DNA of 55,330 nucleotides, taken from the IMG/VR virus record IMGVR_UViG_3300020438_000051, positions 1-55,330 of that record; one strand, given 5' to 3'. The position numbers and the translations under genes were made by a program. Each line of letters opens with the position of its first letter. The stretch's first letter is position 1. The DNA is from a virus. This document shows, one piece after another, positions 1-55,330 of the stretch. The notes beneath the pieces are model-generated. The model saw only the letters and a program-made list of their open reading frames with translations, did no database searches and was not told where the DNA came from.

Positions 1-2601
1 GATGAAAGAATCTTAAACCTTTTGGGTCTTGATGATGCCATTGACCTTGACTATGCTACCTACAAGTCTCTTTTAAGAGAAAAGATGATGGCTGGTAGGT
101 TGTCAAACACTAATATGGTAACAGAGGAGACTGAGTTACTTACTAATGAGTTTAAAAGAGTAAAGGGAAATACAGGAAGGTTTAAGGTAAAGAAAGATAA
201 GATAAATTTTACGTCTTTCGTTAGTGAAACTTCAAAAAGGGGCAAGGAGTCGTCAAGTCCTAGCTCACCAATGATTAGTCTTCCGCCTGCAGGGACACCA
301 AAGGTAGAGGTAGACTCATCAGAGGAGGAGAAGACAGGTAAAATTGAGGGTATACAGAAGTTTTTAGGTGATGTTTCTGAAAGATTAGGAAAGATTGAGA
401 AGAATCTTAGTGATATGCTCGACCTTGAGTCTGAACAGATTGCTAATGAGAAAAAAGATGTAGAAGGTGATAGGATCACTGGAGAGAAACAGAAGAAAAG
501 AAAGAAAGAGAATAATTTAGAAAGTAGTGCATTAGGATCAGTTGGAAAAACAATAACAGATAAGGTAACAGCACCAGTCAAGGGATTCTTTGATACATTA
601 ATAAACTTTTTTACTCAAATCTTCCTTGGATCTGCAGTTCAATGGCTTATGAAGGCCATCAGCAATCCAATGATGTTTTTCAATCCATTTATCTCCATGA
701 TAAATGGAGTCATTAATCTGCTGAATGGAACTGTAAGTTTCCTCTTTGGGGGAATATTTGATGGTATCAATGTCTTTGTTGGACTGCTTAATGGTGGTCT
801 TGGTAATCTTGAGAATATGATCAATGGTGTCTTTGGTTTATTCGGTGAGGTAGCAGAAGAAGATAAAGTTGATTTGCCTGATATTCCAAAGGCAGAAGTT
901 CCACAAATACCAAATATACCATACTTCAAACCAGAAGCACCAAAGAAAGAAGAATCTACTCCAGTCAAAGGTATGGCTGGTGGTGGTGAGGTAGAAGGTG
1001 CTAAGGTAACAGGATATAAGGAGGGTGGGCAGGTAATCAACCTGAACGTCGGTGGGTGGAAGGGTGGTACTAATGTCATGAAACCAATAGTCGGTATGGC
1101 TGGTGGTGGTATGATTGCCATGAGTAATATAGTGAACCCTCCTGTTGAGATATCCAACATGGGATTTGCTGGTGGTGGTTCTATAACTGGTAGTTCTGGT
1201 CAGACCATCACAGGTATGGGACCCGATACTCAGTTAATTGCGGCTCAACCCGGTGAGATTGTGATGAGTAAGAAAGCTGTCCAATCCTATGGTGCCAATA
1301 ATCTTCTGGCCATGAATAGGGATGCTGGAGGCACTAACATCCCAACCATGGGTAGTGTCCAAGGGTTCTCTGGTGGTGGTCAGGTTGGAGCTCAAATGAC
1401 ACTGTCAAGTGATGCTCAATATGATGTCATCATTCCACTGGACCATACAAGAAAACCTGGAACCATTCCAGATACAGCTGGTGGAGGTACATTTAAAGCA
1501 TCAAATGCCACCGGAGCTGCTGGTAGGGAGAGAGAAGCACAGGACCCAGCAGCTAAGATTATAGCAGATAGGATGGCTAAACAGGGATTTAGAGTAAGAA
1601 TTTATTCACCAGAAGATGCTGGTGACTATGAAACCTACGACAAATATCTACAACAACAAGCGAAGATGGGTGTCAGGATCATGCCACTTCACTTTGATGC
1701 TGGTAGAGATGCTAGTGGTAAGATTGTAGGAACTGGTTTCCTCACAAGAACTAGAGCCGGTGATACAGACGATAAGAGATTTGCTGATCCTATTCAGGAG
1801 GTTCTTGCTGAGTTCCAAAGTGCCAATCCTGATCTGGGTAAGATAGCACAGGACACGGCTGGTAATACCACTGTGAATAAGGGTGAGGCATCACCAACTG
1901 CACTGGTTGAACTTGGTATCATGACCTTCTGGGAAAAGAAGTATGGTAAGGACTTTACTTCACACCCAGAGTTTGTACAGTTCGCAAACAACATTGCAGA
2001 CGCTGCTGTGGTTGGGTCGGGTCTTAAACCTAACACTACATTGATGTCTATAGATCCACAGACACCAATGACCCCACAACGTGGGGATGCCACCAAGGCA
2101 AAGAATACATTGGCCTTTATCGATAAGGCTATGGCGAATATTGATGAGAGGAGTGCAAACAACACCGGATCAGGTGACAGTGTTGTCATCCCTGGTGCTG
2201 GAACATATGTTGAGGGGACCACCATGGGATTCCTCCCAACTAACAAGTATTTTAACCCCAGTGGGGAAGAGATTAGTAAAGCAGTATTTGATGAGAGAGT
2301 ATCTTTCCTCATCAAAGAACAACAAGATATTATAAGCAAAGCTCCTTCGACGACACAGGTTACGCCAACAACACCATCAGCACAAGTAGCACCAACAACA
2401 CCACAACAACCAAATGTACCACCACCGAAATCACAGGGACAAGCGTCTATTATGGCGCTACCTGGTGGAGAGTCTGCATCAAGACCACAAAATTCAACTG
2501 TTGCGTCTGCCGGGCAGAAACAAGTTCCCTCGTTCTCGGCTAGAGATATGGGGAACCCTGAATTCATTGTCATCAAATCAATCTACAATATCGTAGGATA
2601 A
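1..2601 (+). CDS. Tail-associated structural protein with amidase_3-like domain (5' partial)
   Basis: The frame is open from base 1, so the gene begins upstream; the in-frame TTG at 22 is not a real start. The N-terminal third is charged and coiled-coil-like. A hydrophobic segment near 590-850 contains FFTQIFLGS, which also occurs in the next gene. Gly-rich repeats (MAGGG) follow at about 970-1400. The region 1425-2000 looks like a zinc N-acetylmuramoyl-L-alanine amidase (amidase_3): His in LDHTR (1444), Glu in GREREAQ (1528/1534), His in MPLHFDAG (1690) and Glu in ALVELG (1909) fit the family's H-E-H-E order. A Pro/Thr-rich linker and a short tail end the protein. It probably belongs to the tail tip or baseplate and cuts peptidoglycan during infection. 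The domain call is from motifs only. The stop overlaps the next start (TAATG). Confidence 0.75.
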   Translation, partial: DERILNLLGLDDAIDLDYATYKSLLREKMMAGRLSNTNMVTEETELLTNEFKRVKGNTGRFKVKKDKINFTSFVSETSKRGKESSSPSSPMISLPPAGTPKVEVDSSEEEKTGKIEGIQKFLGDVSERLGKIEKNLSDMLDLESEQIANEKKDVEGDRITGEKQKKRKKENNLESSALGSVGKTITDKVTAPVKGFFDTLINFFTQIFLGSAVQWLMKAISNPMMFFNPFISMINGVINLLNGTVSFLFGGIFDGINVFVGLLNGGLGNLENMINGVFGLFGEVAEEDKVDLPDIPKAEVPQIPNIPYFKPEAPKKEESTPVKGMAGGGEVEGAKVTGYKEGGQVINLNVGGWKGGTNVMKPIVGMAGGGMIAMSNIVNPPVEISNMGFAGGGSITGSSGQTITGMGPDTQLIAAQPGEIVMSKKAVQSYGANNLLAMNRDAGGTNIPTMGSVQGFSGGGQVGAQMTLSSDAQYDVIIPLDHTRKPGTIPDTAGGGTFKASNATGAAGREREAQDPAAKIIADRMAKQGFRVRIYSPEDAGDYETYDKYLQQQAKMGVRIMPLHFDAGRDASGKIVGTGFLTRTRAGDTDDKRFADPIQEVLAEFQSANPDLGKIAQDTAGNTTVNKGEASPTALVELGIMTFWEKKYGKDFTSHPEFVQFANNIADAAVVGSGLKPNTTLMSIDPQTPMTPQRGDATKAKNTLAFIDKAMANIDERSANNTGSGDSVVIPGAGTYVEGTTMGFLPTNKYFNPSGEEISKAVFDERVSFLIKEQQDIISKAPSTTQVTPTTPSAQVAPTTPQQPNVPPPKSQGQASIMALPGGESASRPQNSTVASAGQKQVPSFSARDMGNPEFIVIKSIYNIVG

Positions 2602-5600
2602 TGGCAGTACAAGCACTTATAGGTCCAGCAATCAAAGCTTTAGCCTCAGGGTCAGTAAAAAAGGCAGCGATGGGTGCTGCAAAAGGTGCTGTAAAGGATA
2701 AGGCAAAGAATTTTGTTACTGGTAAAGGTAAAAAGAAGAAGGAAAAGGGTGGTAAAGGTGGTGCCCTGGTAAAATCCAAAGATGAAAGTGTTCAAGGAGA
2801 ACAACAGGGTGGTAGTATCGTTGCCTCCACACCGATAGTTGGTAACTATAGAGTAGAGTCACTACCAGATAAACCAGACATTGAGGGAAAACCATCTGAG
2901 TTATCTTTTGAGAGTGTCAATAATCAACTTGATAGTATTGCTGGTCTGACTGAGGTTCTCAAAAAAACATCACAGGTCAAGTTAAAAACCGCCAACAATA
3001 GAGAAAAGGCTGAACGTAAGGCTGCTGAAAAAGATAAAAAGAGACAAAAAGAAAATCTGTTGGAGAAAGGTGCCGGTTTTGTCGGTGGACTGGCCAAGGG
3101 TATGGTTAGTAAAGCTGCTCCATTTGATCCATTAAAATTCTTTACTCAAATATTCCTTGGTTCACTCCTATTGTGGATCACAAAGAACGGAAGTAAGATA
3201 ATTGGTTTTCTTAAGGCTGGACTAGCTTTCTTCAATAATTTTGGTAAGATACTTAAAGGAGCTTTCACTCTTCTAGGTAAAGGAATTAAAGCTGGCCTTA
3301 GAGTTATCGGCAAGGCATTTCCAAGATTGGGTAAACTTGGTAAATCGATAAAAGGTATTTTTAAGACTGCTGGTAAGTCGATAAAGGGTGCCTTTAAAGG
3401 TATTGGTAATGGATTGAAGAATCTGGCTAAAGGGATAATTAATAAAATCAAAAGCTTAGGTAAGTTTTTAATGAATCCATTTGGTGGTAAGAAACCACCG
3501 AAGGGATCTCCTAAGGGTATTGCGAATGCTGCTAAAAATGCTGCTAAGAAGGGTGGTAAGGTAACCAATTCATTCAGAAGAGTGTTAAAACAACACGGTC
3601 CTGAGGCAGCTGAAAGATTTAAACAATTAGTTGATAAGGGGATGAACCCTGCTAAAGCTTCAAGAAGAGTCAATACAGCTATCAAGGCTGGTAAGATAAC
3701 ATCTCAACCAGCTAAGGCTGTAGGATCAAAAATTGCTAAGAAAGCCGGTCAGAAGTCACTCCTTACTTTGGGTAAGGGAGCACTTAAGTTCCTTAAGAGA
3801 ATACCCGTCATTGGTGGTCTCATCACATTGGTCGTCTCCTTGTTGAGTGGTGATCCAATAAGTCAGGCATTGTTTAAGACAGCTGGTGCCGTCCTGGGTG
3901 GTTTCTTAGGATCATTCATACCTATCCCAGTTGTGGGAACATTACTTGGTGAACTTATTGGTGAGTATACTGGTGACCTGATGTATCATCTCTTTATGGG
4001 AGGTGGTCCTGAGGCCGTCGGTAAGAAGTTGCAGGAAGATATCAAGGGTATGTTATCCATGGGTCAGGCTGCTCTTAGTTGGGCTGGTGATGGATTCGAG
4101 AGATTAATGGATGGTCTTCCTAAGTTTGCGGTTCCTGGTTTTGTTCCTTTTGTTGGTGGAAAAGATGTGATTAATCCACTTCCATTACTCGCGAATCCAT
4201 TGTCGGTGATACCTAAAGTTTATAAGGCTTTCTTTACCAGAGATCCAATGAATAAGGGTGATGTTAAATCCGAAGAAAAACCTGAGGAGATAAAGATCCA
4301 ACCCGAAATGACCGATCCTGCTCCAGATGGATATAGGGAGGACTTGGAGAATGAACCAACTGTTGGTACAAGAACTAGAACTAGAACTACATCTGATGCT
4401 GTTTATTGGGGTCCTCTCTTAGAAACTATCGCGAAGAAGGAATCATATGGAGGTTCTTATGATTCAATATATCCATCCACCACAAAACAAAGGAAGTATG
4501 GTGGAAAGGCACTAACGGAAATGACAATAGCTGAGGCATCCAAATGGCAAGCATCAACTACTCTTGAAAGAGGATCTGCTGCGGCAGGTAGATATCAGTT
4601 TATGCATATTCTAAGTCAAGCAAAATCTGCTAAACTGAAGGGAACTGATATGTTCTCCCCTGAGAATCAGGATAAGATGGCTATCAGTCTGATTGTAAAC
4701 AAAAGAGAAATCACTCCTGAGATGATTAAAAATGATCCAAATGAAGCAATGATTCGTTTGGGTATGGAATGGGCAGCCTTCCCAATGCCTGTAGACATGC
4801 AGGGTAAGCATCAATATGTAAAGGCTGGTCAATCATACTATGCAGGAGATGGAAGAAACGCATCCGGTGCAACTGTTGCGGAAATGAGATCATCTTTAAG
4901 TAAACTTGGAGCTCCACCAGTACAAACCACCCCATTAACCACCACACCACAAGTACGACCAACCACACCAATGGCTGAGGCACCAGTAAAGGTGCAACCT
5001 GGAATTGTTACTCCAGCTACAACAAAGACTCCACGAGGAACTACAACTACACCTCAAACAACTCCATCTATACAAAATCCACCACCGGCAGCTGCTCCAA
5101 CTGGTACTGGTTTGACTAATGTTGTTCCAGTTGAAAACTTACAATCAATTGGTGGTGGGACTGGTGAAGTTGGTATGACCAGTGGAAGAGGTATGAGATG
5201 GGGTAAAATGCATAGAGGTGTAGATATTGGAACAAGTGGTAAGAGGGGATATTATGTTGCACTCAAGTTGAAGGGTAAGGTATCAGATGTTGGTACATTT
5301 GATGGGTATGGTAAGACTGTTGTTATCACCTCTGGTGGAAAAGACTTCTTGTTTGCTCACCTTGCACAGACCATGGTATCAAAAGGTCAATCATATAATG
5401 GTGAGATCATAGGTGAGATTGGAAACACTGGTGCAGGAACTGGTGAACACCTACACTTTGAAGTCAGTCCTGCTGGAACTGGTGGTTATCAACAAGATGA
5501 AGACCCAATGCCATATGTCAAGTATATTGCTATTGGTAAAATGGGAGATGGTTCTTCTGTTGGAACAAGTGATAGAACTCCTAATCTTTCGATACAGGAT

Positions 5601-5900
5601 CCATCTACTAAATCACCATCACAATCAGGGTCTGTATCACCAGGTCAAAAGTCTTCTATTTCTACACCAGCTGCTATCAGACCAGGACAAACACCTTCTC
5701 CAGTGTCTGACATATCACAACAACTATCATATGAAACAATAGGTGGAACTACAATCCTGATGCACCCAAGTGGTCGTCAGTCTGGTGGTAGCGTAGGTGG
5801 TGGTGGAAGGTCTGGAACACCTATAATAATGGGTTCTGGTGATGTGGTAAATAGTTACTATAAATCACAACTACTAGGATTTTTATATAAACAAGGTTAA
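2601..5900 (+). CDS. Tail lysin structural protein: lysozyme-like plus M23 endopeptidase domains
   Basis: This 1099-aa protein has a Lys/Gly/Ala-rich N-terminal half with hydrophobic segments, including FFTQIFLGS shared with the upstream gene. Residues ~600-765 resemble a lytic transglycosylase or lysozyme-type domain: IAKKESYGG supplies a candidate catalytic Glu and AAGRYQFM matches the family's GxYQ region. A Thr/Pro-rich linker (~770-840) leads to an M23 (LytM) domain at ~853-975 with HRGVDIG (H871, D875) and EHLHFEV (H950, H952), the zinc ligand pattern of active M23 peptidases. The protein likely cuts both glycan and peptide bonds of the cell wall at infection. The start ATG overlaps the upstream stop by one base. 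The M23 call is strong; the lysozyme-like call is weaker. Confidence 0.85.
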   Translation: MAVQALIGPAIKALASGSVKKAAMGAAKGAVKDKAKNFVTGKGKKKKEKGGKGGALVKSKDESVQGEQQGGSIVASTPIVGNYRVESLPDKPDIEGKPSELSFESVNNQLDSIAGLTEVLKKTSQVKLKTANNREKAERKAAEKDKKRQKENLLEKGAGFVGGLAKGMVSKAAPFDPLKFFTQIFLGSLLLWITKNGSKIIGFLKAGLAFFNNFGKILKGAFTLLGKGIKAGLRVIGKAFPRLGKLGKSIKGIFKTAGKSIKGAFKGIGNGLKNLAKGIINKIKSLGKFLMNPFGGKKPPKGSPKGIANAAKNAAKKGGKVTNSFRRVLKQHGPEAAERFKQLVDKGMNPAKASRRVNTAIKAGKITSQPAKAVGSKIAKKAGQKSLLTLGKGALKFLKRIPVIGGLITLVVSLLSGDPISQALFKTAGAVLGGFLGSFIPIPVVGTLLGELIGEYTGDLMYHLFMGGGPEAVGKKLQEDIKGMLSMGQAALSWAGDGFERLMDGLPKFAVPGFVPFVGGKDVINPLPLLANPLSVIPKVYKAFFTRDPMNKGDVKSEEKPEEIKIQPEMTDPAPDGYREDLENEPTVGTRTRTRTTSDAVYWGPLLETIAKKESYGGSYDSIYPSTTKQRKYGGKALTEMTIAEASKWQASTTLERGSAAAGRYQFMHILSQAKSAKLKGTDMFSPENQDKMAISLIVNKREITPEMIKNDPNEAMIRLGMEWAAFPMPVDMQGKHQYVKAGQSYYAGDGRNASGATVAEMRSSLSKLGAPPVQTTPLTTTPQVRPTTPMAEAPVKVQPGIVTPATTKTPRGTTTTPQTTPSIQNPPPAAAPTGTGLTNVVPVENLQSIGGGTGEVGMTSGRGMRWGKMHRGVDIGTSGKRGYYVALKLKGKVSDVGTFDGYGKTVVITSGGKDFLFAHLAQTMVSKGQSYNGEIIGEIGNTGAGTGEHLHFEVSPAGTGGYQQDEDPMPYVKYIAIGKMGDGSSVGTSDRTPNLSIQDPSTKSPSQSGSVSPGQKSSISTPAAIRPGQTPSPVSDISQQLSYETIGGTTILMHPSGRQSGGSVGGGGRSGTPIIMGSGDVVNSYYKSQLLGFLYKQG

Positions 5901-7246
5901 TGTCACAATATTCATCAACAGCAGCTGCTAATATAAACAAGCTTACCATCTCATCTAATACTGATGGTGAAGTTGTGGATATTTCTGCTATCACGCCAGA
6001 GATATCATACTATGAGAGTGTGTTGTCAAACACTATCACTGCCACTATGGTTGTGGCTGAGACTGGATACGAATCTAAAGGGAAAGATACTCTAGCAACA
6101 CAGGGCCTTCTTGATGGTCTTCCGATCAGAGGTGGGGAGAGAGTTGATGTTGATATTGAAGATCAACAGGGCAATAAACTTAGTTTTAAACAGGGTCTCT
6201 ATGTGAATAGAGCCAGGAATGCAACACCTGGAACACAGAAAGATGTATATTACATTGACCTCTGTTCAAAAGAATACTTTGCTAATGAACAAACTAGAGT
6301 AGTGAAGAGATATGAGGGTAAGATCTCTGATAGTGTTTCTTCAATTTTAACTGAGGTTCTTAAGTCTAAAGGTGGATCTTTCAATATTGATTCAACAGCT
6401 ATTGATTATAATTTTATAGGTAATGACAGGAAACCTCTATACACCTGTACCTGGTTGGCATCTAAGTCGGTTCCTTTAGGATCTGGTAAGGGTAAGAATA
6501 GTATAGGTGGAGCTGCTGGATATCTATTCTTCCAAACAAGAGAAGGATTCAATTTCAGATCTATTGATACAATTTTTGATCAAACTGTCAACAAAAGATA
6601 TATTTACAACAACTCAGGTAAGAATCCAGCAGATGGATATGATGGTAATGTTTTATCCTATGATATCGATAGAGATGTTGATATGAAAGACAGCCTGGCA
6701 ACAGGTGCATATAATAACAGGTCAATCTTCTTTGACTTCTATTCAATGAACTACAAGGTTGTTGAGTATGATATTGGTAAACAGAAGAACAAGATTACTA
6801 CTGCTGGTAAGAAGTTTGCACCTAGTCAAGTAGCAAGAGAGTTTACACAATCTCCGACGAGATTGTTTAGTCATGTGCTGGATGTTGGTACAATTCCTAG
6901 AGGTGCCACATCTGATGCTCAGTTAAAGAACTGGCAGGACAATAAACAATCTTCTAACTATGACGCTGAGAGAAGTATGGTCCAATCGGTGATGAGATAT
7001 AATCAACTCTTCGCCGTTCAAATAAACATCACTATTGCTGGTGACTTCAGTATTAAGGCTGGAGATCTTGTCTATTGTGATTTCCCAGAACTAAAAGGTG
7101 AGAGTGGATTAGAAGTTAATGATCAGAGTGGAGGCATATATATGGTAGCACACGTCTGTCATCGTATTACACCACAGGATTCTTTCAGTAGTCTTTCATT
7201 GGTCAGAGATTCATTTGGCAAAAACACAGGGTTCACGAACAAATGA
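5900..7246 (+). CDS. Baseplate hub protein, gp27-like by position
   Basis: The 448-aa protein has no signal peptide or membrane segment and is rich in beta-strand-type sequence. It starts in a TAATG overlap and ends 4 nt inside the next gene, which carries a gp5-type OB-fold domain. In T4 the trimeric hub gp27 binds gp5. The size (T4 gp27 is about 390 aa), position and the pattern of hub or late-control-type proteins (early EISYYESVLSNTITATMVV, late LFAVQINITIAGDFSIKAGDLVYCDFPEL split across strands) suggest the same role. The name is inferred mainly from context, with no single diagnostic motif. It would sit at the centre of the baseplate under the tail tube. Confidence 0.6.
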   Translation: MSQYSSTAAANINKLTISSNTDGEVVDISAITPEISYYESVLSNTITATMVVAETGYESKGKDTLATQGLLDGLPIRGGERVDVDIEDQQGNKLSFKQGLYVNRARNATPGTQKDVYYIDLCSKEYFANEQTRVVKRYEGKISDSVSSILTEVLKSKGGSFNIDSTAIDYNFIGNDRKPLYTCTWLASKSVPLGSGKGKNSIGGAAGYLFFQTREGFNFRSIDTIFDQTVNKRYIYNNSGKNPADGYDGNVLSYDIDRDVDMKDSLATGAYNNRSIFFDFYSMNYKVVEYDIGKQKNKITTAGKKFAPSQVAREFTQSPTRLFSHVLDVGTIPRGATSDAQLKNWQDNKQSSNYDAERSMVQSVMRYNQLFAVQINITIAGDFSIKAGDLVYCDFPELKGESGLEVNDQSGGIYMVAHVCHRITPQDSFSSLSLVRDSFGKNTGFTNK

Positions 7247-10200
7247 TAGAACAGGGTTTATTTAAAAAATATTTTGTAGGTAGAGATGGTTTCTATTGGT
7301 GGATAGGTCAGATTGCACCAGAGAAATCATGGAGGGATAATAAGAGGGGTATTCCAAGTGATGACAATAAGAAAACTCCTGGATTTGGTGAGAGATATAA
7401 GGTTCGTATCATGGGGCACCACACGGCTGTTCCGTCTGAGTTGTCCGATGATGAGTTACCTTGGGCATCAGTTATGTACCCAGTCACCGCTGGTGGTGGT
7501 ACGGGTGCTTCATCACAATCATGTAACCTGAGACAGGGTATGTTTGTGTTTGGATTCTTCATGGATGGAGAAGACGGACAACAACCTGTAATCATGGGCG
7601 TGATTGGAACTAACAGCTACACAGCTGTTATGAAGAATATTCCTGATGCTAAGTTCATTCCTTTCACTGGTCTATCACCAGAGAATGGTGATAGAGTTGC
7701 TACCTATGCAAGATCAGCCAGTGACAGTAAGGGTGAGGTTGCACCCACATCATCAGAGGTTAATGGAGAACCACAAGAGAACAGTCAAGTAAACAATAGT
7801 CCAGAGGAACACTCATCAGAGGGAAAATCTGCAGCTGATTCAGTTTCTGCTGAGGACAAAGAAGAATATATACCGGTACCCAAACCAGCAGAATGTAGTG
7901 AAATTCCTATGGCTGGTCTTCAACTATCAATGGCCAACTCTATTAAGGACATTGAGAAATTAAGAGGAACACTTAGTGACGCTAGGTTATCAGCAACCAG
8001 AGGCGTATCTGACTTCCAGAGTATGATTCTTGAGAAGAAAACACAGATGAAAGAGGACATCTCTTCTGCCTTGAAATGGGTATTTGATGAGATGATTAAG
8101 AAAGTATCGGGACTTGGAAATGAAATAAATCGACTCCTGCAGGGAATAGCAGGAGCAAATGAAAACTATGCTGGTCAACCGGGATTTGTTCAGACAGTTA
8201 ATGGTTTTATTTGTGCAGTCAAAGCGGTATTCCAAGCTCTAATTGAATATCTGGGTGATCTGGTTGATTCTATAGTTGATAAGGTTATCAATGTAGCTAG
8301 GTGTTTCGTAGAAGACTTTATAGCTTCTATCTTGGCACAAATTGATAACCTTCTTACTCAGTTTATCAATACTGTGTTCGGTGCGGCCATGGATGTTATC
8401 AATGGTGTCATTAATGTAGGTGATCAAGCACTTAGTATTGCAGCCAATATTACTTCATTTGTTCAGGACATTCTTTCTATTCTTGATTGTGAGGCAAATG
8501 ATTCTTGTGAGGCTTATCGTGTTGATCAATGGAATATTCTTACGGGTGGTCAAAGTGATAGAAAAAGCCTTGGTAGTATCGTTGATAAGGTTAAAGGATT
8601 TAGTGACCAGTTCAATCAAGTATTTGACTTTACCAATGGTATCAGTGATGTCATAGAGAATCAGTTTAACTTTAATTTGGATAGTATCTTTGATAAACCT
8701 GATTGTGAAATCGGTCCTTTGTTGTGTGGTCCTCCAAGTATAGCAATCTTTGGTGGTACTGGTGCTGGATTTGCAGCCAATCCTATCATTAGTGAAAGCG
8801 GATCAATCATTGGTATAGATCTTGTATCAATGGGTAGTGGATATGGTGATGGTTCCTATGCAAAAATTGTAGATGCATGTGGCAATGGTAATGGTGGTGT
8901 AATTATTCCATTCCTTGGACAATTTGGGGATGACATTTGGGATAGATTGAATGGATATGAAGATGATTTTGGTGATCGTGATGACCTTGTGGGTCAAGGG
9001 CAGAGAGGTGTTCTTGATTCTTTCTGGCAAAACAGAAGGTTTGAATTAGGATCTGGTAGTGGTGGTGCTGATGGTCCTTCAATAACATCACCAGCATTTG
9101 CTGGTTTGGGATCGGTTTTCACTGGTCGTATTGGTCCCGAAAGATTGGCTCTTGGTGGTGATATAACTGGTGTCACTACTGCTATCTTTGATCCTTTCGT
9201 TGCAACGAGACCTATTGATGAGAAAATAGAGAATCAACAATCAATCTTTACCGGTAATATTACTGCTGACTCTGGTAGATTGAATATTGGTATCGGTGAC
9301 ACTGATGATTTTGGTCTTGGTTTCTCCACTAGTACACTAGGATCAACAGTTGATGGCGGTTTTAAGTATACTAGTATTAGTTCATCACCATTCGCTGGTC
9401 TGAGCAGTGTTACTTCTGGTATCACTACTAACAGACTTACTGGTGGATTTATATCTACATCTATATTTGATCCTCAACTTGCAATAAGACCTGGTATAGA
9501 CACGACTGGACTACCCACTGATTCTATACTCAATCAAGGTGTTATTGGATTTATAATCAAGGATGGTGGTACAGGTTATTTGACCAAACCAGATGGATCA
9601 AAAGGTGGTATGAATAGAACTTGGTCTCGTTCTGATCAAACCATTTTAAAGAAAATAGATGGAACTTATTTACAACCACTTAATCCTGGAGCATTTTTGA
9701 AACTAGTGGTGGGAGACATTATAGAGACTCCACCTGGAACAAAGATAGTATCAGAGAAATCTGATGATGGAACTGGCGGTGGTGAGGAGATTATTGGTGG
9801 CACACCTTATATTGTAAAGAATAGTGGAAACATTACCGTTCCTAATCCAACTAAGGGCACAATAAAATTTGATTTCCCCACAAGTTCTGACGGAACATAT
9901 CCAGTTATTTTATATTTGAGAGCTATCTATATTGATATTCCTGGTGCATCATATAAAGATGGTGATGAAGTTATTATTTCACCTAGTAAGGGTGCTAAGG
10001 CTGTAATTGAGACAAGTCCTAGTGGCGGTGTTTATAGAATCAAAGTAACAGAAACAGGAGAAGGATTCAAAGAAATGCCCAGAGTTTATATCAAGTCTGA
10101 TACCGGTATTGGTGCCAGACTTCTTCCCCAACTTGGTGTAAATAGAGTTGAAGAAGACAAAATTGATGCAGATACTGTTGATAAAGTTGTCAATGTTACT

Positions 10201-10251
10201 GACACTACAGGAAGTATAGCTTCATCGTATAGCACATCAGGAGGTATTTAA
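7243..10251 (+). CDS. gp5: gp5-like baseplate hub/spike protein (OB-fold, no lysozyme)
   Basis: Residues 1-125 match the gp5 N-terminal OB-fold as seen in cyanophages (YWWIGQI, RYKVRIMGHH, PWASVMYP, QPVIMGVIGT). T4 gp5 has a lysozyme domain next, but here a long insert with helical, coiled-coil-like sequence (~220-410) follows and no lysozyme motif is visible. The C-terminal half has Gly-rich beta repeats. Two copies of a segment of about 40 residues occur near 615 and 715 (FAGLGSV...RLALGG...IFDP and FAGLSSV...RLTGGF...IFDP). GSGYGDGS and GTGYLTKP are further repeated turns. The gene overlaps its neighbours at both ends (ATGA, TAATG), which suggests translational coupling in a baseplate operon. 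Cell-wall activity seems to have moved to the two upstream genes. Confidence 0.8.
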   Translation: MIEQGLFKKYFVGRDGFYWWIGQIAPEKSWRDNKRGIPSDDNKKTPGFGERYKVRIMGHHTAVPSELSDDELPWASVMYPVTAGGGTGASSQSCNLRQGMFVFGFFMDGEDGQQPVIMGVIGTNSYTAVMKNIPDAKFIPFTGLSPENGDRVATYARSASDSKGEVAPTSSEVNGEPQENSQVNNSPEEHSSEGKSAADSVSAEDKEEYIPVPKPAECSEIPMAGLQLSMANSIKDIEKLRGTLSDARLSATRGVSDFQSMILEKKTQMKEDISSALKWVFDEMIKKVSGLGNEINRLLQGIAGANENYAGQPGFVQTVNGFICAVKAVFQALIEYLGDLVDSIVDKVINVARCFVEDFIASILAQIDNLLTQFINTVFGAAMDVINGVINVGDQALSIAANITSFVQDILSILDCEANDSCEAYRVDQWNILTGGQSDRKSLGSIVDKVKGFSDQFNQVFDFTNGISDVIENQFNFNLDSIFDKPDCEIGPLLCGPPSIAIFGGTGAGFAANPIISESGSIIGIDLVSMGSGYGDGSYAKIVDACGNGNGGVIIPFLGQFGDDIWDRLNGYEDDFGDRDDLVGQGQRGVLDSFWQNRRFELGSGSGGADGPSITSPAFAGLGSVFTGRIGPERLALGGDITGVTTAIFDPFVATRPIDEKIENQQSIFTGNITADSGRLNIGIGDTDDFGLGFSTSTLGSTVDGGFKYTSISSSPFAGLSSVTSGITTNRLTGGFISTSIFDPQLAIRPGIDTTGLPTDSILNQGVIGFIIKDGGTGYLTKPDGSKGGMNRTWSRSDQTILKKIDGTYLQPLNPGAFLKLVVGDIIETPPGTKIVSEKSDDGTGGGEEIIGGTPYIVKNSGNITVPNPTKGTIKFDFPTSSDGTYPVILYLRAIYIDIPGASYKDGDEVIISPSKGAKAVIETSPSGGVYRIKVTETGEGFKEMPRVYIKSDTGIGARLLPQLGVNRVEEDKIDADTVDKVVNVTDTTGSIASSYSTSGGI

Positions 10252-10949
10252 TGTCTGATTCTGATAATGGACAAAAGAAAAATCTATACACCATCAGATA
10301 TGGAAACTCTGATGGTGAGATGAAATGTGGTCATGTCACTGGTGATAATGAGATTTCCGCCTTTTTAATTAGAAGTGGTTTCTTCCATAACCACTATATT
10401 TCACTAGATGGTACAGGGGAAAGACATAGGGCTGGTGGTACTACCTGTAGGTCACCAGGTGCTTTCCAAGTGAGAGCCGGAGATAATTGTGGCAAGGAAG
10501 ATCAAACTATCCTAATGAGTGCGAAGAATGGAGATATACTTATCTCAGCACCTCATGGTAAGATCATTCTAGATGCACAAAACATCTTATTAAGGGCTCA
10601 GGGTCAGGGTGGACCTAGTGGAACAGGTTTTATTGATATTGAAGCTAATGAGAAGATTAACATAAAAGGAAGGGGTGATGGTGTTGATATTCAGGGCAAC
10701 TCCAGTGTCACAATTAAATCTGACAACGTTGTTGATGTTATTGGACAAACAACCATGAATATCTACGGTGGAATCATTGATATGGCTGATGGTAACGCAA
10801 CATCTTTAACATCTAAACCAGGTAAGACAGGTGTCAAAGCTGTAACAGTTCTTGATAGTTTTGGTATAGTCAATGCAGTTAGTGGTCTTGTTGGTTTTGA
10901 TCAAAATCTGGAAAGTAAAATGTCAGCATTTCAAAAATTATTTCAATGA
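10251..10949 (+). CDS. Baseplate spike-like beta-helical protein
   Basis: The protein is 232 aa. Its middle (~95-175) is a run of short alternating strands (GDILISAPHGKIILDAQNI, INIKGRG, VTIKSDNVVDVIG) typical of the triple-stranded beta-helix of gp5 C-terminal and VgrG spikes. It lies directly after the gp5-like gene, which it follows with a TAATG overlap. This suggests the membrane-piercing spike has been split off as a separate protein. An early His/Cys-containing segment (MKCGHVTGD, HNHYISLDGTGERH, TTCRSPG) could bind metal, as many spike tips do, but that is a guess. The start is fixed by the overlap with the upstream stop. Confidence 0.65.
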   Translation: MSDSDNGQKKNLYTIRYGNSDGEMKCGHVTGDNEISAFLIRSGFFHNHYISLDGTGERHRAGGTTCRSPGAFQVRAGDNCGKEDQTILMSAKNGDILISAPHGKIILDAQNILLRAQGQGGPSGTGFIDIEANEKINIKGRGDGVDIQGNSSVTIKSDNVVDVIGQTTMNIYGGIIDMADGNATSLTSKPGKTGVKAVTVLDSFGIVNAVSGLVGFDQNLESKMSAFQKLFQ

Positions 10950-11221
10950 AATTAAACGATTATTCCTCTCTGAGTGGTCCAGAGAATGGTGTCTATTGTA
11001 GGGGTAGACTAAGACACGACACACACATTAACTTACCTGAAGAGTGGGATGGGGTTGTAAATGTAGAGACAATTACTGTCTGTATTACTCCTATTGGCTC
11101 ACATCAAGATATAATTGTAAAGGGTGTTCAGGGGGGTAAGGTAACTTTACAAGCTAAAGTTGGTTTACCTATCGACTGTTACTACCATATATTCGCGGAG
11201 ACACTACTATGGCAAAGGTAA
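10946..11221 (+). CDS. Small structural protein with LEGPE-type C-terminal module
   Basis: The 91-aa protein is almost entirely one module: LSGPENGVYCRGRL, then INLPEEWDGVV, ITVCITPIGS and a final YHIFAE. The same module closes the next protein (LEGPDAEVYVRGKL, IHLPDYWKGLV, ITVNLTPIGS, YTIYAER). It is common at the C-termini of phage and bacterial surface fibres, where it caps trimeric stalks. Here it stands alone, and it may be a free cap or attachment protein of the spike or fibre complex. The ATG overlaps the upstream stop (ATGA) and the end overlaps the next gene by 13 nt. The exact function is unknown. Confidence 0.6.
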   Translation: MKLNDYSSLSGPENGVYCRGRLRHDTHINLPEEWDGVVNVETITVCITPIGSHQDIIVKGVQGGKVTLQAKVGLPIDCYYHIFAETLLWQR

Positions 11222-12180
11222 CTGATCTATTTGTAAATAAAAGACTCATTGTTGGTGACCCAACAATTCCTGGTGGTCCTACTGCACTTGGTAAATCTAA
11301 AGCAGAACTGAGAGGTGGTGCTTATATTGAAGCACCAATGATTGTAGGTGACGATACTAAGTTCCCACTACCTGAAGCTACCATGATGATTGGTAGGTGT
11401 ACGAATGCTGATGCTTTAGCTCTCATTCCTGGTTTATTCAGAATTAGAAACCTAATTCCTGGTACTGAGACACCTCAAGACGTTGTTATCGGTGACCCAT
11501 CAGGACCTGTTGGTGTGACTGTGTTCTGTGGAGCATCAACTTTCATAGTTGAGGCTGCAGCTATCAGTCTTATAACTATTGCCAAAGTTGAAGCTGCTGC
11601 TACTGTTGTTGAAACCGAAGCTATCAGCACTGAGATTGGTAATCGAGTGAAGGCTGGGGCGAAGACAGAAATTGGTGTTGATGCAAACTTGTCATTAGCT
11701 ATCAACCAGGCTCCCATAATAGGATCCACTATTGCAAAGATGATTGATCATGTTACTCCCAAGGCCACGCTGAATAAAACGAATATCATCGCCGTCAGTA
11801 AGAAACCATTTGATATTCTTCATCCTACTAAAGAGGGACATCGACTGAGATATGTTTCACTTGAGGGACCGGATGCTGAGGTATATGTAAGAGGTAAGTT
11901 AAAGGGTAATAATACTATTCATCTTCCTGATTATTGGAAAGGTTTGGTTGACCCTGAAAGTATCACTGTAAATCTTACACCCATTGGTTCATTTCAACCA
12001 TTGTATTACGAAGAAGTTGAGTGGTGCAGTACAATTAAAGTAATCAACTCTGACGGTGGTCCTATTAACTGCAGTTACACTATCTACGCAGAAAGAATTG
12101 ACACTGAGAAAAACATTCCTGAGTATAAAGGCTTGACAACATCTGACTATCCGGGTGATAATGATGAATACAGATTGTGA
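11209..12180 (+). CDS. Virion structural protein with C-terminal LEGPD module
   Basis: The 323-aa protein starts MAKVTDLFVNKRLIVGDP. A central Ala/Ile/Thr-rich region (about residues 95-185) looks like regular beta repeats. A linker (KPFDILHPTKEGHRLRYVSLEGPD) leads into the C-terminal module shared with the preceding small protein (~220-305). KPFDIxHP...LRxxxLEGPE is a recurrent ending of cyanophage fibre and baseplate proteins. The start lies 13 nt inside the upstream gene, with a GGAG at 11196-11199. Its 3' end contains a sigma70-like promoter for the next gene. The structural role is inferred from module and position. Confidence 0.65.
   Translation: MAKVTDLFVNKRLIVGDPTIPGGPTALGKSKAELRGGAYIEAPMIVGDDTKFPLPEATMMIGRCTNADALALIPGLFRIRNLIPGTETPQDVVIGDPSGPVGVTVFCGASTFIVEAAAISLITIAKVEAAATVVETEAISTEIGNRVKAGAKTEIGVDANLSLAINQAPIIGSTIAKMIDHVTPKATLNKTNIIAVSKKPFDILHPTKEGHRLRYVSLEGPDAEVYVRGKLKGNNTIHLPDYWKGLVDPESITVNLTPIGSFQPLYYEEVEWCSTIKVINSDGGPINCSYTIYAERIDTEKNIPEYKGLTTSDYPGDNDEYRL
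12133..12162 (+). promoter_or_regulatory. Sigma70-like promoter before the first 2OG oxygenase
   Basis: TTGACA (12133-12138), an 18-nt spacer and GATAAT (12157-12162) lie inside the 3' end of the structural gene. A transcript would start near 12169, about 17 nt before the oxygenase ATG at 12186. The match is 6/6 and 5/6 to consensus. Confidence 0.6.
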
Positions 12181-12185
12181 TATGA

Positions 12186-12869
12186 ATGGGAAAAGTTCAT
12201 GAAGTATTCCCTCTGGTAATCTATCAGGGGGATGTTAGTTGTCATAATAAATTTAAAGAGAATCTAGAAGATATCAAGAAGTATTGGTTCAATGGGTATA
12301 AGTATGAATCTCCTGAAGGTTCGGAGAGAATCTTTCTACATCATAATGAGAAGTATAGAGAGTTTTTTAGTGTAGGTTTGAGGAAGGTATTTGATGAATA
12401 CCTTGAGACTCTGAAGATTGATTATAATAAACTTAACTACCACATTTGTAAGTCATGGGTGGTGTACCATAAGGATGATACTACACCACCATTAGCACCA
12501 CATAAACACAATGAAGCCAACATCAGTTTTGTGTATTATCTAAACACTGATGAAACTTCTGATAAGTTTGTAGTGAATCAGAATTCAGACAACAATCCCA
12601 ATCAGGTTTGTATGGGGTTCTTTGATGTTGCAGATGAACTGAATCTAATGACTGGGTTTAACAGATACAATTGTAACAATTATACTATTACCCCAAGGGA
12701 AGGTAGTTGTATTGTTATGCCATCTGAAACTTATCATCACACTATTAAGAAACAACCTAGAGTGAATGAGAGAGTAGCTATTGCTGGTGATGTAAGAATT
12801 ACTCTGAAACCAAAATACTATAGATATCATCAGGGTTGTACTCATCCCTCACAGTGGTTGGAGATATGA
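12186..12869 (+). CDS. 2OG-Fe(II) oxygenase (2OG-FeII_Oxy_5-like)
   Basis: The 227-aa protein has the double-stranded beta-helix pattern of 2-oxoglutarate/Fe(II) dioxygenases of the phage type: PHKHNEANISFVYYLN (H106, H108) as the first iron-ligand motif, then MPSETYHHTI (H184/H185) and R196 in NERVAIAGDV as the 2OG-binding Arg. Such enzymes hydroxylate or demethylate proteins, nucleic acids or small molecules; the substrate here is unknown. It sits between baseplate and other structural genes but has its own sigma70-like promoter and is followed with a 4-nt overlap by a ParB-like gene. The first ligand is HxH rather than the classic HxD, which also occurs in this family. Confidence 0.75.
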   Translation: MGKVHEVFPLVIYQGDVSCHNKFKENLEDIKKYWFNGYKYESPEGSERIFLHHNEKYREFFSVGLRKVFDEYLETLKIDYNKLNYHICKSWVVYHKDDTTPPLAPHKHNEANISFVYYLNTDETSDKFVVNQNSDNNPNQVCMGFFDVADELNLMTGFNRYNCNNYTITPREGSCIVMPSETYHHTIKKQPRVNERVAIAGDVRITLKPKYYRYHQGCTHPSQWLEI

Positions 12870-13213
12870 GACATAATTATAAAAATGGCATTAAAATCGT
12901 TCGTGATCATAGGTTACCCAAACTCATCAAACACTCTGAAATATGTTATCCACCACCCCATCCAGATCATATTGACGGGGCTGATATCACATATCCAGGT
13001 ATTTTAATTGAGTATCCAAACGGATATATGATTGAGGATGGAGTCCATAGAATGGCTAAATTACAGAGAGAGGGATTCTATGAGTCCTTGTTCTATGTTG
13101 TGAGTAGATTAGAATATAAAAATGGAATAGTTGCCATGACATATGATCATGAATGGGTAACTTTAGGATTATGGAATATTGGTACATTAACCCCAAAAAG
13201 ACACAATAAATAA
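12866..13213 (+). CDS. ParB-like domain protein
   Basis: I place the start at the ATG at 12866 (MRHNYKNGIKIV), which overlaps the upstream stop as ATGA and has GGAG at 12860-12863. An earlier in-frame ATG at 12836 would overlap by 34 nt. The 115-aa product contains IEYPNGYMIEDGVHRMAKLQREGF, split here over IEYPNG and DGVHRMAKL. This resembles the DGxHRxxAxxxxG motif of ParB/Srx-fold proteins, which bind or hydrolyse CTP or ATP in known members. A paired His-containing stretch (PPPHPDHIDGAD) precedes it. Partner and role are unknown; co-transcription with the upstream oxygenase is likely. Confidence 0.5.
   Translation: MRHNYKNGIKIVRDHRLPKLIKHSEICYPPPHPDHIDGADITYPGILIEYPNGYMIEDGVHRMAKLQREGFYESLFYVVSRLEYKNGIVAMTYDHEWVTLGLWNIGTLTPKRHNK
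13205..13212 (+). promoter_or_regulatory. Late promoter (AATAAATA)
   Basis: AATAAATA followed by ACTAAAAA lies 16 nt before the ATG at 13228. It matches the T4/cyanophage late -10 element and the extended form seen elsewhere in this window. Confidence 0.7.
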
Positions 13214-13227
13214 CTAAAAAACATATT

Positions 13228-14790
13228 ATGGCAGAAAATAGCGATGCAATGTTAGATACTCTCTCGACTGTCACGGGAGATACAATGATTGTACAAGATG
13301 AAGCTAAGAGACAGATATCCGTTCTTGATACGGCTAAGATACCATATACTAATGCAACAAAAAACTTAGATAGAGCACTTCATAATCTTATAACTCCGGT
13401 CAATGATACCCTTTATGCTACTAGAGATGCATATGATCAGAGAGTTGATGTTCAGAACTGTAGGAGTGATTTGTTTTGGAGATTGACTGGTATTACTAGT
13501 ACTGCTACTGGAACACCTGATGGTCATACAATTCAATATACATTTACTTGTACTAAACTTTCTTCAGTATATGAAAAGACAGGTGGTGCAGCTGGGTTGA
13601 CTTCCACAACAGCAGGTGCTGGTTCTTCCGTAGGAATTTCTACAAATTCCGTCACATACTTTGATGGTACTACTTTTAATAGTATAGATTTACCAGTAGA
13701 GGGTGACTTACTGAATGGTGTTGGTTCTTTCTTTGACACTTTTTATGAACCAGATAATCTTCATGGTTATAAACTGTATGATGAACCATATGCAAGAGAT
13801 GTGTTTGATACATTTCGTGGTGTAGGTGTGGGTACGATCAGTCTTGGGACCCAAGCCAGTACAAACTTCATGACCATTCTTGATCCAAATATTGAGATTA
13901 AAGTAGGTCAATTAGCAACACCTAGTCTATCAGGATACTTTGCAACTAAGAGTTTGACTGTCACGGGAGTTGGAACAACAGCTGTTGATCTAAGTTCATA
14001 TTCATTCACTGGTATCGCTACATCAAGACTACATACTGTTCCTTATATTACTGTCGATCAACTTCCTATTCTAGGATTTGATGCACCATTGTCCACAGCT
14101 ACGTCGGATGCAGGGGAATTCATGGATATCTTGTTCTCACAGGATCCATCTACCATTAGTGATTCAATGGCTGTTTCTATTGAGGATAGTCCATATGTTG
14201 ATCAAACAATTGAGATCATGTCATACAATAGAGCTGGTGCTGGTGTGTCAGTTTATTACACTAATACTGGAATTGCTAGTGGTACAAGATCATGGAATAA
14301 ATTTCTGGATGGACTCTTTGATCCAGAAACTGAAGATCCTGAAGACTTTGATACGAAAATTAGTGAACCACCTATTGGAGCTAGTAAAATCTATTATAGA
14401 GTTGGATTTCCAAATAAACCAGTCACCTGGCCAGGTGGTGCTGACGCGGTAGAGGGTTCAACTGTAATAATTGATGATACATTTGTCACCTTAGCTACTT
14501 TATATTCCCCCCTTTCAGTAGCATGTGATGACACTGAATTAAATGAAGCAATTTCGGCTAGAGATACAGCTGAATCTAATCTTGCTTCTAATCCTGCTCG
14601 GGATGGAATGGCTGAAGTTTCAAATCAAATCAAAACCAAAGTCAATGAGGAGTTTAATTTGAGAATTTGGGCATACAGAGCACAGATTGGAACATCAAAT
14701 GCTAGACGACTCAATTATTTTAGTTTCGAAGACCTTATGAAAAACTCTCCTTACAAGGATATCATAAACGCTGACCCGGATGACGAGTGA
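13228..14790 (+). CDS. Virion structural protein
   Basis: This 520-aa protein has no recognised catalytic motif. The N-terminus is helical with several charged residues (MAENSDAMLDTLSTVTGD...). The middle is Ser/Thr/Gly-rich beta-type sequence, and the C-terminal ~80 residues return to helix (ELNEAISARDTAESNLA, VSNQIKTKVNEEFNLR). It has its own TAAATA late promoter and lies between baseplate genes and the fibre region, so a baseplate or tail role is likely. It ends in an acidic tail (NADPDDE). The next genes are switched to a sigma70-type promoter. Confidence 0.6.
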   Translation: MAENSDAMLDTLSTVTGDTMIVQDEAKRQISVLDTAKIPYTNATKNLDRALHNLITPVNDTLYATRDAYDQRVDVQNCRSDLFWRLTGITSTATGTPDGHTIQYTFTCTKLSSVYEKTGGAAGLTSTTAGAGSSVGISTNSVTYFDGTTFNSIDLPVEGDLLNGVGSFFDTFYEPDNLHGYKLYDEPYARDVFDTFRGVGVGTISLGTQASTNFMTILDPNIEIKVGQLATPSLSGYFATKSLTVTGVGTTAVDLSSYSFTGIATSRLHTVPYITVDQLPILGFDAPLSTATSDAGEFMDILFSQDPSTISDSMAVSIEDSPYVDQTIEIMSYNRAGAGVSVYYTNTGIASGTRSWNKFLDGLFDPETEDPEDFDTKISEPPIGASKIYYRVGFPNKPVTWPGGADAVEGSTVIIDDTFVTLATLYSPLSVACDDTELNEAISARDTAESNLASNPARDGMAEVSNQIKTKVNEEFNLRIWAYRAQIGTSNARRLNYFSFEDLMKNSPYKDIINADPDDE

Positions 14791-14809
14791 CAAACTGTCA
14801 CAAGCCTTC

Positions 14810-14838
14810 TTGACTCGGACCTCAGTCTGATCTATAGT
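14810..14838 (+). promoter_or_regulatory. Sigma70-like promoter
   Basis: TTGACT (14810-14815), a 17-nt spacer and TATAGT (14833-14838), in the 71-nt gap after a structural gene. The start site would be near 14845, about 17 nt before the ATG at 14862. Confidence 0.65.
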
Positions 14839-14861
14839 AAGAGAGTACAAGACAAACTCCC

Positions 14862-15095
14862 ATGACTTCCAAGTACGATCGTGACGACTATACTGTTGAT
14901 AGTGAGGAAGATGAATATCTCACTCGCGTTGTGATTGATACTTGTGCTCGTCGATTCTACATGTACTCTAATGAGGGTGAAACTAAGGTTGTCGATGCCA
15001 ATTCCCCTCAACAGTTTATGGACATCCTAGAGGTTGTCCGAGCTATATGTGAGGAGGATATGATTGTGTATTCTGACCCAGTTATTGCTGGTTGA
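14862..15095 (+). CDS. Small acidic conserved phage protein
   Basis: The 77-aa product is rich in Asp and Glu (DRDDYTVDSEEDEY) and has Cys pairs too far apart for an obvious metal site (VIDTCARRF, RAICEED). No signal peptide or membrane segment is present. It has a clear sigma70-like promoter just upstream and a terminator-like hairpin downstream, so it is probably expressed early as a single-gene unit amid late structural genes. I recognise this type as a recurrent cyanophage hypothetical, but not its function. Confidence 0.65.
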   Translation: MTSKYDRDDYTVDSEEDEYLTRVVIDTCARRFYMYSNEGETKVVDANSPQQFMDILEVVRAICEEDMIVYSDPVIAG

Positions 15096-15148
15096 ACCCT
15101 GTATATTATTTTATCTTTCCTTTGTAAAAAGGTCCAATAAAAAATCTG

Positions 15149-15168
15149 GGGTATTTTTACCCTTTTTT
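15149..15168 (+). terminator. Rho-independent terminator
   Basis: GGGTA (15149-15153), loop TTTT, TACCC (15158-15162), then a T6 run (15163-15168). The stem is short but the T tract is clear. It follows the small acidic gene. Confidence 0.6.
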
Positions 15169-15221
15169 ACTTTTTATGAATCAATATTTCCCTTCTCTGT
15201 ATCAAGAAATAGTCAAGTGTT

Positions 15222-15404
15222 ATGAGTATGAGACCAGAAACGCGACAATCTATGGAAATGTTATTCGAAGCGAAATGGAACTTACCAAAAGCGGCGAAAA
15301 ATTGCAATCTAACTTGCAAGGAGATGAAGATAACATTCAATGAATACTGTGAGTTTCACCCACCAACATATAACGAGGCAGGAGAGCTGATAAATAAGTC
15401 ATAA
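15222..15404 (+). CDS. Small protein, possible helix-turn-helix
   Basis: The 60-aa product (MSMRPETRQSMEMLFEAKWNLPKAA...) has a predicted helical core, with LPKAAKNCNLTCKEMKITFNEY resembling a short HTH (helix, NC/NLT turn, helix; split reading LPKAAKNCN and LTCKEMKITF). A start at 15222 or the next ATG at 15228 is possible; neither has a strong Shine-Dalgarno. It lies after the terminator and directly before the late promoter of the giant structural gene. A small regulator is conceivable but unproven. Confidence 0.55.
   Translation: MSMRPETRQSMEMLFEAKWNLPKAAKNCNLTCKEMKITFNEYCEFHPPTYNEAGELINKS
15390..15397 (+). promoter_or_regulatory. Late promoter (GATAAATA)
   Basis: GATAAATA overlaps the end of the small upstream gene and lies 28 nt before the ATG at 15426 of the 1950-aa structural gene. 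Confidence 0.65.
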
Positions 15405-15425
15405 TAGATATAGTGTGCGAAGAAG

Positions 15426-18400
15426 ATGCCATTATCGAGACTTGATAACTTCCTTAAGAACGTTCGCGGAAACATCATTTATGTTAACCCCAATGACCTA
15501 GATGCTACTGATAGTATAACAAATCAGGGCAATTCAATGGGTCGCCCCTTTATTACTATTCAAAGGGCACTCGTTGAGGCGGCTAGGTTTTCATATCAAC
15601 AGGGTCTTGATAATGACAGATTTGGTAAAACAACAATTCTTCTCTCACCAGGAGAACATATTGTTGACAATAGACCGGGTTGGATTCCACTAAATGCGTC
15701 TGATTATAGGCTTCGAGACGGAACTCAGTCTTCTGATTTCACTTCTTTCAATACTGCATCAAATTTTGACCTTACATCATCTAAGAATGACCTGTATAAG
15801 TTAAATTCGGTCTCTGGTGGTGTCATAGTCCCCCGTGGTGTTTCTCTCGTTGGACAGGATCTGAGAAAAACGACAATCAGACCACTTTATGTTCCAGATC
15901 CAGAAAACGACAATATTGAAACAACGGCTATTTTTAAGATTACTGGTGGTTGCTACTTCTTCCAGTTTACTATCTTTGACGGTAATCCAAACGGGACTGT
16001 CTATAGGAACTACACCAGTGGAGATATTGTTCCAAACTTCTCACACCACAAACTAACCTGTTTTGAGTACGCTGATGGCGTTAATAATGTAGAAATTGAC
16101 GATACTTTTATTAGTAATTTCAAGTCAGAAAGAACTGACCTTGATATGTACTACGAAAAGGTCGGTTTAGCCTATGGTACATCTTCTGGTAGAGAGATTC
16201 AACCAGATTATCCATCTTCTGGTCTTGATATTCAACCTAAAATTGATGAATATCGTATTGTTGGACCAACTGGTGGTGGCACAGAAATTAGTGCAATTCA
16301 AGCTGGTGATGGAACGATTCTTGGTAAGAATGAGATCATCACTGTCACTCTCTCCGAACCACTTTTCGGTCTCGATGTAGATACAGCCTTCCAAATTAAT
16401 GGTGTAAGTGACGTTGATTATAATGGTTCATTTGTTGTAAATGAGGTTCTGACATCAACTACAGAAGGTACTACATCATTCAAGTATCTTAACTCTGTAA
16501 TTCCTAACTCTGTTGCACCTGTTGTCGCTGGTGCATTAGTCAATCTGGATATTGACACCGTTTCTTCTGCATCTCCATACATTTTCAATATCTCATTGAG
16601 ATCTGTTTATGGTATATGTGGTATGCACGCTGATGGTGCAAAGGCTAGTGGATTTAAATCCATGGTTGTTGCTCAGTTTACGGGTGTGTCACTTCAGAAG
16701 GATGATAATGCATTCTGTAAGTTTGACAAATCAACTGGTTCATTTAAGTTTGCAAGTACAGTAGATAATATTCATAGTGATCCTAATGCGAAATATAGAC
16801 CAGAATATTACAACTACCATATTAAGGCGTCAAATAACTCTGTTGTTCAGTTAGTATCCATTTTTGCTATTGGATATGCTCAACACTTTGTAACTGATAG
16901 TGGTGGTGATTTCTCTGTTACCAACTCCAACTCTAACTTTGGTGCAATTGCTCTTGCATCGAAAGGGTATCGTGATATTGCTTTTGGAAGAGATGACGTT
17001 GGGTACATCACCAATATTATTCCACCAAAACAACTACCAACGACCACAATCAACCTTGAGTATGGTTCTATTGATGTAACCAAGACTGTTGGTGTTGGTT
17101 CTACTGGTAGATTGTATCTCCACAACGAGAAAAACCAGTCTGCACCACCAAAGAGTGTCATCCAGGGATATAGAATTGGTTCCAAGGTTGATGATAAACT
17201 CAATCTCCTGATTACTGAAGGTGGTGAATCAATCAACTATCAGGCTCGTATTGTGATGCCTGATGACACCACAACTAAGAAGGAATCTTCTAGAAAAGTA
17301 TTCGATGTTGCTAGAGTTGGTTCATCTAATAGTATTAGTAACAACACTCTGAATCTCACATCAGACCATAGGTTTATGGATGGTGAGACAATCAGAATTT
17401 CTAGTGATAATGCTAGACTCCCAGATGGTATTAATAATAATAGAGTTTATTATGCTATTACCACAGGACTCAACGATGATCAAGTTAAACTTGCTGTAAG
17501 TTCTAATGATGCCTCCACTGGAACATCTGTTGATATCAACAATCTTGGTGGTAATCTGATCGTCGAATCTAGAGTCAATGACAAAGTATCTGGTGATATT
17601 GGACACCCAATTCAGTATGATACCAACGAGGATCAGTGGTATGTAAATGTATCTAGTTCTTCTACTGACAATCAACTATACAGTAAGATTGTAACACTAG
17701 GAACATCAGTTCTTGGTGAAGCCACTTCAAGAACATTCATTAACAGACTCCCAGATAATAGAGCACTTGCCGATAGGATCTATAGGTACAGATATGTCAT
17801 TCCATCAGGTGTAGGTATTCAATCTGCTAGACCACCTAGAGACGGTTATGTTATCCAGATGTCTAACGACGTAACTGGTGTTGATAATAGTGAAATTGCA
17901 CTTAAATATAATCCTGGTTCGGTCACTATGTCCAACCAGTCTCAGATGAGAAACTTAAGTTTCCTTCGCGACGCTAACTGGAATAATGGAACAGCCTACT
18001 ATACCTCAGAACAACCACACAACCTTGTAACTGGTTCTAAACTTGTCATTAATAATGTGACCAGTACAGAAAATCCAACTGGTGTTGCAGGTTCAGCATA
18101 TAATGGTTCTAAGGTTGTTATTGGTATTTCCAGTTCTCACACATTCCTTGTTTCTCAATCAATTGATCCCGGAACATTCACAAATAATACATCTGCAAGA
18201 ACAACCGATCTTCCGACATTCAAAACTAAACGAAGTGATAAGACATTCTACGTTTATGATGTTGAACAGATCAAAGAGTATAAGACCGGAGAACAAGATG
18301 GTATTTACTATCTGACCATTATTGATTCTGGAAACACCCCATCCGTTGCTCCTTTTAATGATTCTGAAGAGTTCTCCTTCTCCTCACCTATTGTCAATCT

Positions 18401-21278
18401 TTATCCTCAACTTGATAGAGATAATCCAGTAAGTGACGCTCCTTCAGCACAAACATATGCACTCTCCAATATTTTGGGTAGTGTCGAAGTCAATGACCCC
18501 AAAAATAGTATTACAAAAGTCGGTGTTGAGAGAGTAGAAAAATCTTATCACCTGGCTCAAAATGTCACCAGTATTGTATCAACTTCAGAGACTGATCACG
18601 AAATTACCTTAGATCGTGAACATGGGTATAATAGTATTGCTAGAGTATCAATATCCATACCTGGTACCGGTTATGGTAACGGTACAGGTGCAGGCGAAAA
18701 TATCTATAACGCAATTCTGAGTTCAAATACATTACCTGGTAAAGAAGCTACATCAAGAATTACAGTTGATAACAATGGTTCAATTGCAGATGTCAAGATC
18801 ATCAGTGGTGGTTCTAACTATAATGTAGGTGACGTATTGAATGTCACAGGTACAGCTACCACTACTGGATTCTCTGGTGGTCAGGTTACAGTATCTGCTA
18901 TTCAAAATAATGTTGGTGATACACTTAGAATCTGTGGTATCAATTCTGCTTTCTCGACCTACAACGGATTTTACTCAATTAGTGGAATCTCTACAGCTAA
19001 TAAGGTATCTCTTACATCAGCCAATCTTATTGTTGGATATTCAACTACTCCTATTGGTGGAGATGTGACGGTCAACTCTTGTTCTAGGGTCACTGGTCCT
19101 AGATTAGACATTGATAGTATCGACTACGACCCAATCGTTGGTATTGCTAGTGTTACTACCATACAGAATCATGGATTGGTTTCTGATAATGTAATTAGAA
19201 TTGGTGGATCTACCAATAATTTCTTTAATAGAAACTTTACGATAACACAGGTAACGAACCTTAATAAATTTAATATTGATATTGGGATTAGTACGAGTTC
19301 TCAAGTAGCCTCCGGTACACTTGCTGGTTACTACGTGGGTACTTCACCTCAAGGTGGTACATTTACTCTGTATGATGAAAATTTTGGTGGTAGAACTTCC
19401 AACTCTTACGCTGGTATCTCCACAGTATTGTCTTCTCCTATCATTAATACATCAATTGATGAGATTGAGATTGAAAATCTGAACAACTTTAACTTCAATA
19501 TTGGTGATTATGTAAGAATTAACAATGAGATTATGAGAGTTAAAACCACCGTTAACTCCAATCCAATTAAGGTTTTTAGAGGTATTCTTGGTACCAGAAC
19601 TTCAACTCATGTTCAAGGATCTGTCATTAGAAAGATTCATATTCAACCTGTTGAACTTAGAAGAACATCAATTATCAGAGCTTCTGGACATACGTTTGAG
19701 TATCTTGGATATGGTCCTGGTAACTACTCAACGTCACTTCCACAGAGACAGGCGGCACAACCTGGTCTGACTGAACAGTTGTTGTCTCAGTCATTCAGAT
19801 CTAATGGTGGTGTCAGTGTCTACACTGGTATGAATGATCAGGGTGACTTCTATATTGGCAACAAGAGAATTTCCTCTAACACTGGTAAGGAAGAGGTATT
19901 TGATACTCCAGTTCCTACTATTACTGGTGAAGACATATTTACCATTGGTGCTGAGTCTGGTGTTGATGTCATTAACCCACTTGACGCTACTATATCCAGA
20001 GGTCTTAAGGTTGAGGGTGGTACTCAGAATAATATCCTATCAGAATTTAATGGTCCTGTGGTCTTCACCGAGAAGATTACATCCACTTCAGATGAGGGTA
20101 TTGAGGTTAACTCTATGTTCCTCCAGGGTGACACAGTTGTATCTAGAAAGTACACTGTAGGACTCGGAACTCCAGTATTGGCTGGTAATCCTGGTGATGT
20201 TGTTTATAACGCAAATCCAAGCAAGGGTGGAACAATCGGATGGAATTACTCTATTGAGAGTGGTTGGTATCCATTCGGTGCTATCAGTATTAATCCAAAT
20301 GGCAGTGAAATGTTGTTTGATAAGATTGGTGTTGGAACTGAAGATATTCTACCCAATCAGACATTCCAGGTTGGTTCTGGTTCATCACTATTCACTATTG
20401 ATGGCGATGGTGGTGTTGGTCTTGGAACCACAGCTAATGGTCTCAAACTGAATATCGAAGGTGATGTTCGTATTGGTACTGGATTCACAATTTATGGTGA
20501 TGGTTCTGGTATTACCAACCAGGATAGTATTTGGCAAAAGGGTGGAGGAAACGCCTTCGTCTATATCAAGGACGATGTAAACATCAAACTCGGATTAGGT
20601 GTTAGTACTGGAGACATTTATGGTCAAGTTCACTCCGCCGGTACAGCACAAACTTCACTATATGTTGGTAATGAATCTAGATTTGATGGTATATCAAGGT
20701 TTGATAGTGGAGTTATTGTTGGTGGAGCACTGACAGCAACTGGACCATTTGACTTAGATAACACATCCGGTACAATTACCGCTGGTGTTGTTACATCTAC
20801 GACCATTCAATCTGGAGCCGGTTCTACAATCCTCTCGGTAACATCTACTGGTGTTGGTATTGGAACTACAGTTGCTAGATCTGCACTAGATGTTGATGGT
20901 AGAGCTAGATTCAATTCCTATCATGAAATTGCACAAACTGTCACATCATCTGCTAATGATGTAGAACTCGATCTATCAATAGGTCAGTCGTTCCTTCTGA
21001 CAACTAGTGAGAATGTCACATCATTTACACTGAAAGGGGCGGCTTTGAATTCCACAACAGCATTTACCCTCAAAATTACACAGGACGCAACAACACCCTA
21101 TACAGTTGATATAGATAACTTTAGGACAGAGAGTAGTTCTGTGATACCAGTGTACTGGCCAGGTGGAATCACACCTATAGTAACAACTGTAGCTGGTAGA
21201 GTTGATATCTATTCATTCATGACATTTGATGGTGGAACTTCACTGTATGGTGTAGTCGGAGGTCAAAACTTCTCATGA
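15426..21278 (+). CDS. Giant tail/fibre structural protein with pectin-lyase-like N-terminal part
   Basis: The 1950-aa protein begins MPLSRLDNFLKNVRGNIIYVNP, a start typical of a large conserved cyanophage virion protein. Residues ~1-500 look like a right-handed beta-helix of the pectin-lyase type: RPFITIQRALVEAA, LSPGEHIV, GVSLVGQDLRKTTIRP and FEYADGVNNVEID. The middle (~550-1500) is a chain of beta modules with repeats such as SGGSNYNVGDVLNVTG and GLVSDNVIRIGG. The end (~1560-1950) has fibre motifs (GDVRIGTGFTIYGDGSGIT, VGIGTT, SALDVDGRARF) and a closing beta domain. It may be a receptor-binding or glycan-cleaving fibre; no catalytic residues can be assigned. It has a late promoter, and its stop overlaps the next start. 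Confidence 0.75.
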   Translation: MPLSRLDNFLKNVRGNIIYVNPNDLDATDSITNQGNSMGRPFITIQRALVEAARFSYQQGLDNDRFGKTTILLSPGEHIVDNRPGWIPLNASDYRLRDGTQSSDFTSFNTASNFDLTSSKNDLYKLNSVSGGVIVPRGVSLVGQDLRKTTIRPLYVPDPENDNIETTAIFKITGGCYFFQFTIFDGNPNGTVYRNYTSGDIVPNFSHHKLTCFEYADGVNNVEIDDTFISNFKSERTDLDMYYEKVGLAYGTSSGREIQPDYPSSGLDIQPKIDEYRIVGPTGGGTEISAIQAGDGTILGKNEIITVTLSEPLFGLDVDTAFQINGVSDVDYNGSFVVNEVLTSTTEGTTSFKYLNSVIPNSVAPVVAGALVNLDIDTVSSASPYIFNISLRSVYGICGMHADGAKASGFKSMVVAQFTGVSLQKDDNAFCKFDKSTGSFKFASTVDNIHSDPNAKYRPEYYNYHIKASNNSVVQLVSIFAIGYAQHFVTDSGGDFSVTNSNSNFGAIALASKGYRDIAFGRDDVGYITNIIPPKQLPTTTINLEYGSIDVTKTVGVGSTGRLYLHNEKNQSAPPKSVIQGYRIGSKVDDKLNLLITEGGESINYQARIVMPDDTTTKKESSRKVFDVARVGSSNSISNNTLNLTSDHRFMDGETIRISSDNARLPDGINNNRVYYAITTGLNDDQVKLAVSSNDASTGTSVDINNLGGNLIVESRVNDKVSGDIGHPIQYDTNEDQWYVNVSSSSTDNQLYSKIVTLGTSVLGEATSRTFINRLPDNRALADRIYRYRYVIPSGVGIQSARPPRDGYVIQMSNDVTGVDNSEIALKYNPGSVTMSNQSQMRNLSFLRDANWNNGTAYYTSEQPHNLVTGSKLVINNVTSTENPTGVAGSAYNGSKVVIGISSSHTFLVSQSIDPGTFTNNTSARTTDLPTFKTKRSDKTFYVYDVEQIKEYKTGEQDGIYYLTIIDSGNTPSVAPFNDSEEFSFSSPIVNLYPQLDRDNPVSDAPSAQTYALSNILGSVEVNDPKNSITKVGVERVEKSYHLAQNVTSIVSTSETDHEITLDREHGYNSIARVSISIPGTGYGNGTGAGENIYNAILSSNTLPGKEATSRITVDNNGSIADVKIISGGSNYNVGDVLNVTGTATTTGFSGGQVTVSAIQNNVGDTLRICGINSAFSTYNGFYSISGISTANKVSLTSANLIVGYSTTPIGGDVTVNSCSRVTGPRLDIDSIDYDPIVGIASVTTIQNHGLVSDNVIRIGGSTNNFFNRNFTITQVTNLNKFNIDIGISTSSQVASGTLAGYYVGTSPQGGTFTLYDENFGGRTSNSYAGISTVLSSPIINTSIDEIEIENLNNFNFNIGDYVRINNEIMRVKTTVNSNPIKVFRGILGTRTSTHVQGSVIRKIHIQPVELRRTSIIRASGHTFEYLGYGPGNYSTSLPQRQAAQPGLTEQLLSQSFRSNGGVSVYTGMNDQGDFYIGNKRISSNTGKEEVFDTPVPTITGEDIFTIGAESGVDVINPLDATISRGLKVEGGTQNNILSEFNGPVVFTEKITSTSDEGIEVNSMFLQGDTVVSRKYTVGLGTPVLAGNPGDVVYNANPSKGGTIGWNYSIESGWYPFGAISINPNGSEMLFDKIGVGTEDILPNQTFQVGSGSSLFTIDGDGGVGLGTTANGLKLNIEGDVRIGTGFTIYGDGSGITNQDSIWQKGGGNAFVYIKDDVNIKLGLGVSTGDIYGQVHSAGTAQTSLYVGNESRFDGISRFDSGVIVGGALTATGPFDLDNTSGTITAGVVTSTTIQSGAGSTILSVTSTGVGIGTTVARSALDVDGRARFNSYHEIAQTVTSSANDVELDLSIGQSFLLTTSENVTSFTLKGAALNSTTAFTLKITQDATTPYTVDIDNFRTESSSVIPVYWPGGITPIVTTVAGRVDIYSFMTFDGGTSLYGVVGGQNFS

Positions 21279-24067
21279 TAGGGTTCAAATTTAATAGGTC
21301 CGTTCCTACAACACTAAAGTTGAATGGACCTAGTTTAGGGTATCTAGAACAAGTAACAGACACAAAACAACATATAACAGGTGTTGTCACATTTTCAGGT
21401 ATTACAACTGCCACATATCCAAATGATAATGTGGGAGGAACATTTGATTTCAAATGGTATCTGGATGATAGTGAACTGAATAGTTCAATGACATCACCAT
21501 CTGTATCAATAGTAAGTGTTGGTAATTCTTCGATACTTACTCTTGATAATATTCCACTAAGTAACGACAACTCAAGAGTCTATCTGAAGACGGATTATAT
21601 TCCAGCAACTGGTGAATCACAGGCAAATAATGAACCACTTCAGTCAGATACTGGTACAATTGAACTGATCAAAAACATTCAGATCCTGACTCAACCAGTA
21701 ACTCAAACTGTTGCTTCTGGTGATGATGTAACATATACAGTTGAAGCTCAACTGGAGAATGGATTAACAACTGGTATCGAGTATCAATGGTATTTTGATG
21801 GTTCAATCAGGAATGATGGTGGTGTAGCTGGATTTACATATAGTGGAACTAACACAGATAGTGTTAAAGTTGCTGTTGATGAAAATGTAACAACTGGTGG
21901 TCCAGCAGTTTGTATTAGTGTCCTTGGGTTGACTCTTGAGAGTCAATCTACAATTGATAGTGATTGGTCCTCCTTTAGATCAAGTTACCCACAAAGACCA
22001 TTCTATCTCTTACAACCACCACAATTTTCCGATAGTCTTCTGAAGGTGCCTTCATCATACACTAGTGATGGTCTTGCATATCCTATACAAGCTATAAATT
22101 TGGACGTTGGTGATACAAACCAGACAAGTGATTGGTTCACTCTGACTGGATTGAATAATGCTCCAGCTGGTACTTCGGTCTCTCTGGCAATTGATGATTC
22201 ATTTGGTGGACCAATATCAATTACAGACAATAGTGGGAGTGTAAGTGTATCAGATCCAACCGGTTCTAATATTCTTATCTCAGTAAATAGATTTATCAAT
22301 GTTCCTAGTGGAACTGAAAGTCACCCAATCGGAAGTATTGGATATGATATTACTTTCACCCAGTTAGGATCAACAGGCGATGTTGATCTTGAGGCATATG
22401 TTAACAACACTTCAACTAGGGCAAGTGGTCTAATTGCAGGTGACAATTCTATTGCAGTTTCACCAGGTTACCCACAGAGACTCAGTGCAAACTCATTCAG
22501 AGTTGCCTTTGACATGACTAATAGTCTTGGACCAGGAAGACAGGCAACACTGGTGAGGAGTTGGGGATTTAACTTCCTTTCACCAATCGTCTATGGTATT
22601 GGTGGTAGAACTGTTCAGATTAATGTCAGAGCATCAATAAATGAGTTCACTAAGAAGTGTAGAGATAATGGAATGAATCTCTACTATTCTACTATGTCTG
22701 GTGAGAGATGGGCTATTGATCATAATAGGTCACTACCCGAAGCTGGTAATAATACTGTTCAGAATCTATATTGTGAGGTATCACACCCACAGTCGTTCAA
22801 TTCACCTCAGAATACTAACACTGTAACTATGACAGTGGTCTCACCAAGACCACTGATTACTTTTGAAGCTTATACTTTCGCTAATGACTATGCAACAAAA
22901 GATGTAGACTTTGATAGTAATCCTGAATTTACACTTGATCAGAACACTTTTGGATCACAGTATAATATCATTCAATTCCACTCAGTAGAGAGGAACAACC
23001 CTATCATCATGAACATGTTTGGTTCTAAGGGATCTGGTTCTAATGGTGGAGAAGGTGGAACTGCAACTATCAAATTTACAGCTGAAAAAGATATTGAGTA
23101 TACCGTGATTGGTATCTCAAATAATTCGGCTGTATTTTTGTATCGTGGTTCAACTCTTATCGCTGTTGTTGGTGAAGGTGGAAACGCTACATCTTCAGTA
23201 TCAGGTGGTGCCGGTGGTGGTGCAAATGGTTCTGGTGGTGATGGTGGTAATAATGGTAATTCCGGTGGTCAGTATTCATCACTGTCACTGAATGGTGTAT
23301 ATGGTTCAATAACACCATCTAGCGTTAGTTTGCAGAGTGGTGATACCTTAGCAATTCAAAACCAGGGTGGTAAAACTATTACTTGTACCAAGGGTTCTTA
23401 TTGGATAAACCAGGCTATCTCGGCTTGTAGTAATAATAGTTCAAGTGAGATTAAGTATGTCAACATTGATGGGACAACTATTAATTCAAGTTCTTCTATC
23501 ATTAGGGGATTTAAACCTGGATATACCGTCACTTCAACAGCTGGTGCTGGTATAGCTGGTGGTGGACAAGGTGGTAATGGTGCATCAGGTGGTGATGGTG
23601 GACAATCATCCAGCCAGGGTGGTGGAGGTGGATCAGGATACAATGATGGTAGTGTAGAGGTTATATCAACTCGTCTTGGTGGTTCAACTGGACTGGCTAA
23701 AATTACCATGAGAACGGAAACTTCCCAGTTCGTACACTTCTTTGATAACAGAGTTAGACCTAAGAGAACTACTTCTCTTACAAGTACTGGTAATATTGTT
23801 AGTGTATCTGCTCAGTCTGAGAGTGGTAATGGTCAACCAGGTGATACCGGTGCTAAACATTATCTCGTCACAATGGATGCTGACTATACTGGTCTTACTA
23901 TTGACGTTACATCAGATCTCACAGCTGCTGGTGGTTCAACCGATCCAGACATGCGAGCAGGAGCGATACAGAAACAGAACTCTACTCAGTGGAGAGTGTG
24001 GTTCGTCAGAGGTGGAGGAACATCCAATACCTTTATCAGAGAAGCGACCATTATTGGAAACTTATAA
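21275..24067 (+). CDS. Tail adhesin with Ig-like and glycine-rich domains
   Basis: The 930-aa protein starts in an ATGA overlap. Two Ig-like domains are suggested near 40-110 (FKWYLDDSEL) and 143-230 (QILTQPVTQTV... YQWYFDGS). The central region is beta-type. Two Gly-rich tracts follow at about 585-670 (SKGSGSNGGEGG, SGGAGGGANGSGGDGG) and 765-800 (GGGQGGNGASGGDGG), typical of phage Gly_rich/polyglycine tip domains. The C-terminal 100 residues are a compact beta domain. The likely role is host-surface binding, together with the giant structural protein. Ig-like domains on phage surfaces usually bind carbohydrate weakly. Confidence 0.7.
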   Translation: MIGFKFNRSVPTTLKLNGPSLGYLEQVTDTKQHITGVVTFSGITTATYPNDNVGGTFDFKWYLDDSELNSSMTSPSVSIVSVGNSSILTLDNIPLSNDNSRVYLKTDYIPATGESQANNEPLQSDTGTIELIKNIQILTQPVTQTVASGDDVTYTVEAQLENGLTTGIEYQWYFDGSIRNDGGVAGFTYSGTNTDSVKVAVDENVTTGGPAVCISVLGLTLESQSTIDSDWSSFRSSYPQRPFYLLQPPQFSDSLLKVPSSYTSDGLAYPIQAINLDVGDTNQTSDWFTLTGLNNAPAGTSVSLAIDDSFGGPISITDNSGSVSVSDPTGSNILISVNRFINVPSGTESHPIGSIGYDITFTQLGSTGDVDLEAYVNNTSTRASGLIAGDNSIAVSPGYPQRLSANSFRVAFDMTNSLGPGRQATLVRSWGFNFLSPIVYGIGGRTVQINVRASINEFTKKCRDNGMNLYYSTMSGERWAIDHNRSLPEAGNNTVQNLYCEVSHPQSFNSPQNTNTVTMTVVSPRPLITFEAYTFANDYATKDVDFDSNPEFTLDQNTFGSQYNIIQFHSVERNNPIIMNMFGSKGSGSNGGEGGTATIKFTAEKDIEYTVIGISNNSAVFLYRGSTLIAVVGEGGNATSSVSGGAGGGANGSGGDGGNNGNSGGQYSSLSLNGVYGSITPSSVSLQSGDTLAIQNQGGKTITCTKGSYWINQAISACSNNSSSEIKYVNIDGTTINSSSSIIRGFKPGYTVTSTAGAGIAGGGQGGNGASGGDGGQSSSQGGGGGSGYNDGSVEVISTRLGGSTGLAKITMRTETSQFVHFFDNRVRPKRTTSLTSTGNIVSVSAQSESGNGQPGDTGAKHYLVTMDADYTGLTIDVTSDLTAAGGSTDPDMRAGAIQKQNSTQWRVWFVRGGGTSNTFIREATIIGNL

Positions 24068-24070
24068 ATA
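24063..24070 (+). promoter_or_regulatory. Late promoter (TATAAATA)
   Basis: An exact T4-type late promoter, TATAAATA, overlaps the stop of the adhesin gene and lies 36 nt before the ATG at 24106. Confidence 0.8.
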
Positions 24071-24105
24071 ACTATCAGGTGGATAGTGAAACCTAACGGA
24101 GACAA

Positions 24106-24969
24106 ATGGCTGTAAACAAGAATTTTGTAGTCAAAAATGGAATAGAAGTAGCAAATGATCTAATTTTTGCTTCATCTGACCAAAATAAAGTCGGTATAGG
24201 TTCCACTCAACCTAATGCTCTCCTGGAAGTTGGAGGGGATTTTAAGGCACTTGGGAATTCAACTGTAGTTGGATTTGCAACTATCCAAGATACACTTAAA
24301 GTTGGTAGTGGTGGAACCGTACTTCTTGCTGATGTTCAATCAGGAAGATTAGGTTTCAATACAGCTACACCACATCATAATGTTCACATTTCTAATGTGG
24401 GTAGTGGACTTACTTCACTATATGTTGATGGTGGTAATGTTGTTTTTACTGGAGACCTCAGTGGTTATAACGCTGTTTTCTCTGGTGATGTCAATTTAAG
24501 TTCGGGTAATCTTGTTGTTGGCGGTGCAGCCACAATTACCTCTGATGTGATCATTGGTGGTGCAACCTCAATTGCCTCTAACCTGGTTGTTGGTGGTGCA
24601 GCCACAATTACCTCTGATCTGACCATTGGTGGTGACATTAGTTATGATGAGGCTAATGGTAGAAATATCAATATTAGTGGTATTTCAACACTTGGAACAG
24701 TACAGGTTTCAAATGGTCAAGTCACATCAACATCTGGTGTTGTAACTTACTTCGGTGATGGTTCCAATCTGACAGGTGTTACCGCTACCGCTGGTGGTAC
24801 AATTGGTCTTGGTGCCGAAGGTACATTTGTGGGTTCTGGGGTTACTCAGATAAACATCAACTCCTCAAGCGGTTCGGGTGTAGTAGCATCTTCAGTACAT
24901 GCTGGAATTGTTACCGCAACCATTCAATCTGGAGTTTCGATTGGTCTTGCTATCGCTCTCGGTAGTTGA
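24106..24969 (+). CDS. Tail fibre protein with VGGAATITSD repeats
   Basis: The 287-aa fibre-like protein begins MAVNKNFVVKNGIEVANDLIF, a common attachment module of cyanophage fibres. Shaft modules follow (VGIGSTQPNALLEVGG, LGFNTATPHHNVHIS). A near-perfect tandem repeat lies at ~140-190 (LVVGGAATITSD, IIGGATSIAS, LVVGGAATITSD), and GDGSNLTGV at ~222 is a motif shared with other fibres here. The DNA repeats are nearly identical, so copy number could change by slippage or recombination. The C-terminus is a short beta cap. It has its own TATAAATA promoter. Confidence 0.7.
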   Translation: MAVNKNFVVKNGIEVANDLIFASSDQNKVGIGSTQPNALLEVGGDFKALGNSTVVGFATIQDTLKVGSGGTVLLADVQSGRLGFNTATPHHNVHISNVGSGLTSLYVDGGNVVFTGDLSGYNAVFSGDVNLSSGNLVVGGAATITSDVIIGGATSIASNLVVGGAATITSDLTIGGDISYDEANGRNINISGISTLGTVQVSNGQVTSTSGVVTYFGDGSNLTGVTATAGGTIGLGAEGTFVGSGVTQININSSSGSGVVASSVHAGIVTATIQSGVSIGLAIALGS

Positions 24970-24975
24970 TAAATA
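24968..24975 (+). promoter_or_regulatory. Late promoter (GATAAATA)
   Basis: GATAAATA overlaps the stop of the upstream fibre gene and lies 21 nt before the ATG at 24996. Confidence 0.7.
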
Positions 24976-24995
24976 TTCCTAACACTTAAAGAAAA

Positions 24996-25529
24996 ATGGC
25001 AGAAGTATTTGTAAATTCACTCACACCATCGGCAGGTATTGTTGAGACAAACCTAGCTGGAACTATTGCAGCTAATGCAACCACAATTACAGGTATTTCT
25101 ACTCTGAATGTGGGTCTTGGTTATATGGTTGACAACCAAAACTTCCGAGGTGGAACTAAGGTATCTGGAATTGGTGTTGGTCAAGTTACTGTAAATAGCA
25201 CATCCACCAATAGTGCTACCGCAACCACACAAAGTGTTAACTTTTTGGGTCCAACGACCTGTTACACTTCACCTGGTGGTACTAAATCAATTCTTATTGG
25301 TGGCACATTCGCTAACATAACAAAAAGTAATGTCAACATATTTGTTGAGGTTGTTTCTGGTTCTAGCAGATCAAACATCGCTCATGAAATTCCTGTTCCG
25401 ACCGGAAGTTCATTCGTAATTAGTGACGCTGGTAAGACAATTTTATTGGCGGCAGATGAACTTCGTGTTTATTCTGATATCAATAATGGTATTGATGTAA
25501 CTCTTGGCATTCTGCAGGGGGTAAACTGA
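24996..25529 (+). CDS. Structural fibre-accessory protein
   Basis: The 177-aa protein has an N-terminal beta-repeat part (AGTIAANATTITGISTLNVGLGY) and a C-terminal domain (TSPGGTKSILIGGTFAN... IPVPTGSSFVISDAG... LRVYSDINNGIDVTLGIL). The C-terminal part resembles the small beta proteins at 38708 and 40731, which also end in a strand, an acidic Asp and a hydrophobic closing strand. It is likely a virion connector or decoration protein of the fibres. It has a late promoter, and its stop TGA overlaps the next ATG (ATGG reached through TGATGG). Confidence 0.55.
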   Translation: MAEVFVNSLTPSAGIVETNLAGTIAANATTITGISTLNVGLGYMVDNQNFRGGTKVSGIGVGQVTVNSTSTNSATATTQSVNFLGPTTCYTSPGGTKSILIGGTFANITKSNVNIFVEVVSGSSRSNIAHEIPVPTGSSFVISDAGKTILLAADELRVYSDINNGIDVTLGILQGVN

Positions 25530-26410
25530 TGGCTGGTGATAGAGGAGGATATCTAGGTAGAAATCCTGGAGACACATCTGTTCGTTTTGCTCGTCAATCG
25601 TATGTGGTATCAGGTTCAACTTCATCATTCACATTCTCTTCAGGATATGACGTTGGATTTATCGATGTCTTTCTGAATGGATCAAAATTAGTCAATGGAC
25701 TTGACTATACTGCTAATGATAAACAGACAGTTAGTCTGACAATTCCAGCACAGAGTGGGGACTCATTAGAACTTGTAGCTTATAAAGCGTTCGATATAGT
25801 TAGTATTATATCATCTTCTGATGGTGATTTCACTGCTGGTGGAAACATTACAGCTGGTGGCACAATCCAAGGTAGTTTTATTGGTGATGGATCACAACTT
25901 ACTGGTATTGTAACCGATGGTAGTAATGGATCAAATTTTACTGGTATTGTAACCACTATTACAGCTGGTGATAACATTTCAGTTGATTCTTCAACTGGTA
26001 ATGTAACAATTACAGGTTTGGCTAACACATCTAATGTGGTTGCAGACACACTGGTTGTTAGTGGTGTTGGTACATTCTCAGGTGGTGTTAAGGGTATCGG
26101 TATTAGTTCCGGTGGAACTGTCGTTACTACTGATGCTATCGAAACATTAAACTTCATCGGTGCAGGTAACACTTTCAAGGTAACTGGTACTCAAGTTGAT
26201 ATCAGTATTCAAGGAGGAGGCGGTGGTGGAGCTGGACTGTCCACAGTTGGTGTTAATACAGGATTTGTATTCTCTAATCCCAACTCTATAACAACTAGTA
26301 TTCAACTAACAGAACCCGGATATAATTATGGTATGTTTGGTCCAATCACCATTAGTGGTGTGGGTGTAACAGTCACCGTTGGTGCTGGTAATAGTTTCAC
26401 TATTGTATAA
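25529..26410 (+). CDS. Tail fibre protein with beta-sandwich attachment domain
   Basis: The 293-aa protein has an N-terminal domain (~20-95: YVVSGSTSSFTFSSGY, GFIDVFLNGSKLVNGLDYT, LVAYKAFDI) found at the start of many phage fibres; a diverged copy opens the protein at 37659. Shaft repeats with GDGSQLTGIV follow, then a GGGGGGAG linker at ~228-235 and a C-terminal beta domain (TSIQLTEPGYNYGMFGPITI). It is likely co-transcribed with the upstream gene. A strong AAGGAGG lies right after its stop, serving the next gene. Confidence 0.65.
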   Translation: MAGDRGGYLGRNPGDTSVRFARQSYVVSGSTSSFTFSSGYDVGFIDVFLNGSKLVNGLDYTANDKQTVSLTIPAQSGDSLELVAYKAFDIVSIISSSDGDFTAGGNITAGGTIQGSFIGDGSQLTGIVTDGSNGSNFTGIVTTITAGDNISVDSSTGNVTITGLANTSNVVADTLVVSGVGTFSGGVKGIGISSGGTVVTTDAIETLNFIGAGNTFKVTGTQVDISIQGGGGGGAGLSTVGVNTGFVFSNPNSITTSIQLTEPGYNYGMFGPITISGVGVTVTVGAGNSFTIV

Positions 26411-26423
26411 GGAGGAATAGAAA

Positions 26424-28205
26424 ATGGCTCAACTTAGAGTAGATAACATCACTAATCAGAATGATGACGGACCAGTAATCTTTGATAAGGGTATCGTTGC
26501 TTCTGCTGATAATCTTATACTAAAACCAGGTACAACATCTTTCAACCCTGCACAACTTGCTACCAACGTTGGCATTACCACCAACATTCAGATTGGTTTC
26601 AACCAAACGATGCAATTCAGTGGTATTGGTACCATTCGCATTCGTGAGGGTTCGGCAACCGGAACAATCACTACTTCATTTACTTGTGGTGTATCATCTG
26701 AAGCAAATTTTGTTGGTCAAACTCTTATTATCAATCCAAAGGATGATTTGGCTACTGGTCAAACTTACTTTGTTACCTTACCACCTGTTGGTATTGCAAA
26801 CACATTAGGTTCGTTCATTGAACCAGTTACTAATTATCAGTTCCAAACGGAATTTGTAGATTTTAATATTCAAGGTGGTGATTTTGAACAAGTAATTGTA
26901 TCACCTACATCACCAACTGGATATTATAAGTATAATGTCTTTACCAGTTCTGGTATTGCGACATTCCAATCACCATCAGCTTCAGCTGTAGACTTTGCTT
27001 ATGTAATGGTCGGTGGTGGTGGTGGTGGAGGTTCTGCACATTGTAGTTACTATGATCCAGGTGCCGGTGGCGGTGGTGCTGGTGGTTATGTAAAGAATTA
27101 CAATTCAAACAATTTACCAGCTAAAAACTACACTGTTTCTATCGGAGGTGGTGGTTCTGGTTGTTGGAGTTGGCCAACTGGAACAAGTGGAGCTCCACCA
27201 ACTACACCAAATGAATCGAAATCACCTAGCCCAGCTGTATATACTGTAATTCCATCACCTGGTGGCAATTCAACATTTGGACCTACACCAGTAGGAACAG
27301 TTATTGCATATGGTGGTGGAGCAGGTGGCCATGGTAGTATTCGTGGTAATCAACCTCCTTCTCCGGGTGATCCCAGTCAGGCTCCAATCAGGATTAAGTG
27401 GTGGAATACCACTATTCCATCGTCTATGCCACAACCGTCGAATCCAAACTGGTCACCGGCACCACTACCACCGTCTCCAACGAGTCAACCATACCCAACG
27501 ACAAACTGGAATGATAACCAATTGAATACCGGTGGAGCACCTGGTGGATCAGGTGGTGGTCATAGTATCTCTGCTTATTATCCAAGTTATCTTTATCAGT
27601 ATACATATACAAGAATAAACATTACAGGATGTAGTGGTGCATCATATCCGTCACCAAACCAACAAGGTTATCCTGGTGGTCCCGTTTATATGAATGGACA
27701 ATCTTCTATGTATGGTGCAGGTAGTGGTTCTGGTGGGGGTGGAGCCGGTGGTGCCGGTGGCGGTGGTGGTACTAACAATAACGATCTCTCGGGCCCAATT
27801 CCACCATCAGGAGGTGGAAATGGAAAAACTACTCCCGAATTCCCTGGTCCTGGAATGTCATTGATACCTGGATTCCCTGCTCCCTTTGTACAGGAATTAG
27901 GTCCAAATGGATATCTCGCTGGTGGTGGTGGCGGTAGTAGATACATGACAGGTCCGCCGACTGGCTGGCCTTCAGGACCTAACGTAGGTGGTAATGGTGG
28001 TGGTGGTAGAGGATTCCACTACGATCCCCAAACCCCAGGGACGTTTGCCACAAGAGGTGCAGAACACACTGGTTCTGGAGGCGGTGGCGGAAAGTCACCT
28101 GGTGGGCCCACTGGAATATATCCAACACCAGCACCTGGCCAATGGTTAGGTCAAAATGGTGGATCTGGAGTTATGATGTTCAGATATGCACACCCTGGTT
28201 CATAA
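26424..28205 (+). CDS. Polyglycine-rich tail adhesin, copy A
   Basis: The 593-aa protein starts MAQLRVDNITNQNDDGPVIF, the RVDxIxN...G.V.F attachment motif of cyanophage fibres. An Ig/bacterial-like domain lies at ~45-150. SPTSPTGYYKYNVFTSSGIATF then leads into a long Gly-rich region (~190-590) with Gly runs, Pro-rich spacers and a terminal GGSGVMMFRYAHPGS. This pattern resembles Gly_rich_2-type domains and the polyglycine-II tip of T4-like gp38 adhesins. It is clearly paralogous to the next gene. It has a strong Shine-Dalgarno (AAGGAGG). Host recognition is the inferred role. Confidence 0.75.
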   Translation: MAQLRVDNITNQNDDGPVIFDKGIVASADNLILKPGTTSFNPAQLATNVGITTNIQIGFNQTMQFSGIGTIRIREGSATGTITTSFTCGVSSEANFVGQTLIINPKDDLATGQTYFVTLPPVGIANTLGSFIEPVTNYQFQTEFVDFNIQGGDFEQVIVSPTSPTGYYKYNVFTSSGIATFQSPSASAVDFAYVMVGGGGGGGSAHCSYYDPGAGGGGAGGYVKNYNSNNLPAKNYTVSIGGGGSGCWSWPTGTSGAPPTTPNESKSPSPAVYTVIPSPGGNSTFGPTPVGTVIAYGGGAGGHGSIRGNQPPSPGDPSQAPIRIKWWNTTIPSSMPQPSNPNWSPAPLPPSPTSQPYPTTNWNDNQLNTGGAPGGSGGGHSISAYYPSYLYQYTYTRINITGCSGASYPSPNQQGYPGGPVYMNGQSSMYGAGSGSGGGGAGGAGGGGGTNNNDLSGPIPPSGGGNGKTTPEFPGPGMSLIPGFPAPFVQELGPNGYLAGGGGGSRYMTGPPTGWPSGPNVGGNGGGGRGFHYDPQTPGTFATRGAEHTGSGGGGGKSPGGPTGIYPTPAPGQWLGQNGGSGVMMFRYAHPGS

Positions 28206-28220
28206 TAAGGAGGTACCAAA

Positions 28221-29945
28221 ATGTCAGATTTAAGAGTTAATAGAGTAAGAAGCCTTAGTGGTGGTACCGTTGAATTTGTCGATGGTGTTAGTGGAAATGC
28301 AGATGGTCTTAGGTTTGCACCTAAGATCGTACAATATAGTCCACTTGCACTGTCAACAGATGTTCAGGTATCGACTAGTCAGTTTCAGTTTACATTTGAC
28401 CAACCTATAAAGTTTTACGGAACTGGTACTATTCAGATTATAAAATCATCTGATAGTTCTGTTTATGAATCATTTGCAATCACTAATGGTGGTACTGCAG
28501 GTGTGGGTGTTACTATTGCAAGTAATGTTCTCCAACTTGATACATCAGCTGGAAACTTTGAATTTTTCACCAATTACCATATCTCATTCCCAGGTGCTGG
28601 TATCGCGGGCACTTACAATGATCCCCTTGCCGCTCAAGATGGATATACATTTAGAACTGGTGTAACAGTCTTTGATGTTCAAGGTGGTGACTATGAACAA
28701 GTAATTGTATCACCTACATCACCAACTGGATATCACAAATATCACGTCTTTACCTCTTCGGGTATTGCTACATTTAGTGGACCCAGTACAGCTGCAGATG
28801 ACTTTGCTTACTTTATAATAGGTGGTGGCGGTGGTGGCGGTGGTACCTATTACTCCGGTGGTGGAGGAGGAGCTGGTGGGTATATCAAGAACTATAACTC
28901 AAACAATTTACCTGCAGGTAGCTATACTGTTACTATTGGAGCTGGTGGTCCTGGAACGTTTAATAATCCAGGTGGAACAACTGCTCCGCCAACAAGTCCG
29001 CCTAACACTCCCGGTACATGGCCAGTGCAAGCATCACCAGGTCAGAATTCATCATTCGGACCTACTCCAGTAGGTACAATTGTTGCTTACGGTGGTGGTC
29101 GTGGTGGCCTTGGCAGAGAGTTTGGTTATCCGTCACCAAGTTACCAGCGACCCTCTCAACAGAATCAATCTACACCAACATATCATCAAGCCGGACAACC
29201 TGGTGGATCAGGTGGTGGTGGCACATATGGTGTTTCGAGTCCATGGTCGCCTCCATCTTATAATCCAGGGTATGCAACTAGTCCTAATCCTAATTCTGGA
29301 AACTTTGCTGGTATTTTTGCTGGACAAGGAGTTTCATATCCGTCACCAAATCAACAAGGTTATCCTGGTGGAACTACATCAGTTAATCCCAGTCCTAGGT
29401 GGGGTGGATCTACCTATATGGGAGGAGGTGGCGGTGGTGCTGGTGGATCCGGTGGTACTGTAACTAACAGTCCTCCCCAAGGTCCAGCTGGACCAAATCC
29501 CAACCACAAGGCCGGTGGCGGTGGTGGAAGTGGTAAACCTAATCCTGAATTTCCTGGAACTCAACTGGCACTCATGTCAGTACCACTCACACTTACTAAT
29601 GAGATGGGCCCAGGAGGTGTAGTTGGAGGTGGTGGTGGCCCTGCAGTCTATGCTGACGCTAGTGCCAGTTGGCCACAGGGTCCAAATCAGTACTGGACAC
29701 CGAACAATTCCGCAAGAGGTGGTAATGGTGGAGGTGGTGATGGAGCTTATCAAACAAATCCTCCAAATCCTAATCCAACATTTATGGCGCAAGCTGGTTT
29801 TGAAAATACAGGTGGAGGCGGTGGTGGTGGATATACACCTGGTGGTCCTACTGGAGATCTTCAAACACCAGGTCCTGGCCAATGGTATGGTGTTCCAGGT
29901 GGATCTGGAGTTATGATGATCAGATACGCACACCCTGGTGCATAA
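28221..29945 (+). CDS. Polyglycine-rich tail adhesin, copy B
   Basis: The 574-aa paralogue of the preceding gene shares SPTSPTGYHKYHVFTSSGIATF, KNYNSNNLP, YPSPNQQGYPGG and the ending GGSGVMMIRYAHPGA. The N-terminal attachment segment (MSDLRVNRVRSLSGGTVEFVDG) and the Gly/Pro-rich tip loops differ most. That is the pattern expected if the scaffold is kept and the receptor-facing loops diversify. It has an AAGGAGG Shine-Dalgarno at 28206-28212. A tandem duplication followed by divergence explains the pair. Confidence 0.75.
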   Translation: MSDLRVNRVRSLSGGTVEFVDGVSGNADGLRFAPKIVQYSPLALSTDVQVSTSQFQFTFDQPIKFYGTGTIQIIKSSDSSVYESFAITNGGTAGVGVTIASNVLQLDTSAGNFEFFTNYHISFPGAGIAGTYNDPLAAQDGYTFRTGVTVFDVQGGDYEQVIVSPTSPTGYHKYHVFTSSGIATFSGPSTAADDFAYFIIGGGGGGGGTYYSGGGGGAGGYIKNYNSNNLPAGSYTVTIGAGGPGTFNNPGGTTAPPTSPPNTPGTWPVQASPGQNSSFGPTPVGTIVAYGGGRGGLGREFGYPSPSYQRPSQQNQSTPTYHQAGQPGGSGGGGTYGVSSPWSPPSYNPGYATSPNPNSGNFAGIFAGQGVSYPSPNQQGYPGGTTSVNPSPRWGGSTYMGGGGGGAGGSGGTVTNSPPQGPAGPNPNHKAGGGGGSGKPNPEFPGTQLALMSVPLTLTNEMGPGGVVGGGGGPAVYADASASWPQGPNQYWTPNNSARGGNGGGGDGAYQTNPPNPNPTFMAQAGFENTGGGGGGGYTPGGPTGDLQTPGPGQWYGVPGGSGVMMIRYAHPGA

Positions 29946-29951
29946 TAAATA
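29944..29951 (+). promoter_or_regulatory. Late promoter (AATAAATA)
   Basis: AATAAATA overlaps the end of adhesin copy B, 25 nt before the ATG at 29976. Confidence 0.65.
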
Positions 29952-29975
29952 TTACACAAAGAGGTTAAGTTTAAA

Positions 29976-30719
29976 ATGGCTCATTTTGCTGAATTAGATG
30001 ACAACAATATTGTTCAGCGCGTTATTGTTGTTTCAAATAAAAACACCAGTGACGGAAATGGTGTAGAGAGTGAAGATATTGGTGTTGCATTCTGTAAGAC
30101 TCTCTACGGATCCGACACTAATTGGAAACAATGTTCTTATTCGATGAAAATCAGAAGAGCGTTTCCTTCAACAGGAATGGTATACAGTTCTACACATGAT
30201 GCTTTTCATGATCCTTCTCCCTTTCCTTCTTGGGTTTTGGACTCTAATGCATTTTGGCAACCACCAAATGGAAATGATGAACCATCAATCACTGATGAAG
30301 ACCGCGAGTTAGGATATTTTTACTACTGGAATGAAACTGAACATCAGAAAGATTCTTCAACTGGGTGGTTTCTATTCACTCCACAACTTGTCACTATCAA
30401 TACACAACCTTCTCCCACAACTGTAAGTGTTTCTGTAGGATCTTCAGTAGATGTTAGTGCATCTGCTACTGTTTCTAAAGATAAAATGGAAGCAGCAATG
30501 CAGAGATTAGTAGTAGATATTGATGGTAATAATCCAACTTGGATTTATTTGGATTATTTGGGTACAATCGAAAGTGAAGATTTATCGTTAAGTGCAACAA
30601 TTAACACTGGAATTCTCACTGACACATCTCATTCTGGTGAGTATAGAATTGCATTCGCTCCACAAGAAAGTGGAGTTGTTGGATACACATCATCAGTTAC
30701 AATTACAGTTACGGATTGA
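29976..30719 (+). CDS. Structural protein of the MAHFAELDDNN type with C-terminal Ig-like domain
   Basis: The first ~120 residues (MAHFAELDDNNIVQRVIVV, GVAFCKTLYGSDTNWKQ, IRRAFPSTGMVYSSTHDAF) match a small structural-protein family frequent in marine phages. Residues ~135-247 form an Ig-like beta domain (VTINTQPSPTTVSVSVGSS... GYTSSVTITVTD). Its stop codon region doubles as the -35 box (TTGACC) of a sigma70-like promoter for the following oxygenases. A fibre or adhesin accessory role is likely. Confidence 0.65.
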   Translation: MAHFAELDDNNIVQRVIVVSNKNTSDGNGVESEDIGVAFCKTLYGSDTNWKQCSYSMKIRRAFPSTGMVYSSTHDAFHDPSPFPSWVLDSNAFWQPPNGNDEPSITDEDRELGYFYYWNETEHQKDSSTGWFLFTPQLVTINTQPSPTTVSVSVGSSVDVSASATVSKDKMEAAMQRLVVDIDGNNPTWIYLDYLGTIESEDLSLSATINTGILTDTSHSGEYRIAFAPQESGVVGYTSSVTITVTD

Positions 30720-30744
30720 CCTTCTATAATTGATGATATATAAT
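30716..30744 (+). promoter_or_regulatory. Sigma70-like promoter before the oxygenase trio
   Basis: TTGACC (30716-30721), a 17-nt spacer and TATAAT (30739-30744), i.e. 5/6 and 6/6 matches. Predicted start near 30751, about 18 nt before the ATG at 30769. Confidence 0.7.
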
Positions 30745-30768
30745 ACACCTGAATACATTATTGAATAG

Positions 30769-31389
30769 ATGGCATTTCAATCAGTATGGTATTATACGGA
30801 TATACCTGAAGAAGTGGTTGACCTGATCGAGAAAGACCTAACTGAGACATTTGATCCTCAGATGGGAGATTCTCGCCTCATGGGAGACGCACTGAACAAA
30901 GAAAAAAGAAACTCCAAAAACGCATGGGTTCCCACCAATCATTGGTTAGGTGGGTTTATGTGGCATTATATTTCTAGAGCAAATAGAGAAAACTTCTTAT
31001 ATGATCTGAGGTGTATTGATGGTGAATCAATGCAATACACTCAGTATGATGTTGGTCAATTCTATAGTTGGCATAATGATGCTGGTATTGCTGGAGCATA
31101 TAAACCAGCAACGGTTGGTAATAGAACGGAAGGACTTGCACAAGACTTTGTAAATGAGAATACTGAACTTGTAAGGAAGCTTTCTTTTGTCCTGCAACTA
31201 TCAGATCCTGATGATTATGAGGGTGGGAATCTTCAAATGTTAGATGAAGCTGGTAATAATTACTTTGCTCCAAGGAAAAGGGGAACTGTTATTCTCTTTG
31301 ATTCAAGAACGATGCATAGGGTTCTTCCTGTAAAATCTGGTCTTCGTAAGTCTATCGTTGGATGGACTGTCGGACCTCGTTGGAAGTGA
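30769..31389 (+). CDS. 2OG-Fe(II) oxygenase, prolyl-4-hydroxylase type
   Basis: The 206-aa protein has the prolyl-4-hydroxylase (P4Hc) layout: YDVGQFYSWHNDAG gives H102 and D104, RKLSFVLQLSDPDDYEGGNL is the conserved strand pair, DSRTMHRVLPV gives H183, and GLRKSIVGW gives the 2OG-binding R193 or K194. All key residues are present, so activity is plausible. Family members hydroxylate Pro in proteins or act on small molecules; the substrate is unknown. It is first in a three-gene oxygenase operon set between adhesin genes, with its own sigma70-like promoter. Confidence 0.85.
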   Translation: MAFQSVWYYTDIPEEVVDLIEKDLTETFDPQMGDSRLMGDALNKEKRNSKNAWVPTNHWLGGFMWHYISRANRENFLYDLRCIDGESMQYTQYDVGQFYSWHNDAGIAGAYKPATVGNRTEGLAQDFVNENTELVRKLSFVLQLSDPDDYEGGNLQMLDEAGNNYFAPRKRGTVILFDSRTMHRVLPVKSGLRKSIVGWTVGPRWK

Positions 31390-31396
31390 GGTAGAT

Positions 31397-32125
31397 ATGG
31401 CAGAACATATGACATTGGAACAACTTCAGTTCCAAGAGAGGGTTCATACTGGATCATCCTGGACAAGGAATGAACAGTTTGACAAAGATGGATATATTGT
31501 AGTTAAAGATCTGTGGGATCCAGAGGAATTAATTGTTCCTGTTCCAGAGATGAGGGGACAAATGAACTATTGGGGTAAGAAAGAAGATCAATTTAGTTTT
31601 GATCCTTTGGAAGGTCAAGTAGAAGGATCATTAGCTTGTTACACTCGTCCACAATATCGTCACATTCACATAGGTATTCGTCAGAAACTTGAGAAAGTAA
31701 TTGGTAGAAAATTATATAATACTTACTACTATGATCGTTTCTATTTTGCAGGACAGGGTCTTTCTTTACATGCGGATAGACCAGCTTGTGAGATTTCTGT
31801 AAGTGTTCACATCAATACCAATCTAGAAGAATGTTGGCCTCTGTGGATCAAGACACCTGATACATATTCCGAACCAAAGAATAGGGGTGAAATTGTTGAA
31901 TCAGGTGAGAAGAGATCAGTATGTCTGAATCCTGGTGATGGTATGATTTACAAAGGATGTGAGAGACCACACTGGAGAGAACCTTTAGTATCACGACATA
32001 CCGGTGATTACCTTATTCGTAAGTTGGGTCATAAAGATGACACTTTCTACCACCAAGTGTTCTTCCATTATGTTTTATCAGATGGAGAGAGATCACACTG
32101 TGCAAATGATATGGCTAAAGAATGA
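31397..32125 (+). CDS. 2OG-Fe(II) oxygenase-like protein
   Basis: I start at the ATG at 31397 (MAEHMTLEQL), which has GAGGT 4 nt upstream and follows the previous stop by 7 nt; an upstream in-frame start at 31358 would overlap. The 242-aa product has YYDRFYFAGQGLSLHADRP (H125, D127), CLNPGDGMIYKGCERPHWREP (H192, R194) and a C-terminal VFFHYVLSDG strand. This is the HxD...H pattern of a double-stranded beta-helix oxygenase, of a type seen in cyanophages. The 2OG-binding Arg is less certain. It sits between two other oxygenases, which suggests joint or sequential use. Confidence 0.7.
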   Translation: MAEHMTLEQLQFQERVHTGSSWTRNEQFDKDGYIVVKDLWDPEELIVPVPEMRGQMNYWGKKEDQFSFDPLEGQVEGSLACYTRPQYRHIHIGIRQKLEKVIGRKLYNTYYYDRFYFAGQGLSLHADRPACEISVSVHINTNLEECWPLWIKTPDTYSEPKNRGEIVESGEKRSVCLNPGDGMIYKGCERPHWREPLVSRHTGDYLIRKLGHKDDTFYHQVFFHYVLSDGERSHCANDMAKE

Positions 32126-32739
32126 TGAAAACTATTGACGAAATCTTTGACGATATTACTCTGATTGGTGAAACACCCAATCTTATATTCAAAACACAAC
32201 TACCTGATAAAATCTTTGATGAAGTCAAGTTGTGGATTGAACCAATGAGGAAGATTAAGGATGATCCATATGCTGAACTCCTTAATCATCGTAATGGCGG
32301 AACTGATCATAACTCATATCAGATAGCTGTCCCAAGATCAATGATTGATCATTCATTTTTCTATGGATATATTCTCCACTTTGGTCAGATTTATTTAAGA
32401 TCTATTTATCCATCTAACGAAACATTTAAAGATTTTAGATCTCGTGCGGTTCAACTTCGTAACTACTCTGGTCACTATGATGGATATGACTGTTGGTTGA
32501 ATTTCACATACAAGGGTGATGACAATCCTGTTCACAGTCATGCTGGATCATTGTCATCTATCATCTATATTAAAGATAAAGATTGTGAGCCAACACATTT
32601 TCCGTCAATAGGTTATGTGCATGAACCAAAAGAAGGAGAGATTTTATTGTTTCCTTCTCATTTAAATCACTATGTTGCAACAAAACAAACAGATTCAGAA
32701 AGAATCAGTGCTTCATTTAACCTTGATGTGTTTGGTTGA
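32122..32739 (+). CDS. 2OG-Fe(II) oxygenase (HxH type)
   Basis: The 205-aa protein has WLNFTYKGDDNPVHSHAGSL (H138, H140), FPSHLNHYV (H183) and SERISASFNLDVFG (R194), the motif order of the 2OG-FeII_Oxy_5/phage oxygenase group. ATG occurs at 32122 and 32125, and the first overlaps the upstream stop. It is third in the oxygenase operon. A late promoter for the following fibre genes begins at its stop codon. The substrate is unknown. Confidence 0.75.
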   Translation: MMKTIDEIFDDITLIGETPNLIFKTQLPDKIFDEVKLWIEPMRKIKDDPYAELLNHRNGGTDHNSYQIAVPRSMIDHSFFYGYILHFGQIYLRSIYPSNETFKDFRSRAVQLRNYSGHYDGYDCWLNFTYKGDDNPVHSHAGSLSSIIYIKDKDCEPTHFPSIGYVHEPKEGEILLFPSHLNHYVATKQTDSERISASFNLDVFG

Positions 32740-32745
32740 TAAATA
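32738..32745 (+). promoter_or_regulatory. Late promoter (GATAAATA)
   Basis: GATAAATA followed by ACTAAAAA, overlapping the stop of the third oxygenase, 19 nt before the ATG at 32764. Confidence 0.7.
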
Positions 32746-32763
32746 ACTAAAAATAGCAGTGCG

Positions 32764-33249
32764 ATGAGCAGAGCCAGAGAACTTGCTAGTTTAGCTAGTC
32801 CAGGTACATTTACAATAGATGTAGCGAATAGTAGAGTTGGTATTGCTAGCACAATGCCAAAATCAACATTAGACTGTGGAGGAGAGTTAACCTCCACTAC
32901 ACTAGAGGTTGCCAATTTTGCCCCAACTGATCTAGATGTTCCAGGGACAGTTACAGCTGGAACAATTACAGCTACTGGGACACTTACAGCTGGAATACTT
33001 ACAACTGGATCACTTACAGCATCTGGAACAATAACCGGCAACTATATTACCGGTAATGGGCATAACATTACCGGTATTTCTACGCTTAATATTACTGATT
33101 ATGGTAAAGATCTTGGTGGTGGTGGAGGTAGTGGTGGAGCTGTTTTCACAATTGGAGTAAGAACGGGAGTTGCAGTCACTTTTGGCATTTCTGGAGAAAC
33201 TTTCAATGTTTCCAATAGAGCTGGTGGAAATGTTCCCATCAATATTTGA
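32764..33249 (+). CDS. Short tail fibre protein (MSRARELASLA type)
   Basis: The 161-aa protein begins MSRARELASLASPGTFTID, a common attachment helix of cyanophage short fibres. A shaft follows with repeats of about 10 residues (AGTITATGTLTAGILTTGSLTASGT is a run of T-rich beta repeats), then GISTLNITD, a Gly-rich hinge (GGGGGSGG at ~119) and a 40-residue cap. It is short for a fibre, so it may be an adaptor for a longer tip. It has its own late promoter and a following late promoter at its stop. Confidence 0.65.
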   Translation: MSRARELASLASPGTFTIDVANSRVGIASTMPKSTLDCGGELTSTTLEVANFAPTDLDVPGTVTAGTITATGTLTAGILTTGSLTASGTITGNYITGNGHNITGISTLNITDYGKDLGGGGGSGGAVFTIGVRTGVAVTFGISGETFNVSNRAGGNVPINI

Positions 33250-33255
33250 TAAATA
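33248..33255 (+). promoter_or_regulatory. Late promoter (GATAAATA)
   Basis: GATAAATA at the stop of the upstream fibre gene, 24 nt before the ATG at 33279; ATAGGAG follows as the ribosome-binding region. Confidence 0.7.
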
Positions 33256-33278
33256 TCAACATAGGAGTTTAATTCAAA

Positions 33279-33839
33279 ATGGCTAATAGATTTCCACTCA
33301 TTGCCAATTCAAGTTCCAATCAAATTCAAGAACTTGCAAACGCAGACAATTTAGATTTAACTGGCAATAATATTGTTGGAGTGGTTGACATTGCTGCGGA
33401 TAGTGTAACTACTGATGAAGTTAAAGTTGTCGGTGGTGGCACTACATCATTAATCAAATCAACTAGTACTGGTATTCGGTTAGAGGATGTTGATAATGAT
33501 CCCATTGGTCTAGGAATTTCTTTTATTCCAATTACTTCTCCAGACGCTGATGGTCTTGTAACGACTACTAAGGCTAATCGATATTATTTTAGTAATACCT
33601 CTGCTGGTGTTATTACAGCACATCTTCCACATCCAGTTAATATAGGCGATTATGTAAGAATAAGTGATGCCTCTGGTACATTTAATACAAATAGTTTATT
33701 TATTGTACCAAACGACTCAGCTACCGGACCAGCAACGGTTATTCAAGGTGCTTTAACATCTTTGGAAGCAGATGTGCAGTACGCAACCGCTACTTTAACG
33801 TATACAGGCATTTCTTCAACAGGGTGGATGATTAAATGA
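33279..33839 (+). CDS. Tail fibre protein (MANRFPLI type)
   Basis: The 186-aa protein has the N-terminal module MANRFPLIANSSSNQIQELA followed by NLDLTGNNIVGVVDIAADS, an attachment segment recurring in cyanophage fibres. The C-terminal ~110 residues form a compact beta domain (YYFSNTSAGVITAHLP, IGDYVRISDASGTF, TYTGISSTGWMIK). The stop overlaps the next ATG (ATGA), which ties it translationally to the following TKLS-type adhesin. It is likely a fibre or adaptor. Confidence 0.65.
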   Translation: MANRFPLIANSSSNQIQELANADNLDLTGNNIVGVVDIAADSVTTDEVKVVGGGTTSLIKSTSTGIRLEDVDNDPIGLGISFIPITSPDADGLVTTTKANRYYFSNTSAGVITAHLPHPVNIGDYVRISDASGTFNTNSLFIVPNDSATGPATVIQGALTSLEADVQYATATLTYTGISSTGWMIK

Positions 33840-35218
33840 CAAAACTATCAGAAATTAGAGGATTTGGTGCTTCTGGATCATCAGGTGGTGGTGGTAGCGG
33901 ATATACTGGAGCAAGCCCTGTTCTTGATAGTTATAGCACCAATCTTCAAGATGGTGGTTATAACTTACAGATAACAAACCTTGATGCTTATGCTCAAGCT
34001 GTTAGAATTAGAGGTCTTGACACATCTACCAAAGCATATTTTGGAATGAATATGATGACGAAAAATAGTGGCACATATGGAAGTGGAAATGCTGCTCATA
34101 CATTTGTACTGTTCTCTGTGAATCAAACAACTGGTGCCATTACTAGAGAAAATATAACTAACGTATATCAAACATCACAGCAAAGTGATTATTCTACATT
34201 CAGTAGATGTTCTGATGAATGGACTGGAAGATATTGTTATTCTGGCAATCTCCCAAACAGTGGTAGCACTGGTCACAACTATGGTTATGATGCTGTACTA
34301 ATATACAATACTAGTGGTTCTTCAAGTTCATCCAGAGCTTCAAACAATACTTTTTATCCACAAGGAAATAGTTCTAATATCAATTATGTAGCACCAAATG
34401 AACGTAGAATTGGTGGGGCAGTCAATCAGAACCTCACTGTATATGCGGGCAGTAACAGTAAGGCTGCTCCTTGTGAATTCAAATTCAGTTATAGTTCTAG
34501 TTCTTTGAGCATGACCAATACTCAATATCAAGCTTTTACTACTTCTACTACATCTACCAATTATGGAGTAAATGGTTTTTGGCAGTGGGATCCAAATTAC
34601 ACACAACCATATTATAGTAACTTTTTATCTGTAAGTGAAGGTTTATATGGTAAAGTAAGAACCAGTGGTAGTTGGACCAATGCAAGATCTTCAATGGGTC
34701 TACAAGAAACTAGATATTTTTTCCACCTTTCTAGTGGTAACGTGGTATTTTGGGATGCTGGTACAGTTTACAAAATTGATACTAGTGGAACTTTCACAGC
34801 GTTAACTGATGGATCTCAATCAGTACTATCATTGGCTAGAGCTGGATCGTATAAAGCAGTTACATTCTGTTGGAATATAGGACAAGATGAGTGGTTACAA
34901 CACTATCCAGGTGGTAAATTTATGAAATTTAAATTTGACCCCAACACTTGTGTAGTAACTTCATCAAATATTTTAGAAGTCTCTAAATTAATTGGTTATG
35001 ACAACCAGTACCAGTATAAAACTGGATTATTTTCAAGTTTTTCAGTGGGTACAATTAACTACTCTTCTCAAATGTTTACATTTGGAAATGAGAATAGTAA
35101 TGGTCCTGGTTATGGTCAGAAGAAACTGGTCTGGATGGGAGCGAGCGACGCTGACAATAAGATTTATGTAAAATCGTATGATATGACAAATATAATTAAT
35201 CAACTCGTATACAGTTAA
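33836..35218 (+). CDS. Tail fibre/adhesin, TKLSEIRGF type, copy 1
   Basis: The 460-aa protein begins MTKLSEIRGFGASGSSGGGG, a short attachment peptide with Gly hinge, almost the same as the start of the protein at 35508. The body is Ser/Tyr/Asn-rich beta sequence with few charges, in a repeating pattern suggestive of a beta-propeller-like or beta-sandwich adhesin (WTGRYCYSGNLPNSG, GNVVFWDAGTVYKID, LASGSYKAVTF-like strand LARAGSYKAVTFCW). No enzyme motif is seen. A small chaperone-like gene follows 12 nt later. Receptor binding is inferred. Confidence 0.65.
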   Translation: MTKLSEIRGFGASGSSGGGGSGYTGASPVLDSYSTNLQDGGYNLQITNLDAYAQAVRIRGLDTSTKAYFGMNMMTKNSGTYGSGNAAHTFVLFSVNQTTGAITRENITNVYQTSQQSDYSTFSRCSDEWTGRYCYSGNLPNSGSTGHNYGYDAVLIYNTSGSSSSSRASNNTFYPQGNSSNINYVAPNERRIGGAVNQNLTVYAGSNSKAAPCEFKFSYSSSSLSMTNTQYQAFTTSTTSTNYGVNGFWQWDPNYTQPYYSNFLSVSEGLYGKVRTSGSWTNARSSMGLQETRYFFHLSSGNVVFWDAGTVYKIDTSGTFTALTDGSQSVLSLARAGSYKAVTFCWNIGQDEWLQHYPGGKFMKFKFDPNTCVVTSSNILEVSKLIGYDNQYQYKTGLFSSFSVGTINYSSQMFTFGNENSNGPGYGQKKLVWMGASDADNKIYVKSYDMTNIINQLVYS

Positions 35219-35230
35219 TAGGAGAAACCA

Positions 35231-35482
35231 ATGGCTTATAGTAATCTTTCAGATTTAAGAGCAGCAAGAGATGCCGCATTAAAAGATAGTGACTTTTGGG
35301 TATTGCCTGATTCACCAATTAACCCAGAGTTTAGAGAAGTATCAGATACTGCTATCAAACTTTATAGACAACAACTTCGTGATATTACAGTGGGGGTAAC
35401 TGACACAAAGTCAGAGTCCGAGGGTACATCTTTAACTTTTGTAGAAGATGTCGAGTTACCATCATTAGTGTTTCCATACTAA
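35231..35482 (+). CDS. Tail fibre assembly chaperone-like protein, copy 1
   Basis: The 83-aa protein (MAYSNLSDLRAARDAALKDSDFWVLPDSPI... IKLYRQQLRDIT) matches the pattern LRxxRdxxLxxtDWxxxxDsp...YRqxLRdi of small phage tail assembly chaperones (Phage_tail_APC-like, also near many fibre genes). It has a GGAG ribosome-binding site and follows the TKLS adhesin. A second such gene follows the second TKLS adhesin. It probably helps fold or trimerise its fibre. The call rests on motif and position. Confidence 0.65.
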   Translation: MAYSNLSDLRAARDAALKDSDFWVLPDSPINPEFREVSDTAIKLYRQQLRDITVGVTDTKSESEGTSLTFVEDVELPSLVFPY

Positions 35483-35485
35483 ATA
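35478..35485 (+). promoter_or_regulatory. Late promoter (ACTAAATA)
   Basis: ACTAAATA followed by ACTAAAAAGATATCGCC, overlapping the chaperone stop, 23 nt before the ATG at 35508. The same extended sequence recurs at 37634. Confidence 0.8.
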
Positions 35486-35507
35486 ACTAAAAAGATATCG
35501 CCATCAA

Positions 35508-36797
35508 ATGACAAAACTATCAGATATTAGGGGGTTTACAGCAGCCGGTGGTGGTGGCGGAGGCGGCGGAGGCGGCGGTTCAGATGAATGGCCAGCTCAA
35601 TCAGATTATAAAGTGTTTCAATCATCTGGATGGACCTCCTCTTCAACCTATGACTTCCAGATGAGAGCTGGTGGAGGAATGAAGAACAATAAATTTGTTG
35701 CTCTTCGTGGAGAAAATAATCAATCGAATACAGTAAGATTACGAGTTATTCCATTTCAAGTAGATACAACAACGGGTGCCATTTCGACACTGGGCAGCGA
35801 ATCCAACGCATGGTCAAATAGTTCGTATACAGGATGGAGTACAACTCACTGGACTAGTCCAGAAGGAACAGGTGCTTTCTTCTATGGTGGAAATATTGGT
35901 TTCCCTGGCCATAGTACATACAAATTTGGATATGGATATGGTTATGTCAATAGTAGTGGTGCCCTTTCTAATGCTTCATACTCCGTAACCAATGCGGACC
36001 ATGCATATAACCAGTGGGACCAATCGATACCAACTGGTGGTAAAAACGGAACAACAGGTTATATAGTTAGTACTGGATATAATCAAGATGATGGCAATAA
36101 GGCATATTGGAGACAAAGTTACTTCAATGGTAGCAGTTGGAGTGTTGGTGGCAATAACAATCCAAGTTCTAATACATCCACTAGTTATGGAGTTTGTATG
36201 ATTGCAAATCCAGCTGCTACTGTAAATGGTAGTCAGATGGTTGATTTATGTAACTATCAAAATGGTTCTGGTATCGGCCAGCTTAGGGTTTGTTCCGCTA
36301 ATGGTAATAATTATGAACACAATACTGGTATTAGCGGTTTAGATAGTAATATGATGGGATTCCAGATGGATGATGGTAGTGTTATACTGTATAGTAATAA
36401 ATATGGTACCCAAAAATTCACTAGTTACTCAAGTAAGACTGCTTTGTCATATAGCTGGCCATATGGGTACACCTCTCAAACTAGTGGATTTGGATTGGGT
36501 AATAATAGATTTGTAGTTGGTATGAATAGTAGTTCTTGGGTATCTACTAATGAAAATATGCTATTGATGGAGATCAACCCATCAACCGGAGAACTAACTA
36601 CACTTGAATGGGGACCAACATCAAACACTAAATCTGGTTTCTATTCATTAAACTCTAGTTATTGTAGAGGTTGGCCTGTTTGGGCAAGTGATTCTGATAC
36701 CACACCTACTCACATCTGTTTCATTCGATGTAGAGGACAGGGGAAAACGCTTGTCGCGACATACCCCTGGCCTTTCACCTACGACCTATCATCATAA
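35508..36797 (+). CDS. Tail fibre/adhesin, TKLSDIRGF type, copy 2
   Basis: The 429-aa protein begins MTKLSDIRGFTAAGG and then a run of 11 Gly before SDEWPAQSDYKVF. Compared with copy 1 the attachment peptide is kept and the hinge and body have diverged. The body is again Ser/Tyr/Asn/Trp-rich beta sequence (GAFFYGGNIGFPGHSTYKFG, AYWRQSYFNGSSWSVGG). It has its own late promoter with the extended motif. It is followed by chaperone copy 2. Receptor binding is inferred. Confidence 0.65.
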   Translation: MTKLSDIRGFTAAGGGGGGGGGGGSDEWPAQSDYKVFQSSGWTSSSTYDFQMRAGGGMKNNKFVALRGENNQSNTVRLRVIPFQVDTTTGAISTLGSESNAWSNSSYTGWSTTHWTSPEGTGAFFYGGNIGFPGHSTYKFGYGYGYVNSSGALSNASYSVTNADHAYNQWDQSIPTGGKNGTTGYIVSTGYNQDDGNKAYWRQSYFNGSSWSVGGNNNPSSNTSTSYGVCMIANPAATVNGSQMVDLCNYQNGSGIGQLRVCSANGNNYEHNTGISGLDSNMMGFQMDDGSVILYSNKYGTQKFTSYSSKTALSYSWPYGYTSQTSGFGLGNNRFVVGMNSSSWVSTNENMLLMEINPSTGELTTLEWGPTSNTKSGFYSLNSSYCRGWPVWASDSDTTPTHICFIRCRGQGKTLVATYPWPFTYDLSS

Positions 36798-36803
36798 AAA
36801 TAA

Positions 36804-37019
36804 ATGGCTTATTCATCCCTATCAGATCTCAGAACAGCAAGAAATACTCGTCTTGCATCTACGGATTATGTATTTCTATTCGATAATAAGGATAGATTTG
36901 ATCCAATTTACCTAGAACTCATCAGAACTTATAGAGAAGCTCTTCGTAATATTACTAATGGTGTCACATCGGAGAATGTTGACAAAGTTACGTTACCAGA
37001 CGAACCGGTTATGGTATAA
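36804..37019 (+). CDS. Tail fibre assembly chaperone-like protein, copy 2
   Basis: The 71-aa protein (MAYSSLSDLRTARNTRLASTDYVFLFD... LIRTYREALRNITNGV) is paralogous to the protein at 35231. The N- and C-terminal parts are conserved while the middle (FWVLPDSP in copy 1) is replaced by YVFLFDNKDRFDP. This may reflect matching to a different fibre. It follows the second TKLS adhesin by 6 nt, so no normal Shine-Dalgarno space exists and coupling is likely. Its 3' end contains promoter elements for the next gene. Confidence 0.6.
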   Translation: MAYSSLSDLRTARNTRLASTDYVFLFDNKDRFDPIYLELIRTYREALRNITNGVTSENVDKVTLPDEPVMV

Positions 37020-37020
37020 T
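36993..37020 (+). promoter_or_regulatory. Sigma70-like promoter with extended -10
   Basis: TTACCA (36993-36998), a 16-nt spacer and TATAAT (37015-37020) preceded by TGG, an extended -10 form. Predicted start near 37027, about 14 nt before the oxygenase ATG at 37041. Confidence 0.6.
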
Positions 37021-37040
37021 TATATTATTAGTGAGGTATT

Positions 37041-37646
37041 ATGTCAAAAGTGAAGGGGTTGCAGGTATATGATAATTTTTTATCTGATCAGTATCTAAAC
37101 CATTTAAAAGATGTGTTTATGTGGTCTCAGATGATAGATTGGAAAGTTAATCTATCATCTAGAGGTGAGCGTGAAGAATTAGAGAAGAAAATATTTGATA
37201 CTCAGATGGTGTGTGAACTAATCAAGACACCCTATTTTATATCATCACACACTAAATTCTTGTGTCCATTCCTTGATATTATGCCCTGGACATATAGGGC
37301 GAAAGTAAATGTTACGTTCCCATCAGAAAAAGAACCATATTACCTTGGTCATCATACAGATCAACCAGAACTAGATAGGAAACATGATTACTACTCTGGT
37401 ATATTCTACATGAATGATAGTGATGGTTATACTGAGGTCATTGACCCTAAGAAACTTACAAAGAAAAAAGTAGATTGTGTTGAGAATAGATTGGTAGTAT
37501 TCCCAGGACATTGGAACCACACAGGGACCACACCAACAAACACCAAAGCAAGATTTATAATCAACTTTGTATTCTTCGGTGAGTTTTATCCAGAAGATAT
37601 TAGAAAAACCGAAGATAACTACATGAAACAGATGCTAAATAACTAA
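37041..37646 (+). CDS. 2OG-Fe(II) oxygenase
   Basis: The 201-aa protein has YLGHHTDQPE (H105, D107), VVFPGHWNHTGTTP (H160) and KARFIINFVFFG (R171), the full HxD...H...R set of a 2OG-Fe(II) dioxygenase. The N-terminal half (LQVYDNFLSDQYLNHLKDVF) matches the usual lead-in helix. It has GAGG 8 nt before the ATG and an extended -10 promoter. It is the fifth oxygenase of the window, placed alone between fibre cassettes. The substrate is unknown. Confidence 0.8.
   Translation: MSKVKGLQVYDNFLSDQYLNHLKDVFMWSQMIDWKVNLSSRGEREELEKKIFDTQMVCELIKTPYFISSHTKFLCPFLDIMPWTYRAKVNVTFPSEKEPYYLGHHTDQPELDRKHDYYSGIFYMNDSDGYTEVIDPKKLTKKKVDCVENRLVVFPGHWNHTGTTPTNTKARFIINFVFFGEFYPEDIRKTEDNYMKQMLNN
37634..37641 (+). promoter_or_regulatory. 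Late promoter (GCTAAATA)
   Basis: GCTAAATA followed by ACTAAAAAGATATCGCC, within the end of the oxygenase gene, 25 nt before the ATG at 37659. Confidence 0.8.
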
Positions 37647-37658
37647 AAAGATATCGCC

Positions 37659-38678
37659 ATGGCAATCGGCAGACCTATAAATCTAACTGGCAATGTAGCC
37701 TCAAAGACGATTAGTGTAACTGCAACGGCAAACCAGACCGAGTTCACTGTTGTTGGTGGTTATCGAATTAACCAGATTGATGTTTTCAGGAATGGTGTTA
37801 AACTAACACCTCAAACTGATTTCCAAGCCGCTGATGCATCAAAAGTTGTTTTAACTGCACCATCTAATTTAAATGATGAAGTATCATTTAAGATATTTGA
37901 TACCTTCAGTGTGGCTGATGCCATTGTAGGTGCTGCTTCTTCACAGATTATTAATGGTGATCTTGTAGTTACAGGTACATTTTATGGTGGAAGTGGAGGT
38001 AGTGCAGGTGCTGCTGGTACCTGGACAAACTACGATAACAACACTGGTGTAACAACTACCAGTAAGGTAAAGATTCAGAATGACTTTGAGGTCACTGGTG
38101 TATCGACATTTGCTGCTGTAAATGCAACAACTGGTTCATTCTCTGGTAGTGTATCAGTTGGGGGTACATTAACATATGAAGATGTTACCAATGTTGACTC
38201 TGTTGGACTTATTACTGCTAGATCTGGAATTAAAGTTCTTGCTGGTGGTATTAATGCAGTTGGTATGATTACTGCTACTTCGTTTGATGGTGATACATCA
38301 GATGTTGTATCTGGCAAATGGATTTTAGGTGCTAATGGATCAAATCACTACACCTTTACTGGACCTGGACTGATTGGAGCAGAGGATGATCCAACTGTCT
38401 ACCTCCAAAGAGGTATGAAGTATCAATTTGTTAATAATATGGGTGCTCATGCATTTAGAATCCAATCCGAGGCCAACGGTGCCACTGGTACACAATATAA
38501 TGATGGAATTACCAATAATGATGTATCGAATGGAACTTTAGAATGGAACGTTCAATTTGATGCACCAAATACACTGTACTATCAATGTACTGCTCACCCT
38601 AGTATGGGTGGAGTGATCAATATCGGTGGCGGCGGGGGTGGATCCTCTGATGTCAGAGATACATGGTTGTTCAACTAA
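37659..38678 (+). CDS. Tail fibre protein with VDSVG module
   Basis: The 339-aa protein opens with the beta-sandwich attachment domain (~15-90: TANQTEFTVVGGYRINQIDVFRNG split as TEFTVVGGY and IDVFRNGVKL), related to that at 25529. A Gly hinge follows, then the shaft module VGGTLTYEDVTNVDSVGLI plus TARSGIKV, which recurs in two other fibres here. The C-terminal ~110 residues include LQRGMKYQFVNN, GAHAFRIQ and LYYQCTAHPSMGGVI. That is a cupredoxin-like pattern with His and Cys (YYQCTAHPSMGG) that could bind metal. It ends RDTWLFN. Confidence 0.7.
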   Translation: MAIGRPINLTGNVASKTISVTATANQTEFTVVGGYRINQIDVFRNGVKLTPQTDFQAADASKVVLTAPSNLNDEVSFKIFDTFSVADAIVGAASSQIINGDLVVTGTFYGGSGGSAGAAGTWTNYDNNTGVTTTSKVKIQNDFEVTGVSTFAAVNATTGSFSGSVSVGGTLTYEDVTNVDSVGLITARSGIKVLAGGINAVGMITATSFDGDTSDVVSGKWILGANGSNHYTFTGPGLIGAEDDPTVYLQRGMKYQFVNNMGAHAFRIQSEANGATGTQYNDGITNNDVSNGTLEWNVQFDAPNTLYYQCTAHPSMGGVINIGGGGGGSSDVRDTWLFN

Positions 38679-38681
38679 TCT

Positions 38682-38689
38682 ACTAAATA
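38682..38689 (+). promoter_or_regulatory. Late promoter (ACTAAATA)
   Basis: ACTAAATA followed by ATTAAAAGGAAG, 26 nt before the ATG at 38708; the A-rich tract runs into the ribosome-binding site. Confidence 0.75.
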
Positions 38690-38707
38690 ATTAAAAGGAA
38701 GAAAGGC

Positions 38708-39049
38708 ATGTCTCTAGAACGAGGTAGATTATCAACAGTAGTGCAAGTAGCAGCTGGATCAACAACCAGTGTCATAACTGTTGCGAACAATAAAAAGGTT
38801 TACATAAAATCTATTATTGCTCACGGTGTAGGGATAAACACGTTCCCAACCGCTCAAGTGTACTATGTACCCAATGGATCTAGTGCAGACGAAAGCAATA
38901 GAATTTTTGATGTGACACTCAGTGCAAAAGAAACTGTATTGCTTGAACCATCTTATCCCATTGTATTAACAGAGACGGGTGATAAATTATTTGTAGGAGT
39001 TGGAAATAGTGCAATCAATTTCATCATAATGGGCGACAAGGAGGCTTGA
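38708..39049 (+). CDS. Small beta-type fibre-accessory protein, copy 1
   Basis: The 113-aa protein is beta-rich: VYIKSIIAHGVG, AQVYYVPNGSSADESNRIF, LSAKETVLLEPSYPIVLTETGDKLFVGV. It aligns by eye with the 134-aa protein at 40731 (TYIRSIVTHNTSG, SIYIAPNGVNASSSGTNHLI, YPLVLENGDKIAI). Both precede a large adhesin gene by a few bases, so they probably act as connector or chaperone for it. It has a late promoter, and its stop is 3 nt before the next ATG. Confidence 0.6.
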   Translation: MSLERGRLSTVVQVAAGSTTSVITVANNKKVYIKSIIAHGVGINTFPTAQVYYVPNGSSADESNRIFDVTLSAKETVLLEPSYPIVLTETGDKLFVGVGNSAINFIIMGDKEA

Positions 39050-39052
39050 CAA

Positions 39053-40387
39053 ATGAGTCCATTACGATCATCCAACTCTTTAAATTCTGGATATCTTCTT
39101 GACCTTTATAGATCAAGACAATTAGGAGCTAATATTAATATTGAGGATGCTGATAAACCATATTCAGGAATCATTGAACCCAATCTCTATATTTTAAGTA
39201 GAGATCAATCAGGCGATTATTGGGTTAATATTTTAAAGACAGACGGGACCATACTTGGAAGAATTGCTACTGGATATAGTGGTACCACATGTCAACTGTC
39301 GTTGACTATTATGTACCCATATCTTATTATATGTAAGCTTCCATCCGGCAGTGTAAAAGTTATAGATATATCTAATCTAAGTGGTGGTGATATCTATGGA
39401 GCTAATGTCGTTACGCGGTCGTTTGCAGACAGCATGACTTTTGCACCCTTTGGTGGGAATGAACTCATTAAAATACGATCAACGACTGCCCATATTTTAG
39501 ATTTTGTAACTGGAGTCCTGAGGACTCTGCCAGTAGGCAATGTGTCATATTCCGATATGGCTTCAGTCCAACCTACAGTAGGATTTGCTAATCACGGCCG
39601 TGAATGGGCGAGTTCATTGAGTAATCGTTACCTGTTTGCTGGTGGTAGTGGTTCCCCTGGATCTGGTGGTAGTTATCCTTACCCACAGTATTTGTATTCT
39701 GTTTCAAATTTGGCCGCTAGCCCAACGGCTAATGCAACAATGGTTAAGTTTGTTGATAGTAACTACTCAAGGAGTGGTGGTTTTATGATGTCCAGCACCA
39801 AAGCAATCATCCACACTGGGGGAGGGGATCATCAATTATTTACAGAAGGTACCACGAACCCTACAAGTATCGATCTAACCCAAGGACTTAGTTATGGTGG
39901 TGCAACTTATAGCTCCCACATTGACGACGCAACTGGAAATCCTTGTATTGGGGTAACAGACACAAAACTGTTCAAACTTTATAAGTATGGGACCAGTACC
40001 TATGATTATTCATATAGGGTAGGATATTTAGATATTAACCCTTCATTTGATGCCGTTCCAAAAGACCTTGGAATTCCACTTTCAAATCAAAGTAATACAT
40101 CAGGTGGACGATATTATAACCCCCACTCTGGAATTAGTTTTGATAGAATCAATGAACAAGGATTTATGGCTATAACCTACTTTGATGCCGTTACCTATGG
40201 TCGTGGCACTTCAAAGATTATGATTAAGATTGTTGATGATAGTGGAACTATAGTAAAAACTTATGGACCAATAGACCTCGGTTCAGCTTATTGTGCTGGT
40301 AATAGTGATAGTGTGAATTTCAATATTAGCCCTGAATCTAGATTTACTAATGTTCTCTACAAAAGTAATAGATATGAACCATTCTAA
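39053..40387 (+). CDS. Tail fibre/adhesin of unknown fold
   Basis: The 444-aa protein starts MSPLRSSNSLNSGYLLDLYRSRQLGAN, which may be the attachment segment. The rest is repeated beta strands with hydrophobic/aromatic alternation (YLIICKLPSGSVKVIDISNLSGGD, split as KVIDISN and LSGGD; RYLFAGGSGSPGSGGSYPYPQYLYSVSNLA in part), compatible with a beta-propeller. A short Gly/Ser/Pro-rich loop lies near 199-210. GAGGCTTGACAA just upstream supplies a ribosome-binding site. It is paired with the small protein before it. Receptor binding is inferred from position only. Confidence 0.6.
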   Translation: MSPLRSSNSLNSGYLLDLYRSRQLGANINIEDADKPYSGIIEPNLYILSRDQSGDYWVNILKTDGTILGRIATGYSGTTCQLSLTIMYPYLIICKLPSGSVKVIDISNLSGGDIYGANVVTRSFADSMTFAPFGGNELIKIRSTTAHILDFVTGVLRTLPVGNVSYSDMASVQPTVGFANHGREWASSLSNRYLFAGGSGSPGSGGSYPYPQYLYSVSNLAASPTANATMVKFVDSNYSRSGGFMMSSTKAIIHTGGGDHQLFTEGTTNPTSIDLTQGLSYGGATYSSHIDDATGNPCIGVTDTKLFKLYKYGTSTYDYSYRVGYLDINPSFDAVPKDLGIPLSNQSNTSGGRYYNPHSGISFDRINEQGFMAITYFDAVTYGRGTSKIMIKIVDDSGTIVKTYGPIDLGSAYCAGNSDSVNFNISPESRFTNVLYKSNRYEPF

Positions 40388-40390
40388 ATA
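40383..40390 (+). promoter_or_regulatory. Late promoter (TCTAAATA)
   Basis: TCTAAATA followed by CTAAAAAGAT, overlapping the adhesin stop, 20 nt before the ATG at 40410. Confidence 0.7.
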
Positions 40391-40409
40391 CTAAAAAGAT
40401 TCTAGAATA

Positions 40410-40709
40410 ATGTCCAGAATTAGAGTTGATACAATCACCAATAGGGCTGCAAGCGGATCAGTAAATTTTCCAGATGGATTGACTGCTGCAAATATATCTA
40501 TTGGTGGTACATTAACATATCAAGATGTAACCAATGTTGATTCTGTTGGTATTGTTACTGCTCAATCCGGTATTAAAATAGGAGCCGGTCAAAGTATCTC
40601 CGCTGTCAGTGGTACGATCTATTATTATGGTGATGGTTCTAATCTTGAAGGTGTCAATACCAGTGGTGGTGGCAGTTTTGATGAATTAGATGCAGCTTTG
40701 TTCAACTAA
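40410..40709 (+). CDS. Mini tail fibre (RVDTITN type)
   Basis: The 99-aa protein has a complete N-terminal attachment motif (MSRIRVDTITNRAASGSVNFPDG), the shared shaft module (IGGTLTYQDVTNVDSVGIV), GDGSNLEGV and a short tail ending LDAALFN. There is no receptor domain. It is either a minimal adaptor or a fibre that has lost its tip by recombination in the VDSVG module. It has late promoters on both sides and is a stand-alone unit. The ending LFN is shared with the fibre at 37659. Confidence 0.6.
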   Translation: MSRIRVDTITNRAASGSVNFPDGLTAANISIGGTLTYQDVTNVDSVGIVTAQSGIKIGAGQSISAVSGTIYYYGDGSNLEGVNTSGGGSFDELDAALFN

Positions 40710-40712
40710 ATA
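40705..40712 (+). promoter_or_regulatory. Late promoter (ACTAAATA)
   Basis: ACTAAATA followed by ACTTAAAAAGATATCACA, 26 nt before the ATG at 40731; one base longer than the related motifs at 35478 and 37634. Confidence 0.8.
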
Positions 40713-40730
40713 ACTTAAAAAGATATCACA

Positions 40731-41135
40731 ATGGGACTCAAAAGAACTAAACTAATTGGTATTACCAACTTAACTGGTATCACCCCTAACCCGATTGGTA
40801 TCTTTACCTCGGGAACAACACAAACTTCATCTGGAGTTGCTGGAACCACGTACATTCGTAGTATTGTAACTCACAATACTAGTGGTATCAACACTGCTGC
40901 TTGTTCGATTTATATTGCTCCAAACGGGGTTAATGCTTCAAGTTCTGGAACTAATCATTTAATTTCTCAAGTAAATTTAAACCCAACGGAAACGTATTTC
41001 TTTGATTATGCTTATCCATTAGTTTTGGAAAATGGTGACAAAATTGCTATAAACATTACTCACCCCGTTATGGGCGCGACTGGTGTTGGTACAGGAACAC
41101 AAATGAATGTTCAAATTTTAGGTGACACTGTCTAA
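40731..41135 (+). CDS. Small beta-type fibre-accessory protein, copy 2
   Basis: The 134-aa protein is related to the one at 38708 (see TYIRSIVTHNTSGIN, IYIAPNGVNA, YPLVLENGDKIAIN). It has a longer N-terminal part rich in Thr, Ile and Gly. It precedes the Gly-rich adhesin at 41151 by 15 nt, with AGGAGG between them. A connector or assembly role is inferred from the repeated pairing of this family with large fibre genes. Confidence 0.6.
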   Translation: MGLKRTKLIGITNLTGITPNPIGIFTSGTTQTSSGVAGTTYIRSIVTHNTSGINTAACSIYIAPNGVNASSSGTNHLISQVNLNPTETYFFDYAYPLVLENGDKIAINITHPVMGATGVGTGTQMNVQILGDTV

Positions 41136-41150
41136 TAGGAGGTACTTCAA

Positions 41151-42383
41151 ATGCTTAGATCTAACGCGCCAGGAACTAGAATTAGAGGTCAACAGACTCT
41201 TGTAGATGGTCGATCCATTCCTTATACCAGATCTGGTAGAGTTTTTGGAATGCCAGATGGTTCACAAGGAGATACGCGATTTATTGGTGAAGCATTATTC
41301 CACGCAAGTGGTTGGAACTCACAACAACCATACTCATGGACTGTTCCAGATTCATCTAATATTGATTACATTTCTGTAGTTTGTGTTGGTGGTGGTGGTT
41401 CTGGAGAAATGCAACACGATGGAGCCAGTGCTGGTGGTGGGGCGTTAGCTTATAAGAATAATATACCTATCTCACCAGGAGCTCAAGTTGAAGTTTATGT
41501 TGGTGGTGGTGGACGCAATCCCAATGGAAGCTTCAATAGTACTCAATATAATGGAAATCCATCTTATATAAGAATTGCAGGTCAAAACTATGCAGTAGCT
41601 GGTGGTGGCGAAGGAGGATATGATCATCCCACCAGCCCCGCTTGGGGTAACATTGCCGGTGGGACGTTCACACCATCTAATGCTGATGGTGGTGGTTCTG
41701 GTGGTAACGGTACTGACACCTCTGGTACCAGAATGGGAGGCGGTGGTGCCGGTGGATATAGTGGACCCGGTGGATCGAGTGGACCAGCCGATGGATATCC
41801 CATATCAGGATTTCCTGGTCCACCACAGCCAGGATCAGGTGGCGGTGGTGCTGGTGGTAATAGTCGGAACAGCTCCGATGGTGCCGGAGGCGGAGGTGGA
41901 ACAGGCGTGTATGGTGAAGGGACACCGGGTGTAGGTGGCTCGCCCGCTAGTAACTGGTATAATAATTATGGTGGAGGAGGTTCAACAGCATATAATACTG
42001 GTTTAAACGGTTATATTGCATATCCAGGTAACATCAGTAATATACCTGGTCCTAACGCTAGACCCACCGGTTACTGGGGGGATGGGCCAACTCCTAACCC
42101 AAATATCTATGTTAACCAAAGAAGCGACGGCCCTGTTACACAATACACCGGCGATGGTGGGTTCTGTGGAGGTGGTGGATGTGGCGGCCACTCTAGTTCC
42201 CATGCGGGTGCTGGAGGACATGGTATGGTAAGAATTGTTTATGGATATAATGGTCCTGTTATTCCTGCGAATAAAAGAGAATTCCCCAGTACTTCGGTTG
42301 ATCGAAGTGATCAATATGCCAATAATACTAATCCAGAGAAAATTACCATTGATGATATCAATGGTGTTCAGTTGATGTACTAA
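41151..42383 (+). CDS. Glycine-rich tail adhesin
   Basis: The 410-aa protein starts MLRSNAPGTRIRGQQTLVDGR. At ~55-85, WNSQQPYSWTVPDSSNIDYIS is the entry strand of a Gly-rich domain (Gly_rich_2-like), followed by VVCVGGGGSGE and long Gly/Ser/Pro tracts to ~365. A closing strand (HGMVRIVYGYNG) and a 45-residue tail follow. The same entry and exit pattern occurs at 43679. The polyglycine fold and receptor binding are inferred. Strong Shine-Dalgarno AGGAGG. Confidence 0.7.
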   Translation: MLRSNAPGTRIRGQQTLVDGRSIPYTRSGRVFGMPDGSQGDTRFIGEALFHASGWNSQQPYSWTVPDSSNIDYISVVCVGGGGSGEMQHDGASAGGGALAYKNNIPISPGAQVEVYVGGGGRNPNGSFNSTQYNGNPSYIRIAGQNYAVAGGGEGGYDHPTSPAWGNIAGGTFTPSNADGGGSGGNGTDTSGTRMGGGGAGGYSGPGGSSGPADGYPISGFPGPPQPGSGGGGAGGNSRNSSDGAGGGGGTGVYGEGTPGVGGSPASNWYNNYGGGGSTAYNTGLNGYIAYPGNISNIPGPNARPTGYWGDGPTPNPNIYVNQRSDGPVTQYTGDGGFCGGGGCGGHSSSHAGAGGHGMVRIVYGYNGPVIPANKREFPSTSVDRSDQYANNTNPEKITIDDINGVQLMY

Positions 42384-42389
42384 TAAATA
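42382..42389 (+). promoter_or_regulatory. Late promoter (AATAAATA)
   Basis: AATAAATA followed by ACTAAAAATTAG, at the stop of the upstream adhesin, 26 nt before the ATG at 42408. Confidence 0.7.
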
Positions 42390-42407
42390 ACTAAAAATTA
42401 GATAGAT

Positions 42408-43679
42408 ATGTCTAACGTAAATATACTAGCTAATCTTGTATCTAAAAATTTACTTACACCTAATAATACAGATAACAGATTAGGAATTGTAACGGCAACT
42501 CCTGGTAGTACACTGTCTGTTGCAGGCACTGTTACTGCCGATAAGTTTCTTACTTCTGATGGAGCAGAAGTTGGTGGTGCAGGTGGTATTGGTACTGCTA
42601 TGTCCGCTCAAGGACCAGGAAAGGACATATTTTATGTTGACAAAACTCTTGGTATCAATGAAACAATTACCATTGATATTCCAAACTCATCTACTGTTGC
42701 ATACACTCTAAATCAAGAGATTGTAACTACCGAGAATGCTGATATCATTATTGCTGATGGAGACGACTTTTTACTTGATGTTTTAGGTCTATCCACAGAA
42801 GGAACTACTTCTGGACTTTTATCAGGTGCAGGTGGTAGAGTTCGTACAGGTCAAATTACAGGACCTAATGGTGGTGATGCGCCTATATTCCCAAGTGGTT
42901 TGGTTGTCACTGGTGTATCAACATTTACTGCTGTAAATGCAACAACTGGTTCATTCTCTGGTGATGTAACTGCAACAACTGGTTCATTCTCTGGTAATGT
43001 ATCAGTTGGTGGTACATTGACTTATGAAGATGTTACCAATGTTGATTCAGTTGGACTTGTTACTGCCAGAACTGGTATTGATGTTACTGGTGGTAATATT
43101 GATCTTGTAGATAACTCTAAGATTAGATTTGGAACTAATGATGATTTACAGATTTATCATAATGGTTCTCATAATATTTTTCAAAGTAGTAATGGCAATA
43201 TAAGTTTCCAAGTTCCAGCTGGAGGTGAAATTCAGTTAGCACAAGGCGGATCATTTGAACATGGTGCAAGGTTTATCGCCGGTGGTGCAGTAGAACTTTA
43301 CCACGACAACTCTAAAAAGATTGAAACCTCAGCAACTGGTGTCACAGTAACTGGCACAGTCACTGACACTAGTGGCGATTTAAGAATAACACCAATTTCA
43401 GCAAAGAGTGGTAATTATACACTTGTAGCAACTGATACTGGTAAGACTATTACAAGGACTGGTGGAAATATAACAGTTCCACAAAGTATGACTGCTGGTA
43501 TGGTTGTTACAATTATCAATAATGTTAACTCAACTATGGATATCATAAAGGGTACTGGTGTTACACTTCGTTCTACTGATGGAACAGATGCAACTAAAAC
43601 ACTTGCAGCATATGGAGTAGCAACTGTATTGTACATATCTGCAAGTAGTGCATATCTTACAGGATCGGGGTTAAGCTAG
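42408..43679 (+). CDS. Tail fibre protein with duplicated ATTGSFSG segment and VDSVG module
   Basis: The 423-aa protein begins MSNVNILANLVSKNLLTPNN. A beta domain at ~65-135 (VDKTLGINETITIDIPNSS) is followed by a tandem repeat: VNATTGSFSGDV and TATTGSFSGNV (42937-43005), then VGGTLTYEDVTNVDSVGLV. The next part (DNSKIRFGTNDDLQIYHNGSH, split as IRFGTNDDLQIYHNG) is a widespread marine phage fibre module. The C-terminal ~90 residues form a compact beta tip (GNYTLVATDTGKTITRTGG). It has a late promoter; the stop shares one base with the next GTG. Confidence 0.7.
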   Translation: MSNVNILANLVSKNLLTPNNTDNRLGIVTATPGSTLSVAGTVTADKFLTSDGAEVGGAGGIGTAMSAQGPGKDIFYVDKTLGINETITIDIPNSSTVAYTLNQEIVTTENADIIIADGDDFLLDVLGLSTEGTTSGLLSGAGGRVRTGQITGPNGGDAPIFPSGLVVTGVSTFTAVNATTGSFSGDVTATTGSFSGNVSVGGTLTYEDVTNVDSVGLVTARTGIDVTGGNIDLVDNSKIRFGTNDDLQIYHNGSHNIFQSSNGNISFQVPAGGEIQLAQGGSFEHGARFIAGGAVELYHDNSKKIETSATGVTVTGTVTDTSGDLRITPISAKSGNYTLVATDTGKTITRTGGNITVPQSMTAGMVVTIINNVNSTMDIIKGTGVTLRSTDGTDATKTLAAYGVATVLYISASSAYLTGSGLS

Positions 43680-44650
43680 TGTCTATACCAAATCTTTTAT
43701 CTATCTTTGGAAATAGTGGTGGTGGTTTGAAATATGAAGGAACCTACCTTTTCAAGAGTGTTAGAAATTACAATACATCCGCTTCTAGTTGGACTGTTCC
43801 TTCTGGTATAAAATACATTATGATTAGGGCAATGGGTTCAGGTGCTGAAGCTTCAAACTATAATAATACTTACCCTGATGGTAATGGTGGATCTGGTGGT
43901 TATTCCACTGGTATCATGGAAGTAACCCCTGGCCAGGTATTAAAAGTTGCTGTAGGAAGTAATAGTAATAATGGTAGAGGTTATGGTCCATATGCTTCTG
44001 GTGGTGGATTTAGTGGAGTCTTAACTGGTCCAAATACTCCATCTGACCCAGAACCTTCATGGACTTCTCATTTAATTGCTGGTGGTGGCGGTGGTGCTGT
44101 AATCAATTCCAGTACTGCTGGTGGTGCCGGTGGTGGTTCCTCAGGCCAACCTGGATTTGGTCCGGCTCCCAATGGTAAAGGTTATGGTGGCACTCAATCA
44201 GCTGGTGGAACCAGTCAAGAGGGTAGTCAATATTATGGAAGTTATTTGAAGGGTGGACCAGGAGGAAACGGTGGTGGCGGTGGTGGTGGTTACTATGGTG
44301 GTGCCGCTGGCGGTGGCCAGGGCGGCGGTGGTGGCGGATCTGGCCGCATTGACGGTCCACTAATGATTCCGCAATCGGAAGGTGGTCCATTTATAAATTA
44401 CTATACAGGAAATGGTAGAATTATCCATTCCAGCGGATATAATTTTACAGAATATCCTTTGTTAGGATCATCACCTACTAGTCCAACCCAATCTTGGGGT
44501 GCTGGTGGGCAGGGGCAGAATAGTCCTAATAGAAACTATCAGAGAAATAATGGATATGTTATAATTCATGCTTTTTCTGGAGGTATCGTACCATCAGCAG
44601 ATGATCTACCCCAAAATGTTAATGATTTTGTTATATCTGCAACATACTAA
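43679..44650 (+). CDS. Glycine-rich tail adhesin with GTG start
   Basis: The 323-aa protein most likely starts at GTG 43679, whose G is the last base of the upstream TAG, so translation is coupled. The first ~50 residues hold SWTVPSGIKYIMIRAMGSG, the entry of a Gly_rich_2-like domain. Long Gly tracts (GGGGGGGYYGGAAGGG) span ~145-225. NNGYVIIHAFSGG closes the domain. It is similar in plan to the adhesin at 41151. It is the last gene of the fibre region; a terminator-like hairpin follows. Confidence 0.65.
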   Translation: MSIPNLLSIFGNSGGGLKYEGTYLFKSVRNYNTSASSWTVPSGIKYIMIRAMGSGAEASNYNNTYPDGNGGSGGYSTGIMEVTPGQVLKVAVGSNSNNGRGYGPYASGGGFSGVLTGPNTPSDPEPSWTSHLIAGGGGGAVINSSTAGGAGGGSSGQPGFGPAPNGKGYGGTQSAGGTSQEGSQYYGSYLKGGPGGNGGGGGGGYYGGAAGGGQGGGGGGSGRIDGPLMIPQSEGGPFINYYTGNGRIIHSSGYNFTEYPLLGSSPTSPTQSWGAGGQGQNSPNRNYQRNNGYVIIHAFSGGIVPSADDLPQNVNDFVISATY

Positions 44651-44737
44651 AAAATTGATATTCTGATTAAACTGATATGTAATATCACTGAATATATTAT
44701 ACATTAGACGATTAGGACAATCCACAAGGTGTCTATC

Positions 44738-44765
44738 AGACCTCTCCGATACGTCGGGGGGGTCT
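44738..44765 (+). terminator. Strong terminator-like hairpin after the fibre region
   Basis: A 12-bp stem with a TACG loop: left arm 44738-44749 (AGACCTCTCCGA), right arm 44754-44765, two G-U pairs, no mismatch. Only a weak T tract follows (TATAG). It lies in the 227-bp gap that ends the fibre genes. Confidence 0.65.
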
Positions 44766-44803
44766 TATAGTATGAGGGTGTCAGAGACTCTCCTAGAGGG
44801 GGC

Positions 44804-44832
44804 TTGACAATCATCCCTGTATCCTATAGACT
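44804..44832 (+). promoter_or_regulatory. Sigma70-like promoter opening the small-gene region
   Basis: TTGACA at 44804-44809. Downstream, TATAGA (44825, spacer 15) or TAGACT (44827, spacer 17) could serve as -10. It follows the terminator hairpin and precedes the first small gene at 44878. The 44651-44877 gap holds only these signals and no gene. Confidence 0.5.
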
Positions 44833-44877
44833 GGGTTTGTCCTCTAAGATAGGGTTAATTTAAGCAACCTTAAGATC

Positions 44878-45072
44878 ATGAAACCAAAGTTCATCACAGT
44901 TCAGCCTAAATCATCAAAGGCGAAGAATAGATTCGCTAATATGATGGATTATCTTCATTCCTGTAAAGTGGAACAAGAGGATCAAGAAAAGTGGTTCTTG
45001 GTATCTATTACCGGAAGGTATCACTTCTGGATGAGTAAAGAAAACGACCCTAATTGGAGCATCTGTAAGTGA
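44878..45072 (+). CDS. Small basic conserved phage protein
   Basis: The 64-aa protein (MKPKFITVQPKSSKAKNRFANMMDYLHSC...) is basic at the N-terminus and aromatic at the C-terminus (KWFLVSITGRYHFWMSKENDPNW). I recognise it as a recurrent cyanophage hypothetical without known function. It is the first gene after a terminator and sigma70-like promoter and overlaps the next gene by 4 nt, so it heads a small-gene operon. Confidence 0.65.
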   Translation: MKPKFITVQPKSSKAKNRFANMMDYLHSCKVEQEDQEKWFLVSITGRYHFWMSKENDPNWSICK

Positions 45073-45395
45073 TCAACTACAAGAAAACTTGGGAGGTTAT
45101 GAACAACCTCGAAGAATCATTTAATCGTATCAAGGTTGTGGAGGAAATGATTGATGATCTAACTCAGGCAGTGAACAATGAAGATAGAACTCAAATCATT
45201 GATATCACAAATGCTTTAGTTGCTTATATGCCAGTCTATACCAGTCAATATCAAAAGGCATCACAAAAAGCATGGAATAATACTGTAATTACAGCGGCAC
45301 AGGAGGATGTTCCTTATCGTCGTAGTAACTGGGTAGAAGAAACAAATAATGGTAAATATAAGGACGACATTGACATGGAGCTCGAAAGTCTATGA
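45069..45395 (+). CDS. Small hypothetical protein, helical
   Basis: The 108-aa product is mostly helical and charged (EESFNRIKVVEEMIDDLTQAVNNEDRTQIID), with no signal peptide or catalytic motif. Start and stop overlap the neighbours by 4 nt each (GTGATC and TATGAC contexts), so it is translated as part of a chain of small genes. Function unknown. Confidence 0.6.
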   Translation: MINYKKTWEVMNNLEESFNRIKVVEEMIDDLTQAVNNEDRTQIIDITNALVAYMPVYTSQYQKASQKAWNNTVITAAQEDVPYRRSNWVEETNNGKYKDDIDMELESL

Positions 45396-45538
45396 CCCTC
45401 CCCCAGGATCGAAAGAAACTGAAATCAAGAGAAATGGAGTCAATTCGCAAAGCGGTTGAAGACTCCGGCATCCGAGCTATTCATCCTGATAAGATGGAGG
45501 AGTGGGCAGAACACCTTGTACGCAAACTTAAAAAATGA
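45392..45538 (+). CDS. 48-aa hypothetical protein
   Basis: MTLPQDRKKLKSREMESIRK... ends WAEHLVRKLKK. It is very basic and helical and starts in an ATGA overlap with the upstream gene. The tight coupling on both sides supports it as a real gene. A nucleic-acid-binding role is possible but there is no motif. Confidence 0.55.
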   Translation: MTLPQDRKKLKSREMESIRKAVEDSGIRAIHPDKMEEWAEHLVRKLKK

Positions 45539-45660
45539 GCATTGAACGCAAACTTGATCAAATTGAAGTATCAGACATGGAAGACTTTCTTGATGAATGT
45601 CAACAAAAGGCTGATGAACTAAACATTAATTTAGAATACTACCTTGAGGAATTTATTTAA
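45535..45660 (+). CDS. 41-aa acidic hypothetical protein
   Basis: MSIERKLDQIEVSDMEDF... ends YYLEEFI. It is acidic and helical, overlaps the upstream stop as ATGA, and its own stop abuts the next ATG. The opposite charge to the basic 48-aa protein before it is notable and could mean a pair, but this is a guess. Confidence 0.5.
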   Translation: MSIERKLDQIEVSDMEDFLDECQQKADELNINLEYYLEEFI

Positions 45661-45858
45661 ATGAATAGAGAACAAGAGATTGAGATGGAGAAGGTAGCTA
45701 ATGCTAGGGCTCACATCAGTGCAACAGTAGATGTTCTAGTAGATAATCCATATAAAACATTTCTTTATCAACATTTGACATCAATTGCAACCGAATTGGA
45801 ACGTCAGTTGTCAATTATGCGTCTTAATGATACAATTGAAGAGAATCCACAGGAGTAA
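45661..45858 (+). CDS. Small hypothetical protein
   Basis: The 65-aa helical protein (MNREQEIEMEKVANARAHIS) starts immediately after the upstream stop (TAA then ATG) and ends one base before the next ATG at 45859. No recognised domain. The arrangement suggests one polycistronic message. Confidence 0.55.
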   Translation: MNREQEIEMEKVANARAHISATVDVLVDNPYKTFLYQHLTSIATELERQLSIMRLNDTIEENPQE

Positions 45859-46092
45859 ATGAAGTACCTCTACGTCATTGATCATTTTGTCCCATTTCCC
45901 CAGTCAGAGTATGGTGGAGTGTGGAATGTTATTGCAGAGTCTGATCAACAATGTTTTGATATTGTAGTATCAGAAGATGATGAATTGAATATTGGATGTT
46001 ACACGAAGCTTCGTGAGAACATAGGAAAATCTAATAAATATGCACTGTTGGACGAAGAAAAGTCTAAAGTAGTAACTTCATTTCTTACCTAA
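45859..46092 (+). CDS. Small hypothetical protein
   Basis: The 77-aa protein (MKYLYVIDHFVPFPQSEYGGVWNVIAESDQQCFDIV) has an alternating hydrophobic N-terminal strand pattern, looks like a small alpha/beta protein and is rich in Asp/Glu in the middle. The ATG directly follows the upstream stop. No motif assigned. Confidence 0.6.
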   Translation: MKYLYVIDHFVPFPQSEYGGVWNVIAESDQQCFDIVVSEDDELNIGCYTKLRENIGKSNKYALLDEEKSKVVTSFLT

Positions 46093-46096
46093 AATT

Positions 46097-46327
46097 ATGT
46101 CACAACCACGCCAAAAAGATCCATCCGATCCACTTTATGATGCTAATGATAAGTGGAATGAATACAAAGTAGAACTTCATTGCAATGAAGAACATTCAGA
46201 TGATGAGTGGGATCCTACCACAGAGGGTAAAATTGCTGATCCAAAGAATCGTCATCTGGATAAGGTATTAGATAAGTTCTGTGATGATCATCCAGGTTCA
46301 CCTATGTGTAAGGTGTTTGACGAATGA
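46097..46327 (+). CDS. Small acidic hypothetical protein
   Basis: The 76-aa product (MSQPRQKDPSDPLYDANDKWNEYKVELHC) is strongly acidic, with Cys/His residues (ELHCNEEHSDDEW, FCDDHPGSPMCKVF) that could form a small metal site, although the spacing fits no known finger. It overlaps the next gene by 4 nt. Function unknown. Confidence 0.6.
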   Translation: MSQPRQKDPSDPLYDANDKWNEYKVELHCNEEHSDDEWDPTTEGKIADPKNRHLDKVLDKFCDDHPGSPMCKVFDE

Positions 46328-46560
46328 ACGACAGAGAAAAAAGATCTCTGGATCTCATGATTGAGAGTATATACAAACCAGACAGTAAACTCCGTGGTTG
46401 TGCATATAACCAAAGTTGTTTCCCTGAGTTAATGGGTTGGAGGCAACTCGTTATTGACACACTCAAACATTATCATGAAACTAATGAAGTTCCTCCTCAA
46501 GTATCAACAACCAAAGAAAAAGAAATCTCACTACTCAGTTCAGACAGCAACGTTCTTTGA
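46324..46560 (+). CDS. Small hypothetical protein
   Basis: The 78-aa product (MNDREKRSLDLMIESIYKPDSKLRGCAYNQSCF) has a helical N-terminus and starts in an ATGA overlap. Its last ~25 codons overlap a second gene in another frame (46484-46639), and the tail (TTKEKEISLLSSDSNVL) looks less constrained than the body. Function unknown. Confidence 0.55.
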   Translation: MNDREKRSLDLMIESIYKPDSKLRGCAYNQSCFPELMGWRQLVIDTLKHYHETNEVPPQVSTTKEKEISLLSSDSNVL

Positions 46561-46639
46561 TATCAGAGACGCAATGTTGTTTGAACGATTTGTTGTGGAA
46601 AATAAAGGTGCAATTAATTCAGAGATTCGTCCACTTTGA
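46484..46639 (+). CDS. 51-aa hypothetical protein overlapping the upstream gene
   Basis: MKFLLKYQQPKKKKSHYSV, then TATFFDIRDAMLFERFVVEN. Basic start, then a helical amphipathic body ending NSEIRPL. Earlier in-frame ATGs exist at 46475 and 46454. The C-terminal half looks like a conserved small phage protein, which supports this frame beyond 46560. The overlap of 77 nt with the previous gene is unusually long for this region. Confidence 0.5.
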   Translation: MKFLLKYQQPKKKKSHYSVQTATFFDIRDAMLFERFVVENKGAINSEIRPL

Positions 46640-46642
46640 CAT

Positions 46643-46671
46643 TTGACAAATTAGTTAAAATTAGTTATAAT
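46643..46671 (+). promoter_or_regulatory. Consensus sigma70 promoter
   Basis: TTGACA (46643-46648), 17-nt spacer, TATAAT (46666-46671): a perfect match in both boxes and spacing. Start expected near 46678. Confidence 0.85.
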
Positions 46672-46690
46672 TATGATGGACAACTTTATT

Positions 46691-46966
46691 ATGGAATTTC
46701 CACACAAAGCCCCTGATGGATATGAGTATTGGACAGATGATTTCAAGAAAACAATTAAACGTATATGGATTCGCAACCTTGGCGATTTCGTATACACTGA
46801 TGGCATCCATCCTTCTAGCGTTTGGGGCTTTTATGACAGTAGAAAGAAATCTTACCTCTCTCCCATCAACCACAAGAAACCTGGAAAACCGGTAAATATA
46901 AAAAATACAACTCCTTTCTCCGCAATGGTGTTGAATCTCAATCCCTTAATGAGTGCTTTCCTATGA
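46691..46966 (+). CDS. Conserved cyanophage hypothetical protein
   Basis: I prefer the ATG at 46691 (MEFPHKAPDGYEYW) because the promoter's -10 box ends at 46671 and transcription should begin near 46678, after the two ATGs at 46673 and 46676. The 91-aa product has FKKTIKRIWIRN, SSVWGFYDSRKKSYLSPIN and NTTPFSAMVLNLNPLMSAF, a pattern I know from other cyanophages. Function unknown. It is expected to be strongly expressed early. Confidence 0.65.
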   Translation: MEFPHKAPDGYEYWTDDFKKTIKRIWIRNLGDFVYTDGIHPSSVWGFYDSRKKSYLSPINHKKPGKPVNIKNTTPFSAMVLNLNPLMSAFL

Positions 46967-47157
46967 CAGACATGGATCCCAATAGTATTACATTAACTAC
47001 TCCTTCAAAATCTTTTGCGTACGAAAAGATGTCTAGGGAGATTGAGGAGTGTAATGACATTGATACATTGAAGACAGTTCTACGATGTTATGTTAAACTG
47101 TACTTCAAACAACAAGAGACTATTGCAGTCATTGGGATTCCAGATGGAAACACGTAA
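46963..47157 (+). CDS. Small conserved hypothetical protein
   Basis: The 64-aa helical protein (SREIEECNDIDTLKTVLRCY, then VKLYFKQQETIAVIG) starts in an ATGA overlap with the upstream gene. It has no membrane segment or catalytic motif. It resembles small helical proteins found near early genes of cyanophages. It is not an NblA, as the Cys and the core differ. Confidence 0.55.
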   Translation: MTDMDPNSITLTTPSKSFAYEKMSREIEECNDIDTLKTVLRCYVKLYFKQQETIAVIGIPDGNT

Positions 47158-47425
47158 GGATAGGATGGCACATAAGTATGTGCCAAAACTACACGATTAT
47201 GTGAGATGGCATCATGGTAAGTATATTCATGAAGGGTGGATATATTTTTGTGATCAAGAATACATTTCAATTGAATTATATGTCAAAAACAAAACATGTA
47301 CTTTAACTGACGATCTACACAAAAAACATCATGTTTTACTTTGTTGTCATCATTGGAACTGGCATCAATTAGAATATGTAAAATCAAGAAAAGGTTTCAA
47401 CGATAATAGTGAACCTAATACATAA
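47144..47425 (+). CDS. Hypothetical protein, HGKYIHEGWIYF type
   Basis: I use the ATG at 47144 (METRKDRMAHKYVPKL); an alternative at 47165 (MAHKYVPKL) has AAGGA just upstream and may be the true start. The body YVRWHHGKYIHEGWIYFCDQEYISIELYV looks like a small SH3-like beta barrel, and a His/Cys cluster (HKKHHVLLCCHHWNWH) near the C-terminus could bind metal. It overlaps the previous gene by 14 nt. Function unknown. Confidence 0.6.
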   Translation: METRKDRMAHKYVPKLHDYVRWHHGKYIHEGWIYFCDQEYISIELYVKNKTCTLTDDLHKKHHVLLCCHHWNWHQLEYVKSRKGFNDNSEPNT

Positions 47426-47443
47426 ACTATCTGAATTTTTAAC

Positions 47444-48112
47444 ATGAAAAAGATTATTACATCATTGATGGCAGCAGTTACATTATCTGCATCTGCACCG
47501 GTACTTGCAGAACCTGTCGAAGAATATTACACCATGGATTCTATGGGTTGTATGTTACTTCAGGAATGTACTGATGATGTGAAAGAAGTATTTTCTCTAC
47601 TGGATATTTCTTCACAGTATGATAATACTGATTCATTTACTCCAGTGTCACAAGAGTTTAACAGTATGCTCATGTCACTGAATAAAATTGGTGTGAAGGT
47701 ATATCTTGCTGATGAAAAGTATTTTCCAGTAGGACATCGTGGTGTCTATCATACTGTAAGTAATAACTTCTTCTTGAACAAATCATTTATGGGTCGTCCA
47801 CATATTCTGATGAGTGTCATGCGTCATGAAGGATGGCATGCAGCACAGGATTGTATGGCAGGAACGATTGATAATAGTTTGATTGCAATTATCATGCCAG
47901 AAGAGAGTGTCCCTCCTATCTGGCGTGAGATGGTAGAAGCAACCTATCCAAAGTCTGCATGGCCTTGGGAAGCAGAAGCATCATGGGCAGGTAAGACCGA
48001 AGCAATGACTGCTGACGCACTAAATGCTTGTGCTTCTGGGCAGATGTGGACTGAGTATCCACCTACTCCACTAACCCGTGAGTATCTTGTTAAGGAAGGA
48101 TATATCAAGTGA
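47444..48112 (+). CDS. Exported protein with HExxH metalloprotease-like motif
   Basis: The 222-aa protein has a clear Sec signal peptide (MKKIITSLMAAVTLSASAPVLA, residues 1-22 in two parts; likely cut after A22), so it should leave the cytoplasm. H128-E-G-W-H132 in SVMRHEGWHAAQD matches the HExxH zinc site of gluzincin or related peptidases. E176/E178 in WPWEAEASWAG could supply the third ligand. Cys pairs (C37, C42, C137, C194) could make disulfides outside the membrane. A role in the host envelope during infection or lysis is inferred. No prosequence or known family can be assigned by eye. Confidence 0.65.
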   Translation: MKKIITSLMAAVTLSASAPVLAEPVEEYYTMDSMGCMLLQECTDDVKEVFSLLDISSQYDNTDSFTPVSQEFNSMLMSLNKIGVKVYLADEKYFPVGHRGVYHTVSNNFFLNKSFMGRPHILMSVMRHEGWHAAQDCMAGTIDNSLIAIIMPEESVPPIWREMVEATYPKSAWPWEAEASWAGKTEAMTADALNACASGQMWTEYPPTPLTREYLVKEGYIK

Positions 48113-48195
48113 TTTCAACTCTCTACGTTGCATTTCTAATATTATTATTATGTGGTGGTATGCATTTCACATGGCCTATTAGATATCGTAAGTAA
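48109..48195 (+). CDS. 28-aa single-span membrane microprotein (GTG start)
   Basis: It reads MISTLYVAFLILLLCGGMHF and ends PIRYRK. It starts at GTG 48109, overlapping the upstream stop (GTGA), and ends in TAATG with the next gene. One hydrophobic span and a basic C-terminus predict an inner-membrane peptide. The coupling on both sides supports it as real. It could be a holin-like or regulatory peptide, but size alone does not show this. Confidence 0.45.
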   Translation: MISTLYVAFLILLLCGGMHFTWPIRYRK

Positions 48196-48392
48196 TGTGG
48201 AGATTGTGGGCTCTAGCACTCGGGCAAAAAGAGGGTAGAGATGTAAAGGAGGCGGATAAGATTGCCATTATCCGCACTTTTATTATGCTCCAGTTAGTGA
48301 TTACAAATGGGTTTATCATTGCAGGAAATGTAAAAACATTGTTTTTCGATACCCCTAGTGTGACAGAACAGGAAGTGAACACCAAATCTTGA
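48195..48392 (+). CDS. Small membrane protein, conserved in cyanophages
   Basis: The 65-aa protein (MWRLWALALGQKEGRDVKEADKIAII) has one hydrophobic segment (MLQLVITNGFIIAGNV) and starts in a TAATG overlap. I recognise it as a common small cyanophage protein starting MWRLWA. An 8-bp perfect hairpin lies within its coding sequence (48252-48275). With the exported protein and membrane peptide upstream it may form an envelope-directed group. Confidence 0.6.
   Translation: MWRLWALALGQKEGRDVKEADKIAIIRTFIMLQLVITNGFIIAGNVKTLFFDTPSVTEQEVNTKS
48252..48275 (+). other. Intragenic hairpin with trailing T tract
   Basis: GCGGATAA (48252-48259) pairs perfectly with TTATCCGC (48268-48275) over an 8-nt loop, followed by ACTTTTATTA. 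It is inside a coding gene and could be a partial terminator or RNA stability element. Confidence 0.5.
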
Positions 48393-48417
48393 CACAGAAC
48401 GCTATATACCTTATAGT
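48389..48417 (+). promoter_or_regulatory. Sigma70-like promoter
   Basis: TTGACA (48389-48394), 17-nt spacer, TATAGT (48412-48417). The -35 overlaps the stop of the upstream gene. Start near 48424, about 23 nt before the ATG at 48447. Confidence 0.75.
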
Positions 48418-48446
48418 TTATGGGTAATCAATCAGGGGTCTGACTT

Positions 48447-48617
48447 ATGCCTTCCTTCCAATATGCACAAAAGACCAAGTACAGAATTACACTAGAATTG
48501 GATGTCCTTAACGACTTCCAACCTCATAACATTGACTGGGAAAAAGTTCTCGATGTTCAAGGTGCCGAAAGTGTCACCGCATACGTTGAGGATCTCAGTA
48601 CCCCTGATAGTTGGTAA
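48447..48617 (+). CDS. 56-aa conserved cyanophage protein
   Basis: It starts MPSFQYAQKTKYRITLELD and ends STPDSW. A small alpha/beta pattern: a beta strand (YRITLELDVL), then EKVLDVQGAESVTAYVEDL. It has a strong sigma70-like promoter and is followed by the first copy of the 37-bp leader element. I recall this protein type from other cyanophages; function unknown. Confidence 0.6.
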   Translation: MPSFQYAQKTKYRITLELDVLNDFQPHNIDWEKVLDVQGAESVTAYVEDLSTPDSW

Positions 48618-48644
48618 CTGCCAACTAAATTGTGAGTATTATTA

Positions 48645-48681
48645 TTACTCACCTCTAAACTGCCTCATCACTGTAGACAAC
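48645..48681 (+). repeat. 37-bp leader element, copy 1 of 7
   Basis: TTACTCACCTCTAAACTGCC then TCATCACTGTAGACAAC. The first T is 46 nt before the ATG at 48691. GAGTA upstream (48634-48638) can pair with TACTC (48646-48650). Least conserved in its second half. Confidence 0.75.
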
Positions 48682-48690
48682 TAACTCATC

Positions 48691-48897
48691 ATGATCAACA
48701 ACTCCGCTGTACTTCGTGAACTTATGGAGATGAAGAAAACATATACAGATCAGAACTTTAGTTTTACTGGTTCCCAAAAACAAAAGTATGATCTTCTTCT
48801 TGAACTTCGCCGAGATCGTGTTAAGTCCTTTTATGATAATGGACTTGTATGGGTTGGGCCATCTGAAGCTGGAAAATCTAAAGGAGAGGAAGGTTGA
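48691..48897 (+). CDS. Small hypothetical protein
   Basis: The 68-aa protein (MINNSAVLRELMEMKKTYTD, then FSFTGSQKQKYDLLLELRRD) is helical and charged and ends GLVWVGPSEAGKSKGEEG. It is directly preceded by the first copy of the leader element and has no Shine-Dalgarno in its short leader (CTAACTCATC). A small terminator-like hairpin follows its stop. Function unknown. Confidence 0.6.
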   Translation: MINNSAVLRELMEMKKTYTDQNFSFTGSQKQKYDLLLELRRDRVKSFYDNGLVWVGPSEAGKSKGEEG

Positions 48898-48906
48898 TTG
48901 ATATGT

Positions 48907-48929
48907 AAGGGAGGTCAATGATCTCCCTT
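48907..48929 (+). terminator. Terminator-like hairpin
   Basis: AAGGGAG (48907-48913) pairs with CTCCCTT (48923-48929) over a 9-nt loop, followed by TAGTTG. No long T run. It separates the early-type genes from the late-promoter island. Confidence 0.5.
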
Positions 48930-48969
48930 TAGTTGAAATTAGTCGATATTATCATGCACTCATATATGA

Positions 48970-48977
48970 GATAAATA
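48970..48977 (+). promoter_or_regulatory. Late promoter (GATAAATA) inside the early region
   Basis: GATAAATA at 48970-48977, followed by TATCTAAAG, 29 nt before the ATG at 48999. It is the only TAAATA-type signal I noted after 44650. Confidence 0.7.
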
Positions 48978-48998
48978 TATCTAAAGACCTGCAAATAG

Positions 48999-49187
48999 AT
49001 GGCACAAATTATCAAAAAACAATCAATTCTTGGTAGTAAAACTGTCTATTTTGTATCTGGAACCTCTTGGTCTGACGATAAATCATTAGCTAAAGTTTAT
49101 CCTAATAAATCATCAGCTAATGATGCCATGAGTAACCCTTATGGTACAAATGGCGGTTGGAATAATGCTACTACGGAGACAGTCTGA
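48999..49187 (+). CDS. Small late protein
   Basis: The 62-aa protein (MAQIIKKQSILGSKTVYFVSG) has beta strands at the start (IIKKQSILGSKTVYFV) and Asn/Gly/Ser-rich sequence at the end. It has a late promoter and overlaps the next gene by one base (TGATG), so both are probably made late and together, unlike their neighbours. Likely a minor virion or assembly protein; the role is inferred. Confidence 0.6.
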   Translation: MAQIIKKQSILGSKTVYFVSGTSWSDDKSLAKVYPNKSSANDAMSNPYGTNGGWNNATTETV

Positions 49188-49789
49188 TGAAAACATTTAG
49201 AGAGTTTATCTCAGAAGCTTCGATTCCTGATGAACTAGCAGGTGGTGCCTCTATTAGACAATCAGGTGAGGGTGGTAGAGTATATCGTAAGAGGAAGAAG
49301 TCCGAGGCAGAGACACGCCGAGTTAAGGCAATCGGTGGTGGTAAAACTGCACCTGTGTCATATAAAGATCGTAAAGATGTTGGTAGTCAACGTAAACGTT
49401 CTGAAACAGAACAACAACCAACAAAAGAAAGAGGAACAGCAGCACTTTCTGCTAAAGAAGCACAACGTAAGGCATATAGAGAACGTAAAGCGAGAGAGGC
49501 AGGTAATAAATCTACTCCTGAAACTAGCAGATCAAAGGAAAAAGAAGCATCTAAACTTCTGACAAAGAAAACAACACCTAAGAAAGTGTCTCCTAACTAC
49601 AAACCTGCACAATCAAGTGGTAAGACTCGTGCAGAACGTGACAAGATACGTGGAGAGGGTGAAAGATACCTAAAAGGTATCATGAAAGATCAAGAAACTT
49701 CTAAGTATAAGAAAGAAACTGGAACCAATCCTGATGCTAAGGGTAAAACAAAGATTCTTGGACGTGTCAATAAAAGAATGAGCACTTAA
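49187..49789 (+). CDS. Highly basic late protein, MKTFREF type
   Basis: The 200-aa protein starts MKTFREFISEASIPDELAGG, a short N-terminal tag common on late cyanophage proteins. The rest is almost entirely Lys, Arg, Glu, Ser and Thr with few hydrophobics (SRSKEKEASKLLTKKTTPKK), hence disordered and strongly basic. A packaged DNA-binding internal head protein would fit, with the N-terminal tag possibly acting as a capsid-targeting signal as in T4 internal proteins. This is inferred; no processing site is obvious. Confidence 0.6.
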   Translation: MKTFREFISEASIPDELAGGASIRQSGEGGRVYRKRKKSEAETRRVKAIGGGKTAPVSYKDRKDVGSQRKRSETEQQPTKERGTAALSAKEAQRKAYRERKAREAGNKSTPETSRSKEKEASKLLTKKTTPKKVSPNYKPAQSSGKTRAERDKIRGEGERYLKGIMKDQETSKYKKETGTNPDAKGKTKILGRVNKRMST

Positions 49790-49794
49790 TTATA

Positions 49795-49998
49795 ATGAAT
49801 TATACTAAAGAACAACTTGTGGACGCACTTGTTCATGAGTGGGAATATCTCTGCCATGATGATTATGACCCAGAAGATCCAACACCAGAAGAATATCGCA
49901 AAGATATGGAAGAACTTACAATCGAACAATTGATTGAGGAAACATCAACTGGAGAGGGTTACACACTTGATGAATTTATGGAAAATCACAGCAATTAA
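49795..49998 (+). CDS. Small acidic hypothetical protein
   Basis: The 67-aa protein (MNYTKEQLVDALVHEWEYLC, then HDDYDPEDPTPEEYRKDME) is very acidic and helical. It starts 5 nt after the basic late protein and could share its transcript, though it has no ribosome-binding site of its own (only TTATA). Its stop is followed directly by leader element copy 2. Function unknown. Confidence 0.6.
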   Translation: MNYTKEQLVDALVHEWEYLCHDDYDPEDPTPEEYRKDMEELTIEQLIEETSTGEGYTLDEFMENHSN

Positions 49999-50000
49999 AG

Positions 50001-50037
50001 TTACTCACCTCTAAAGTGCCCCATAGATGTAAGACAC
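50001..50037 (+). repeat. 37-bp leader element, copy 2 of 7
   Basis: TTACTCACCTCTAAAGTGCC then CCATAGATGTAAGACAC. The first T is 48 nt before the ATG at 50049; the element starts 3 nt after the upstream stop. Confidence 0.85.
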
Positions 50038-50048
50038 TTTAAACCACT

Positions 50049-50231
50049 ATGATTAATTACCTTGTTAAATGTCCATCTGATCCTTATGAGAATACCGATT
50101 GTTTCGGTGATCTTGACAGGGCATGGGATTTATGTTTCAATTTATCTGAAGAGTATGGATACGCAGAGGTTGGATATTATAATGTCAAAGGACATTATCA
50201 ACTTCTAGGTGAATATACAAACGGTAAGTGA
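50049..50231 (+). CDS. Small hypothetical protein
   Basis: The 60-aa protein (MINYLVKCPSDPYENTDCFG) is a small alpha/beta type with Asp/Glu in the middle (DLDRAWDLCFNLSEEYGYAE) and ends GHYQLLGEYTNGK. It heads a chain of five small genes (to 50877) started by leader element copy 2. No motif. Confidence 0.6.
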   Translation: MINYLVKCPSDPYENTDCFGDLDRAWDLCFNLSEEYGYAEVGYYNVKGHYQLLGEYTNGK

Positions 50232-50233
50232 AT

Positions 50234-50356
50234 ATGTGGGAAGAAATTCAAGACTCACCCGGTGAGATCTATGACATGGAAGATTTCTACAAACAGTTAG
50301 AAGAACTCCGTGAAATTATGGACAAATGTGTTAAACTTGAGGAGGAGCAATCATGA
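50234..50356 (+). CDS. 40-aa acidic protein
   Basis: It starts MWEEIQDSPGEIYDMEDF and ends KLEEEQS. Helical and acidic, 2 nt after the upstream stop and overlapping the next gene as ATGA. The coupling supports it. Confidence 0.5.
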   Translation: MWEEIQDSPGEIYDMEDFYKQLEELREIMDKCVKLEEEQS

Positions 50357-50562
50357 TCACTATTCATAAGTATGAACTCGAAATCCTTCTTGAAGGTATC
50401 GAAGATACGATGAAAGTTTTGTCTAATGTTGATTACACAGTAGACAAATATGATCCTCGTAATGTAGAGAAAACTGCACCATATTCGATAGGTTATTCGC
50501 GATCCAGTCTCAGAGTTATTCGCGAAACTCTCACAAGAATGATTAAAGATGACAAAAACTGA
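50353..50562 (+). CDS. Small hypothetical protein
   Basis: The 69-aa protein (MITIHKYELEILLEGIEDTM) is helical. It starts in an ATGA overlap after GAGGAG in the upstream gene, a good ribosome-binding site, and overlaps the next gene by 14 nt. No recognised domain. Confidence 0.55.
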   Translation: MITIHKYELEILLEGIEDTMKVLSNVDYTVDKYDPRNVEKTAPYSIGYSRSSLRVIRETLTRMIKDDKN

Positions 50563-50710
50563 TGTAATTCGTGTGGTCCGTGAGACTTCTAAACCTCATA
50601 ATCTGTCAAGAGAAGAGAAACAACAGGTCTTCAATCATGTTGTGGATGGTCTCTTGAGAGACGGAAGAATCACCAAAAAACAACAACAATCCTGGACACA
50701 TCCTTTTTAA
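50549..50710 (+). CDS. 53-aa hypothetical protein
   Basis: It starts MTKTDVIRVVRETSKPHNLS and ends QSWTHPF. Basic and helical, with a possible small DNA-binding look (LSREEKQQVFNHVVDGLLRD), not a known fold. It overlaps the upstream gene by 14 nt and ends 2 nt before the next ATG. Confidence 0.5.
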   Translation: MTKTDVIRVVRETSKPHNLSREEKQQVFNHVVDGLLRDGRITKKQQQSWTHPF

Positions 50711-50712
50711 TC

Positions 50713-50877
50713 ATGACAGTTTACACTTGCAAAGGTGCATGGTATGATAGACGTGGAGCAAGACATGATTTTGAGATCGAATCTGACCGTGCAGAGCGTC
50801 GATTTATCATTGAACTTGTAGAGTCAAGGTATCCCACAGATAAAGTGGTGATTAACAATGTTTCACAAAAACGTTGA
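50713..50877 (+). CDS. 54-aa basic hypothetical protein
   Basis: It starts MTVYTCKGAWYDRRGARHDF and ends NVSQKR. A small beta-alpha-beta pattern (TVYTCKG, AERRFIIELV, KVVINNV). Its stop lies 9 nt before leader element copy 3, and it is the last of this small operon. Confidence 0.5.
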   Translation: MTVYTCKGAWYDRRGARHDFEIESDRAERRFIIELVESRYPTDKVVINNVSQKR

Positions 50878-50886
50878 GTATTATTG

Positions 50887-50923
50887 TTACTCACCTCTAA
50901 ACTGCCCCATTGATGTAAGACAC
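50887..50923 (+). repeat. 37-bp leader element, copy 3 of 7
   Basis: TTACTCACCTCTAAACTGCC then CCATTGATGTAAGACAC. The first T is 47 nt before the ATG at 50934. GAGTA (overlapping the upstream stop) and TACTC can form a small hairpin. Confidence 0.85.
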
Positions 50924-50933
50924 CACAAACATT

Positions 50934-51812
50934 ATGACTTCCACCCATCTCGAACATCCTGAAGATCTTATCCTCACGGGTGATGTTTCTGTGATTGATG
51001 CACTTTATGCACCCGCAGATATTACTATGAAGATGGATGGTATGTCACTTGTTTGGGGTACTAATCCTGAGAATGGTAAGTTTTTTGTTTGTACCAAAGC
51101 AGCATTCAACAAGAAAAAGATTCGTCTTTGTTATACTACAGATGACATCTTCACTCACTTTGGTCATCAAATAGAAGTCGTTGAGATCCTGTCATATTGT
51201 ATCAAGTATCTGCCCCGTACAGAGAACATTTATTGGGGTGATTGGTTGGGTTTTGGTCGGACTCAACTCCTAAAACCTAACACTATTTCTTATCTTTTCC
51301 CTGAGAAAATCTCTCAAAAGATGGTGATTGCACCTCACACTCAGGTATTTGTTGATGGTCCTATGTGTGACGCAACATGTAAACCATTGATTGAGATCTT
51401 AGATGACACCGCTATCATCAAGTGGGTGCAACCTTCTATCGATCGTCTTCCTTCCAATGAAACTGCACCGAATCTGAACACCTCTAAGGTTCAGTTCCTG
51501 ACAACTAAAGAGGCAAATGTTGCGAAACAGAAGATCAATTCCCTGGTCAAAGAGGGTCGTGAGTTGACTGATTCCAACCTATTTGATATTCTTGGTTGTG
51601 TCTATCTCACCAATCTTTATCAACTGATTATCGAGATCAAAGAAGACATCATGAATTCTATGATTATCAATGATGCACCTCGTAGTTTCATTTTTGATGA
51701 TGTAGAAACTGATGGTGAGGGTTATGTATTCCACACTGAGAAGGTTTCATTCAAACTTGTCAATCGTGAAGAGTTTGCATACGCTAACTTCACTGACGGT
51801 CGTTTCAACTAA
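50934..51812 (+). CDS. Ligase/nucleotidyltransferase-like protein (KxDG motif)
   Basis: The 292-aa protein has the ordered motifs of covalent nucleotidyltransferases (ATP-dependent DNA/RNA ligases): motif I K33-M-D-G in ITMKMDGMSLVWG, a motif III-like IYWGDWLGFGR (~99-109), motif IV E262-G in DGEGYVFHTE, and motif V K274 in VSFKLVNREE. The GTNPENGKFFVCTKAAFNKK segment after motif I matches an uncharacterised family in T4-like cyanophages. Size fits a small RNA ligase core with extra helices (~195-245). It may seal or cap nucleic acid; no substrate is known. It is led by element copy 3 without a Shine-Dalgarno. Confidence 0.65.
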   Translation: MTSTHLEHPEDLILTGDVSVIDALYAPADITMKMDGMSLVWGTNPENGKFFVCTKAAFNKKKIRLCYTTDDIFTHFGHQIEVVEILSYCIKYLPRTENIYWGDWLGFGRTQLLKPNTISYLFPEKISQKMVIAPHTQVFVDGPMCDATCKPLIEILDDTAIIKWVQPSIDRLPSNETAPNLNTSKVQFLTTKEANVAKQKINSLVKEGRELTDSNLFDILGCVYLTNLYQLIIEIKEDIMNSMIINDAPRSFIFDDVETDGEGYVFHTEKVSFKLVNREEFAYANFTDGRFN

Positions 51813-51818
51813 TTCATC

Positions 51819-51968
51819 ATGATTCGTTTTCTTTACCTCATTGCAATCGGTTCATTGTTCGTTGCCACTATTAACATCTTCTCTCCAGATAGTGAGGCAG
51901 AGAGGAGACAAGAGGCAAAATCTGCACTCGAAAGGCTCATGAGACCTCCCTCAAACGTTATTCAATAA
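51819..51968 (+). CDS. 49-aa membrane-anchored protein
   Basis: It starts MIRFLYLIAIGSLFVATINI, a single hydrophobic span, then a charged helix (AERRQEAKSALERL) and ends PSNVIQ. It lies 6 nt after the ligase-like gene, likely co-transcribed. The N-terminal span could be an anchor or uncleaved signal; function unknown. Confidence 0.5.
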   Translation: MIRFLYLIAIGSLFVATINIFSPDSEAERRQEAKSALERLMRPPSNVIQ

Positions 51969-51970
51969 AG

Positions 51971-52006
51971 TTACTCACCTCTAAATTGCCCTATAGTTAT
52001 AGACAC
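51971..52006 (+). repeat. 37-bp leader element, copy 4 of 7
   Basis: TTACTCACCTCTAAATTGCC then CTATAGTTATAGACAC. One base shorter than the others; the first T is 43 nt before the ATG at 52014. It starts 2 nt after the upstream stop. Confidence 0.8.
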
Positions 52007-52013
52007 CTACATT

Positions 52014-53195
52014 ATGACAATCACCCTCCGTCCACACCAGCAACGTGGACTCGATGCACTCAAACAGAATGCTATCGGTCAGGTGATTGTTCCGACTGGT
52101 GGTGGTAAGACTCTGATCGCAATCATGGACGCTATGCGTCGTTTTGAGATCAAAGTTCCTCGTGTGATTGTTGTTGTCGCACCTCGTATTCTTCTTGCAG
52201 AACAACTTTGTTCTGAGTATCTGGAGCACATCACAAACGCAAATGTTCTCCATGTTCATAGTGGAGAAACCAAACATTTCAAGACAACTAAATCAGAACG
52301 CATCAAGTTGTTTGTGGAGATGTGTCAAACCGTTCGTGAACATGTCATCATCTTCACGACATATCATTCTTTGCACCGTGTGCAAGAGTCTGGAATCCCT
52401 GTAGACACGATTTACTTTGACGAGGCACATAACTCGGTTCAACGTAACTTCTTCGGTCCTACAGAGTATTTCTCACGTCATGCAGATCGTTGTTACTACT
52501 TCACTGCAACCCGTAGGACTTCGCTCACTATCAACAAACCAGGGATGAACGATCGTGAGATCTACGGTGACATCATCACTCGCGTATCTGCACCCGAACT
52601 TGTTAATGGTGGATTCATCCTTCCCCCTAAAGTGAAGGTGATCGAGATGGATAAGGTGGACAGAGCATCTATTACTCCACACCTTGAGAGTAACAATATT
52701 CTCTCCACGATTGATGAGATGGATATCAAAAAGATCCTAGTATGTTCTAAGACTACGAAACAACTCACCACGATCTTTGAGACTGACTTTGCAGACCAAC
52801 TTGCACAACGTGGATATTCTTACCTCTACATAACTGCAAAGACAGGTGCTGTTGTTGATGGTAAGAAAGTCAGTCGTGAAGTATTCTTCGAGACACTGAA
52901 TGCATGGGGTAAAGATACAGACAAAAAGTTTGTTGTACTTCATCGCTCGATTCTGTCTGAAGGTATCAACGTGTCGCAACTGGAATGTGTCATCTTCATG
53001 AGGAACATGAATATCATTGAGATGACTCAGACTATCGGTCGTGTTCTTCGCAAAGGTGGACAATCGAAGACCTATGGGTTCTGTGTTGTCCCTGTTTATT
53101 CTAAGGTTGGTATCTCTACCGCCAAGGGATTGCAGACTGTTGTTGATACCGTGTTTGAAAAGGGTGAGATGCTTGACTCTGTTGTTCGTCGTTAA
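52014..53195 (+). CDS. SF2 DEAH-box helicase
   Basis: The 393-aa protein has full SF2 motifs: LRPHQQRGLDAL, motif I PTGGGKT (27-33), motif II DEAH (136-139), motif III TAT (164-166), motif V SEGINV (315-320) and motif VI QTIGRVLR (339-346). There is no extra N- or C-terminal domain. It is shorter than T4 UvsW (587 aa) but belongs to the same broad group of recombination/repair helicases, also close to the helicase cores of restriction enzymes. It likely unwinds branched DNA or R-loops in phage replication. It is led by element copy 4, with no Shine-Dalgarno before the ATG. Confidence 0.9.
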   Translation: MTITLRPHQQRGLDALKQNAIGQVIVPTGGGKTLIAIMDAMRRFEIKVPRVIVVVAPRILLAEQLCSEYLEHITNANVLHVHSGETKHFKTTKSERIKLFVEMCQTVREHVIIFTTYHSLHRVQESGIPVDTIYFDEAHNSVQRNFFGPTEYFSRHADRCYYFTATRRTSLTINKPGMNDREIYGDIITRVSAPELVNGGFILPPKVKVIEMDKVDRASITPHLESNNILSTIDEMDIKKILVCSKTTKQLTTIFETDFADQLAQRGYSYLYITAKTGAVVDGKKVSREVFFETLNAWGKDTDKKFVVLHRSILSEGINVSQLECVIFMRNMNIIEMTQTIGRVLRKGGQSKTYGFCVVPVYSKVGISTAKGLQTVVDTVFEKGEMLDSVVRR

Positions 53196-53200
53196 TTTAT

Positions 53201-53413
53201 ATGAAACAACCAACCAATTCGTATATTCTAGATTGTAAACCAGGACCGTTATCTTTTGTTGTAGGTGATTGGGATGATGCAGAGAGTTTCTATGCGGCAG
53301 TTCCCTGTAATAATGGATTGGCGATTGTTAATCAAGGAAATGTAATAAAGGTTTGCAGAAACACATCTTCTGCACGAAAGTTCATCAATAAACACCAAAA
53401 ACGTAGGAAATAA
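53201..53413 (+). CDS. Small hypothetical protein
   Basis: The 70-aa protein (MKQPTNSYILDCKPGPLSFV) has a beta-rich N-terminal half and a basic C-terminus (SARKFINKHQKRRK). It lies 5 nt after the helicase, likely in one transcript. Its stop is followed by leader element copy 5. No motif recognised. Confidence 0.55.
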   Translation: MKQPTNSYILDCKPGPLSFVVGDWDDAESFYAAVPCNNGLAIVNQGNVIKVCRNTSSARKFINKHQKRRK

Positions 53414-53415
53414 AG

Positions 53416-53452
53416 TTACTCACCTCCAAAGTGCCCCATTAATGTAAGACAC
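53416..53452 (+). repeat. 37-bp leader element, copy 5 of 7
   Basis: TTACTCACCTCCAAAGTGCC then CCATTAATGTAAGACAC. The only copy with CACCTCC. The first T is 47 nt before the ATG at 53463. Confidence 0.85.
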
Positions 53453-53462
53453 CACAAACATT

Positions 53463-53804
53463 ATGACACTAACACAAACTAAAACAGAATATCTCACTGA
53501 GGTAATGATCGAACAGGTTAATGATTGTTGGAAGGTTAACACGATCGAGTCTGGTCGTTCTTTCTATCCTCGTCTGAGTTATAAGGTCGCTAAAAAATAT
53601 ATTAAAGTTCTTCAAGGTCGTGTTAACTCCGATGGTTCATATGAGACTGAGGGTGTATTCATGTTCATCGACAAAGAGACTGGAGCATGTTACAAACCCG
53701 CATCCTATAAGGCACCTGCTAAGGGTATTCGTTTCTTTATTGAATCATTGGCACAGTATCCTGGGTTGGTAGATCCTTACGGTTCATTCCTCTATGTTCG
53801 TTGA
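53463..53804 (+). CDS. Conserved hypothetical protein
   Basis: The 113-aa protein contains VMIEQVNDCWKVNTIESGRS, VAKKYIKVLQGRVNSDGSYE and EGVFMFIDKETGACYKPASYK, an alpha/beta pattern with no catalytic residues. I recognise the style of early cyanophage hypotheticals ending in RFFIESLAQYPGLVDPYGSF. Led by element copy 5. Confidence 0.6.
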   Translation: MTLTQTKTEYLTEVMIEQVNDCWKVNTIESGRSFYPRLSYKVAKKYIKVLQGRVNSDGSYETEGVFMFIDKETGACYKPASYKAPAKGIRFFIESLAQYPGLVDPYGSFLYVR

Positions 53805-53841
53805 ATCTATTACTTTACACTCACACTAATTAACAACCATC

Positions 53842-53982
53842 ATGAATGAATTCAAAGTCACATTGTCTAAAGGTGGTCGTCACATTGTTATCACAGTGAT
53901 GGCAGAATCGACTCATCGAGCATACAAACAGGCAGAACATTTATATCCTGGATGTAGGGCACTGAACGCAAAGATGATGTAA
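53842..53982 (+). CDS. 46-aa hypothetical protein
   Basis: It starts MNEFKVTLSKGGRHIVITVM and ends LNAKMM. Beta hairpin, then a basic/His-rich helix (STHRAYKQAEHLYPGC). The 37-nt gap before it (53805-53841) has no copy of the leader element. Its stop precedes element copy 6. Confidence 0.5.
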   Translation: MNEFKVTLSKGGRHIVITVMAESTHRAYKQAEHLYPGCRALNAKMM

Positions 53983-53988
53983 TTAAAG

Positions 53989-54025
53989 TTACTCACCTCT
54001 AAACTGCCCTATAGATGTAAGACAC
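53989..54025 (+). repeat. 37-bp leader element, copy 6 of 7
   Basis: TTACTCACCTCTAAACTGCC then CTATAGATGTAAGACAC. The first T is 46 nt before the ATG at 54035; starts 6 nt after the upstream stop. Confidence 0.85.
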
Positions 54026-54034
54026 TCACCAACC

Positions 54035-54286
54035 ATGACTAACTCAACTTTTCAAACCACAATCGAAGACACCACGTACAACGGGTGGACAAACTATGAG
54101 ACCTGGAATGTAGCACTCTGGATCGGAAATGACGAGGGTTTGTATAACATAGCACGTCGTTGTTATTCATATCAAGATTTCGTCAATCGTTATATGGAAG
54201 AAGGTGATACAACTTTAGATGGAGTAAAGTGGGATGATGTTAATCTGAACATCGTTGAACTCGATGAAATGATGGAGGAACTTTGA
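54035..54286 (+). CDS. GWTNYETWN protein, copy 1
   Basis: The 83-aa protein has NGWTNYETWNVALWIGNDEG, a motif of a small conserved family (DUF7249-like) in phages and plasmids, and ends DGVKWDDVNLNIVELDEMMEEL. It is near-identical at both ends to the protein at 54797; only the middle (GLYNIARRCYSYQDF... MEEGDTTL) differs. Function unknown. Led by element copy 6. It is followed by a coupled 55-aa gene. Confidence 0.7.
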   Translation: MTNSTFQTTIEDTTYNGWTNYETWNVALWIGNDEGLYNIARRCYSYQDFVNRYMEEGDTTLDGVKWDDVNLNIVELDEMMEEL

Positions 54287-54288
54287 TC

Positions 54289-54456
54289 ATGAATAAGATG
54301 ACACAAACTGAAATCCAAAAACACTTAGAAGACCCTTACAATCGTCTTCGTTATTGTTTCGAATTCATTGGTGAAGATGAAGATATGAATCGAAAATGTT
54401 ATAAGAGAATCTATCACTATCTTTCCACACTAACCGACACCGAGTATCACTACTAA
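54289..54456 (+). CDS. 55-aa hypothetical protein
   Basis: It starts MNKMTQTEIQKHLEDPYNRL and ends TDTEYHY. Helical, rich in Tyr and acidic/basic pairs. It begins 2 nt after the upstream stop with GGAGG inside that gene (54273-54280 region), and ends 2 nt before the next ATG. No motif. Confidence 0.5.
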   Translation: MNKMTQTEIQKHLEDPYNRLRYCFEFIGEDEDMNRKCYKRIYHYLSTLTDTEYHY

Positions 54457-54458
54457 TC

Positions 54459-54740
54459 ATGAATTACACTCTCAAGCAACTTCAAGACAAAGTATCACGA
54501 ATGATTGAACAACAGGGAGAAGATGCAGAATGTGCCGTATGGATTTATACCAAGGAAGATATTCATATGAAGGATGAAAATGGTGAGTTTGATTATGATA
54601 GTGAGGTAAATGATCCTGCACTGATTGCACGTATCTTTGATGATGTAGGAAACAATGATTACATCTATCAGGTGATTCAAGAGAGTGTGGATGAGATTAC
54701 AGAAGAGAATCTAATGTTATATCAACAAGAATTAGTATGA
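54459..54740 (+). CDS. Acidic hypothetical protein
   Basis: The 93-aa protein (MNYTLKQLQDKVSRMIEQQGED) is strongly acidic in the second half (ENGEFDYDSEVNDP) and helical at the end (YQVIQESVDEITEENLMLY). It ends 9 nt before leader element copy 7. Function unknown. Confidence 0.6.
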   Translation: MNYTLKQLQDKVSRMIEQQGEDAECAVWIYTKEDIHMKDENGEFDYDSEVNDPALIARIFDDVGNNDYIYQVIQESVDEITEENLMLYQQELV

Positions 54741-54749
54741 GAATTAATA

Positions 54750-54785
54750 TTACTCACCACTAAATTGCTCCATTGATGTAACCAC
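54750..54785 (+). repeat. 37-bp leader element, copy 7 of 7
   Basis: TTACTCACCACTAAATTGCT then CCATTGATGTAACCAC. The first T is 47 nt before the ATG at 54797. More diverged: CACCAC instead of CACCTC. Confidence 0.75.
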
Positions 54786-54796
54786 TGATTCAAACC

Positions 54797-55057
54797 ATGA
54801 CTAACACAACTTTCCAAACCACAATCGAAGACAATACTTATAATGGATGGACAAACTATGAGACCTGGAATGTAGCACTCTGGATTGGTAATGATGAAGA
54901 TTTATATACCGAAGCACGTCGTCTTCGTCATCGTGGATATAATGATCTAGTTGAACTTATCCTTGATTGTGGATCTAAGGAAACCCCTGATGGAGTAAAG
55001 TGGGATGATGTTAATCTGAACACTGTTGAACTCGATGAAATGATGGAGGAACTTTGA
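54797..55057 (+). CDS. GWTNYETWN protein, copy 2
   Basis: The 86-aa protein shares NGWTNYETWNVALWIGNDED and the ending DGVKWDDVNLNTVELDEMMEEL with the copy at 54035. The middle (DLYTEARRLRHRGYNDLVEL) is different in sequence and length. At DNA level long stretches are identical (for example around the AACTATGAGACCTGG region), showing a recent duplication or gene conversion, including the leader element upstream. Function unknown. Confidence 0.7.
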   Translation: MTNTTFQTTIEDNTYNGWTNYETWNVALWIGNDEDLYTEARRLRHRGYNDLVELILDCGSKETPDGVKWDDVNLNTVELDEMMEEL

Positions 55058-55059
55058 TC

Positions 55060-55239
55060 ATGTCACTAATCAAAACACACATGAACAATCAACTTGAAAT
55101 GTTATCACAAAGAGAAACACTAATGGAGGATATTGAACGTATTGTTTCCGAACAATATGGTCAGGGAAATGAAGATTTAGCAGATGAAATGATTAAGTTA
55201 CTATGTAATGCTGTCTGTACCAACTTTCCCACTAACTAA
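55060..55239 (+). CDS. Small conserved hypothetical protein
   Basis: I start at the ATG at 55060 (MSLIKTHMNNQLEMLSQRET); the in-frame TTG 6 nt earlier lies in the upstream gene's end. The 59-aa product is helical (LMEDIERIVSEQYGQGNEDL) and ends NAVCTNFPTN. It follows copy 2 of the GWTNYETWN gene by 2 nt. Function unknown. Confidence 0.55.
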   Translation: MSLIKTHMNNQLEMLSQRETLMEDIERIVSEQYGQGNEDLADEMIKLLCNAVCTNFPTN

Positions 55240-55248
55240 CACAAACTC

Positions 55249-55330
55249 ATGACTGACTTTCCAATCTACAAAAAACAACTCCCACAAATCTGGATGGAGG
55301 ATGATAAGTTTATTATCGAATCATCTTCCT
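55249..55330 (+). CDS. Start of a gene cut by the window end
   Basis: It starts MTDFPIYKKQLPQIWMEDDK and runs open to the last base (27 codons). Too short to identify. It lies 9 nt after the upstream stop. Confidence 0.4.
   Translation, partial: MTDFPIYKKQLPQIWMEDDKFIIESSS

Follow-up and report, generated by a model that had tools for sequence, protein, structure and literature searches.

Organization of the locus

The window analyzed here is a stretch of viral DNA 55,330 nucleotides long (positions 1 to 55,330 of IMG/VR record IMGVR_UViG_3300020438_000051). Near its end, the plus strand contains an intact open reading frame, running from an ATG to a TAA, that encodes a 292-amino-acid protein of the family DUF6267 (Table 1). 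The opposite strand of this segment is interrupted by stops in the same register. We propose that the product is a covalent nucleotidyltransferase, specifically a polynucleotide ligase, that has no OB domain.

A 22-base leader element, GTTACTCACCTCTAAAnTGCCC, occurs at positions 48644, 50000, 50886, 51970, 53415, 53988, and 54749, giving seven copies between 48644 and 54770 where none is expected. Each copy lies a short distance upstream of a start codon, and conservation extends beyond the element as far as that codon. The DUF6267 gene had been described as lying under this shared leader, and the repeat search bears this out, as the closest copy ends 26 nt before its start codon. Of 93 related loci, 57 also have the element 43 to 53 nt before the DUF6267 gene. 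Judging by its sequence, it could be either a promoter or an RNA leader. The UvsW-like helicase gene downstream has a leader copy of its own, and the DUF6267 gene and the helicase gene therefore probably share their timing. This helicase had been reported to adjoin the DUF6267 gene. In the window the two are separated by one 49-aa open reading frame, but the arrangement is confined to the window's clade and its nearest relatives, while a cytidyltransferase takes this place elsewhere in the family.

Two further genes in this region attracted our attention. One (49187 to 49789, plus strand) encodes a K/R/G-rich protein of 200 aa with only a weak phrog match; its start, MKTFREFISEA, resembles the capsid targeting N terminus of T4 internal head proteins, making it a candidate packaged basic protein. 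The other (47444 to 48112, plus strand) encodes a secreted-looking protein with an HEGWH motif that matches phrog_591 (function unknown) and is a possible zinc protease.

Table 1. Coordinates of the DUF6267 gene, its motifs, and neighboring features in the window
Feature	Position	Strand	Basis or remarks
Shared leader element, upstream of DUF6267 gene	50886..50907	+	Repeat search
DUF6267 / phrog_455 / T4-GC71 gene	50934..51812	+	292 aa; ATG to TAA; PF19782 1e-59, phrog_455 4e-87
N-terminal HLEHPED element (residues 5-11)	50946..50966	+	H5, H8, E10, D11 nearly invariant
Motif I KMDG	51030..51041	+	K33, proposed nucleotidylated lysine; K, D, G invariant (n = 377)
Motif Ia-like TKA (K55)	51093..51101	+	K55 is K33 + 22 residues
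Motif III GDWL (D103)	51237..51248	+	D in 375 members, E in 2
Motif IIIa-like APHT	51330..51341	+	H135 invariant (n = 377)
Helical insert between IIIa and IV, residues 191-241	51504..51656	+	N202, K236 invariant
Motif IV EGYV (E262, G263)	51717..51728	+	Family alignment
Motif V SFKLVNR	51747..51767	+	K274; V276 at usual second lysine; R278 invariant
Small ORF (49 aa), between DUF6267 gene and helicase	51819..51968	+	Read from sequence
Leader copy upstream of helicase gene	51970..51991	+	Repeat search
UvsW-like superfamily 2 helicase	52014..53195	+	ResIII/DEAD; phrog_16 DNA helicase; conserved neighbor in window's clade

Membership and distribution of the family

DUF6267 (PF19782) is the sole Pfam-A match of the window protein, with a score of 203 bits against a cutoff of 27 (E = 1.1e-59), and the homologues in P-SSM4 and P-HM2 are annotated as the cyanophage gene cluster T4-GC71. 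The preliminary description considered the family uncharacterized, which agrees with what we found: DUF6267 and phrog_455 are both listed as function unknown, no function had previously been assigned to the family, and a literature search returned no paper naming DUF6267. The PADLOC and NCBIfam models did not match the window protein. Its nearest named relatives are in Synechococcus phages RB11-B, S-B05, and RN05-S (62 to 63% identity). The family is present in at least 458 phage records, nearly all of them from Synechococcus or Prochlorococcus phages, with a few carriers among phages of Pelagibacter, Vibrio, and others; Methylophilales phages are added at a looser cutoff.

A genome scan yielded 15 DUF6267 loci, nearly all in metagenome-assembled bins, that are probably phage DNA; no cellular DUF6267 family was found among them. 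One locus comes from an isolate assembly of Nonlabens xiamenensis, in which the gene lies on a 188-kb contig, about the size of a T4-like phage genome, that is perhaps a phage assembled along with its host. The homologue in metaG-MbCM1 carries the name NrdB, which is probably a spread annotation error.

We also considered paralogy, with an early gene and a second copy in the replication cluster, as suspected from contig L008 and from phage S-T4. This was mostly rejected, since each tested phage genome has one DUF6267 gene, except S-T4. The two matches in S-T4 have identical scores and lie near opposite ends of the record, and we read them as a terminal repeat. L008, a 4.6-kb metagenome contig, has two different members, one A-type and one D-type (693 to 1574 and 3661 to 4539), and this pair may be a real duplication or a misassembly.

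Conservation of the proposed nucleotidyltransferase motifs

Conservation was assessed first in an alignment of 47 divergent members, which share 22 to 69% identity with the window protein, and then in a larger one of 377 distinct members. In the larger alignment K33, D35, G36, K55, H135, N202, K236, E262, G263, K274, R278, F281, and N285 are 100% invariant, and this invariance holds down to about 22% identity. Position 103 is D in 375 of the 377 members; the remaining two, both divergent, have E, which is the canonical residue of motif III and the one found in most ligases. The four motifs reported beforehand are where they were said to be, with KMDG at residues 33 to 36, GDWL at 102 to 105, EGYVF from 262, and FKLV from 273. 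Thus, the family has the sequence hallmarks of covalent nucleotidyltransferases in order: a strictly conserved lysine in a KxDG motif I, an acidic motif III, an E-G pair in motif IV, and a lysine in motif V. The corresponding positions are nucleotide- and metal-binding sites in the ligase/capping superfamily (PMC11494293; PMC4609770). The spacing had also been called right for a covalent nucleotidyltransferase, and it is ligase-like from I to Ia, from I to III, and from IV to V, but not from IIIa to IV, where 127 residues that include a helical insert make the interval long.

Motif V is without its usual second lysine, and motif VI and the OB domain are absent. The HLEHPED element (residues 5 to 11) lies 22 to 28 residues before the motif I lysine. 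The insert between IIIa and IV is about 90 residues longer in other clades and is a candidate nucleic-acid-binding part.

Shuffling the window protein 20,000 times recovered the bare motif order 10 times, and 7 of 1,155 other long open reading frames from related loci also have it, so that by itself the order is rare but only suggestive. A chance origin of the motifs is ruled out by their invariance across the 377 members.

Predicted fold

The AlphaFold2 model of the window protein, made with the family alignment, has a pLDDT of 91.7 and a pTM of 0.86. Its strands carry or adjoin the conserved residues in the superfamily order: strand 29-33 ends in K33, strand 50-53 comes just before K55 and is followed by two helices, strand 99-107 bears D103, and strand 130-139 bears H135. 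Beyond the helical insert (191-241), strand 263-267 follows E262 and strand 272-275 bears K274. The resulting order of elements (I, Ia, helices, III, IIIa, insert, IV, V) is the one expected for the superfamily. The model ends one helix past motif V (residues 278 to 287), with no OB domain or motif VI.

Structure prediction had been suggested as a check, with a fold lacking the nucleotidyltransferase core counting against the proposal. The outcome does not refute it. All of the best 50 Foldseek matches in the PDB are DNA ligases, RNA ligases, tRNA ligases, or capping enzymes, but none of the 350,542 chains gave a match below E = 0.001, and the TM-scores are 0.15 to 0.32 with large rmsd values. 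The best of these matches is the Naegleria RNA ligase (5cou; E = 0.049, probability 0.69, TM-score 0.32, 13% identity). With so many chains to choose from, a best 50 drawn from a single superfamily is unlikely to arise by chance; the strength of the fold evidence thus lies in this enrichment and not in any individual match. In a search of predicted viral structures, an RNA ligase from Agrobacterium phage Atu_ph07 (E = 7.8e-4) was the first match outside the family to an enzyme with a named function.

A second model was made for a P-SSM4-like member with 32% identity. Among its listed matches, all of those with a probability of at least 0.09 are superfamily members; however, rank 1 is a tail protein (probability 0.03), and carbonic anhydrases (probability 0.01) are mixed in, so the support from this model appears weaker than that from the first. 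The two models are not fully independent, because nearly the same alignment was used for both.

Comparison with known ligases

Sequence comparison gave no link to known ligases. Searches of the PDB with the window protein and with a 47-member profile returned no match, and hhalign comparisons with the single sequences of T4 Rnl1, Rnl2, and gp30 were not significant. Against alignments of the DRB0094-type, Rnl2, and another RNA-ligase group, the best hhalign score was 23.0, compared to a maximum of 23.2 for column-shuffled controls. The relation to ligases therefore rests on fold and motifs rather than on sequence statistics, and DUF6267 falls outside the T4 Rnl1, Rnl2, gp30, and DRB0094-type families. 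In agreement, the window protein has no match to PF09511 (T4 Rnl1), PF01068 (ATP-dependent DNA ligase), PF09414 (T4 Rnl2/RNA_ligase), or PF01653 (NAD+-dependent DNA ligase); for PF09414 this extends to the whole window record and for PF01653 to 14 phage records.

The T4 Rnl2 family (PF09414, including the DRB0094-type enzymes) has a similar motif order and similar spacing from the motif I lysine to Ia and to III; in T4 Rnl2, R55 lies 20 residues past K35, and in the window protein, K55 lies 22 past K33. By eye, the HLEHPED element and the K-x-V of motif V recall the DRB0094-type RNA ligases, which have TxHL before KxDG and K-x-V in motif V. T4 Rnl1 also has KxDG and a comparable distance from EGYV to FK (13 residues versus 12), but it differs in its FEF motif III, its K-x-K motif V (K-L-V in the window protein), and its C-terminal helical domain. 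DNA ligases with the superfamily fold are among the structural matches of the window protein, but it lacks the OB domain and motif VI of T4 gp30 and the other PF01068 enzymes and has no sequence match to them.

The best fold match, NgrRnl from Naegleria gruberi, carries its own OB module, unlike the window protein. By likeness to its published description, RLIG1 (C12orf29 in human; a structure is available from Yasminevirus) appears to be the closest counterpart in layout, which does not imply membership in the same sequence family. Both proteins have KxDG, a basic motif Ia, and an EG motif IV, and the distance from motif IV to the motif V lysine is 13 residues in RLIG1 and 12 in the window protein. 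RLIG1 has been reported to have a His motif IIIa, one motif V lysine, no separate RNA-binding domain, and the Naegleria RNA ligase as its closest fold (PMC11494293), and the same is true of the window protein. Unlike RLIG1, the window protein has D rather than E in motif III, a long helical insert between IIIa and IV, and an HxxHxED element before motif I.

Genomic neighborhoods of the clades

A tree of 47 sequences separates DUF6267 clades that have differing neighbors. Clades A, D, and F and part of a freshwater group cluster together at 0.99 support, and the window is included in this cluster. In clades A, D, and F, the DUF6267 gene is found in a region of small genes; most loci of clades A (61 of 81) and D (57 of 80) have a UvsW-like helicase as a neighbor or no farther than about 4 kb away, with short-flanked loci also counted. 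A cytidyltransferase-like gene comes next in 50 of 67 (clade B), 55 of 57 (C), and 51 of 58 (E) testable loci. In these clades, gp41 is often no more than 4 kb upstream, and annotated phages show a gp43-uvsX-gp41-mazG cluster there.

DUF6267 and the cytidyltransferase are fused in locus L483 and also in a number of predicted proteins, one of them from S-PM2. For S-PM2 itself, RefSeq (NC_006820; L599, 3995 to 5774) splits the DUF6267 reading over two genes, the second of which is named cytidyltransferase, whereas A0A0M6VVW4, 591 aa long, matches the DUF6267 model as a single protein named cytidyltransferase.

Proteomics has placed the cytidyltransferase, T4-GC190, in virions (PMC3037559); its sequence begins with MKKFSAFLKEA. 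Internal proteins of T4 carry 10-residue capsid targeting sequences, which this N terminus resembles (PMC9026906). Comparable N termini stand before DUF6267 in 57 of 80 members of clade E and in 14 of 49 freshwater or related members, but not in the window's clade. Because of the virion location of the T4-GC190 partner and these targeting-like N termini, packaging of DUF6267 into virions is plausible in some clades.

Proposed function and alternatives

The motif residues are invariant, the fold is predicted with confidence, and its matches are concentrated in one superfamily; on this basis, we are largely confident that the window protein belongs to the ligase/capping superfamily and is likely to be adenylylated. 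On balance, we further favor its being a polynucleotide ligase that forms lysyl-AMP and represents a new OB-less branch with an RLIG1-like layout, acting on RNA over DNA. RNA ends are the more likely substrate than DNA nicks because there is no C-terminal OB/motif VI domain and because the reduced layout resembles that of RLIG1. The protein may, as had been suggested, take part in RNA end processing or repair. In the mechanism that we infer, with adenylylation, use of ATP, a sealing step, and a preference for RNA over DNA, K33 would attack the alpha-phosphate of ATP to give lysyl-AMP, with D35, D103, E262, and K274 positioning metal and phosphates and K55 and H135 holding the nucleoside. R278 would perhaps stand in for the absent second lysine of motif V. 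The AMP would then be handed to a 5'-phosphate end, and the adjacent 3'-OH would seal the break.

Among the abundant phages of the sea are the cyanomyoviruses, whose means of sealing nucleic acids in the absence of a recognizable ligase has been an open question. A 2010 review noted that g30 homologues had not been found in them and asked whether distant homologues had escaped detection or the host enzyme is used, considering the latter more probable (PMC2984593). DUF6267 is a natural candidate for this gap, and could be the missing DNA ligase itself. In that case it would take over the role of T4 gp30 and seal nicks while the phage DNA replicates or once the genome has entered the cell. Consistent with this, 12 of the 13 genomes with DUF6267 that were examined, 11 from cyanophages and one from a Methylophilales phage, lack any match to PF01068, PF01653, PF09414, or PF09511, the exception being one sub-threshold PF01068 fragment, containing a stop, in P-TIM68; T4, used as the positive control, encodes gp30, Rnl1, and Rnl2 but lacks DUF6267. 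The position within the gp43-uvsX-gp41-mazG replication cluster in several clades also fits. However, DNA ligases use the OB domain and motif VI, both absent here, for adenylylation and nick binding (PMC4609770), and a host ligase could substitute. Furthermore, Vibrio phage EniLVp02 has DUF6267 alongside a DNA ligase, Rnl1, and Rnl2; the proteins are thus not simply interchangeable, and DUF6267 need not be a plain substitute. We therefore regard the DNA ligase reading as unlikely. Similarly doubtful is a broader version, in which DUF6267 is the polynucleotide ligase of cyanomyoviruses replacing gp30, Rnl1, and Rnl2 and, carried in the head in several clades together with or fused to the cytidyltransferase, mends nucleic acids at the start of infection.

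The cytidyltransferase could instead point away from end joining, to a covalent nucleotidyltransferase that works with this partner and whose nucleotide would go to a small molecule, to a protein, or to the 5' end of an RNA. A HIGH-type cytidyltransferase-like gene lies directly downstream in three clades (B, C, and E) or is fused, its closest curated models are, weakly, nicotinamide-nucleotide adenylyltransferases, and the capping enzymes of the superfamily do transfer to acceptors outside ligation. We consider this rather improbable for the window protein, since the linkage is absent from its wider clade (A, D, and F), which has the helicase nearby instead, and ligases outnumber capping enzymes among the nearest fold matches. 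The weak E values of the fold matches, the nonsignificant profile comparison, and the neighboring virion protein T4-GC190 (PMC3037559) might also suggest a protein of the virion or of host takeover, structural or without catalytic activity, whose motifs only look like those of a nucleotidyltransferase. An inactive remnant would not be expected to keep exactly the catalytic positions strictly invariant over 377 members, and all of the best fold matches belong to one superfamily, so that this explanation seems highly improbable.

A conserved candidate gene for the ligase gap of cyanomyoviruses can now be named. If active, a polynucleotide ligase of the kind that we favor would form a compact branch with a His motif IIIa, an Asp motif III, a single motif V lysine, and no OB domain; it would bear on what constitutes a minimal ligase and could be a possible tool enzyme.

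Additional genes at related loci

Three Melnitz-like loci (L387, 1139 to 1560; L404; and L413) have a domain of about 130 aa (FTRHFMDRVNDARNKK...) fused to the N terminus of DUF6267. It has no match among the Pfam models and looked like a small RelE/BECR-type RNase domain. At three other loci (L093, 4063 to 4962; L094, 3881 to 4966; and L088, 3137 to 3946), the gene directly upstream of DUF6267 has a D...(S)xK pattern (e.g., KTDILIGNMRFSLKIG) and, by eye, might encode a PD-(D/E)XK-like nuclease.
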